This document shows, in pieces, positions 1-41,194 of a DNA stretch of 41,194 nt. Both the position numbers and the translations under genes were made by a program. This DNA comes from Cytophagaceae bacterium. Lineage in GTDB: Bacteria > Bacteroidota > Bacteroidia > Cytophagales > Spirosomataceae. The stretch covers positions 1 through 41,194 of the forward strand of contig CANFWR010000007.1 in assembly GCA_947450865.1 (NCBI GenBank), read 5' to 3'. Numbering within the stretch: the stretch's first letter is position 1; each line of letters starts with the position of its first letter. A model generated the notes under the pieces. The model saw only the letters and a program-made list of their open reading frames with translations, did not search any database and had not been told where the DNA came from.

Positions 1-2
1 AT

Positions 3-983
3 ACGAGTTTCTCGATTAAAATCGGTTTCAACCGCATGCAGCAGTTCCGCCACTTATTGTCGAACACGATGGCTGTTTCGCCCTCTGATATTTGGAAGAA
101 TTCGAATCAACAAATTCCACCCCAAATCGCGGATCAATATTCCATCGGTTTCTTCAAGAACTTCACAAATGCCTCGAACGCCGTTTTCGAAACCTCAGCA
201 GAATTCTATTACAAGAATTTGAACAACGTAGTGGACTACGTGGATGGGGCGCAATTGTACTTAAATCCTACGGTGGAAACACAGTTATTAGTGGGAAAAG
301 GAATGGCTTACGGTGGGGAATTCTTCTTGAAAAAGTCACGTGGCAAACGTTTGACGGGTTGGATATCCTATACCTATGCGCGGACTTTTAGAATTATTCA
401 GGCAAATGAGAATCAGAAGGAAGCGAACTTTGGGATTCAATTCCCGGCGAACTTTGATACGCCACACACCTTTAAATTTGTGTTGAATAACCGCTGGACG
501 AACCGCATTTCTTTCAATGCGAACTTTACCTACACGACGGGTCGCCCAATTACGTATCCGAATGGACGTTATAAGATCTATTCGTTTAACGATCTGTATG
601 ACTATGCCGTGGCAACAGGAATATTTCCGCGACCAGGTTTGGACCAAACGTCTTACACCTACAACGGGACGAAGTACACCTATTTAACCTCGAAAGAGAT
701 CAAAGAATTGCTCGACGGTTATTCTACTGCTTCTTTCACTTTAAGAAACGCGGAACGCATTCCAGATTATATCCGCTTAGATGTGGGGATCACGATTGAT
801 CCAAAACCAGGCAAGCGCTGGCAAGGAAGTTGGAACTTCTCGATCTATAATTTATTAGGTCGCCAAAACGCCTACTCCGTCTATTTCCGTTCATCGACCG
901 GCGAAATCAACCAAGCGAAAACCTACCAGTTGTCGGTTTTGGGCGCCGCGATTCCATCCATCACTTATAACTTCAAATTCTAA
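3..983 (+). CDS. TonB-dependent receptor, C-terminal part (5' truncated by window edge)
   Basis: Frame is open from base 3, upstream of the listed ATG at 36. Beta-barrel-like repeats (TTGRPITYPNG, RIPDYIRLDVGITIDPK, SWNFSIYNLLGRQNAYSVYFR) end in an aromatic C-terminus (YNFKF). Followed by a DUF4249-type lipoprotein, a common pairing. Confidence 0.85.
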   Translation, partial: TSFSIKIGFNRMQQFRHLLSNTMAVSPSDIWKNSNQQIPPQIADQYSIGFFKNFTNASNAVFETSAEFYYKNLNNVVDYVDGAQLYLNPTVETQLLVGKGMAYGGEFFLKKSRGKRLTGWISYTYARTFRIIQANENQKEANFGIQFPANFDTPHTFKFVLNNRWTNRISFNANFTYTTGRPITYPNGRYKIYSFNDLYDYAVATGIFPRPGLDQTSYTYNGTKYTYLTSKEIKELLDGYSTASFTLRNAERIPDYIRLDVGITIDPKPGKRWQGSWNFSIYNLLGRQNAYSVYFRSSTGEINQAKTYQLSVLGAAIPSITYNFKF

Positions 984-2044
984 TGAGACACTTACTCTTA
1001 TTTTTCTGTGCCTTGTTTCTTTTGAGTTCTTGCGAGACGGAAATCGAGGATTTTCAAACCCAAAATGTTAGTTCAGCTATTGTGATTTACGGCGAAATTT
1101 CGAATGTAGACGGCCCCTATAACGTGCGCTTGAATTATGTGAGTGCTTATTCGCCTTATGATGCGACTCAGTTTTCGGGTCAGCCCATCACAGATGCCAA
1201 TGTGCGTCTGGTGGATGGTAACGGTAAAGAAACGGCTTACTATGAGAAGAGCAAAGGCTATTATTTAAGTCCAACAGGATTTAAGGGAGTGGTGGGCGAA
1301 AAATACAAGCTGCGTATTAAGCTGCTCGATGGAAAAACAATTGAATCGAATTTCCAAACCATCAACGCTGCCCCTGAACTCGCTGAATTTTCGTATGCTT
1401 TTAAGAACGCCACGAAAGTAGAGGATATGCGCTTTCCGCTGACGGCAAGCATCAAGGATCCCAAAGCCACAGAAGATTTTTATTTCGTGAAGCGCCAGGA
1501 TTTCCGCCAGTTTTTATTGACCTGTCCTAATCCACCGCCACCACCAGCACCCGTTCCACCGTGTAATTGTAAATGCTGGCAAGCCCCGCAGAATACGCAA
1601 CCGTATTTGTTAGATGATTTTCTGCTAAGCGGCAAGAATTTGTCTTTGGATTTAGGTCAACTACCATATGAAGATTTCAATGATTGGGTGGTGCAACTAG
1701 ATGTGTATTCGATCTCGAAAGAAGCTCATACGTATTGGAAGCGTTTGGAAGATCAACGCAAGTTGAGTGGGGGGATTTTTGATAAGGTACCTGCTCAGGT
1801 TCGAGGAAATTTGACCTGCTTATCAGATCCTTCACAAGAGGTATTAGGCTATTTTATGGTAGGCGGATTAACGCAGAAACGATTAACGGTGGATCGTTTT
1901 AATGGCATCCCTACGGAGGCTTATCAGAAACTTTTGTTCTACGTAGACTTCAATAATGTGCGCTATAAAGACATCCCACTTTGGAATTGTAAAGACGCCG
2001 CTTTCATCAAATATAACCTCGGATATTCCTTGCCTCCATTATAA
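983..2044 (+). CDS. DUF4249-type lipoprotein
   Basis: Lipoprotein signal (LLLFFCALFLLSSC) followed by acidic residues. Start codon overlaps the stop of the TonB receptor. Ig-like N-terminal region typical of DUF4249. Confidence 0.75.
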   Translation: MRHLLLFFCALFLLSSCETEIEDFQTQNVSSAIVIYGEISNVDGPYNVRLNYVSAYSPYDATQFSGQPITDANVRLVDGNGKETAYYEKSKGYYLSPTGFKGVVGEKYKLRIKLLDGKTIESNFQTINAAPELAEFSYAFKNATKVEDMRFPLTASIKDPKATEDFYFVKRQDFRQFLLTCPNPPPPPAPVPPCNCKCWQAPQNTQPYLLDDFLLSGKNLSLDLGQLPYEDFNDWVVQLDVYSISKEAHTYWKRLEDQRKLSGGIFDKVPAQVRGNLTCLSDPSQEVLGYFMVGGLTQKRLTVDRFNGIPTEAYQKLLFYVDFNNVRYKDIPLWNCKDAAFIKYNLGYSLPPL

Positions 2045-2083
2045 ATATAGTATGCTTGCATAATAGTTTTTTTCTCTGCAAAT

Positions 2084-2109
2084 TTGTTACAACCTAAACG
2101 TTATAACAA
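2084..2109. promoter_or_regulatory. Candidate operator: imperfect inverted repeat TTGTTACAAC-N6-GTTATAACAA ending at the acyl-CoA dehydrogenase start codon
   Basis: 10-nt arms with one mismatch and a 6-nt spacer. Sits just downstream of a weak promoter-like TTG-N20-CAAATTTG. Confidence 0.4.
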
Positions 2110-3896
2110 TGGCAAAAGAATACGACCGTCGCAACCTAGACTTTATATTAAAAGAGGTTTTTGATACTGCTTCCCTGTGTAACTATCCTCGTTACGCGGA
2201 TTATACACCCGATATGTTTGATATGGTATTGGATTCTGCTGATGCCATTGCCGAAAAATATTTACGTCCCATTTATGTAGATTCAGATCGCAAAGCGGCT
2301 GAATTAGTCGATGGAGTCGTACAAGTTCACCCAGGAATTGAGCCTTATATGAAGGAGATGGGTGAATCGGGTATGATAGGCTGTACGTTTGATTTCGAAC
2401 ACGGAGGTCAGCAAGTACCTTCGATGATTGGTGGGGCACACGAGTTCATTCGTGGTGCGGCACATAATTCAGCGGTGATGTTCACGGGACTATCCCACGG
2501 GGCAGCACACCTAATTGCCTCTTTTGGTTCGAAAGAATTAGCTGATACCTACGTTCCTAATATGCTTTCTGGTAAGTGGGCAGGCACGATGTGTTTAACC
2601 GAGCCTCAGGCGGGAAGTTCCTTGAATGATGCGTCTACTTCTGCTAAGGATTTAGGGGACGGAACCTATGCGATCAAAGGACAAAAAATATTCATTTCAG
2701 GAGGGGATAATCACTTCTCAGAAAATATTATTCACTTGGTTTTAGCTCGTTTAGAGGGCGCTCCAGCCGGTACGAAAGGGATTTCGCTTTTCGTTGTGCC
2801 TAAGAAGCGCATCGAAAATGGCACATTAGTGAATAACGAAGTGGTCTCTTTAGGCGTCTATCATAAGATGGGCCAAAAAGCTACACCGGCACTTCACCTC
2901 TCTTTTGGCGACAAAGGAAACTCGATTGGTTACCTAGTAGGTGAGCCGAATAGAGGTTTATCTTACATGTTCCAAATGATGAACGAAGCGCGTCTAGGCG
3001 TGGGAATGGGTGGAGCTTACATTGCTTCCGCTGCTTACCATGCTTCGAAGCAATATGCAAATGAGCGCGCTCAAGGTCGTTTATTAACGAACAAAGATCC
3101 GCATACGCCTCCAACCTTGATTAAAAATCACCCGGATGTACAGCGCATGTTGTATTTCCAAAAAGCGATTGTCGAAGGCTCGATGGGCTTATTATTCCAA
3201 TGCTTCATGTGGGATGATTTAGCGAAAAGCTTAGAGGGAGAAGAGAAAAAAGAAGCCCAAATGATGCTTGACCTAATGACTACGGTAGCGAAAACCTATC
3301 CAGCTGAGATGGGAACGCTGGCGGTTAATCAAGGCTTGCAAGTATTGGGTGGCTACGGATACACAGAAGATTTCCCATTAGAGCAAATGGCCCGCGACGT
3401 GCGGATTATGTCGATCTATGAAGGAACAACCGGTATTCACGGATTGACTTTATTAGGTCGCGGTATTCCAGCGAACAATGGAGAGGCTTTGCAGACGTTA
3501 GGAAAGTTAGTTTTCGCGGATATTGCGTTAGCAAAAGGACACGAAAGTTTAGCAAAGTATGCATCGATGCTAGAGAAGGAATTAGAAAATTTGACAAAGG
3601 TGACGATGCATAAATTAGGCTTCGCGATGAAAGGCGAAATCGAAGTATTCTTAGCGGACTCCACTTTGTATATGGAATTGTTCGGCTTGATTACGGTGGC
3701 TTGGCAATGGTTAAAGCAAGGTCATGTGGCTGCTGCGGCACTAGCGAAAGGTGGCTTAAGCGCAGAGGATCAAGCCTTCTATACAGACAAGATTCACACG
3801 ATGAAATTCTTTTACCACTACGAGGTGCCTAAGGCTTTAGGTTTATCGAAGCGTTTGTTAGATGAAGAAATTTTGACAATTTTTGATCACAAATAA
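2109..3896 (+). CDS. Acyl-CoA dehydrogenase family protein
   Basis: Motifs [64 protein letters not shown]. Confidence 0.95.
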
Positions 3897-3904
3897 GAAG
3901 TATT

Positions 3905-5848
3905 ATGTTTAAAAAACACGTATTCCTAGGTCTTGCGTTGTTATTATCTACAGCCGCGTTAGCCCAAAGCAAGTATTCTGCTCACGAATTGTTCCACCCT
4001 TTATGGAACTATGGCCCAGTATCTCCAATGCGTTCTGCTGCGGGTATTCCTGGACCAGGTTACTGGCAAAACTCAGCAGATTATAAGATTGCCGTTTCCC
4101 TAGATGATGTAGCAAACAAAATCACTGGGGATGTGGAGATTACCTACAAGAATAATTCCCCAGATAAGCTGCCGTTTTTGTGGTTGCAATTAGACCAAAA
4201 TAGCTTCAACACGCAGTCTCGCGGAGGCAAGACGACGCCTATTTCGGGTGGACGTTTTGGGAATTTAGCTTTCGAAGGTGGTTACAAAATTGAGAGTGTA
4301 ACGATCGATGGCAAGCCAGCAAATTTCATTGTGGAAGATACGCGGATGCAGATTCGTTTAGCGTCACCTTTGGCAGAAAAAATAGGAACGGCGAAAATCA
4401 AAATCGCTTATTCCTTCACTTCTCCAGAGAATGCATCGGATAGAATGGGTATCCAACAAACGAAAAATGGTGCGATCTACACTGTGGCACAATGGTTCCC
4501 ACGTGTTTGTGTGTACGATGACATCGAAGGATGGAACGTGTTGCCTTATTTAGGAGCGGGAGAGTTCTATTTAGAATACGGCAATTTCGAATATTCAATC
4601 AATGCTCCAGCATCGCACATCGTGGTGGGTTCAGGTGAATTGTTGAATCCGACAGAAGTATATACGGCAGATCAGGTAAAGAAATGGGCTGCAGCTGCGA
4701 ACTCGGAAACAACGGTCGTGATTCGTTCGGCGGCTGAGGTGACAGATCCAGCTTCTCGTCCAGCGAAAGATCGCTTGACATGGAAATTTAAGTGCAACAA
4801 TGCCCGCGACGTGGCTTTTGCTTCGTCTAAATCATTCATCTTAGATGCATGCCGCATCAATTTACCTAGTGGTAAAAAGTCGTTAGCCGTTTCGGTTTAT
4901 CCGGTAGAGTCAGATGGCAAAAATGCCTGGGGACGTTCGTCTGAATACGTTAAAGCCTCAATTGAACATTATTCAAACTGGTTATATGAGTATACCTATC
5001 CAGTGGCGACAAACGTTGCTGGTATCGTTTCAGGAATGGAATACCCTGGGATTATTTTCTGCGGCTATAGAGATAAGACGGAATCATTATGGGGAGTTAC
5101 GGACCATGAATTTGGCCATAACTGGTTCCCAATGATCGTAGGTTCTAACGAGCGTAAATTCGCTTGGATGGATGAAGGATTTAACACTTTCATTAATTTC
5201 TATTCGACGGATGCTTTCAATAAGGGCGAATACAAGAACCGTAAATTTGATATGCACACGATTGCGAAATCAATGTTCCGTGAAAATGCAGATCCAATTA
5301 TGTCGATTCCTGATGTGATCCAAACGCGTAATTTGGGCTGGGAGGCTTACAATAAGCCTGGTTTTGGCTTACGCATCTTGCGTGAAAATATCTTAGGTGC
5401 TGATCGGTTTGATTATGCCTTTAGAAATTACATATCCAAATGGGCGTTTAAACACCCTACTCCAATGGACTTCTTCCGCGCAATGGAAGATGGCGCTGGC
5501 GAGGATTTAGGTTGGTTCTGGAAAGCCTGGTTCTATGAACTTTGGAGATTAGATCAATCTGTAAAAGATGTGGATTACGTGGAGCAAGATCCTACAAAAG
5601 GTGCTGTGATCACGATTGAAAACCTTGACAAAATGGCGATGCCAGCAGTTGTAGAAGTGGAATTAACGAGTGGAGAAAAAGAACGTTTCACGTTCCCGGT
5701 GGAGATTTGGCAAAGAGGTTCTAGCTGGACTTTCCGCACTTCGACCAAGCTTCCGATTAAATCGGTGGTGATCGATCCAGATCATTCATTCCCGGATATG
5801 GATTCGAAGAATAATACGTGGAAGCCGCTGAGTGTTCGCTCAAGATAA
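3905..5848 (+). CDS. M1 family metallopeptidase, secreted
   Basis: Signal peptide; GMEYPGIIF (GxMEN-like), HEFGHNWFP (HExxH) and downstream WMDEGFNTF (zinc-ligand E). Confidence 0.92.
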
Positions 5849-5853
5849 GAAAT

Positions 5854-5881
5854 AAAAAAGGCCCTTTAAGGGCCTTTTTTA
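5854..5881. terminator. Bidirectional rho-independent terminator
   Basis: AAAAAAGGCCCTT-TAA-GGGCCTTTTTT hairpin just after the peptidase stop codon. Confidence 0.85.
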
Positions 5882-5942
5882 TCAGTATATTTTTAGGTAG
5901 TGTGGTGGATTATATTCACATTGTAGAATAATCCCACTAATT

Positions 5943-6062
5943 ATGAAAATACTATTCCTACAATCCATTTGGTTCGGCGAGTTGGTCACTGCCGTGATTT
6001 ATCTACTTATTTTAGTCGTACTATTTCGATCAGTAAGATGGGTTTATCGAAGACTTAAATAA
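5943..6062 (+). CDS. Putative 39-aa single-pass membrane small protein (not in supplied ORF track)
   Basis: ATG to TAA: MKILFLQSIWFGELVTAVIYLLILVVLFRSVRWVYRRLK. Hydrophobic segment followed by a basic tail. Stop codon abuts the convergent tyrA stop. Confidence 0.45.
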   Translation: MKILFLQSIWFGELVTAVIYLLILVVLFRSVRWVYRRLK

Positions 6063-6920
6063 CTAGCCCTTTAAAATCCGACCTATATCATTCGCCTTAC
6101 CTAATTCTTCTTTCAGCTTTTCGTAGCTGCCAGAAAGCATAAGTCCTTTGTATTTCAATAGGGTGTTGATGTATTCGTCCAAAACGTCGAGCAGATTTTC
6201 CTGATTCTGGTGGAAAATTTGGCTCCAAGTTTCAGGGGATGACTTAGCCAAACGTACAGTCGATTCGAAACCGGTGGAGGCTAGTTCGAAAATGCGGGCT
6301 TCGTTCTTTTCTTTCTCTAATACGGTATTTGCCAATGCAAAGGAACAGATGTGCGAGATGTGTGAAATATAGGCCGTGTGCATATCGTGCTCGATGGATC
6401 CCATATAGATGAGGTTCATCTCTAAACCGGTGCGGTATAAATCTTCAATCAAAGCTACCGCTGCTGGGTCGCTGAGTTCTTTGTCGCAAATGACTCCTCT
6501 TTTCCCTACGAAAAGTCCTTGAACAGCCGCTTCAGGACCCGAGAATTCGGTTCCGGCCATCGGGTGGGTAGAAACGAATTGGGCTCTTTTGGGGTGGTTT
6601 TGTAATGCCTCGAAAACAGGGGTTTTCGTAGAACCTACCTCGATGATCACTTGTCCAGGTTTTAGCGCATCCAATACCGATGGAATTAATGCCACTAATA
6701 GATCAACTGGAATCGCACAAACGAAGACGTCGACTTGGTCGATGGCATCTTGCCAAGTGGCGATGCGGTCGACGAGTCTTAACGAGAGTGCCTTTTTCTG
6801 GTGTTCAGTATTCGTATCAATACCGATGATTTCAGAAGCCCAGCCACTCTTGCGAAGACCGAGTGCGATGGATCCACCAATTAATCCGATACCGATAATA
6901 CCTACTTTATGAGATGCCAT
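6063..6920 (-). CDS. tyrA: Prephenate dehydrogenase
   Basis: MASHKVGIIGIGLIGGSIALGLRKSGW Rossmann start; STHPMAGTEFSGPEAA and HDMHTAYISHISH motifs. The ORF-track start at 7013 is upstream of the likely ATG at 6920. Confidence 0.9.
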   Translation of the reverse strand: MASHKVGIIGIGLIGGSIALGLRKSGWASEIIGIDTNTEHQKKALSLRLVDRIATWQDAIDQVDVFVCAIPVDLLVALIPSVLDALKPGQVIIEVGSTKTPVFEALQNHPKRAQFVSTHPMAGTEFSGPEAAVQGLFVGKRGVICDKELSDPAAVALIEDLYRTGLEMNLIYMGSIEHDMHTAYISHISHICSFALANTVLEKEKNEARIFELASTGFESTVRLAKSSPETWSQIFHQNQENLLDVLDEYINTLLKYKGLMLSGSYEKLKEELGKANDIGRILKG

Positions 6921-8085
6921 TGCTGTGGTTTTTGATGCGATCAATCGCTTGTGAGAAAACGGATTCTTGGGCGCAAAGTGAGATGCGGATATAGCCATCG
7001 CCTTGTGTTCCAAAGATTCCGCCCGGCGTAATGAACACCGCGTTTTCGTCTAATATTTTGTCTGAAAGCGCGTAGCCGGAGTCGAATGAGGCTGGGATTT
7101 TGGCCCAAACAAACATCCCCGACTGTGCCGGATCATACACGCAATCGAGTAAATCCAATAATTCAAATACGAGTTTTTGGCGCGAACGGTAAATGCGATT
7201 TTGATTCGCAAACCAAGCGCTGTCCGCAGAAAGAGCTTTCACCGCTGCCTGTTGCAAGGGTAAGAACATCCCAGAATCCATATTGGACTTGAACTTCAAG
7301 ACCGGTGCTAAAAACTCCGCTTTCCCAAATGCAGCCCCAATTCTCCAGCCCGCCATATTGTGGGATTTCGAAAGGGAATTCAATTCGATCGCTACATCCT
7401 GCATCCCCGGAATCGACAGCATACTCATGGGCTTTTCGTTCAGGATGAAGCTGTATGGATTATCGTTCACTAATAAGATCGAATGGCGAATAGCAAAGTC
7501 ACGCAATTCAGTAAAGAATTCCACCGTTGCTTGCGCACCCGTAGGCATGTGCGGGTAGTTCACCCACATGATTTTCACCTTGGAAAGGTCACGCTTTTCT
7601 AACGCCTTTAAATCAGGTAACCAACCCGTAGAGGCTGATAATTCATAGCTTTCTACCGTCGCACCAGCTAAAGAACAAGCCGCAGAATAGGTCGGGTAGC
7701 CCGGATTAGGAATCAAAGTCACATCTCCTTTTTCTAAATAGGCCATGGCGATGTGCATGATGCCCTCTTTGGAACCGATCAAAGGTAAAATCTCCGAAGC
7801 GGGATTAACCGTAACGCCATAATGAGACGCATAAAATGAAGCGAATGCCTCGCGCAAAGCAGGAATACCTTGGTAACCTTGGTAAGCGTGATGCGAAGGG
7901 TTCGCCGCGCTTTCCGTCAAAGCCGCGATGGTCTCAGACGACGGCGCTAAGTCAGGGGATCCGATACCTAAGTTAATGATAGGTACGCCAGATTCCTTTA
8001 AAGCCGCGATCTGCTTCAATTTCTTAGAGAAATAGTATTCCTCCACGCTGTTTAAGCGGCTAGCCGCTGTGATGTGTAAGCTCAT
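6907..8085 (-). CDS. PLP-dependent aminotransferase, class I/II (probable aromatic aminotransferase)
   Basis: NLGIGSPDL, NPGYPTYSAA, VNYPHMPTGA, and PLP-lysine motif SLSKSHNMAGWRIG. Likely start MSLHITAASRLN at 8085. 14-bp overlap with tyrA. Confidence 0.9.
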   Translation of the reverse strand: MSLHITAASRLNSVEEYYFSKKLKQIAALKESGVPIINLGIGSPDLAPSSETIAALTESAANPSHHAYQGYQGIPALREAFASFYASHYGVTVNPASEILPLIGSKEGIMHIAMAYLEKGDVTLIPNPGYPTYSAACSLAGATVESYELSASTGWLPDLKALEKRDLSKVKIMWVNYPHMPTGAQATVEFFTELRDFAIRHSILLVNDNPYSFILNEKPMSMLSIPGMQDVAIELNSLSKSHNMAGWRIGAAFGKAEFLAPVLKFKSNMDSGMFLPLQQAAVKALSADSAWFANQNRIYRSRQKLVFELLDLLDCVYDPAQSGMFVWAKIPASFDSGYALSDKILDENAVFITPGGIFGTQGDGYIRISLCAQESVFSQAIDRIKNHSNGIS

Positions 8086-8113
8086 AAAACAAAAAACCGA
8101 CGTAAAGTCGGCT
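8086..8113 (-). terminator. Attenuator terminator (arms 3:4) of the tyrosine leader
   Basis: Minus strand AGCCGAC-TTTAC-GTCGGTT then TTTTGTTTT. 7-bp stem (including one G-U) plus U-tract ending at the aminotransferase ATG. Confidence 0.75.
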
Positions 8114-8143
8114 GATATAATTGACAAAAAACTATATAACCGA
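8108..8143 (-). promoter_or_regulatory. Candidate antiterminator (arms 2:3)
   Basis: Minus strand TCGGTTATATA (8143-8133) pairs with TATAT-C-AGCCGA (8119-8108): 11 bp with one bulged C. It sequesters the 5' arm of the terminator. Confidence 0.65.
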
Positions 8144-8209
8144 TTAGGCAGCGTTGTAATAACCTGCGTAATAATACCCTGTTGTATAGTTGATTGCGTG
8201 GGAATTCAT
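8144..8209 (-). CDS. Tyrosine-rich attenuator leader peptide MNSHAINYTTGYYYAGYYNAA (not in supplied ORF track)
   Basis: 21-codon ORF with six Tyr codons (TAT, TAT TAT TAC, TAT TAC). Stop codon lies immediately before the antiterminator arm, upstream of the aminotransferase-tyrA genes. Confidence 0.8.
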   Translation of the reverse strand: MNSHAINYTTGYYYAGYYNAA

Positions 8210-8213
8210 ATGT

Positions 8214-8244
8214 CAAAGGTAGGAAAAAATTACTTTTATGCAAA
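8214..8244 (-). promoter_or_regulatory. Bacteroidetes-type promoter for the tyrosine leader
   Basis: Minus strand TTTG (8244-8241), 19-nt spacer, TACCTTTG (8221-8214). Matches the established TTTG...TAnnTTTG consensus exactly. Confidence 0.75.
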
Positions 8245-8688
8245 TAGAGGCTTCAATAGCTCGCGAACTAGGGAAGATTCATAGCCTTTTGAGAGGCCAA
8301 AGTTATAGCACTTCTGATAGCGCTGAGGCGAAGTACTTGTTTTAATCTCGTCCTTTTTCTTCTTCAAAAGTGCGCGCGCTTTCTCGATATAATCCGCATC
8401 ATCGATGCCATCCCAAGCTGAGGCTAATAAAGAGGCAGAAATGCCTCGCTTGCGTAATTCGTAATTGATTTTCGTGCGACCCCAGCTTTTTTGATTGAAC
8501 TTTGAGCGAACGAAGATTTCGACAAAACGCGCTTCGTTTAGGTAGTTATTTTCTCGAAGCCAGTTTAAATACTCAGAATACTCAGCCGGTGAAACTTCAA
8601 AAGTCTTCATCTTCTGCTCCAGTTCTTGAACGCATCTTTCCTGGTAGGCGCAATAGCGGGCCAGCTTTTGGAGAATCTCGCTATTCAT
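8236..8688 (-). CDS. recX: Regulatory protein RecX
   Basis: 150 aa; YLNWLRENNYLNEARFVEIFVRSKFNQKSWGRTKINYELRKRGIS. Confidence 0.88.
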   Translation of the reverse strand: MNSEILQKLARYCAYQERCVQELEQKMKTFEVSPAEYSEYLNWLRENNYLNEARFVEIFVRSKFNQKSWGRTKINYELRKRGISASLLASAWDGIDDADYIEKARALLKKKKDEIKTSTSPQRYQKCYNFGLSKGYESSLVRELLKPLFA

Positions 8689-8698
8689 AAGAAAAGAT

Positions 8699-9973
8699 TT
8701 AAGATTCGATTTCTTCGAAACTCTCTAGGTTGAACAGATCGTTCAGGACATCCACCATTTTATCCGAATCGCCACGCTTGCAAGCGGCTTTTAAGTGGAT
8801 GATGGGTTGTTTGATAATTTTTTGGACTAAACCAGCCGTAATTTTCTCTAGCTTCTCGGTCTCTTCTTTCGTCAAACCTTTCATGTGGCGGTTCATCTCC
8901 TCCTTGCGGATTTGCTCCAGCGCATTTTTCAACTTGTGGATGGTAGGCGAAACCTCCATCTCTTTAGACCAATCATTAAAGCTCACAATACTCTCTTCAA
9001 TGATCGTACGCACATCCGGAATAGAGGCTAAGCGAGTGGCCAAAGCCTCGTCCGCACGCTCTTTCAAGGTGTCAATGTTGTATAATAGTACCCCGTTAAT
9101 CTTCTCGATACCGTCTTCAATGCTCCGCGGCACTGAAAGGTCAATGAAGTATTTAAAGGATAATAATTGCAATTTCTTCACTTCTGCCTGCGTGATCATC
9201 GGGCTATCCGTGCGAACAGACGAGATAATGATGTCAGCAGCGGCGATTTCTTTCCATAAGTCAGCGATAGGAGCGACTCTGAAAAGTTCTTTTCCAGCGG
9301 CAATCTTCTCTGCTTTCTCGATCGTGCGGTTCATAATCGTGAATTCCGCAAAATCCTTTTCCTCCATATTCTTGCACACATCTAAACCGATTTCGCCTAA
9401 TCCTAGGATTAAGACTTTCGGGTTTGGAAGGGCTTGAGAAAGTTCTTCCGCTAAGGCAACGGTCGCGTATGAAACAGAGGCTGCTCCATCACGGAACGAT
9501 GTTTCTTGGGCTACACGCTTGTTAGAATAGAAGATGGTATGCATCAAACGGTGCAAATACGGACCCGCCATATTTAAATCTGCCGCTTGTTGGTAGGCTT
9601 TTTTGATTTGGTTCGGGATCTGTAAATCCCCCACTACTTTCGACTGCAAGCCGGTCGCTACTTCGAATAAATGGCGCAGAGAATCCTCTGTTTCGTCCAT
9701 TTGCTTGAAATAACCTAGGTATTCGGCGGTGTTCGTTAAGCCTTTTTCGATTAAGAAAGCCTTGATTAAGTCGGTCGAGATATCGCGATCAGACGTATAA
9801 TAGAATTCCGTGCGGTTGCAGGTAGAGACAATTAATAATTCATTTAGGCCAAAAAGATCCTTACACTTCACATAAAATCCTTTGCTCTCATCTTCGTTCA
9901 ACGCTAACATCTCGCGAATGGCGAGCGGCGCAGTACGGTGTGAAAGGCTGACGGATTTAAAAGGTAAAATCAT
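8699..9973 (-). CDS. hemA: Glutamyl-tRNA reductase
   Basis: STCNRTEFYY, LQSKVVGDLQIPNQIKKAY, LGLGEIGLDVCKNM. Likely start MILPFKSVSLSHRTAP at 9973. Confidence 0.93.
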   Translation of the reverse strand: MILPFKSVSLSHRTAPLAIREMLALNEDESKGFYVKCKDLFGLNELLIVSTCNRTEFYYTSDRDISTDLIKAFLIEKGLTNTAEYLGYFKQMDETEDSLRHLFEVATGLQSKVVGDLQIPNQIKKAYQQAADLNMAGPYLHRLMHTIFYSNKRVAQETSFRDGAASVSYATVALAEELSQALPNPKVLILGLGEIGLDVCKNMEEKDFAEFTIMNRTIEKAEKIAAGKELFRVAPIADLWKEIAAADIIISSVRTDSPMITQAEVKKLQLLSFKYFIDLSVPRSIEDGIEKINGVLLYNIDTLKERADEALATRLASIPDVRTIIEESIVSFNDWSKEMEVSPTIHKLKNALEQIRKEEMNRHMKGLTKEETEKLEKITAGLVQKIIKQPIIHLKAACKRGDSDKMVDVLNDLFNLESFEEIES

Positions 9974-10082
9974 TTCTGTCTTAAGCGTGATTATTAATTC
10001 ACAAAAGTACAATGCAAAAGTTTAAAATGTATCTGTCTTTGAAAGAAAATCGTAATTTAGAAGAAGAAAAAATAGGAAAAAG

Positions 10083-10907
10083 ATGCACTTCAAAAATAAG
10101 ACCGTTTTTATCACGGGAGGATCCCGTGGAATTGGATTAGAGATTGCGAAAAAACTAGCTTCAGAGGGCGCAAACATCGTTATTGCGGCTAAAACTTCTG
10201 AACCACATCCTAAATTGCCAGGTACGATTCACACGGCAGCAGCTGAAATTGAGGCGGCTGGCGGAAAGGCTTTGGCCTGTATGGTAGACATTCGTGACGA
10301 AAATCAGGTTTTAGCAGCGGTTAAATTAGCTGTCGAGACCTTTGGAGGCATCGATATCCTAATCAACAACGCGTCGGCCATTCAGCTTACGGGCACCTTG
10401 AGTACGGAGATGAAGAAATACGACTTGATGAATCAGGTGAATACGCGCGGAACTTATCTATGTGCACAAGCTTGTTTACCTTATTTGTTGAAATCGGATA
10501 ATCCGCACGTGTTAACACTTTCTCCTCCTTTAAATGTGGAGGCGCGCTGGTTTGAGAATCACGTGGCGTATTCTATTGCCAAATTTGGGATGTCTTTATG
10601 TACCCTCGGGATGGCGTCTGAATTTAAAGGAAAGGTGGCTTTTAATTCACTTTGGCCTAAAACCATTATTGCGACTGCTGCCATCGAATTTGCAGTTGGT
10701 AATGCGTCCATGATGCAGTTAGGACGTAAAGCTAGTATTATGGCGGATGCGGCTGCAGCCATTTTGCAGAAAGATGCGAAGACGGTCAGTGGGAATTTCT
10801 ACATCGACGAAGACGTGTTACGTGCGGAAGGGGTGACGGATTTCGCTGAGTACCGTGTGAATCCGAATACGCCAGAAAATCAATTATTGCCTGATTTTTT
10901 CATTTAA
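10083..10907 (+). CDS. SDR family NAD(P)-dependent oxidoreductase
   Basis: TGGSRGIGLEIA glycine motif, LINNASAI, YSIAKFGM (YxxxK). Confidence 0.9.
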   Translation: MHFKNKTVFITGGSRGIGLEIAKKLASEGANIVIAAKTSEPHPKLPGTIHTAAAEIEAAGGKALACMVDIRDENQVLAAVKLAVETFGGIDILINNASAIQLTGTLSTEMKKYDLMNQVNTRGTYLCAQACLPYLLKSDNPHVLTLSPPLNVEARWFENHVAYSIAKFGMSLCTLGMASEFKGKVAFNSLWPKTIIATAAIEFAVGNASMMQLGRKASIMADAAAAILQKDAKTVSGNFYIDEDVLRAEGVTDFAEYRVNPNTPENQLLPDFFI

Positions 10908-11863
10908 TGTTAGAAAATTATACCCCGCCACTTTGGTTACCGGACGGGCATACACAAAGTATTTATCCTTCGGTTTTTCGAAAAGTGACTCTTTCGGAAA
11001 CGCCACGGCGCGAACGGGTGACGACTCCGGATCAGGATTTCTTGGATATCGACTGGTATGGTGTTCCGCTTTCTGAGAGACCCCTATTAATTGTGTCCCA
11101 TGGTTTAGAGGGATCAAGTGATCGCCAATACGTGACAGGTTTAATTCACAAGATGAAAGGGATGAACGCGCTGGCTTGGAATTACCGCAGTTGTTCAGGG
11201 GAGCCCAATAAGAATCTACGTTTTTACCACAGTGGGGCGACGGATGATTTGGACTTCATTATTAAGTTAGCGATTGAACGCGGGGCAAAAGATATCTATC
11301 TCGCTGGATTTAGTCTAGGGGGCAACTTAACCTTAAAATGGTTAGGCGAACAGGGCAAAAATCCTCCTGAAATGATTCGAAAAGCTGTCGCATTTTCCGT
11401 ACCTTTACACCTTTCATCGAGTAGCAAGAAGTTAGCTAAGCGGGAAAACAGCCTCTACACTCATCGATTTCTACGAACTCTCATTAAAAAAGTCAAGGAA
11501 AAGTCCGCGCGCTATCCTCAGGATATTACCGCAGAGATGATTGATTCAGTGAAGAGTTTAGTGGATTTTGACGATGTGATCACAGGGCCTTTACACGGGT
11601 TTAAAGACGGGGAAGACTATTACGAAAAGAGTAGCTCCTTGTATTTTTTGGATCAGATTAACGTACCCACTTTAATCGTGAATGCAAAAAATGACCCTTT
11701 TTTATCGGCGGAATGTATTCCGGAATCTTTTGTGAAAACTTTGGACTTTGTCCAATTAGACGCACAGGAAAAAGGCGGGCATTGTGGATTTTATCCGAAG
11801 AATTACCAGGGTTATACTTGGTCGGAAAATCGCGCCGAACATTGGTTTAAGAAAAGCGTTTAG
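10907..11863 (+). CDS. YheT-family alpha/beta hydrolase
   Basis: LPDGHTQSIYPSVFR, SHGLEGSSDRQYVTGL, NYRSCSGEPN, AGFSLGGNLTLKWLGE. Confidence 0.88.
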   Translation: MLENYTPPLWLPDGHTQSIYPSVFRKVTLSETPRRERVTTPDQDFLDIDWYGVPLSERPLLIVSHGLEGSSDRQYVTGLIHKMKGMNALAWNYRSCSGEPNKNLRFYHSGATDDLDFIIKLAIERGAKDIYLAGFSLGGNLTLKWLGEQGKNPPEMIRKAVAFSVPLHLSSSSKKLAKRENSLYTHRFLRTLIKKVKEKSARYPQDITAEMIDSVKSLVDFDDVITGPLHGFKDGEDYYEKSSSLYFLDQINVPTLIVNAKNDPFLSAECIPESFVKTLDFVQLDAQEKGGHCGFYPKNYQGYTWSENRAEHWFKKSV

Positions 11864-11874
11864 AAAAATATACT

Positions 11875-13785
11875 ATGCCTACAGCTCAAGCAGAACCTTT
11901 AAAAATTGTCATTGATTTCGATAGCACATTCACGAAAGTGGAAGGGCTCGATGAATTAGCGAGAATCGCGCTTCAAGGAAATCCGAAGCAAGCAGAGATC
12001 GTGGGAAAGATCAAGGATATCACCGACCAAGGGATGGTAGGGGCCTATTCTTTCGCCGATTCTTTACGTGACCGTGTCGCTTTATTGCCGGCAAATCGCT
12101 CGCACGTGGATCAATTGGTCGTCTTTTTAAAAGGTAAAATCTCGGAGTCATTTAAGCGCAACAAGGATTTTCTAGAAGAAAACGCCGCACAAATCTTAAT
12201 CGTTTCCTCTGGTTTCAAAGACTTTATTGTTCCCGTAGTGAACGAGATGGGTATCCCAGCGGAAAACGTATATGCGAATACTTTCACATACGATGCGGAA
12301 GGCAATATTACCGGTTATGATGCGGACAATTTATTGTCTCAAGACAAAGGAAAGGTTCGTTTACTGCAATCGCTTCAATTAGAAGGGGAGGTTTATGTGA
12401 TCGGTGATGGTATCACGGATTACGAATTACGCGAGTCTGGATTAGCGAATAAGTTCTTTGCTTTCACGGAGAACGTGTCGCGCAAGGCGGTGACGGATAA
12501 AGCTGATTTTATTGTTCCCTCTTTAGACGAATTTTTATACATCAATGGTTTAAGCCGTGCGCAATCGTATCCTAAATCACGTATCAAAGTTCTTTTATTA
12601 GAAAACGTGCACCCAGGTGCCGTTCAGGCATTCAAGAAAGAAGGTTTCCAAGTGGAACTTTTGAAAGGTGCTTTGGATGAGGAGGAGTTGATCGAAAAGA
12701 TCAAGGATGTGTCTATCATCGGTTTGCGTTCGAAAACGAATTTGACGAAAAAAGTTTTGGAACACCCGAATGCCTCTCGCTTGATGTGTGTAGGTGCTTT
12801 CTGTATCGGTACAAACCAAATCGATTTAGTAGAATGTGAGAAGCGTGGAATCGCGGTGTTTAATGCGCCGTATTCTAATACGCGTTCGGTAGTGGAATTG
12901 TCTATCGGTTTGATGGTGATGTTGACACGTAATATCTTCGAGAAATCGACGAAAATGCACGCGGGTGTTTGGGATAAATCAGCGACGAATTCGTACGAGA
13001 TTAGAGGTAAGAAAATTGGTTTAGTGGGTTATGGAAGTATCGGTACGCAGATTTCCGTGATTGCGGAGGCGCTGGGTATGGAAGTGTATTTCTATGACTC
13101 TGTAGATAAATTAGCTTTAGGCAATGCCAAAAAATGCAGCAGCCTGAAAGAGTTATTGTCGCAAGTGGATTTTGTGAGTTTGCACGTGGATGGTCGTAAG
13201 TCGAACACGAACATCATCGGTAAGGAGCAATTCTCTTGGATGAAAGACAATGTCATCTTCTTGAACTTGTCACGTGGCCACGTGGTCGAAATTCCGGCTT
13301 TAGTGGAGGCGATCAAGACGGGTAAAGTGTGGGGAGCGGCGATTGACGTATTCCCGTATGAGCCGAAGACGAATGATGAAGAGTTTTTGAACGAATTGCG
13401 CGGATTACCTAACGTGATTTTGACGCCGCACATCGGTGGTAGCACGGAGGAGGCGCAGCAAAATATTGGCGAATTCGTGCCAGCGAAGTTGTTGCAATTT
13501 ATGAACAACGGTAGTACGTATGGTTCGGTGAATTTCCCAGAATTGCAATTGCCTCCATTAGAGGATGCGCACCGATTGTTGCATATTCACCACAATGTGC
13601 CGGGGATTTTGGCCCAAATCAACCAAATCTTCGCGAAATACCACGTAAACATCATCGGTCAATACTTAAAGACGACGGAGAATACGGGTTATGTGATTAC
13701 GGATGTGGCCAAAGAATACTCGGATGAGATCGTCAGTGAATTAAGACTGATCGATAACACCATTAAGTTTAGAATGTTATATTAA
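11875..13785 (+). CDS. Fused HAD-IB phosphoserine phosphatase-like domain + D-3-phosphoglycerate dehydrogenase with C-terminal ACT domain
   Basis: N-terminal HAD motifs DFDST, SSGF, GDGITDYE. C-terminal GLVGYGSIGTQ, NLSRGHVVEIPAL, AAIDVFPYEP, TPHIGGSTEEAQ and ACT-like NVPGILAQINQIFAKYHVNI. Confidence 0.9.
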   Translation: MPTAQAEPLKIVIDFDSTFTKVEGLDELARIALQGNPKQAEIVGKIKDITDQGMVGAYSFADSLRDRVALLPANRSHVDQLVVFLKGKISESFKRNKDFLEENAAQILIVSSGFKDFIVPVVNEMGIPAENVYANTFTYDAEGNITGYDADNLLSQDKGKVRLLQSLQLEGEVYVIGDGITDYELRESGLANKFFAFTENVSRKAVTDKADFIVPSLDEFLYINGLSRAQSYPKSRIKVLLLENVHPGAVQAFKKEGFQVELLKGALDEEELIEKIKDVSIIGLRSKTNLTKKVLEHPNASRLMCVGAFCIGTNQIDLVECEKRGIAVFNAPYSNTRSVVELSIGLMVMLTRNIFEKSTKMHAGVWDKSATNSYEIRGKKIGLVGYGSIGTQISVIAEALGMEVYFYDSVDKLALGNAKKCSSLKELLSQVDFVSLHVDGRKSNTNIIGKEQFSWMKDNVIFLNLSRGHVVEIPALVEAIKTGKVWGAAIDVFPYEPKTNDEEFLNELRGLPNVILTPHIGGSTEEAQQNIGEFVPAKLLQFMNNGSTYGSVNFPELQLPPLEDAHRLLHIHHNVPGILAQINQIFAKYHVNIIGQYLKTTENTGYVITDVAKEYSDEIVSELRLIDNTIKFRMLY

Positions 13786-13786
13786 T

Positions 13787-14863
13787 ATGAGCACCTTTTT
13801 TACCCCCGGCCCTGCGGCCTTATTTCCTACGGTTCAGTCCCATTACATGGAGGCTTTTCGTTTAAACCTCGGTTCGATTTCCCATCGTTCCGCAGCTTTC
13901 CGTAAGATCTACCAGCACGCAGACGAGCAATTGCGCGAATTATTCGCCTTGCCTAAGAGCCACGCGGTCCTATTTACGGGATCTGCGACGGAGGTATGGG
14001 AGCGTATCATTATGAATACGGTTGAACACGAGAGTTTTCACCTGGTGAACGGTTCGTTTTCGAAGAAGTTTTTTGATTTCGCGAAGGACTTGCACAAGTA
14101 TGCGAATTCGATGCACAAGCCTTTTGGCGAGGGTTTCGATGCTTCAGAAGTGGAAGTACCGGAATATGCGGAATTGATTTGCTGTACAGCGAACGAGACG
14201 AGTTCGGGTGTTCAGATGAAGGCTTCGGAGATCCATAAGATCAAGAAGGCGAACAAGGACAAGTTTGTGGCGGTGGATATGGTTTCCTCTGCGCCTTACC
14301 CGAATCTTGATTTTGGTTTAGTAGACTCAGCCTTTTTTAGTGTCCAAAAATCGTTCGGAATGCCTGCTGGTCTAGGTGTTTGGTTTGCGAATGAGGCGAT
14401 GCTAGAGAAGTCAGAGCGTATGAAAAAACACGAGGGAATTGTGGGGACGTATCACTCCTTGCCAAGCCTTTGGGAAAATTACAAGAATTTTGAAACGCCA
14501 GAAACACCTAATGTGATGGCGATTTATGTATTAGGCAAAGTGGCGGAGGATTTTAACCGAATTGGGGTGGAGAATATCCGCAAGGAGACGGATAAAAAAG
14601 CGAAGGCTTTGTATGATTTTGCGAAGAAATCGGATAACTTCGAAATATTCGTGGAGAATGAAAATCACCGTTCAGCGACTGTTGTGGTATTAAACTGCAA
14701 GGAGGGATCGTCTAAAGTGATCAATACGATTAAAGAGAGAAGCGATATGATTATTGGGGCTGGATATGGTAAATTGAAAGAAACCCAAATCCGCATCGCG
14801 AATTTCCCTGCAGTAAATATGGACCAAGTTCAGGCTTTAATAACTGAATTAGGTTCGCTTTAA
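13787..14863 (+). CDS. Class V aminotransferase, probable phosphoserine aminotransferase
   Basis: FTPGPAALFP start, ISHRSAAFRKIY, VDMVSSAPY, FFSVQKSFGMPAGLGVW (PLP lysine). Directly follows the SerB-SerA fusion. Confidence 0.82.
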   Translation: MSTFFTPGPAALFPTVQSHYMEAFRLNLGSISHRSAAFRKIYQHADEQLRELFALPKSHAVLFTGSATEVWERIIMNTVEHESFHLVNGSFSKKFFDFAKDLHKYANSMHKPFGEGFDASEVEVPEYAELICCTANETSSGVQMKASEIHKIKKANKDKFVAVDMVSSAPYPNLDFGLVDSAFFSVQKSFGMPAGLGVWFANEAMLEKSERMKKHEGIVGTYHSLPSLWENYKNFETPETPNVMAIYVLGKVAEDFNRIGVENIRKETDKKAKALYDFAKKSDNFEIFVENENHRSATVVVLNCKEGSSKVINTIKERSDMIIGAGYGKLKETQIRIANFPAVNMDQVQALITELGSL

Positions 14864-14878
14864 TATAAACCTAGGACT

Positions 14879-15874
14879 ATGAAAAATGGAGCACCCATTC
14901 GGTGGGGTATATTGGCATGCGGCGGTATAGCCCGCAAATTTGCAGACGATTTAGCCTTCGTCAAAAACGGTTATTTAGCTGCCGTTTCTTCTAGAGATAT
15001 TTCCCGTGCGCAAGAATTTGCGTCCCATTATGGACCCGATGTAAAATGCTTTGGGTCATATGAAGCGATGCTTTCGAGCGGCGAAATCGATGTGGTTTAC
15101 ATTGCTTCTCCGCACGGATTGCACCACGAACACACGCTTTTGTGTTTGAATGTGGGACTTCCGGTCTTATGTGAGAAAGCCTTTGCCATCAATTCGAAAC
15201 AAGTCGCTGAAATGATTCAAACGGCGCGTGATAAGCAGATCTTCTTAATGGAGGCTTTATGGACGCGTTTCCATCCTTCTATCGTGAAATTGCAGGAGAT
15301 TCTAGCTTCGGGTGTGATCGGAGATATCGTACATCTAGCGGCAGACTTCGGTTTTCACGCAGAATACAATCCGGAGGCCCGTTGGTTTAATCCTTCTTTG
15401 ACCGGTGGATCCTTATTAGACATCGGGGTTTACCCTTTATTTATCTCCAAATTCGTTCTCGGCAATCCTTTAGAAATGAAGGCGACTGGCGTAATGGCGC
15501 CCACTGGAGTGGATATGAATACGTCGATTGCCTTGAAATATAGTTCAGGAGCGACGGCAACTTTATTCTCAACCTTCGCTACGAAGACCGACACGACCTG
15601 TGAAATTCACGGAACGAAAGGTAAGATCCATATGCATTCGCGTTTTCACGAGACGAAAGGTATCACCGTAGCCATCCACGAAACAGAGCAAGAGACGTTC
15701 TACGAAACGGAGCGCTTAGGCTGGGGTTATAGTTATGAAGCGGAGGCAGTTCAAGCGGATTTACGTGCGGGTCGCACAGAAAATGCCTTGATGACGCACG
15801 CTTTCAGTACAGAATTAATGGCTCTATTAGATGAAATTCGTTCTCAAATCGGTTTAAAATATCCAAATGAATAA
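14879..15874 (+). CDS. Gfo/Idh/MocA family oxidoreductase
   Basis: WGILACGGIARKFADDL, DVVYIASPHGLHHEH, PVLCEKAFAIN. Confidence 0.92.
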   Translation: MKNGAPIRWGILACGGIARKFADDLAFVKNGYLAAVSSRDISRAQEFASHYGPDVKCFGSYEAMLSSGEIDVVYIASPHGLHHEHTLLCLNVGLPVLCEKAFAINSKQVAEMIQTARDKQIFLMEALWTRFHPSIVKLQEILASGVIGDIVHLAADFGFHAEYNPEARWFNPSLTGGSLLDIGVYPLFISKFVLGNPLEMKATGVMAPTGVDMNTSIALKYSSGATATLFSTFATKTDTTCEIHGTKGKIHMHSRFHETKGITVAIHETEQETFYETERLGWGYSYEAEAVQADLRAGRTENALMTHAFSTELMALLDEIRSQIGLKYPNE

Positions 15875-16523
15875 GATCCTCCTTTTCCTGTTTTTGTCTT
15901 TCGGCGTTTTCGCACAGAAATCGCTAGACCGTTTTGAAAAAGAAATTCTAGCCTATGAAAAGCAGGATTCTATCGCGATGCCGGCGAAAGGGATGAAATT
16001 ATTTATCGGTTCTTCGAGTTTCCGTTTGTGGAAAAACTTCGATGCGGATATGAAAGGGGTGAATGCGTTTAACCGTGGTTTTGGTGGTAGTACCTTGATA
16101 GAAGCTTTGCATTATTTCGATCGCATGGTTGCGAAATACCAGCCTTCTTGGGTATTCATGTATGAGGGCGATAACGATTTAACTTCAGGGACAAGTCCGG
16201 AAGTGATCGCATCACAATTTGAAGAATTTTCAGCTCGTTTAGCGAAGCAAGTTCCTGGCGCAAAATTAGTGTTCGTCTCTGCGCGTCCGAGTTTAGCTCG
16301 GGAGGCTAACAAAGCCAAACAACAAGACTTGAATCAACGCATTGTGGCGATTGCTGCGAAGAAAAAGGGGCATTATGTAATCGATATGCACTCACCTTTT
16401 TATAACGCGGATGGGACCTTGATGCAAGATATTTTCGTGGCAGATCGTTTGCACCTGAATGAAAAGGGCTACGTCATCTTTGCGAAACAAATTCAAAATT
16501 TCATTCAAAAGTATGCCAAATAG
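15867..16523 (+). CDS. SGNH/GDSL hydrolase family protein, secreted
   Basis: Signal peptide; FIGSSSFRLW, NRGFGGS, GDNDL, DRLHLNEKGY. 8-bp overlap with the preceding gene. Confidence 0.85.
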   Translation: MNKILLFLFLSFGVFAQKSLDRFEKEILAYEKQDSIAMPAKGMKLFIGSSSFRLWKNFDADMKGVNAFNRGFGGSTLIEALHYFDRMVAKYQPSWVFMYEGDNDLTSGTSPEVIASQFEEFSARLAKQVPGAKLVFVSARPSLAREANKAKQQDLNQRIVAIAAKKKGHYVIDMHSPFYNADGTLMQDIFVADRLHLNEKGYVIFAKQIQNFIQKYAK

Positions 16524-17259
16524 GGACGTATTAAAGGGTGATTGGTTGCCGAATATTTCGGTGGACTGCGTTATTTTTGGATTTCAAGAGAATCAATTAA
16601 AGGTGCTTTTATTGAAGTTCAGAAACAGCGAAGTTTGGTCATTGCCGGGTGGATTTATTGGGCGTGAAGAAGATGCTGATGATGCTGCGAAACGCGTATT
16701 ATGGCAGCGTACTGGCTTAGAAGATATCTATTTACAGCAGTTTCATACTTTTGGCGATCTGAAAAGAAACATAGGTGCCATCGAAAAGCACGAAGAGATT
16801 AACCTCGCGATGGGGCGTTCATTGGAGGATATGAAATGGTTGTCGCACCGGTATATTACCCTAGGTTACTACGCCTTAGTGGAATATTCGAAAGTGAAAG
16901 TAACCTTGAATGACGTGTCGGATGATTCCGCTTGGATGGATGTCGATCAGATTCCGTCTTTATTTTTAGATCACAATGTCATCGTTAAGACGGGGCTAGC
17001 TCATTTGCGCGCGTCCATTGATACGAAGTTAGCAGCCTTTAATTTATTGCCGGAGACCTTTACTATGTCCGAATTGCAGCAAGTGTATGAGACAATTCTT
17101 GGGAAAGAATTAGTGCGTACTAATTTCCAGCGTAAGATGTTAAGCTTGGATATTCTAGAGCGTATTGAAAAGAAATATACGGGAGGCGCGCACAAGGCAC
17201 CTTATTTATACCGTTTGGACAAGAAAAAAGCGGAGGCTTTTTTATCCTCCGCTTCTTAA
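16513..17259 (+). CDS. NrtR-like NUDIX-domain protein with C-terminal winged helix
   Basis: VWSLPGGFIGREEDADDAAKRVLWQRTGL (degenerate Nudix box) followed by a winged-helix-like C-terminus. Likely start MPNRDVLKGDW at 16513. Confidence 0.82.
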   Translation: MPNRDVLKGDWLPNISVDCVIFGFQENQLKVLLLKFRNSEVWSLPGGFIGREEDADDAAKRVLWQRTGLEDIYLQQFHTFGDLKRNIGAIEKHEEINLAMGRSLEDMKWLSHRYITLGYYALVEYSKVKVTLNDVSDDSAWMDVDQIPSLFLDHNVIVKTGLAHLRASIDTKLAAFNLLPETFTMSELQQVYETILGKELVRTNFQRKMLSLDILERIEKKYTGGAHKAPYLYRLDKKKAEAFLSSAS

Positions 17260-17265
17260 TATTAA

Positions 17266-17982
17266 TTAGCCCATGTTGTGGTAGACGTTCTGCACATCGT
17301 CGTCTTCCTCCAGACGTTCGATGAGTTTTTCCACATCCGCTATTTGTTCCTCTGTTAGTTCTTTTGTTTCATCTGGGATGCGTTCGAAATCAGCTCCCAT
17401 TAATTCAAATCCTTTTTCTTCTAAGAATTTTTGGATCGCTCCAAAAGCAGTAAACTCCCCATAAATATTGATTTGGTTTGTTTCCTCATCTAAGAATACT
17501 TCGTCACCACCTAAGTCAATTAAGTCAAATTCTAATTCTTCTAAATCGATTTCCGGTTTAGCCGCGATTTTAAAAACGGATTTACGGGTGAAGATGAAAT
17601 CCAACATCCCAGTCGTTCCTAAGCTACCACCACATTTCGTGAAAGAAGAGCGGATGTTCGCTACCGTACGGTTGATATTATCAGTTGTTGTTTCTACCAG
17701 GATGGCGATACCATGTTGTGCATATCCTTCGTATACAATCTCTTTGTAATCCTCTTGGTCTTTCGAAGTCGCGCGTTTGATCGCACGTTCTACGTTTTCC
17801 TTCGGCATATTCACTGCCTTCGCGTTTTGGATGATGGCACGTAAACGGGAATTAGACGACGGATCGCCACCACCTGCTTTGACTGCAATCACAATATCCT
17901 TACCGATTTTGGTAAAGGTTTTGGCCATTTGACCCCAACGTTTGAATTTTCTCGCTTTTCTAAATTCGAAGGCTCTTCCCAT
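17266..17982 (-). CDS. YebC/PmpR family DNA-binding regulatory protein
   Basis: MGRAFEFRKARKFKRWGQMAKTFTKIGKDI, NMPKENVERAIKRA, YEGYAQHGIAILVET. TATTTTTG -7-like element at 18009-18002 minus. Confidence 0.93.
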   Translation of the reverse strand: MGRAFEFRKARKFKRWGQMAKTFTKIGKDIVIAVKAGGGDPSSNSRLRAIIQNAKAVNMPKENVERAIKRATSKDQEDYKEIVYEGYAQHGIAILVETTTDNINRTVANIRSSFTKCGGSLGTTGMLDFIFTRKSVFKIAAKPEIDLEELEFDLIDLGGDEVFLDEETNQINIYGEFTAFGAIQKFLEEKGFELMGADFERIPDETKELTEEQIADVEKLIERLEEDDDVQNVYHNMG

Positions 17983-18101
17983 AGTTCATTAATTTGAATT
18001 GCAAAAATAAAACAAGCTGATGGAATTCCGCTATCCGACCTAAAAAAAATCCCCCCATAGAACCGCCTTTCTAGCTAAGGAAATTTGGCTAAATTGCAGA
18101 A

Positions 18102-20330
18102 ATGAAAAAATACATCTATCTCTTTTTTGTCCTTTTTACCACGTCGCTCTTCGCCCAAAAGAAGAACGAAAACTTCAAAATGCACATTCAGAAAAGCACG
18201 GGTAACATCAAAATAGATGGGGTGCTTGACGAAAATGCCTGGTTTCAATCTGCGGCGGTCAGTGATTTCATGATGTGTAATCCCTTTGATTCGCTTTGTG
18301 CGCAGGTAAGGACTGACGTAAAGATGACCTACGACGATAAATACATTTATATTTCGGCGGAATGTTTCTTGAAAGAGCCGGGTGCCTTCGTGGTGGAGTC
18401 GATGAAGCGGGATTTTGGCTTTGGGGTGAATGATAATTTTTTAGTCTTTATTGATACGTTTGAAGATAAGACGACGGGTTTTGCCTTTGGGGCGAATGCA
18501 GCCGGTGCTCAGTGGGATGGCCAAATGTCCGAAGGGTCGAAGGTAAACCTGAACTGGGATAATAAGTGGGAATCTGCCACGACCTACAAGCGGGATTCGT
18601 GGATTTTCGAAGCGGCGATTCCATTTAAGTCGATTCGCTATAAGGGAAATGTAAGTCGCTGGGGGATTAATTTTTCCCGTTATGATTTAAAGGCCAAAGA
18701 AAAATCCGCCTGGGCCCCTGTCCCTCGGCAATTTCCTACGGCTTCCTTAGCTTATGCTGGAGTCTTGGTTTGGGATACTCCTCCACCTACGCCTAAAAAG
18801 AATATCTCTTTAATCCCGTATGTCTTGTCTGGCGTATCTGCTAATTATGAAACCAAAGATCCGACTTCGATGCGCAACCAAATCGGTGGAGATATTAAGG
18901 TCGCCATTAATTCAGGTTTAAACTTAGATATGACCTTGAATCCAGATTTCTCTCAGGTGGATGTAGATAGACAACAAACGAATCTAGATCGTTTTGAGCT
19001 CTTTTACCCGGAGAAGCGTCAGTTCTTTATTGAGAACTCGGATTTATTCGACGGATTCGGGACAGACAATATTCGTCCTTTCTTCTCGCGCAGAATTGGT
19101 TTAGCGCTGAATGCAAAGACGGGAATTTACGAGCAAACCCCCATCACCTATGGCGCACGTTTGAGTGGTAAATTGAATCAGGACTGGAGAATAGGGGCCT
19201 TGAATGTGCAATCGGAAAGAATCGATGCGAAAGGGGTACCTACCCAAAATTATTCGATGGTGGCCTTACAACGCAAGGTATTTGCGCGCTCAAACTTTGG
19301 AGCCTATATGGTAAACAAACAATCATTTATTGATACAGATTTACAGCGCTCTAATGGCTTTCAGCCCTTTAATCGCGATATAGGTGTGGAATATAATTTA
19401 GCATCAGCCGATAATTTCTGGACGGGTTCGGCCTTTTATGCTAATACGATCAGCCCATTGCAGAAGGACCAAAGTTTTGCGCAAGCTGCGTCTTTGGCCT
19501 ACAAAGACAACAACTGGACTTTCTCCGCTAAGGAATCATGGGTAGGTGAAAATTACAATCCAGAAACGGGCTATGTTCCGCGTGTGAATTATTTGCAAAC
19601 ACAGTTTGATGCCGCAAAAAATTTCTATCCGAAAAACAAGTCAACGAATGTATTTTACACAACACTTTCGGCGATGACAATGAGCTATTGGAATAACCAA
19701 GGTACTTTTACAGACAACACCTCGTATGTGGCTTATGAAGGGACGATGAAGGATCGCTCGACTTTTGGGAGTTATTTATCGTATGATTATGTGAAATTAT
19801 TATATGATTTTGATGCTACGAGAATGGGGAATACGGCCTTGAAAAAAGGAACGGAGCACAGTTGGTATGCCCTGAACGCGCGTTATATGTCTTCTCCTAT
19901 CAAAGCTTTTACGTATTCATTGACCTCTCGTTTTGGTGGATATTATGGACAAGGATCGCGTACGGGAATCACGGCTGATATTGGATACCGATTCCAACCT
20001 TACGGAAGTATTTCTGTGGCCTTGGATTATAATGACATTGTGGATGTGGCAATTCCAGGTACGGACGTGATGGCGGCGAAGAAGGTATCGTCTAATTTCT
20101 GGATTATTCGGCCAAAAATCGACATAACCTTCTCGAACAAATTGTTCTTTGCGACCTTCTTCCAAATCAACCAACAAACGAAAAATATCAATTTAAATGC
20201 ACGTCTTCAATGGCGTTACAAACCGGCGTCTGACTTATTTTTAGTGTACACGGACAATTATTTTCCGGAAATCATGCAAATTCGTAACCGTGCATTGGTG
20301 TTGAAATTGAATTATTGGCTTAATTTGTAA
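18102..20330 (+). CDS. DUF5916 / carbohydrate-binding family 9-like outer-membrane protein
   Basis: Signal peptide; KIDGVLDENAW, NPDFSQVDVDRQQTNLDRFELFYPEKRQFFIENSDLF, FFSRRIGL; beta-barrel-like C-terminus. Confidence 0.85.
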   Translation: MKKYIYLFFVLFTTSLFAQKKNENFKMHIQKSTGNIKIDGVLDENAWFQSAAVSDFMMCNPFDSLCAQVRTDVKMTYDDKYIYISAECFLKEPGAFVVESMKRDFGFGVNDNFLVFIDTFEDKTTGFAFGANAAGAQWDGQMSEGSKVNLNWDNKWESATTYKRDSWIFEAAIPFKSIRYKGNVSRWGINFSRYDLKAKEKSAWAPVPRQFPTASLAYAGVLVWDTPPPTPKKNISLIPYVLSGVSANYETKDPTSMRNQIGGDIKVAINSGLNLDMTLNPDFSQVDVDRQQTNLDRFELFYPEKRQFFIENSDLFDGFGTDNIRPFFSRRIGLALNAKTGIYEQTPITYGARLSGKLNQDWRIGALNVQSERIDAKGVPTQNYSMVALQRKVFARSNFGAYMVNKQSFIDTDLQRSNGFQPFNRDIGVEYNLASADNFWTGSAFYANTISPLQKDQSFAQAASLAYKDNNWTFSAKESWVGENYNPETGYVPRVNYLQTQFDAAKNFYPKNKSTNVFYTTLSAMTMSYWNNQGTFTDNTSYVAYEGTMKDRSTFGSYLSYDYVKLLYDFDATRMGNTALKKGTEHSWYALNARYMSSPIKAFTYSLTSRFGGYYGQGSRTGITADIGYRFQPYGSISVALDYNDIVDVAIPGTDVMAAKKVSSNFWIIRPKIDITFSNKLFFATFFQINQQTKNINLNARLQWRYKPASDLFLVYTDNYFPEIMQIRNRALVLKLNYWLNL

Positions 20331-20349
20331 TCTAAATAAAAAACATACT

Positions 20350-20859
20350 ATGAAGAAGTTCTTATTACTAATGTCTTGTTTAGTTTCTTTCGGTGTTTTA
20401 GCACAGAAAGCGGCTCCATCACCAGCTGCAGTAGTTGCCCAAAAAGTAGGTAACACAGAAGTGATGATTAAATACGCACAACCTTCGGTAAAAGGCCGTT
20501 TGGTTTTTGGTACAAAAGAAGCGAAAGCTTTAGTTCCTTATGGCGAAGTTTGGAGAACAGGCGCGAATGAAGCGACTACGATCGAAATCTCCAATGACAT
20601 CACGGTTCAAGGTAAAACTTTGGCTAAAGGTGTTTATTCTCTATTCACCATTCCAGGTGCGACAGAGTGGACAATTATCTTTAACAAAGAAGCTAAAATG
20701 TGGGGTGCTTACACCTACAAAGAGGCGAATGACGTTTTACGTGTGAAAGCACGTGTTAGCGAGCACGCACACACAGAGCAATTCACGATCGGAATCACGG
20801 CTGCAGGCCAGGTGACGTTAGATTGGGACAAATCTTCGGTTTCTTTTTACTTGAAATAA
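20350..20859 (+). CDS. DUF2911 domain-containing secreted protein
   Basis: Signal peptide; YAQPSVKGRLVFG, PYGEVWRTGANEATTIE. Confidence 0.88.
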   Translation: MKKFLLLMSCLVSFGVLAQKAAPSPAAVVAQKVGNTEVMIKYAQPSVKGRLVFGTKEAKALVPYGEVWRTGANEATTIEISNDITVQGKTLAKGVYSLFTIPGATEWTIIFNKEAKMWGAYTYKEANDVLRVKARVSEHAHTEQFTIGITAAGQVTLDWDKSSVSFYLK

Positions 20860-20874
20860 AATCAAGATCTTGAT

Positions 20875-20907
20875 AAAAAAGCGGTTCAGCAATGGGCCGC
20901 TTTTTTT
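20875..20907. terminator. Rho-independent terminator after DUF2911 gene
   Basis: AAAAAAGCGG-loop-CCGCTTTTTTT. Preceded by perfect palindrome ATCAAGATCTTGAT at 20861-20874. Confidence 0.75.
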
Positions 20908-20980
20908 ATTGCCAAAATTCGTTTGAAATCCACATTCCTTTGGCTATTTTTACTCGTAATTGACGATAAAACAAGAATAT

Positions 20981-21349
20981 ATGAAAAAGGTATTGATAGC
21001 GGAAGATAGCTCAGTGATCCAAAATCTAGCTAAGAAGATTTTAGAATTTCAAAATTTTGAGATCCACGCCGTAAAAAACGGACAACAAGTGTTAGATGAA
21101 TTAGCCAAGGCTGATTTTGACATTATCTTACTAGATATCAATATGCCAGTAATGGACGGTATGGATTGCGCTCGTGCGGTTCGTGCGTTAGCAGACTCGA
21201 AAAAAGCAGCCATTCCTATGATCGCGATCACTGGAAACGCGCGTAACTATTCGATGGATGACTTTAAAGCAGCTGGATTCAATGATTTCTTAGCTAAGCC
21301 TTTGAACTTCGATTCCTTGGTTTCTCAGGTGAAAGCCTTAACGGAATAA
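20981..21349 (+). CDS. Single-domain response regulator
   Basis: VLIAEDS, DIILLDINMPVMDG, IAITGNA, AKPL. Likely start at 20981. Confidence 0.9.
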   Translation: MKKVLIAEDSSVIQNLAKKILEFQNFEIHAVKNGQQVLDELAKADFDIILLDINMPVMDGMDCARAVRALADSKKAAIPMIAITGNARNYSMDDFKAAGFNDFLAKPLNFDSLVSQVKALTE

Positions 21350-21353
21350 AGCT

Positions 21354-22124
21354 ATGTCCCCTTCTAAAGTGACGTTTTTAGGAACGGGAACTTCGCAGGG
21401 GATTCCGATGATCGCTTGTGGCTGCACGGTTTGTCAGTCCACAGATGAGCGAGATAAGCGCCTCCGTGTTTCAGTACACGTCGAAATAGGAGGGAAGAGT
21501 TTCATTATAGATACGGGTCCAGATTTTCGCCAGCAGGTTCTTAGAGCTGGAATTAAGCGTTTGGATGCCGTTCTCTACACACACGAACACAAAGATCATA
21601 CGGCCGGAATGGACGATGTTCGGGGATTTAATTTCCACCAGCAATCGTCGATTCCTTTGTATGCCCGCGCTCAGGTCATAGAGCAATTGAAGCGGGAGTT
21701 TGCCTATGCTTTTGGCGATAATAAATACCCAGGAGTGCCAGAAATCGATGTGTATGAGATTGATGGAAAGCCCTTCACGGTGCAAGGAATAGATATTCAA
21801 CCCATCTTCGTGAAGCATTATTATTTAGATGTGTTGGGTTTTCGATTTGGGAATTTTGCCTATGTGACGGACGCGAATTCCATCGCCCCTGAGGAGCAAG
21901 ATAAGCTACGAAATCTAGACGTTTTAGTCATCAATGCCTTGCGCAAGACAACCCACGTCTCTCATTTTACGTTAGCGGAAGCCCTCGAATTAATCGCGGA
22001 TTTACAGCCTAAACAAGCGTATATTACACACATTAGCCACCAAATGGGCTTACACTCAGCGGTGCAAAAAGAATTACCCCCTAACGTTTTTCTAGCCTAC
22101 GACGGGCTTGTATTAAACTCATAA
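21354..22124 (+). CDS. MBL-fold metallo-hydrolase (PhnP-like)
   Basis: LGTGTSQGIPMIACGCTVC, YTHEHKDHTAGMDD, YVTDANSI, YITHISH. Confidence 0.9.
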   Translation: MSPSKVTFLGTGTSQGIPMIACGCTVCQSTDERDKRLRVSVHVEIGGKSFIIDTGPDFRQQVLRAGIKRLDAVLYTHEHKDHTAGMDDVRGFNFHQQSSIPLYARAQVIEQLKREFAYAFGDNKYPGVPEIDVYEIDGKPFTVQGIDIQPIFVKHYYLDVLGFRFGNFAYVTDANSIAPEEQDKLRNLDVLVINALRKTTHVSHFTLAEALELIADLQPKQAYITHISHQMGLHSAVQKELPPNVFLAYDGLVLNS

Positions 22125-22125
22125 T

Positions 22126-22773
22126 ATGTCTTTCAAAGCGGTTTTATTCGATATGGATGGTGTGATCGTAGATAATCTACCGTATCACGTAGAAGCTTGG
22201 TTGCTTTTTTGTGAGCAGAATAGTATTCCATTAACGAAGGAAATATTTTACAAAGAATTGAACGGGATGAATTCGAAGGATACCTTCGAATGGTTTTATA
22301 AAAAGGAAATGACTCGTGCGGAGGTGGAGGTACTAGAAGAGGAGAAAGAATTACTTTACCGGGAGTTTTATGCTGAGCATAGAAAGCCGGCGGAAGGGCT
22401 TTTAGCCTTTTTAACCGAGTTGCGTTCAAGAGGAATAAAAACAGCCTTAGCGACTTCTGCGGGTCCAGGAAATATTGATTTTATTGTGGATGGCCTAGGC
22501 ATTCGTGATCAATTCGATGCGATCATTGGTGGTGCTGAAGTAACCAAAGGCAAACCTGATCCAGAAATTTATCTAAAAGCGGCGGAGCTAGTGGGTGTCG
22601 CACCGGAGGATTGCTGGGTGATTGAAGATTCCCTTCAAGGCATTGCATCTGGATTAGCCGCCGGCGCGCGTGTCGTGGGAATTACCACCTCGCATTCAGC
22701 GGAGGAATTAGCCCATACGCAAGTGATTGCCCCTAATTTTGTTGGTTTATACGATCAAATTGCTGCCCTATGA
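22126..22773 (+). CDS. HAD family hydrolase (beta-phosphoglucomutase-like)
   Basis: FDMDGVIVDN, LATSAG, GKPDPEIYLKAA, VIEDSLQGI. Confidence 0.9.
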   Translation: MSFKAVLFDMDGVIVDNLPYHVEAWLLFCEQNSIPLTKEIFYKELNGMNSKDTFEWFYKKEMTRAEVEVLEEEKELLYREFYAEHRKPAEGLLAFLTELRSRGIKTALATSAGPGNIDFIVDGLGIRDQFDAIIGGAEVTKGKPDPEIYLKAAELVGVAPEDCWVIEDSLQGIASGLAAGARVVGITTSHSAEELAHTQVIAPNFVGLYDQIAAL

Positions 22774-25373
22774 AAAAGCTGATTTACTTATTTTTATTGA
22801 TCTCTACAGCCACTTTTGCCCAAAAAGGTCGCCATAAAATGGAGATGGTACCGGGCAAAATGATTAAAGAATATACGCCCGAGTACATGGGGCTGAAGCG
22901 TGATTTGCCGGAAGGTTATACCGAAAATATGCGGGCTATTTTAGCGCAAGCAGCTGCGATTAGAGTAGAGGCGACTACCCAAACAAAGGCCTCAGCAAAT
23001 ATTGTCTTAACATTCGAGACAGTACCTCCAGCGGACGTGAAAGCAGTTTTTGAGAAAGCTGCTGCGACTTGGTCTACCGTGTTTTCGTCAGATGTGCCCA
23101 TCAATGTTTATGTGAAATGGGCCTCTCTCGCGACTAATGTGTTAGGGAGCGCAGGAGCGACGGTGAATGTGCGAAATTTTGTGGGAGCGAATCGATTGAA
23201 TACGTTTTATCCCATTGCTTTGGCAGAGAAAATGGCTCATAAAAATCTGAACGGGACGAATGCAGATATCATAGCGACGTTTAATTCAGATTTTACGGCT
23301 TGGTATATCGGTACAGATGGTGTGCCAAACATCAATCAAATCGACTTGTATTCTGTAGTCTTACATGAGATGGGGCACGGTTTAGGTTTTATCGGTCAGG
23401 TATCGGTGACATCGGGTGAAGCCGGATATCCGTATCCTGGTATATTTGACCAGTATATGATTAATGCCGCGAATGTGGCTTTGATGGATACCAATAGTTT
23501 TAAGAACCCATCTGCAGCGCTATATACTCAGCTTACTTCGGGTAAAATCAATTTGTCTACGCCTTCGGTTTTGCGCAATAATGGGAGTGCTGGGAAACTT
23601 TATACTCCGTCAACCTATTCAGATGGATCGAGTATTTACCACGTAGATCAGGTGAAATACAAGGTAGGAGACGCGAATGCGTTGATGACTCCCCAAATTG
23701 CCCGGGGTGAGGTGACTCGGAATATTGGACCTATTGTGAGTTCGGCTTTTAATGATTTTGGCTGGTATTCTTCGAATTTGATAGGCGAAGAGTATAACGA
23801 TACAGAAGATCAGGCATCAGATAAAGTATTTTCGGTGCAGGTATATTCGGATACGCTTTGGGATGAATCTTCTTTAAAGCTTTACCTGGCGGTTAATTCG
23901 AATACTTTTAATCCGGTTTCAAGTTTTACAAAGGCTGGGAATACGTATTCTTACAGCTTGCCTAAAAGTGCCACAGCGAGAAATATCAAGTATTATTGGT
24001 ATGCAGAGGAGAAATCGGGGAAGAAATTTGTGACGCCGGCGGAGGCACCTGTGATTTCGGGGACTCGTTTTGGTAGTTATTTTGAGTTTAATATCGCGCC
24101 AGATACGACCAAACCGGAGGTGGTTTATTCCAATCCGTTGAAATACATTTTCACTTCGCAGACTTCGGTTCCATTGCCTACCTTGCTAGCGGCAGATAAT
24201 ATCGGGATCGACACCATTTATATGGAATATTCCATTAATAGTGGTGCTACGATTCGAAAAGGCTTTACGAAAGTGGCTGGTTTGACCTATAGTTTTACGA
24301 ATAGTTTTGATTTTGCTTCGGGTTTATTGAAAGCGGGTGATGTGATTAAATACCGGATTATCGTAAAGGATAAGGCCAAAATCACGAATACCGTCACACT
24401 CCCAGCTACCGGAAACTACGAGTTTGTCGTATTAGGATTGCAGGCAGCTGCGGCAAATTACAAACAGACTTTTGACACACCTCCTACGACTGATTTTTAT
24501 TTAAAAGGCTTCAGCTTTACGAAGCCTAGCGGTTTTTCTACCATCGGATTACATAGTGCACATCCGTATGCGGATGGCTCAGAAGAATCCTATAATGGTG
24601 CAGGTGGGACGGATAAATTCACGAATAGCGATGCAATTCTGTTGAAGCCTATCACGGTGCGCGCCGATACCGCTAAAATCTATTTTGATGAGGTGGTATT
24701 AGTGGAGCCGGGCGAGTCAGGTGCTTCTTTCTTGAATACAGATGGAACAGTAAATCGTAGTTTCTATGATTATGTTACCGTTCAAGCTTCGAATGATGCT
24801 GGTAAAAACTGGAATAACTTGATCAATGGCTGGGATTCGAATTTCTCCACGACATGGCTGAATGCCTACAATTCGGGCTTTGATGCCGCAGGTAATTCGA
24901 CGGGAGTGGGTACTTCAGCGATGGTAAAGAAAAGAGAAATTGATATTCTTTCATCTGGAAAATTCAAAGCTGGAGACCAACTTGTCTTCCGTTTCCGTCT
25001 GCACGCGGACGTAGGGGCGCATGGCTGGGGCTGGGCGATTGATAATTTGAATATTCAGGGTTCTGTAGCTACTCCGGCACCACCTTTGGTTTTAGCGGCA
25101 GAGCCTACGTCTTATTCAACTGAATTGCAGGTGACGCCTAATCCCACTTCGCGCTGGGTGAATTTACGTTTGGCCTTAGGTTCAGTTGATGAAAAGGTGG
25201 TTGCCGGGATTGTAGGATCTCAGGGTCAATGGATTCAGCAAGAAAGCTTGCAGATAAAAGGGGGACTATTGGAGAAGCAATTCGATATTTCAACTCTTCC
25301 TGCTGGAACCTATTATGTCCAAGTCATCACCAATAGAAATGTATATAATAAGCGAATTATTGTGGTTCGCTAA
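22770..25373 (+). CDS. Secreted metalloprotease with T9SS C-terminal sorting domain
   Basis: Signal peptide; HEMGHGLGF zinc motif; C-terminal TPNPTSRWVNLRL...GTYYVQVITNRNVYNKRIIVVR typical of type A T9SS CTD. 4-bp ATGA overlap with previous gene. Confidence 0.87.
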   Translation: MKKLIYLFLLISTATFAQKGRHKMEMVPGKMIKEYTPEYMGLKRDLPEGYTENMRAILAQAAAIRVEATTQTKASANIVLTFETVPPADVKAVFEKAAATWSTVFSSDVPINVYVKWASLATNVLGSAGATVNVRNFVGANRLNTFYPIALAEKMAHKNLNGTNADIIATFNSDFTAWYIGTDGVPNINQIDLYSVVLHEMGHGLGFIGQVSVTSGEAGYPYPGIFDQYMINAANVALMDTNSFKNPSAALYTQLTSGKINLSTPSVLRNNGSAGKLYTPSTYSDGSSIYHVDQVKYKVGDANALMTPQIARGEVTRNIGPIVSSAFNDFGWYSSNLIGEEYNDTEDQASDKVFSVQVYSDTLWDESSLKLYLAVNSNTFNPVSSFTKAGNTYSYSLPKSATARNIKYYWYAEEKSGKKFVTPAEAPVISGTRFGSYFEFNIAPDTTKPEVVYSNPLKYIFTSQTSVPLPTLLAADNIGIDTIYMEYSINSGATIRKGFTKVAGLTYSFTNSFDFASGLLKAGDVIKYRIIVKDKAKITNTVTLPATGNYEFVVLGLQAAAANYKQTFDTPPTTDFYLKGFSFTKPSGFSTIGLHSAHPYADGSEESYNGAGGTDKFTNSDAILLKPITVRADTAKIYFDEVVLVEPGESGASFLNTDGTVNRSFYDYVTVQASNDAGKNWNNLINGWDSNFSTTWLNAYNSGFDAAGNSTGVGTSAMVKKREIDILSSGKFKAGDQLVFRFRLHADVGAHGWGWAIDNLNIQGSVATPAPPLVLAAEPTSYSTELQVTPNPTSRWVNLRLALGSVDEKVVAGIVGSQGQWIQQESLQIKGGLLEKQFDISTLPAGTYYVQVITNRNVYNKRIIVVR

Positions 25374-25394
25374 GGCCTAGCAAAGCTTTTTACT

Positions 25395-25402
25395 TATCTT
25401 TG
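25395..25402 (+). promoter_or_regulatory. Promoter -7 element TATCTTTG upstream of accD
   Basis: Exact TAnnTTTG match in the 55-bp gap before accD; no clear -33. Confidence 0.5.
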
Positions 25403-25428
25403 TAGACTTAATCATTAAAATTAGCACT

Positions 25429-26271
25429 ATGTCTTGGTTTTCAAGAAAAGAAAAAGGAATTGTCACCCCCACTGCTTCTAAATTAGACGCTCCGGATGGT
25501 TTGTGGTACCAATGTCCTTCTTGCAAAAAAGCGATTCATACGCGCGAACATCGTCTGTTTGCCTACACTTGCTCTGGTTGTAATTACCACGAAAAAATCG
25601 GTTCTCAAGACTATTTTGAGTTGTTATTTGACAATTCTCTTTACACAGAATTAGACCCGATGATGGGTTCAGGTGACCCATTAGAGTTCACGGACACAAA
25701 AAAATACACCGATCGTATCAAAGCGACCGAATACAATACGGGTTTGAAGGATGCAGTCAGAACGGCTTACGGTGAGATTAATGGATTACCTATCACCATT
25801 TCGGCGATGGACTTTAACTTCATCGGTGGATCGATGGGATCTGTGGTGGGAGAGAAGATTACGCGTGGTATGCGTCACTCCTTAGAGACAGGAAAGCCTT
25901 TCTTAATGATCTCTCGCTCCGGTGGGGCTCGTATGATGGAGGCAGGTTTCTCTTTAATGCAGATGGCCAAAACCTCTTCGTTAATCGCCCTCCTCGCAGA
26001 AGCTAAAATTCCTTATATCTCCTTAATGACCAATCCGACAACGGGTGGTGTGACAGCTTCATTCGCGATGCTAGGAGACTTCAATATCGCTGAGCCTGGT
26101 GCCTTAATCGGTTTCGCTGGACCACGCGTGATCAAGGAAACAATAGGCAAGGATTTACCTAAAGGATTCCAAAGCTCCGAGTTCGTCGAAGAGCATGGCT
26201 TCCTAGACTTCATCGTCGATCGTAAAGATTTGAAAGACAAATTGAGTTCCTTGTTAGGGATGTTGAAATAG
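25429..26271 (+). CDS. accD: Acetyl-CoA carboxylase carboxyltransferase subunit beta
   Basis: CPSCKK...CSGC zinc ribbon; SGGARMMEAGFSLMQMAKTS; NPTTGGVTASFAMLGD. Confidence 0.96.
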   Translation: MSWFSRKEKGIVTPTASKLDAPDGLWYQCPSCKKAIHTREHRLFAYTCSGCNYHEKIGSQDYFELLFDNSLYTELDPMMGSGDPLEFTDTKKYTDRIKATEYNTGLKDAVRTAYGEINGLPITISAMDFNFIGGSMGSVVGEKITRGMRHSLETGKPFLMISRSGGARMMEAGFSLMQMAKTSSLIALLAEAKIPYISLMTNPTTGGVTASFAMLGDFNIAEPGALIGFAGPRVIKETIGKDLPKGFQSSEFVEEHGFLDFIVDRKDLKDKLSSLLGMLK

Positions 26272-26302
26272 AAAAAAGCCAGCTGAGAAGCTGGCTTTTT
26301 TG
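26272..26302. terminator. Rho-independent terminator after accD
   Basis: AAAAAAGCCAGCT-GAGA-AGCTGGCTTTTTT. Confidence 0.85.
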
Positions 26303-26377
26303 TTATAATAGTTTTTTCAACACATCATCAGTGGTTATAGTCTTTTGTTTCATGCTAGTAAAGTATAAAATTTTAGT

Positions 26378-26416
26378 TACATTTGTCCAGTTTATTATAT
26401 AAATTATTGGACAAAT
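26378..26416 (+). promoter_or_regulatory. Toxin-antitoxin promoter/operator: TACATTTG element overlapping inverted repeat ATTTGTCCA-N18-TGGACAAAT
   Basis: Perfect 9-nt arms at 26381-26389 and 26408-26416. -7 consensus at 26378-26385. Antitoxin ATG at 26419. Confidence 0.65.
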
Positions 26417-26418
26417 AT

Positions 26419-27144
26419 ATGAAGGTCACACAATTTATTTCAGAAAGGATAGAAAAATTGCCAGCGGGTTTAGTATTTACTCAGTCTAGCTTTGAGTTAG
26501 ATTTTGCCAAAAGGGAAGCTGCAATAAAGGCCTTAAATAGATTAGTTGAAGCTGGTAAAATTGAAAAATTAGCAAAAGGGAAATTCTACAAACCTGAAGT
26601 AACCGTATTTGGTAAACTTAAGCCATCTAGTGATGAAATACTTAAGGATTTAATAGAAGAAAAGGGTTGTGCAAAAGGGTATTTAACAGGATATTCTATT
26701 TTTAATAAATTAGGACTTACTACCCAAGTAAGTAACGCTATTCAAATAGGAAGGAATGATTTTAGGCCACCTTTAAGCCGTGATTTTTATTCCATCACTT
26801 TTGTTAAGCAAAAAAATAAGATAACAGCGGCATCAATACCCTTATTGCAAATATTGGATTCTATTCGATTTATCAAAAAAGTACCTGATGCATCATTATC
26901 AAGTTGTTGTTACAGACTCCTTACTATACTTTCTAACTTGTCATCCCAAGAGCAGAGCGCTTTAGTGCAGTTGGCAATGCAATACAATCCAGCAACACGT
27001 GCCTTGACAGGAGCTATGTTTGACCAGTTAAATAAAGAAGAGTTAAGCATCTCTTTATTTAGAACTTTGAACCCTATTACTAGCTACAAATTTACAGGGC
27101 TTCAAAACGTACTTACAACCACTAATAAATGGAATATTGAATGA
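26419..27144 (+). CDS. AbiEi/DUF6088-like antitoxin with N-terminal winged helix
   Basis: N-terminal HTH-like region (FTQSSFELDFAKREAAIKALNRLVEAGKIEKLAKGKFYKP). 4-bp overlap with AbiEii-like toxin gene. Supplied ORF starts at an upstream TTG. Confidence 0.78.
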   Translation: MKVTQFISERIEKLPAGLVFTQSSFELDFAKREAAIKALNRLVEAGKIEKLAKGKFYKPEVTVFGKLKPSSDEILKDLIEEKGCAKGYLTGYSIFNKLGLTTQVSNAIQIGRNDFRPPLSRDFYSITFVKQKNKITAASIPLLQILDSIRFIKKVPDASLSSCCYRLLTILSNLSSQEQSALVQLAMQYNPATRALTGAMFDQLNKEELSISLFRTLNPITSYKFTGLQNVLTTTNKWNIE

Positions 27145-28085
27145 ATCTGCATGAAGACAAAACAGTATTTATAGAATTAATAAGAGCCACTTCAGACCAT
27201 TATAAAATTAAGAGTGAATTTATTGAAAAGGATTATTGGTTAACTTTTGTTTTGAGACAACTAGCCAATTCTAATTATTTACAAAATGCTGTTTTTAAAG
27301 GTGGTACTTCTTTGTCAAAAGCCTATAAATTAATCGATCGATTTTCAGAAGATATCGATATTGCAATCATAAGTGAAAGTTCAGATTCAGGTAATAATGT
27401 TAAAAATCTCTTGAGGTCAGTAGAGAAGGAAATAACCCAAGGTTTTATTGATTTTCATTTGGAGGGTGTCACAAGTAAAGGTTCTAGGTATCGAAAATCA
27501 GTTATTCAATTCCAGTCATCTCTCGATTCTACTATTTTAGATAAGTTGATCATAGAGGTTAATGCATTTGCAAATCCTTTTCCATTTAAACAAATGGAAT
27601 TAAGTAGTCTAGTTTTTTCATTTTTGACTTTTAGTAAAAATCTGGATTATGTCAGATTATATAATCTGCATCCATTCAAATTAAATGTATTGAGTCTTGA
27701 TCAGACCCTGATTGAAAAAATGGTTTCTCTGATACGTTTTTCTTTTGATAAAAATCCTGTTGAAAGCCTCTCTAAGAAAATCAGGCATTTTTATGATATC
27801 TATTTTTTATGCTCGCACATGGATTGCATTAAGTTATTTGAATCTAATACAATCAAAATTCGATTCAATAAATTGTGGGAACACGACCTAGCACTCTTTG
27901 ATGAGCCTGATGGTTGGAAAGAAAAATTAGTTATAGATTCTCCTTTATTAACTGATTTTGATGGGGTTTGGAATCAGTTAAAATCACGCTATAAATTAGA
28001 ATTAACAGCACTTGCATACAACTCCATACCACCAGCGGAATTAATTGCTACTAACTTCAAAACCTTGTTATCGAGGATAAGGTAA
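27141..28085 (+). CDS. Nucleotidyl transferase AbiEii/AbiGii toxin family protein
   Basis: FKGGTSLSKAYKLIDRFSEDIDIAI (nucleotidyltransferase GGTxxxK...SEDIDI). Confidence 0.92.
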   Translation: MNLHEDKTVFIELIRATSDHYKIKSEFIEKDYWLTFVLRQLANSNYLQNAVFKGGTSLSKAYKLIDRFSEDIDIAIISESSDSGNNVKNLLRSVEKEITQGFIDFHLEGVTSKGSRYRKSVIQFQSSLDSTILDKLIIEVNAFANPFPFKQMELSSLVFSFLTFSKNLDYVRLYNLHPFKLNVLSLDQTLIEKMVSLIRFSFDKNPVESLSKKIRHFYDIYFLCSHMDCIKLFESNTIKIRFNKLWEHDLALFDEPDGWKEKLVIDSPLLTDFDGVWNQLKSRYKLELTALAYNSIPPAELIATNFKTLLSRIR

Positions 28086-28092
28086 TCACAAA

Positions 28093-28121
28093 AAAAAGCC
28101 CGCTATCTCTAGCGGGCTTTT
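28093..28121. terminator. Bidirectional rho-independent terminator
   Basis: AAAAGCCCGCTA-TCTC-TAGCGGGCTTTT between convergent genes. Confidence 0.85.
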
Positions 28122-28140
28122 CCATTGTATTTTATTGAAA

Positions 28141-28950
28141 TTACTCAGCAGCAGCTGCTTCTGCTTTTGGTGCTGCTTTAGCGCGCGATTTCTTTTCTTT
28201 CTCTGGTGCTGGGATCACATCTTCTACACCGGCGAATACGCGTCCGCAATGCTCGCAAACTAAGATTTTCTTCTTGTCTTTGATGTCTGTTTGACGTTGT
28301 GGTGGAACAGAGCTGAAACAGCCGCCACACGCACCACGCTTCACTAAAACAACTGCTAAGCCGTTACGTGCATTATCGCGTAATTTTGTGTATGATTTGA
28401 AAAGACGCTCGTCTACCGTTTTCACCGCTTTCTCGCGATCTTTCAATGATTTTTGCTCATCTTCTTCGCTTTCAGCGATGATCACTTGCAATTCATTTTG
28501 TTTGATTTCAAGGTCTTTCTTGCGATCGAATAAATTCGATTCAACTGAAGCGATTTCATCATTTTTGTTCAAAACTTTGAAGTCGATTTCTTTGATACGC
28601 TTGTCAGCAATTTCCATTTCGATTCCTTGCAATTCAATTTCTTTAGAAATCGCATCGAATTCGCGGTTATTGCGCACATTCATTTGTTGTTCCTTGTACT
28701 TAATGATTAAGTTATCAGAGTTTTTCTTTGCGATTCTGTAGTTAGCAATTTGCTCTTCAAAATCAGCTACGTCTTGCTGGAATTTAGCCAAACGAGTTTC
28801 TAAACCCATGATCTCGTCTTCTAAATCACGAACTTCTTCGGGTAAATCACCCCGAACTTTGCGTATAGAATCTAAGTTTGTATCAATTGTTTGAAGCTTT
28901 AATAGGGCCTCTAACTTTTGGGCAATCGTTGTTTCGGTAACTGTAGCCAT
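28141..28950 (-). CDS. C4-type zinc ribbon protein with N-terminal coiled coil
   Basis: Long heptad-like N-terminus; CGGC...CEHC (GACGGCFSSVPPQRQTDIKDKKKILVCEHCGRVF). Confidence 0.85.
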   Translation of the reverse strand: MATVTETTIAQKLEALLKLQTIDTNLDSIRKVRGDLPEEVRDLEDEIMGLETRLAKFQQDVADFEEQIANYRIAKKNSDNLIIKYKEQQMNVRNNREFDAISKEIELQGIEMEIADKRIKEIDFKVLNKNDEIASVESNLFDRKKDLEIKQNELQVIIAESEEDEQKSLKDREKAVKTVDERLFKSYTKLRDNARNGLAVVLVKRGACGGCFSSVPPQRQTDIKDKKKILVCEHCGRVFAGVEDVIPAPEKEKKSRAKAAPKAEAAAAE

Positions 28951-28989
28951 TATTCTATTTTATTTGAATTGTCTAAATTCTATCCTTTA

Positions 28990-30084
28990 TCAGGCGTTGA
29001 ATACAGGATTTGTATTTGTTTCGCTTTTCAGGAGAACCGCAAAAGTACTAATTTTTTTTGATAAATAGTCATGTATCGCATCAATAATCATGACTTCTGA
29101 CTCGTAATGCCCCACATCGATGATTAAACATTGATTTTCTGCGTCAAAAAATTCGTGGTACTTAATATCTGCCGAAATATAGGCGTCACAACCTTGTTTT
29201 ACCGCTTCTTTTATTAAGAAACTTCCTGCTCCACCACAAACTGCCACCTTGGAGATTGGCCTTGAGGGTAACGCAGTGTGCTTGAGGGCTTTGAGGCCTA
29301 GACGTTTTTTGGCAAAAGTAATAAACTCCTCAGGTGACAAGGGTTTTTCCAAAGTCCCTACGTAGCCAGCACCCACATCCTGCCACGAATTATCAAGTGA
29401 ATGAATAGAATAGGCCACCTCTTCGTAGGGATGGGCAGCTTTTAGCGCGCTCAAAATTTGACCAGATAGATGCGTGGGGAAAATCATCTCCACCTTCACT
29501 TCGTTCACCTCAGATAAGATGCCAGCAGATCCCGTGTGCGGATTTGCTTCCGTAGAAGGCTGAAAACGTCCTAAACCCTCCTGGGTAAAGCTGCAATTCG
29601 AATACTCCCCAATATTTCCTGCACCAGCTGTGTGCAAAGCCTCTCTTACTGCTTTTTCGTGCGAAACAGGCACATAATACTGCAACGCTTTCAAGACATC
29701 GCGCATCGGTTTCAACACCTGGCCCGTAATGCCTAATTTTTGGGCTAGCTGGTAGCTGACTCCCTTAGGCGAATGATCTAAATTGGTGTGACAGCTATAT
29801 ATACAAACATTATTTTGAATGGCCTTGATGACCGTTCGTTCGACATAGTTTGCCCCAGTGATTCGTTTTAACCCGGAAAAAATGATGGGATGGTGCGAAA
29901 TTATCAAGTTGCAGCCCTTTTTAATCGCTTCCTCAACGACTTCCTCGGTGCAATCTAGGCTGATTAAAACCCCTTTTACTTCTGCTGAGCGGTCGCCTAC
30001 CAGCAACCCAGAATTATCGTAGGATTCTTGCCAGGCCAAAGGAGCCCACGACTCAATATATTCACAAATTTCTCTTATTTGCAT
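28990..30084 (-). CDS. Nif3-like dinuclear metal center hexameric protein
   Basis: SYDNSGLLVGD, ISHHPIIFSGLK, YSCHTNLDH, AVCGGAGSFLI, DVGHYESE. Confidence 0.93.
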   Translation of the reverse strand: MQIREICEYIESWAPLAWQESYDNSGLLVGDRSAEVKGVLISLDCTEEVVEEAIKKGCNLIISHHPIIFSGLKRITGANYVERTVIKAIQNNVCIYSCHTNLDHSPKGVSYQLAQKLGITGQVLKPMRDVLKALQYYVPVSHEKAVREALHTAGAGNIGEYSNCSFTQEGLGRFQPSTEANPHTGSAGILSEVNEVKVEMIFPTHLSGQILSALKAAHPYEEVAYSIHSLDNSWQDVGAGYVGTLEKPLSPEEFITFAKKRLGLKALKHTALPSRPISKVAVCGGAGSFLIKEAVKQGCDAYISADIKYHEFFDAENQCLIIDVGHYESEVMIIDAIHDYLSKKISTFAVLLKSETNTNPVFNA

Positions 30085-30157
30085 GCTTATACGTTCATTT
30101 TGACTGCAATTTAGGAAATCTAATGGTATATTTAACCTTTCAAATTTATCCTATTTT

Positions 30158-30595
30158 ATGCGAATTAGACCAGCGGCTCTCATCATAGAAAATAATCACG
30201 TACTTTTTATGCGCTACGATTATCCGGGGGGCAGCAAATTCACTTTGCCTGGGGGTAATGTCGATGTAGGAGAAACATTTCCGGTTTGCATTGCACGCGA
30301 GTGCGAAGAAGAATTAGGAATTGAGGTAGAAGTGGGTGATTTGATTGCTGTAGGTCAAGTTCATGCAACGGCTGATTTTGCAGCGTGCGCTCACCTGATT
30401 TTTGAAGGGGATATTGTGGGAGGAATTCCACAGTTGCATTTAGAAGAAACAACAGCCAATGACATAGTCTGGGTTCCTGCAGATAAAATAGCGGAATTGA
30501 ATGTCTATCCTGCGTTAAATGACGCCATTTTGGATTTCATTCACACGGGAAAGAAAGGACAATTCGTAGGAACGCTTAAGCAGATTTGGCTTTAA
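30158..30595 (+). CDS. NUDIX hydrolase (intact Nudix box)
   Basis: LPGGNVDVGETFPVCIARECEEELGIEV matches Gx5Ex7REUxEExGU. Confidence 0.9.
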   Translation: MRIRPAALIIENNHVLFMRYDYPGGSKFTLPGGNVDVGETFPVCIARECEEELGIEVEVGDLIAVGQVHATADFAACAHLIFEGDIVGGIPQLHLEETTANDIVWVPADKIAELNVYPALNDAILDFIHTGKKGQFVGTLKQIWL

Positions 30596-31952
30596 TTTGA
30601 TTTCCCACGAGCAAGCCGATCAATCCGGCCAAAAGTCCAAACCACACTGCTGGAATTTCTGATGGGCTGATGAAGTGAAAATAGCCCCAAAACACTAATC
30701 CCAATACCATACTAAAGTGACTTCCCCATGGAGTAGTACGTTTCCACCAAAGGCCCGCATTCAGCGGTATGAACAAGGAAACGAGGCTGAAGGCAGAAGC
30801 TTCGCCCACCAGTTCGAAGATATTTTGACGTTCAATAGCCATAATAATACAGGCTAAAGTCACCAACACCACCGAAATGCGGATAAATAATAACACGATT
30901 TTGTCGGATGGACGGCGCATCAAAGGTTTTAGAATATTTTCCCCTAGAACGGAAGCCGGAGCCAAAATCGCCCCAGACGTGGTACTTAACAAGGCTGATA
31001 ATAAGGCACCTAAAAACAAAACCTGCATAGCCCGAGGCGTGAACTTCATCACTAAAGTAGGAATCAATAAGTCGTCTTCGTTCAGTAACGTAGGGTATAA
31101 TCGAACCGCAATAAAGGCGATTAACAAGGGCAAAAGAGCCACCGTCAAATACATTGCCCCTGCCGCAATACTCGCCCTCGCGGCTACTTTTTCACTTTTC
31201 GCGGACATGACACGCTGAAAAATATCTTGCTGCGGAATGGATCCAAACCCGATGGTAATCCAGGCGGCACCATAGACGAGCCAATCTTTCCAGGTATTTT
31301 CTCGAGGGATAGCCCGGAAGAAACCTTTGGGTTGTGAAGAGACGAGTTGGCTGAAATCCGGGACTTTGGCCCATAATAAATAGGCTAAAAATAGCAGGCC
31401 AGCAATTAAGATGATGTTGTGGAAAAAATCAGTCACCGAGATTGACCACATACCTCCTAAAAGCGTGTAGGCCATCACTAAGAGTGCGCCTATGATGATT
31501 CCCATCTCCACAGAAATAGGTAATAAAAGGTGCATCGTGAGCCCTAATGCCACTAATTGGGCAGATATCCAACCGAAATAGGACGGGATCATAATCACCG
31601 CAGACAACTTCTCTGAAAAAGCTCCAAATCGTATCCTAAAATAATCACTAAAGGTCAATACGGGTAAAGGATACAGTTTTCGCGCATAAATGGCCCCAAC
31701 TAAAAACAAGCCGACCGCCGCGCCAAAAGGTTCCTCAATAATCGCTAAAACACCACCGTGCACGAATTCCTTAGGCGCACCTAAAATCGTTTCAGACCCA
31801 AACCAAGTCGCGAAAGTCACCATCGTGGCCAATGCAAAGGGCAACGAACGCCCGGCCAACACGAAATCCTGAGTGGAATTCACCTTTTTACTAGCCCACC
31901 AGCCTACAGCTAGGTTCAAAGCAAGGTAAAAAATAACAAAAGCTACAAGCAT
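30576..31952 (-). CDS. Sodium:solute symporter family protein
   Basis: Multi-TM; DFVLAGRSLPF, ATWFGSETILGAP, GFGSIPQQDIFQRVMSAKS. 20-bp convergent overlap with the NUDIX gene. Confidence 0.9.
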   Translation of the reverse strand: MLVAFVIFYLALNLAVGWWASKKVNSTQDFVLAGRSLPFALATMVTFATWFGSETILGAPKEFVHGGVLAIIEEPFGAAVGLFLVGAIYARKLYPLPVLTFSDYFRIRFGAFSEKLSAVIMIPSYFGWISAQLVALGLTMHLLLPISVEMGIIIGALLVMAYTLLGGMWSISVTDFFHNIILIAGLLFLAYLLWAKVPDFSQLVSSQPKGFFRAIPRENTWKDWLVYGAAWITIGFGSIPQQDIFQRVMSAKSEKVAARASIAAGAMYLTVALLPLLIAFIAVRLYPTLLNEDDLLIPTLVMKFTPRAMQVLFLGALLSALLSTTSGAILAPASVLGENILKPLMRRPSDKIVLLFIRISVVLVTLACIIMAIERQNIFELVGEASAFSLVSLFIPLNAGLWWKRTTPWGSHFSMVLGLVFWGYFHFISPSEIPAVWFGLLAGLIGLLVGNQIKAKSA

Positions 31953-32002
31953 TCTTTTATCAAAATGAGCCCAAAAATACGAAAACCTTTTACCTTTATC
32001 CT

Positions 32003-33250
32003 ATGAAAAATCTAGCCTTTTTATTCCTGTTCGCTTTAGCAGGTTGCCAAAGCTCCCATTTGCAGATCGCCTTCAACGAATCGAGCCTCGCTCAGCGGGC
32101 CAGTGGCGTGATGATCAAGGACCTTTCGACCGGTAAAGTGCTTTTTGAAAAGAATGCAGATCAATACTTTATGCCTGCCTCTAACATGAAGCTGTTGACC
32201 TTTTTGCAGGCTAATCGAATTCTAGGCAGCCAAATCCCTTCCTTTAAATACCGCGAAACAAAGGATACCCTGTTTTTCTGGGGCACAGGCGATATTTCTA
32301 ACCTGCATCCTACGATCAAGAACACCTCATTACGTGATTTTTTAGCGGCTTCCTCTAAAGTATTAGTGTATGGATCGCCTTTGAAACCATTACCCATTCT
32401 AGGCTCAGGCTGGGCTTGGGATGATTATAATGACCACTATTCGGCAGAAAGATCGGATTTGCCTTTGTATGCGAACTTGGTGAATTTTTCGGCTTCTGCG
32501 AAACGCTGGAAGATTTTGCCGGATGCTTTCGAAGCCGTTTCTAAAACAGGAACTACTAAAGAAGTAAGACGCAACCGCCTATCGAATCAGTTTGAATTGC
32601 CGGTGTTGACTTCAGAGAAATATGGAGCTCAAGACGTGCCATTCATTACTTCTCCTGATATGACATCCTTTTTATTGACAGATACATTGCATAAATCGGT
32701 AGAGACCATGCCGCTCGCGGTACATCCGGATGCCCGTATTTTCTATGCCGGTAAGATGGACAGTTTGTACTTGCCTATGTTGCACGAAAGTGATAATGCC
32801 GTGGCGGAACAATTATTAGTGATGATCGCCGCAGAGAAAGGCTGGGATCCTTCGCAGGCGATAGAGAATCTGAAAAAAGAGCCAGGCAATGAATTTTTGG
32901 CTGATATTCGCTGGGTCGACGGCTCCGGTTTATCACGCTATAATTTAATTAGGCCAAAAGATTTCATCCATATCCTTGAGTTATTAGCGAAAGAAGTCGC
33001 CCCGGATCGTTTGCGCACTTTATTGCCTGAAGCCAGTAAAACGGGGACGATGCGCAATGTGCAGGATCTGAATGAGGGCGTTCGTATGTGGGCGAAGTCA
33101 GGCTCTTTCGGGAATACCTATGATCTTTCAGGTTATTATCTCACCAAAGACGGTAAGTTGCTTGCCTTCTCCGTCTTATCTAATTTAGGCAATGCGCCAG
33201 TGAGAGATATTAAGAAGTCGGTGGTGGATTTTTTGAGGGCGATACACTAG
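32003..33250 (+). CDS. dacB: D-alanyl-D-alanine carboxypeptidase/endopeptidase (PBP4, S13 family)
   Basis: Lipoprotein-like signal; MPASNMKLLT (SxxK), HESDNAVAEQL (SxN), ASKTGT (KTG). Confidence 0.88.
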   Translation: MKNLAFLFLFALAGCQSSHLQIAFNESSLAQRASGVMIKDLSTGKVLFEKNADQYFMPASNMKLLTFLQANRILGSQIPSFKYRETKDTLFFWGTGDISNLHPTIKNTSLRDFLAASSKVLVYGSPLKPLPILGSGWAWDDYNDHYSAERSDLPLYANLVNFSASAKRWKILPDAFEAVSKTGTTKEVRRNRLSNQFELPVLTSEKYGAQDVPFITSPDMTSFLLTDTLHKSVETMPLAVHPDARIFYAGKMDSLYLPMLHESDNAVAEQLLVMIAAEKGWDPSQAIENLKKEPGNEFLADIRWVDGSGLSRYNLIRPKDFIHILELLAKEVAPDRLRTLLPEASKTGTMRNVQDLNEGVRMWAKSGSFGNTYDLSGYYLTKDGKLLAFSVLSNLGNAPVRDIKKSVVDFLRAIH

Positions 33251-33488
33251 CAAATTGCAAAGAGCAAAGTTAAAAGTTCAAAGCAGGATTCGCCGGTGGC
33301 GACAACTATTTCAAATTTCAAATTGCAAAGAGCAAAGTTCAAAGTTGGAATCGCCGGTGGCGATGATTTTATGAACTTTGAAAGTCCTCTATTCTTTGGT
33401 CTTTGAACTTTGGTCTTTGCTCTTTGAAAGACCTCTATTCTTTGCCCTTTGAACTTTGGTCTTTGCTCTTTGAAAGACCTCCGGTCTT
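33251..33488. repeat. Composite direct/inverted repeat cluster between convergent dacB and permease genes
   Basis: CAAATTGCAAAGAGCAAAGTT at 33251-33271 and 33319-33339; TCGCCGGTGGCGA at 33290-33302 and 33351-33363; 46-bp tandem repeat at 33386-33431/33432-33477 with two differences; core CAAAGAGCAAAG twice per strand. Confidence 0.9.
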
Positions 33489-34769
33489 AAAAATCAAAAA
33501 GCTAGCTAGGATAAACCCTACCACATACACCACACTCCCCAGATTCGTCACCAAGGTGCCTATCAAGAAGAGGGTAGAGATGATCACTAAAATCCACGGT
33601 AAAACGGGATATCCCCAAGCTAAATAAGGACGATTTAGGTTAGGCTCAGAGACGCGGAGCTTTAATAGTGACGCGAATCCAGCTAAATAACTAGCTACAA
33701 AAAAGAAGGTCGCAATGTCCGAAAGGCGTTCATTTATTTCTTTGCCGGCTAAAAGGAAAATACAAGCGGAGAAAACGGTTAAATGTGTCGCGGTGGTGGG
33801 AGAACCTGCTGCATTTACTTTTTCGGCCTGTTTGAAAAACAACCCATCACGACTCATCGAATAGATCACCCGCGGAGCGAACATCACTTGCGTGTTCAAG
33901 ATTCCCAAGATACTCAGCATTAAAAAGACGGTAATCCAGCGGCCCATGTCTGCGCCAAACAAGGCTTTCATCGTGTCAGCAGCTGCTAATTTACTCATTG
34001 AAAGGGTTTCGAGTGGTAGACTATACAAGATGCCCACATTAATCAACAAATAGATAAATGCGACGATGATGACGCCGATGAACATCGATTTTGGCATGGA
34101 TTTAACAGGATCCTTATTTTCTTCCGTGAAATAACTAGCGGTGTGCCAGCCGTCGAACGCATAAAAGATGGACAACAAGGCCGTCATGATGCCGGTCGTT
34201 AAAGGCAATCCTGTAGGTGCATGTGTCTGTTCCGCGAAAACGCCCCCACCACCGTACACAAAGCAGATGGCGATGAAAATCAATAGGGCCAAAGCCTTGA
34301 TGCCACTCAGCCATTCTTGGGATTTACCAGCCATCACCACCCCTAATTGATGGAAAAACCACAATAAGGCGAGGATTCCAATTGCGCAATAGACTAAATA
34401 GGGACTTAAGCTAGGGAAGACGATAATGAGGTATTCGCTAAACGTATAGGATCCAAAACCTAAAGCTGTCACGGTACCTAACCAACTCGTTAGTCCGACG
34501 AGGAAACCGATGTAGCGGCCAAAAGCCCGTTCCGCATAGCCGTACCAAGACCCTGCTTTGGGAATGGATAAACTTAATTCCAACACGCAGCTTACGCCTA
34601 AAAGGGCATAAATGGCTACTAAAACCCACAAGCTGAGGATTAATCCGGGGTCTTGTAAGGAGGCGGCAATGGGTCCAGGTTTACGTAAGATGCCAGTTCC
34701 CACGGTTCCGCCTAGTGTGACAGCGATCCCGAAACCGGTGCCTAAAACCTTCCAGAGCTTATTTTCCAT
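33435..34769 (-). CDS. APC family amino acid permease
   Basis: GGTVGTGILRKPGPIAASLQDPG, multi-TM, GSWYGYAERAFGR, YAFDGWHTASYFTEE. Confidence 0.92.
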   Translation of the reverse strand: MENKLWKVLGTGFGIAVTLGGTVGTGILRKPGPIAASLQDPGLILSLWVLVAIYALLGVSCVLELSLSIPKAGSWYGYAERAFGRYIGFLVGLTSWLGTVTALGFGSYTFSEYLIIVFPSLSPYLVYCAIGILALLWFFHQLGVVMAGKSQEWLSGIKALALLIFIAICFVYGGGGVFAEQTHAPTGLPLTTGIMTALLSIFYAFDGWHTASYFTEENKDPVKSMPKSMFIGVIIVAFIYLLINVGILYSLPLETLSMSKLAAADTMKALFGADMGRWITVFLMLSILGILNTQVMFAPRVIYSMSRDGLFFKQAEKVNAAGSPTTATHLTVFSACIFLLAGKEINERLSDIATFFFVASYLAGFASLLKLRVSEPNLNRPYLAWGYPVLPWILVIISTLFLIGTLVTNLGSVVYVVGFILASFLIFKTGGLSKSKDQSSKGKE

Positions 34770-35877
34770 GCAAGATGTATTGGCCCACGGTAGGGAAGTG
34801 GTCGGAGTATTTTATGTTGCGCAAGGTTTGGAAATTGATTGCTTTCCACTCCTCTGAGAAGAATTGATCATCGATGCGCACTAAATAAGGGCTGCGATTG
34901 AGGGTAAAGCCAAAACCAGATCCCGCTTCCTCGAAAGAATTTTTCAATCGTTCTCGAATCGTTCCATAGGCCCAGCCAGAAGGAGTTTCGTTCAAATCTC
35001 CTACGACTATGATGGGATAGGGGCTTTTTTGAATAAGGCGATTGATTTTGTCCATCTCCTTTTTGTGCTCAATAAAGCCCTTGCGAAGGGAGGAGATGAT
35101 GCCTCGGCCTTCTTTTTTAGCATCTGTATAATCTTGCAAACGAATTTTCGAAGTCATCTTATTCACTCGAATCCCCATCGACCACAGCTGTAAGTTGATC
35201 ACCCGAATCGTGTCTTGATCCTTCACAATATCAGTTAACAGATATCCATTGGCTGAATTATCAAATTGTTCGCCCTCTTCGTGAATGATAGGGTATTTCG
35301 AAAATACCACCAAACCCATTTTCTCGTGGGAATCAAATAATTGCTTTTTTAGTGGAATAAAGGCGTAATGCGGGTATTTTTCCTTCAAGAAAGAGACCGT
35401 GTGGTAGGCCTTGCGATCTGAATGGGAATAAAATTCTTGGAAACATTTAATGTCTGCGTCGTAATCGCGGATGAATTTTTTGAGGTCTTCTAATTGTACT
35501 TTTTTGGCCTCATACTCATTCGAATACATTCCAAAAACGTTGTAACTCATCACTGTCAGCGGTTTCGCTAAAGTCGCCACAGGCTGATTAAAGCTAATGT
35601 GTCTTCCTATAAATCCATAACCCAGCGCCAGCACAATCAAGGGCAAAAGCGCTCGCTTCGCTCGCTGAAAAACCCAGTAAATCAAGGAGATAAGACACAA
35701 CAACTGGGCATAGGGCATCGTCATCATGATAAAGCCCGCAAACCAGTGTTGTACAATTAACGAATAGCTTAAAAGGTAGGTCAAAAGCGTGTATAGGCAC
35801 AATGGCAACGTTCCTAACCAGATCAGGGAAGAGATGATTTTTTTCTGTAGGGGTGCCTTCGAATTACGCTTAGCCAT
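34759..35877 (-). CDS. Endonuclease/exonuclease/phosphatase family protein, membrane-anchored
   Basis: N-terminal TM helices; SYNVFG, CFQEFYS, VVGDLNETP, YSDHFPTVG. Confidence 0.88.
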   Translation of the reverse strand: MAKRNSKAPLQKKIISSLIWLGTLPLCLYTLLTYLLSYSLIVQHWFAGFIMMTMPYAQLLCLISLIYWVFQRAKRALLPLIVLALGYGFIGRHISFNQPVATLAKPLTVMSYNVFGMYSNEYEAKKVQLEDLKKFIRDYDADIKCFQEFYSHSDRKAYHTVSFLKEKYPHYAFIPLKKQLFDSHEKMGLVVFSKYPIIHEEGEQFDNSANGYLLTDIVKDQDTIRVINLQLWSMGIRVNKMTSKIRLQDYTDAKKEGRGIISSLRKGFIEHKKEMDKINRLIQKSPYPIIVVGDLNETPSGWAYGTIRERLKNSFEEAGSGFGFTLNRSPYLVRIDDQFFSEEWKAINFQTLRNIKYSDHFPTVGQYILHGK

Positions 35878-35924
35878 ACTCAAAGATACACATTGTCTGC
35901 CATTTTATAAATTTTCGATGGAGG

Positions 35925-35956
35925 TTTGGGTTATTTCAAAATATTTTCTAATTTTG
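35925..35956 (+). promoter_or_regulatory. Promoter for rpmB
   Basis: TTTG (35925-35928), 20-nt spacer, TAATTTTG (35949-35956). Confidence 0.7.
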
Positions 35957-35996
35957 CAATCCCTTTAGGAAAGAACAATTTTAAATAATAGATACG

Positions 35997-36236
35997 ATGG
36001 CAAAGGTTTGTCAAATTACAGGACGCAAAACTCAAGTAGGAAACAACGTTTCTCACGCTAATAACAAGACTAAGCGTAAGTTCTACCCGAACTTACAAAC
36101 GAAGAAATTCTTCTTAGAGTCAGAAGGTGTTTGGGTTCGTATGAAAGTTTCTGCGAAAGCAATTCGCACGATCAACAAAAACGGATTTGAAAAAACTTTA
36201 ATCGCTGCAGCTCGTAAGGGTACGTTAAGCGTTTAG
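35997..36236 (+). CDS. rpmB: 50S ribosomal protein L28
   Basis: MAKVCQITGRKTQVGNNVSHANNKTKRKFYPNLQTKKF. Confidence 0.97.
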   Translation: MAKVCQITGRKTQVGNNVSHANNKTKRKFYPNLQTKKFFLESEGVWVRMKVSAKAIRTINKNGFEKTLIAAARKGTLSV

Positions 36237-36260
36237 TTTTCAAAATATTTATCGAAATTA

Positions 36261-36291
36261 GCCTTCTTGATTTTTCAAGAAGGCTTTTTTT
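36261..36291 (+). terminator. Rho-independent terminator after rpmB
   Basis: GCCTTCTTGA-TTTT-TCAAGAAGGCTTTTTTT. Confidence 0.85.
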
Positions 36292-36302
36292 ATTTGTAGT
36301 CA

Positions 36303-37013
36303 ATGCTCAGCGATTTAGAATTCGAACGGTACCGTAAACAGCTGAATCTGCCGGAATGGCGGAAGCAGCAACAGATGCGCCTAAAAGAATCGAAGATTCT
36401 AGTCGTGGGCGCAGGTGGTTTGGGTTGCGGGGCTTTGCCATTTCTAGCTGCTGCCGGTGTGGGATCCATCACGATTTTGGATGCGGATGTGATCGAGTTA
36501 TCGAATTTAGCTCGTCAGGTGTTGTATAAAACAGAAGACGTAGGTGCCTCGAAAGCTAATAAATCAGCGGAGGCTTTGCAAGCTTTGAATCCAAGCATTA
36601 CTATCCAGGGAATTGCAGAGGATTTAACAGCAGTTAATGCAACGCATTACATCGGGCAACACGATCTGATCATCGATTGTACGGATAATTTTAGCACTCG
36701 GTATTTGATTAATGACAGTTGCGAGACTTTGAAAAAGCCTTTCGTCTATGGGGCGATTCACGCATGGGAGGGGCAGTTTGCCGTATTTCATCCGGCAGGG
36801 CCTTCCTATCGATCACTATTTCCAGTGGAACCTAGTCCACAAGAAATTCCAGCCTGCGATGAAGTAGGCGTTTTAGGGGTGTTGCCAGGTATCATTGGAT
36901 TGTTTCAGGCCAAAGAAGCCATCTTCTACCTTGCCGGCTTCGAATCGCCAGCACAGCAAGGATTGATGACCTTTGATCTACGCGATATGCGTCTCAGTTC
37001 GTTTAGGCTATAA
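36303..37013 (+). CDS. HesA/MoeB/ThiF family E1-like adenylyltransferase
   Basis: ERYRKQLNLPEW, VVGAGGLGCGALPFLAAAGVG, DADVIELSNLARQ, DCTDNFSTRYLIND. Confidence 0.92.
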   Translation: MLSDLEFERYRKQLNLPEWRKQQQMRLKESKILVVGAGGLGCGALPFLAAAGVGSITILDADVIELSNLARQVLYKTEDVGASKANKSAEALQALNPSITIQGIAEDLTAVNATHYIGQHDLIIDCTDNFSTRYLINDSCETLKKPFVYGAIHAWEGQFAVFHPAGPSYRSLFPVEPSPQEIPACDEVGVLGVLPGIIGLFQAKEAIFYLAGFESPAQQGLMTFDLRDMRLSSFRL

Positions 37014-38325
37014 TATCGCCGTATAAGTCGAATTCTTCGGCCTTATTTATTTTCACCGTTACAAAATCACCCAAACGCGCATACTGTTCCGCTGGAATCA
37101 AGACCTCATTATCCACTTCTGGAGAATCGAATTCCGTACGTCCCACGAAGTAACCGCTCTCTTTGCGGTCGACCATCACTTTCAAGGTTTGGCCTACTTT
37201 TGCTTGATTTAATTCCTCAGAAATACCTTGCTGAACCGCCATAATTTCGTCTGAACGAAATTGCTTCACGTCTTCTGGTACGTCATCGTTTACAAGATAA
37301 GCATGGGTATTTTCCTCGTGGCTATAATTGAAGATCCCTAAACGGTCGAAACGCATACGCTCCACGAAGGAATAAGTCTCCTCGAAGTCCTCTTCAGTCT
37401 CACCTGGATAACCCGAAATCAATGTCGTTCTCAAGGCGATTCCCGGCACTTTCTCGCGAATCGTGTGGATCAATTCCTCTGTTTTCTCACGCGTAATTCC
37501 ACGGCGCATGTGCTTTAACATCGCGTCTGAACCACTTTGGAGTGGCATATCTAGGTATTTGCAGATATTATCGCGTTCCGCCATCGTGTCCAAAATTTCT
37601 AATGGAAAACCCGCCGGATAAGCATATTGCAAACGGATCCATTCGATGCCGTTGACATCGGATAAACGCTCTAATAATTCTTTTAATTTACGCCCTGATT
37701 TGCCTTCCCCTTTCAGGTCTAAACCGTAAAAAGTAAGGTCTTGGGCAATTAGAATGAGTTCTTTTGTACCTTTTTTGGCTAACGAATTTGCTTCCTTCAC
37801 TAATTCCTCCATCGGAGTAGAAACGTGTTTTCCACGCATCAAGGGAATGGCACAAAAGCTACAAGGACGATCACAGCCTTCCGCAATCTTCAAATACGCA
37901 TAATGCGCTGGCGTCGTCAATAGACGCTCACCCACTAATTCATGCTTGTAATCTGCCTTTAATGCCTTTAATAGACGAGGTAATTCATTTGTGCCAAAGA
38001 AGGAGTCTACCATCGGGATTTCTCTTTCTAAATCATCTTTGTAGCGGTGCGAAAGACAGCCGGTTACGTATAATTTATCGATCTTACCTGCTTCTTTTGC
38101 GTCTGCGTAGCGCAAAATGGTGTCGATGGATTCTTGTTTGGCATTATCAATAAACCCACACGTATTAATTACGACGATGTTCGCCTTGTCCTTTTTCGCC
38201 TCGTGGGTCACCTCTAATCCATTCCCTTTTAATTGGGTGTACAGAACCTCAGAATCGACAAGATTCTTCGAACAACCGAGGGTGATGATGTTGATGGAGG
38301 GCTTTGGGGCTACTTTGGTCTTCAT
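37003..38325 (-). CDS. rimO: Ribosomal protein S12 methylthiotransferase RimO
   Basis: TLGCSKNLVDSE, CDRPCSFCAIPLMRGKHVS radical SAM motif, TRAM-like C-terminus. Confidence 0.95.
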   Translation of the reverse strand: MKTKVAPKPSINIITLGCSKNLVDSEVLYTQLKGNGLEVTHEAKKDKANIVVINTCGFIDNAKQESIDTILRYADAKEAGKIDKLYVTGCLSHRYKDDLEREIPMVDSFFGTNELPRLLKALKADYKHELVGERLLTTPAHYAYLKIAEGCDRPCSFCAIPLMRGKHVSTPMEELVKEANSLAKKGTKELILIAQDLTFYGLDLKGEGKSGRKLKELLERLSDVNGIEWIRLQYAYPAGFPLEILDTMAERDNICKYLDMPLQSGSDAMLKHMRRGITREKTEELIHTIREKVPGIALRTTLISGYPGETEEDFEETYSFVERMRFDRLGIFNYSHEENTHAYLVNDDVPEDVKQFRSDEIMAVQQGISEELNQAKVGQTLKVMVDRKESGYFVGRTEFDSPEVDNEVLIPAEQYARLGDFVTVKINKAEEFDLYGDIIA

Positions 38326-38437
38326 GGATTTTTATATCAGCCTGCAATTTACAAAGATTTGACGCTAAAATTGCCCGCAGCAGATACAATTGTTGCAGAC
38401 TTTTAGTAGTATTGTAAAAATCATAAACCTAATAATC

Positions 38438-39145
38438 ATGAACAAATTACTTTTGAGTTGCGCGGCAGTTTGCTTCGCATTGACTTCTTTTGGTCAGGGA
38501 ATGAATCAGTTGACAAAAGCTGAGAAGAAAAACGGAACACAATTATTATTTGATGGTAAAACCTTTACTGGCTGGCATAGCTTTGGAAAAGGGGAAAAAG
38601 TAGGAACCTCTTGGACGATTGAAGACGGCGTGATCGGTTTCGATGCAGCGAAGAAGGACGGTGGCGATTTAGTAACGAATGAGTCTTATGATAATTATGA
38701 TTTCACAGTAGATTGGAAAATCTCGGTGAATGGAAACTCAGGTATCATCTTCAATGTGACGGATGATGCTAAAAAATACCATGCAACCTATCAAACGGGT
38801 CCTGAAATGCAGGTTTTGCACGATGAAGGTCATCCAGATGGGAAAATTAATAAACACAATTCAGGTGATTTATATGATTTGATTAAATCATCGGTAAACG
38901 TAACGAAGCCGGTAGGCGAGTGGAATACGGCGCGTATTGTGAACAACAAGGGTTTATTGCAATTGTATTTAAATGGTTCTAAAGTAGTGGAGACACGCAC
39001 AGACGACCAAAACTGGAAAGATATGATTGCGGGATCTAAATTTAAAACGATGCCAGATTTTGGAAAGGTGATGCAAGGGCATATCGCTTTGCAAGATCAC
39101 GGAAACCAAGTTTGGTTCAGAAATATTAAGATTCGGAAATTATAA
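38438..39145 (+). CDS. DUF1080 (3-keto-disaccharide hydrolase-like) secreted protein
   Basis: LLFDGKTFTGWHSFGKG, NYDFTVDWKISVNGNSGIIFNV, GHIALQDHGNQVWFRNIKIR. Start taken at MNKLLLSCAAVCF. Confidence 0.92.
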   Translation: MNKLLLSCAAVCFALTSFGQGMNQLTKAEKKNGTQLLFDGKTFTGWHSFGKGEKVGTSWTIEDGVIGFDAAKKDGGDLVTNESYDNYDFTVDWKISVNGNSGIIFNVTDDAKKYHATYQTGPEMQVLHDEGHPDGKINKHNSGDLYDLIKSSVNVTKPVGEWNTARIVNNKGLLQLYLNGSKVVETRTDDQNWKDMIAGSKFKTMPDFGKVMQGHIALQDHGNQVWFRNIKIRKL

Positions 39146-39152
39146 GAAAATG

Positions 39153-39187
39153 AAAGGCCTCGATTTTGCGATCGAGGCCTTTTTTTG
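39153..39187. terminator. Bidirectional rho-independent terminator
   Basis: AAAGGCCTCGAT-TTTGCG-ATCGAGGCCTTTTTTT. Confidence 0.88.
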
Positions 39188-39199
39188 TTTTAGAGTATT

Positions 39200-40207
39200 T
39201 TACTTTAGTCCTTTTGTCTTCGTCTTTACTCGCAGCAGATTCATCTTCGAGGTGATAAACAAAGTCGAACCATCTTCTCCAAAATTCACATTCGAATTCG
39301 GGTTCCCTGTTTCAATCCGTCCGAGTAATTTGCCAGCTGGGCTAATGATCAAAATTCCACCTGGTCCTGTCGTCCAGATGTTTCCTTGCTTATCCAATTT
39401 CATCCCATCATAGCCACCACGGATTCCTTGCTTCGCTAATTCGGCTGCATCAAAAAATACGGATGGTTCGCCTAGGTTTCCTTTTTTGTCCACCGGAAAA
39501 GCTAGAATATGCGATTCTTTGGGTTCAGATGATCCCACATACAAAATACTCTCGTCTAGGTTCATCGCTAGGCCATTGGGTCTGGCCATCTTGTCGTATT
39601 GCAAGCTCAATTCTCCCTTTTTTGTGATGCGATACACCCCTTGATACGCTAATTCCTTTGCCGGTTCTTCTTTCCCGCGACCTGGTAAACCATAGGGAGG
39701 GTCAGTGAAATAATAGTCGCCGTTCTTTGCTTGGATGACGTCGTTCGGGCTATTGAGTTTTTTGCCTTCCCATAATCCAGTGAGGGATTTTTTTAATTCA
39801 GGTTTTCCCAAAGGCATTTCAGCAATTCTACGGTTCCCGTGTTCTGCTGAAACTAGGTTTCCTTTTTGGTTAATGATCAATCCATTCGCACCGGGTTCGT
39901 ATGAGTAATATTCCTTCCCAGAATAACCAGATGGCGTTAAATAAAGCACGGCGCCTTTTTCTGCTGTCCATTGGTAGATTTTATTTTCAGGTACATCAGA
40001 GAACAAGAGGTAGTTTCCTTTCTTCACCCAAACTGGTCCTTCAGACCAGGTATAGCCTTCAGCTACAATCTCAATAGGAGTGGAGGGGTCGATTAAAGAA
40101 GTCACAGATTCATCGTATACATGAATCTTCCCTATCGTTTTGTATTGTGCATTCACCGCTGAGCTTAATCCCAGGATTGTGATGAGCGGTAGTATTAATT
40201 TTTTCAT
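39200..40207 (-). CDS. SMP-30/gluconolactonase/LRE family protein, secreted
   Basis: Signal peptide; EGPVWVKKGNYLLFSDVP, NSPNDVIQAKNGDYYFTDPPYGL, RPNGLAMNLDES. Confidence 0.92.
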   Translation of the reverse strand: MKKLILPLITILGLSSAVNAQYKTIGKIHVYDESVTSLIDPSTPIEIVAEGYTWSEGPVWVKKGNYLLFSDVPENKIYQWTAEKGAVLYLTPSGYSGKEYYSYEPGANGLIINQKGNLVSAEHGNRRIAEMPLGKPELKKSLTGLWEGKKLNSPNDVIQAKNGDYYFTDPPYGLPGRGKEEPAKELAYQGVYRITKKGELSLQYDKMARPNGLAMNLDESILYVGSSEPKESHILAFPVDKKGNLGEPSVFFDAAELAKQGIRGGYDGMKLDKQGNIWTTGPGGILIISPAGKLLGRIETGNPNSNVNFGEDGSTLFITSKMNLLRVKTKTKGLK

Positions 40208-40256
40208 AGCGTTTTCATCGGTTTATAATTCGTAAATTTACCCAAATTCTCCACAA

Positions 40257-41102
40257 ATGAAATCGATTGCCAGTCCTATTCTCATCCAACAAATAATCGA
40301 AGCGATTACGCCGCATTATGAGCCCACTGAGGCTCGTGCGATTGCCTTTCGTTGCTTGGATTTAGGATGGAATTTGAGCTCGATGGATATTATCCTGAAA
40401 AAAGAGGTGGACTTGCCGGCGGATTGGTCATCTCGATTAGCTCGTCTTGCGGAGGGCGAACCTCTTCAATACGTGATGGGGAAGACCTATTTCCGGAATC
40501 ATTTATTTCAAGTAAATGCGGATACCCTAATTCCGCGTCCTGAAACGGAAGAATTGGTGGACCTAGTTTTAAATCATGCCACAGATAATGCGTCAGTATT
40601 AGATGTGGGAACAGGTTCAGGCTGTATTCCTATTTCTTTGAAATTAGAACGGCCTTCGCTCACAGTAGAGGCTTGGGATATTTCTGCCGGTGCGCTAGAA
40701 ATGGCTCATCAGAATGCAACGGCTTTAGAAGCTGAGGTGAAATTTAAAGAACAAGATATTTTTGCCTGGCCTTCTTCTGAAGGTAACTGGGAGGTGATTG
40801 TCTCTAATCCGCCCTATGTGACAGAAGAGGAGAAAAAGGAGATGGCGAATCACGTATTGGACTTTGAACCGCATTTGGCCCTATTCGTTCCGAATGATGA
40901 TGCCTTAAGATATTATGAGGCCTTAGCGGACTTTTCGCTCGAAAGATTAACACAAGGCGGCTACTTATGTATAGAAATTAATCAGTACTTTGGAACTCAA
41001 ACCGTAGAGCTCTTGTTTAGCAAGGGTTTCCAAGATGTCAAGCTACTGCAGGACTTCAAGGGGAATGACCGGATGATTGTGGCACAGAAATCAGGTCTTT
41101 AA
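40257..41102 (+). CDS. prmC: Peptide chain release factor N5-glutamine methyltransferase
   Basis: PLQYVMGKTYFRNHLFQVNADTLIPRPETEELV, DVGTGSGCIPIS, VSNPPYV. Confidence 0.95.
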   Translation: MKSIASPILIQQIIEAITPHYEPTEARAIAFRCLDLGWNLSSMDIILKKEVDLPADWSSRLARLAEGEPLQYVMGKTYFRNHLFQVNADTLIPRPETEELVDLVLNHATDNASVLDVGTGSGCIPISLKLERPSLTVEAWDISAGALEMAHQNATALEAEVKFKEQDIFAWPSSEGNWEVIVSNPPYVTEEEKKEMANHVLDFEPHLALFVPNDDALRYYEALADFSLERLTQGGYLCIEINQYFGTQTVELLFSKGFQDVKLLQDFKGNDRMIVAQKSGL

Positions 41103-41152
41103 AATTTAAATAGTATTTTTGTTTCAGTTAAAACCAATTAAAATTTAACAAG

Positions 41153-41194
41153 ATGAATAAGACAGTATGGATTGTTTTGGGAGTCATTGCTCTC
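41153..41194 (+). CDS. Start of an unidentified protein truncated by window edge (MNKTVWIVLGVIAL...)
   Basis: ATG followed by a hydrophobic N-terminus. Upstream TATTTTTG element at 41114-41121. Confidence 0.45.
   Translation, partial: MNKTVWIVLGVIAL

Follow-up and report, generated by a model that had tools for sequence, protein, structure and literature searches.

A putative tyrosine-responsive leader-peptide attenuator upstream of the aminotransferase-tyrA operon of Aquirufa and related Bacteroidota

The aminotransferase-tyrA locus and its leader region

The DNA analysed here (the window, 41,194 nt at its full length) is part of an Aquirufa genome, and near-identical loci are found, among others, in A. 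antheringensis. Aquirufa is a freshwater bacterium. A class I/II aminotransferase gene (minus strand, 6907..8085, ATG at 8085) is the first gene of an operon in which it is followed by tyrA, encoding a prephenate dehydrogenase (minus strand, 6063..6920; match to NF006307 above cut-off). With the tyrA ATG placed at 6920, as its translation suggests, the two reading frames would overlap by 14 nt. The upstream side of the leader region is occupied by the hemA-recX genes, with the end of recX at 8236. Past tyrA and a convergent gene, at 5851-5883, lies an almost perfect inverted repeat flanked on each side by A/T runs; the terminator scan calls it on both strands. Elsewhere in the window, on the plus strand (11875-14863), one ORF seems from its translation to fuse a phosphoserine-phosphatase-like N-terminus with a D-3-phosphoglycerate-dehydrogenase-like part, and a serC-like aminotransferase, likewise read from translation, follows immediately, which would make this a compact serine operon.

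An earlier note on this DNA had described, on the minus strand ahead of the aminotransferase gene, a promoter, a tyrosine-rich leader ORF and a set of alternative RNA arms. Its promoter, TTTG-N19-TACCTTTG at 8244-8214, is found at these coordinates on direct reading, with a -33 element TTTG (8241..8244) and, 19 nt further on, a -7 box TACCTTTG (8214..8221) corresponding to the Bacteroidota TAnnTTTG. The 21-codon ORF proposed at 8209-8144 agrees base for base with the sequence: the leader peptide MNSHAINYTTGYYYAGYYNAA (8144..8209) contains 6 Tyr and neither Phe nor Trp. Three consecutive Tyr codons, TAT TAT TAC (leader codons 12-14, 8168..8176), make up the putative regulatory run, the other Tyr codons being numbers 8, 17 and 18. 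This leader is alone among the window's 1228 short ORFs (10-30 aa) in having five Tyr or more, and of 20,000 dinucleotide-shuffled versions of the region, 39 contain an ORF with six or more.

Arm 1, CTATACAAC (8181..8189), the proposed pre-emptor strand for arm 2, lies inside the leader ORF, and arm 2, TCGGTTATATA (8133..8143), begins right after the leader stop codon. Arm 3, TATATCAGCCGAC (8107..8119), is both the antiterminator partner of arm 2 and the 5' strand of a terminator whose 3' strand is arm 4, GTCGGTT (8095..8101). The U-rich tract of this intrinsic terminator, TTTTTTGTTTT (8086..8096), reaches the aminotransferase ATG. The previously proposed pairing of arm 2 (8143-8133) with TATAT-C-AGCCGA (8119-8108) holds as to its coordinates, and the terminator AGCCGAC-TTTAC-GTCGGTT with its U-tract was also recovered by a consensus scan, at 8113-8095 with a tail to 8086. 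This region has no match at the curated cut-off to any Rfam leader family (trp, his, phe, leu and thr leaders, T-box), the matches obtained being at chance level only, and no Rfam match was obtained in five further loci.

In all Aquirufa members the end of the -7 box is separated by 4 nt from the leader ATG, and in the Arcicella/Flectobacillus types by 4-5 nt; TTG(C) is found 19 nt upstream of the box at every Aquirufa locus, and in Siphonobacter-type members the box is farther upstream or not recognised. In Flavobacterium psychrophilum, the -7 box spans -12 to -5 relative to the transcription start site (PMC9723704), a spacing that together with the 4-nt gap predicts a start at the A of the leader ATG (8209). 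The leader mRNA would thus probably be leaderless, a property of only 5.5% of mRNAs in F. psychrophilum (PMC9723704); in Bacteroides thetaiotaomicron, 5' UTRs shorter than 10 nt make up ~3.7% (PMC7366714).

Conservation of the leader and of its RNA arms

On sequence grounds, the decisive support for this feature being real is its conservation across genera. Orthologous loci without Tyr-rich short ORFs had been named in the earlier note as evidence that would speak against its reading; instead, a Tyr-rich leader ORF with an attenuator is kept at 65 aminotransferase loci. The leader precedes the aminotransferase gene in every Aquirufa genome for which the upstream region is available, and it is found in a genus neighbouring Aquirufa (L125), in Flectobacillus, Arcicella, Pseudarcicella and Siphonobacter, and in further genera. 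Spirosoma/Dyadobacter-like members of the same family have a different aminotransferase (~48% identical) without the leader. In most leader-bearing loci tyrA follows the aminotransferase gene; it is absent beside it at L050 and L055. L125 has an extra ORF, by eye similar to a PIN-domain toxin, that comes after recX and before the Tyr leader, ~190 nt ahead of the aminotransferase gene.

The 43 distinct leader ORFs contain 260 Tyr among 796 residues after the start Met (33%), against 24 Phe and 0 Trp, with Tyr encoded by 141 TAT and 119 TAC codons; MDFKSTTYYAGYYYAGYYVCA, MNFENKTYYIGYYYAGYFHCA, MIMHSTTYYYAYYYAGYPSCQ, MNNSANTYRTYYYYYAQ and MATILYTASYYYYYANA are examples from relatives. Elsewhere in these loci, which together span 1.59 million strand-bases, hardly any Tyr-rich short ORF occurs: the matches are the known leaders read from other start codons and Phe/Tyr leaders of Hymenobacter. 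A search with a narrow DNA pattern found no Tyr leader beyond the known site in the window's own genome, and in genome G345 the same kind of search gave a single match, beside tyrA.

The RNA arms are kept as well. In the window and its relatives a hairpin with a U-tract, as in an intrinsic terminator, lies between the leader and the first gene, and the sequence directly after the leader stop complements the terminator 5' strand in representatives of every lineage, with L032-type members pairing less well. The distance of arm 2 from the stop is no more than a few nt in nearly all representatives. Arms 2, 3 and 4 of the representatives were aligned on the terminator core, and the covariation that the earlier note had suggested looking for is present in both helices. 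At position a6, the 2:3 pair is A-T in 12, G-C in 7 and G-T in 3 representatives, the double change from A-T to G-C affecting 2:3 and 3:4 together; both helices likewise change from C-G to T-A in L177 and from G-C to T-A in L059. Permuting partners among sequences gave p values of 0.013 for 2:3 and 0.0004 for 3:4, with a statistic that ignores relatedness. An antiterminator that excludes the terminator is conserved with compensatory changes. Swapping arms 2 and 3 across lineages barely discriminated, since the arm cores are conserved in sequence. Shuffling single sequences and counting uninterrupted helices only gave weak p values for 2:3 in Aquirufa members (0.04-0.85) because this test ignores bulges, and alignment-based pair counts were therefore used.

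The claim made for arm 1 stands in part. The arm is present at 8189-8181 and its pairing with arm 2 is supported over the combined lineages (Fisher p 6e-5 against shuffles, 7e-4 against synonymous recodings); in the window sequence taken alone, where it is weak, the pairing does not stand out against shuffles (p 0.12) or synonymous recodings (p 0.46), and the same tests gave no support for it in L032 alone.

A predicted ribosome-mediated switch and its alternatives

A short ORF, predicted to be translated and rich in codons for the pathway product, precedes the aminotransferase-tyrA genes together with two mutually exclusive hairpins, and we consider it very probable that this region attenuates transcription of the operon in response to tyrosine, through the ribosome, in the manner of the trp/his/phe attenuators. 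From the sequence, we infer coupling, stalling and termination in the cell as follows. Transcription would start at, or about one base from, the leader AUG, and a ribosome would translate the 21-codon leader close behind the RNA polymerase. Were Tyr-tRNA scarce, the ribosome would stall on the Tyr codons and leave arm 2 free to pair with arm 3 ahead of the synthesis of arm 4, so that no terminator would form and the operon would be transcribed. With Tyr-tRNA plentiful, the ribosome would reach the stop codon and cover arm 2, the 3:4 terminator would form, and transcription would stop just upstream of the aminotransferase gene. In an untranslated leader, arm 1 would tend to occupy arm 2, favouring termination; this is the weakest step of the model. 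Bacteria of this kind hardly use Shine-Dalgarno sequences. The leaderless start, if true, would let ribosomes load on the emerging 5' end of the RNA, a simple way to keep translation near the polymerase.

Folding models of the nascent RNA are consistent with this attenuator. With a ribosome placed on the Tyr run, the 2:3 helix forms with a probability of 0.77-1.0 in 20 of 22 representatives, the exceptions being L007 (0.01) and L032 (0.40), and with a ribosome at the stop the terminator has a probability of ~1.0 in all representatives. In a codon-by-codon scan of five members with ribosome footprints of 11, 13 and 15 nt, no position on a Tyr codon abolishes the antiterminator (it drops to about half only at the last Tyr of L051 with the 15-nt footprint), and it disappears a few codons after the last Tyr, by the stop. 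The earlier proposal that a ribosome stalled on Tyr frees arm 2 and one at the stop masks it is thereby reproduced in the model, the switch point falling just past the last Tyr codon in all five members with the 11- and 13-nt footprints. In several Arcicella/Flectobacillus-type members, the terminator is more stable than the antiterminator at equilibrium, and these switches must therefore be kinetic.

The hairpin could instead act on translation, by hiding the aminotransferase start until leader translation exposes it, or through a ribosome that re-initiates downstream. Such masking is conceivable in Aquirufa, where 9-11 nt separate the stem from the gene (9 nt from the aminotransferase ATG in the window genome); in other genera, however, this distance is 12-98 nt, mostly at least 19, without loss of the U-tract or the antiterminator, and transcription termination is therefore the feature common to all. 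We regard translational attenuation as very unlikely, and masking could act additionally in Aquirufa only. Even less credible is a hairpin that merely terminates the upstream hemA-recX genes beside a coincidental Tyr-rich ORF. It has the form of a normal terminator and recX ends directly upstream, at 8236, yet recX and the leader have a promoter between them, an extra ORF intervenes at L125, and recX was not detected upstream at L051, L056, L166, L180 and L186 (some with little upstream sequence). The leader, arm 2 and terminator remain with the aminotransferase gene; moreover, a plain terminator needs no arm shortly after a stop codon that matches its own 5' arm. It is just as improbable that the leader is a small trans-acting protein whose Tyr richness reflects protein function and not codon sensing, for although the Aquirufa leaders share a strongly conserved YYYAGY core, across genera only the Tyr richness is kept while the remaining peptide and its length vary, and Phe/Tyr mixes replace Tyr where the operon includes pheA.

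Leader codons, operon content and known attenuators

The attenuator reading is also in line with the leaders of other aromatic operons: the earlier note had argued that the enriched codon matches the downstream product, and across Bacteroidota the identity of the leader codons does track operon content. Among operons that start with pheA (Chitinophaga, Saprospiraceae, Hymenobacter, Flavobacteriaceae, Bacteroidales), leaders of mixed composition were found at 56 of 71 loci, and their 63 distinct peptides contain 315 Phe, 225 Tyr and 25 Trp, all but two (61/63) having at least 2 Phe. The 34 distinct peptides of aminotransferase-first operons, a group partly chosen by a Tyr criterion, contain 203 Tyr against 19 Phe; no Phe/Tyr/Trp-rich leader of any kind was found in the other loci of this operon type. 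Within the Tyr-leader clade itself, trpE is preceded by a Trp leader of the MTKATYNKNWWQG or MTTNFKNTSWWWQLTNVR type in 12/12 Spirosomaceae genomes examined (L241-L252), with an NGWQG variant in two. No His leader was seen upstream of hisG and no convincing Phe leader upstream of pheA in genomes of this clade, where some start codons are uncertain and L223 was left out. Since the same aminotransferase-tyrA genes have Phe/Tyr leaders beside pheA and Tyr-only leaders without it, the codons of a leader seem to evolve together with the gene content of its operon, and the leaders with and without a linked pheA amount to a natural experiment.

Several further features were observed at these operons. 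A terminator-like hairpin comes next after the Trp leaders of trpE (L241-L252). The pheA-aminotransferase operons of Bacteroidota (L057-L124; for instance L063, L088, L102 and L107) have Phe/Tyr-rich leaders with terminators, such as MKANSNWFYFFFYFYFNQSSRVVFVKA and MLQRFSLYFFYFFFYFFYVVKAGTLL. Two leader matches lie in series before pheA at L061, L062, L064, L069, L071, L081, L083, L113, L118 and L135, and the first seven of these look like tandem attenuators, with two complete aromatic leaders that each have their own terminator.

In a midpoint-rooted tree, the Tyr-only loci fall into one clade (support 99/100) that is nested among the Phe/Tyr loci and also contains two leaderless rows from another family. 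An aminotransferase inside the Tyr-leader clade, with no leader seen, was observed in L126-L128, from another family of the order, suggesting transfer or loss.

The mechanism proposed here is classical trp-type attenuation and as such already known, and its specificity for Tyr alone is apparently new. The enterobacterial attenuators of pheA (pheL) and trp (trpL) share with it a short leader ORF rich in end-product codons, a 2:3 antiterminator competing with a 3:4 terminator, and a U-tract before the first gene; they differ in that here the codons are Tyr, the promoter is of the Bacteroidota type and the leader mRNA is predicted to be leaderless. Termination at tyrS in Firmicutes is under the control of a tyrosine T-box, which resembles the present case in sensing Tyr supply through tRNA but binds the tRNA directly and has no leader ORF; a tyrS of this phylum is that of Enterococcus durans (PMC3315439). 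The aroR leader of the aroF operon of Corynebacterium glutamicum is another attenuator of the aromatic pathway with Tyr in its peptide (Phe-Tyr-Phe); it precedes a different gene, has one Tyr only in the reported motif, and is reported to respond to Phe limitation and not to Tyr availability (PMC11802643). Putative attenuators before tyrA-containing operons were listed in 2005, including pheA-hisHb-aroA/aroQ-tyrA of B. thetaiotaomicron (PMC1173090, Table 7); attenuation was already predicted for tyrA operons in Bacteroidota, although the list comes from an automatic attenuator database and its tyrA rows give no Tyr leader peptide. We found no description of a Tyr-specific leader attenuator in the searchable literature, which covers few subscription papers and makes such absence weak evidence.

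Whether this is the first leader-peptide attenuator for tyrosine alone, acting from a leaderless leader ORF and arisen a single time, through specialisation of an ancestral Phe/Tyr leader to Tyr codons as the aminotransferase-tyrA pair parted from pheA in one Bacteroidota lineage, we judge to be evenly balanced. In F. psychrophilum, strong clues point to leader-peptide attenuation upstream of amino-acid operons (PMC9723704), and control of this kind has been little studied in the phylum. The Tyr leader most likely lets the cell turn off its tyrosine genes when tyrosine is plentiful; if this is true, tyrosine would join the amino acids that are sensed through leader-peptide attenuation.
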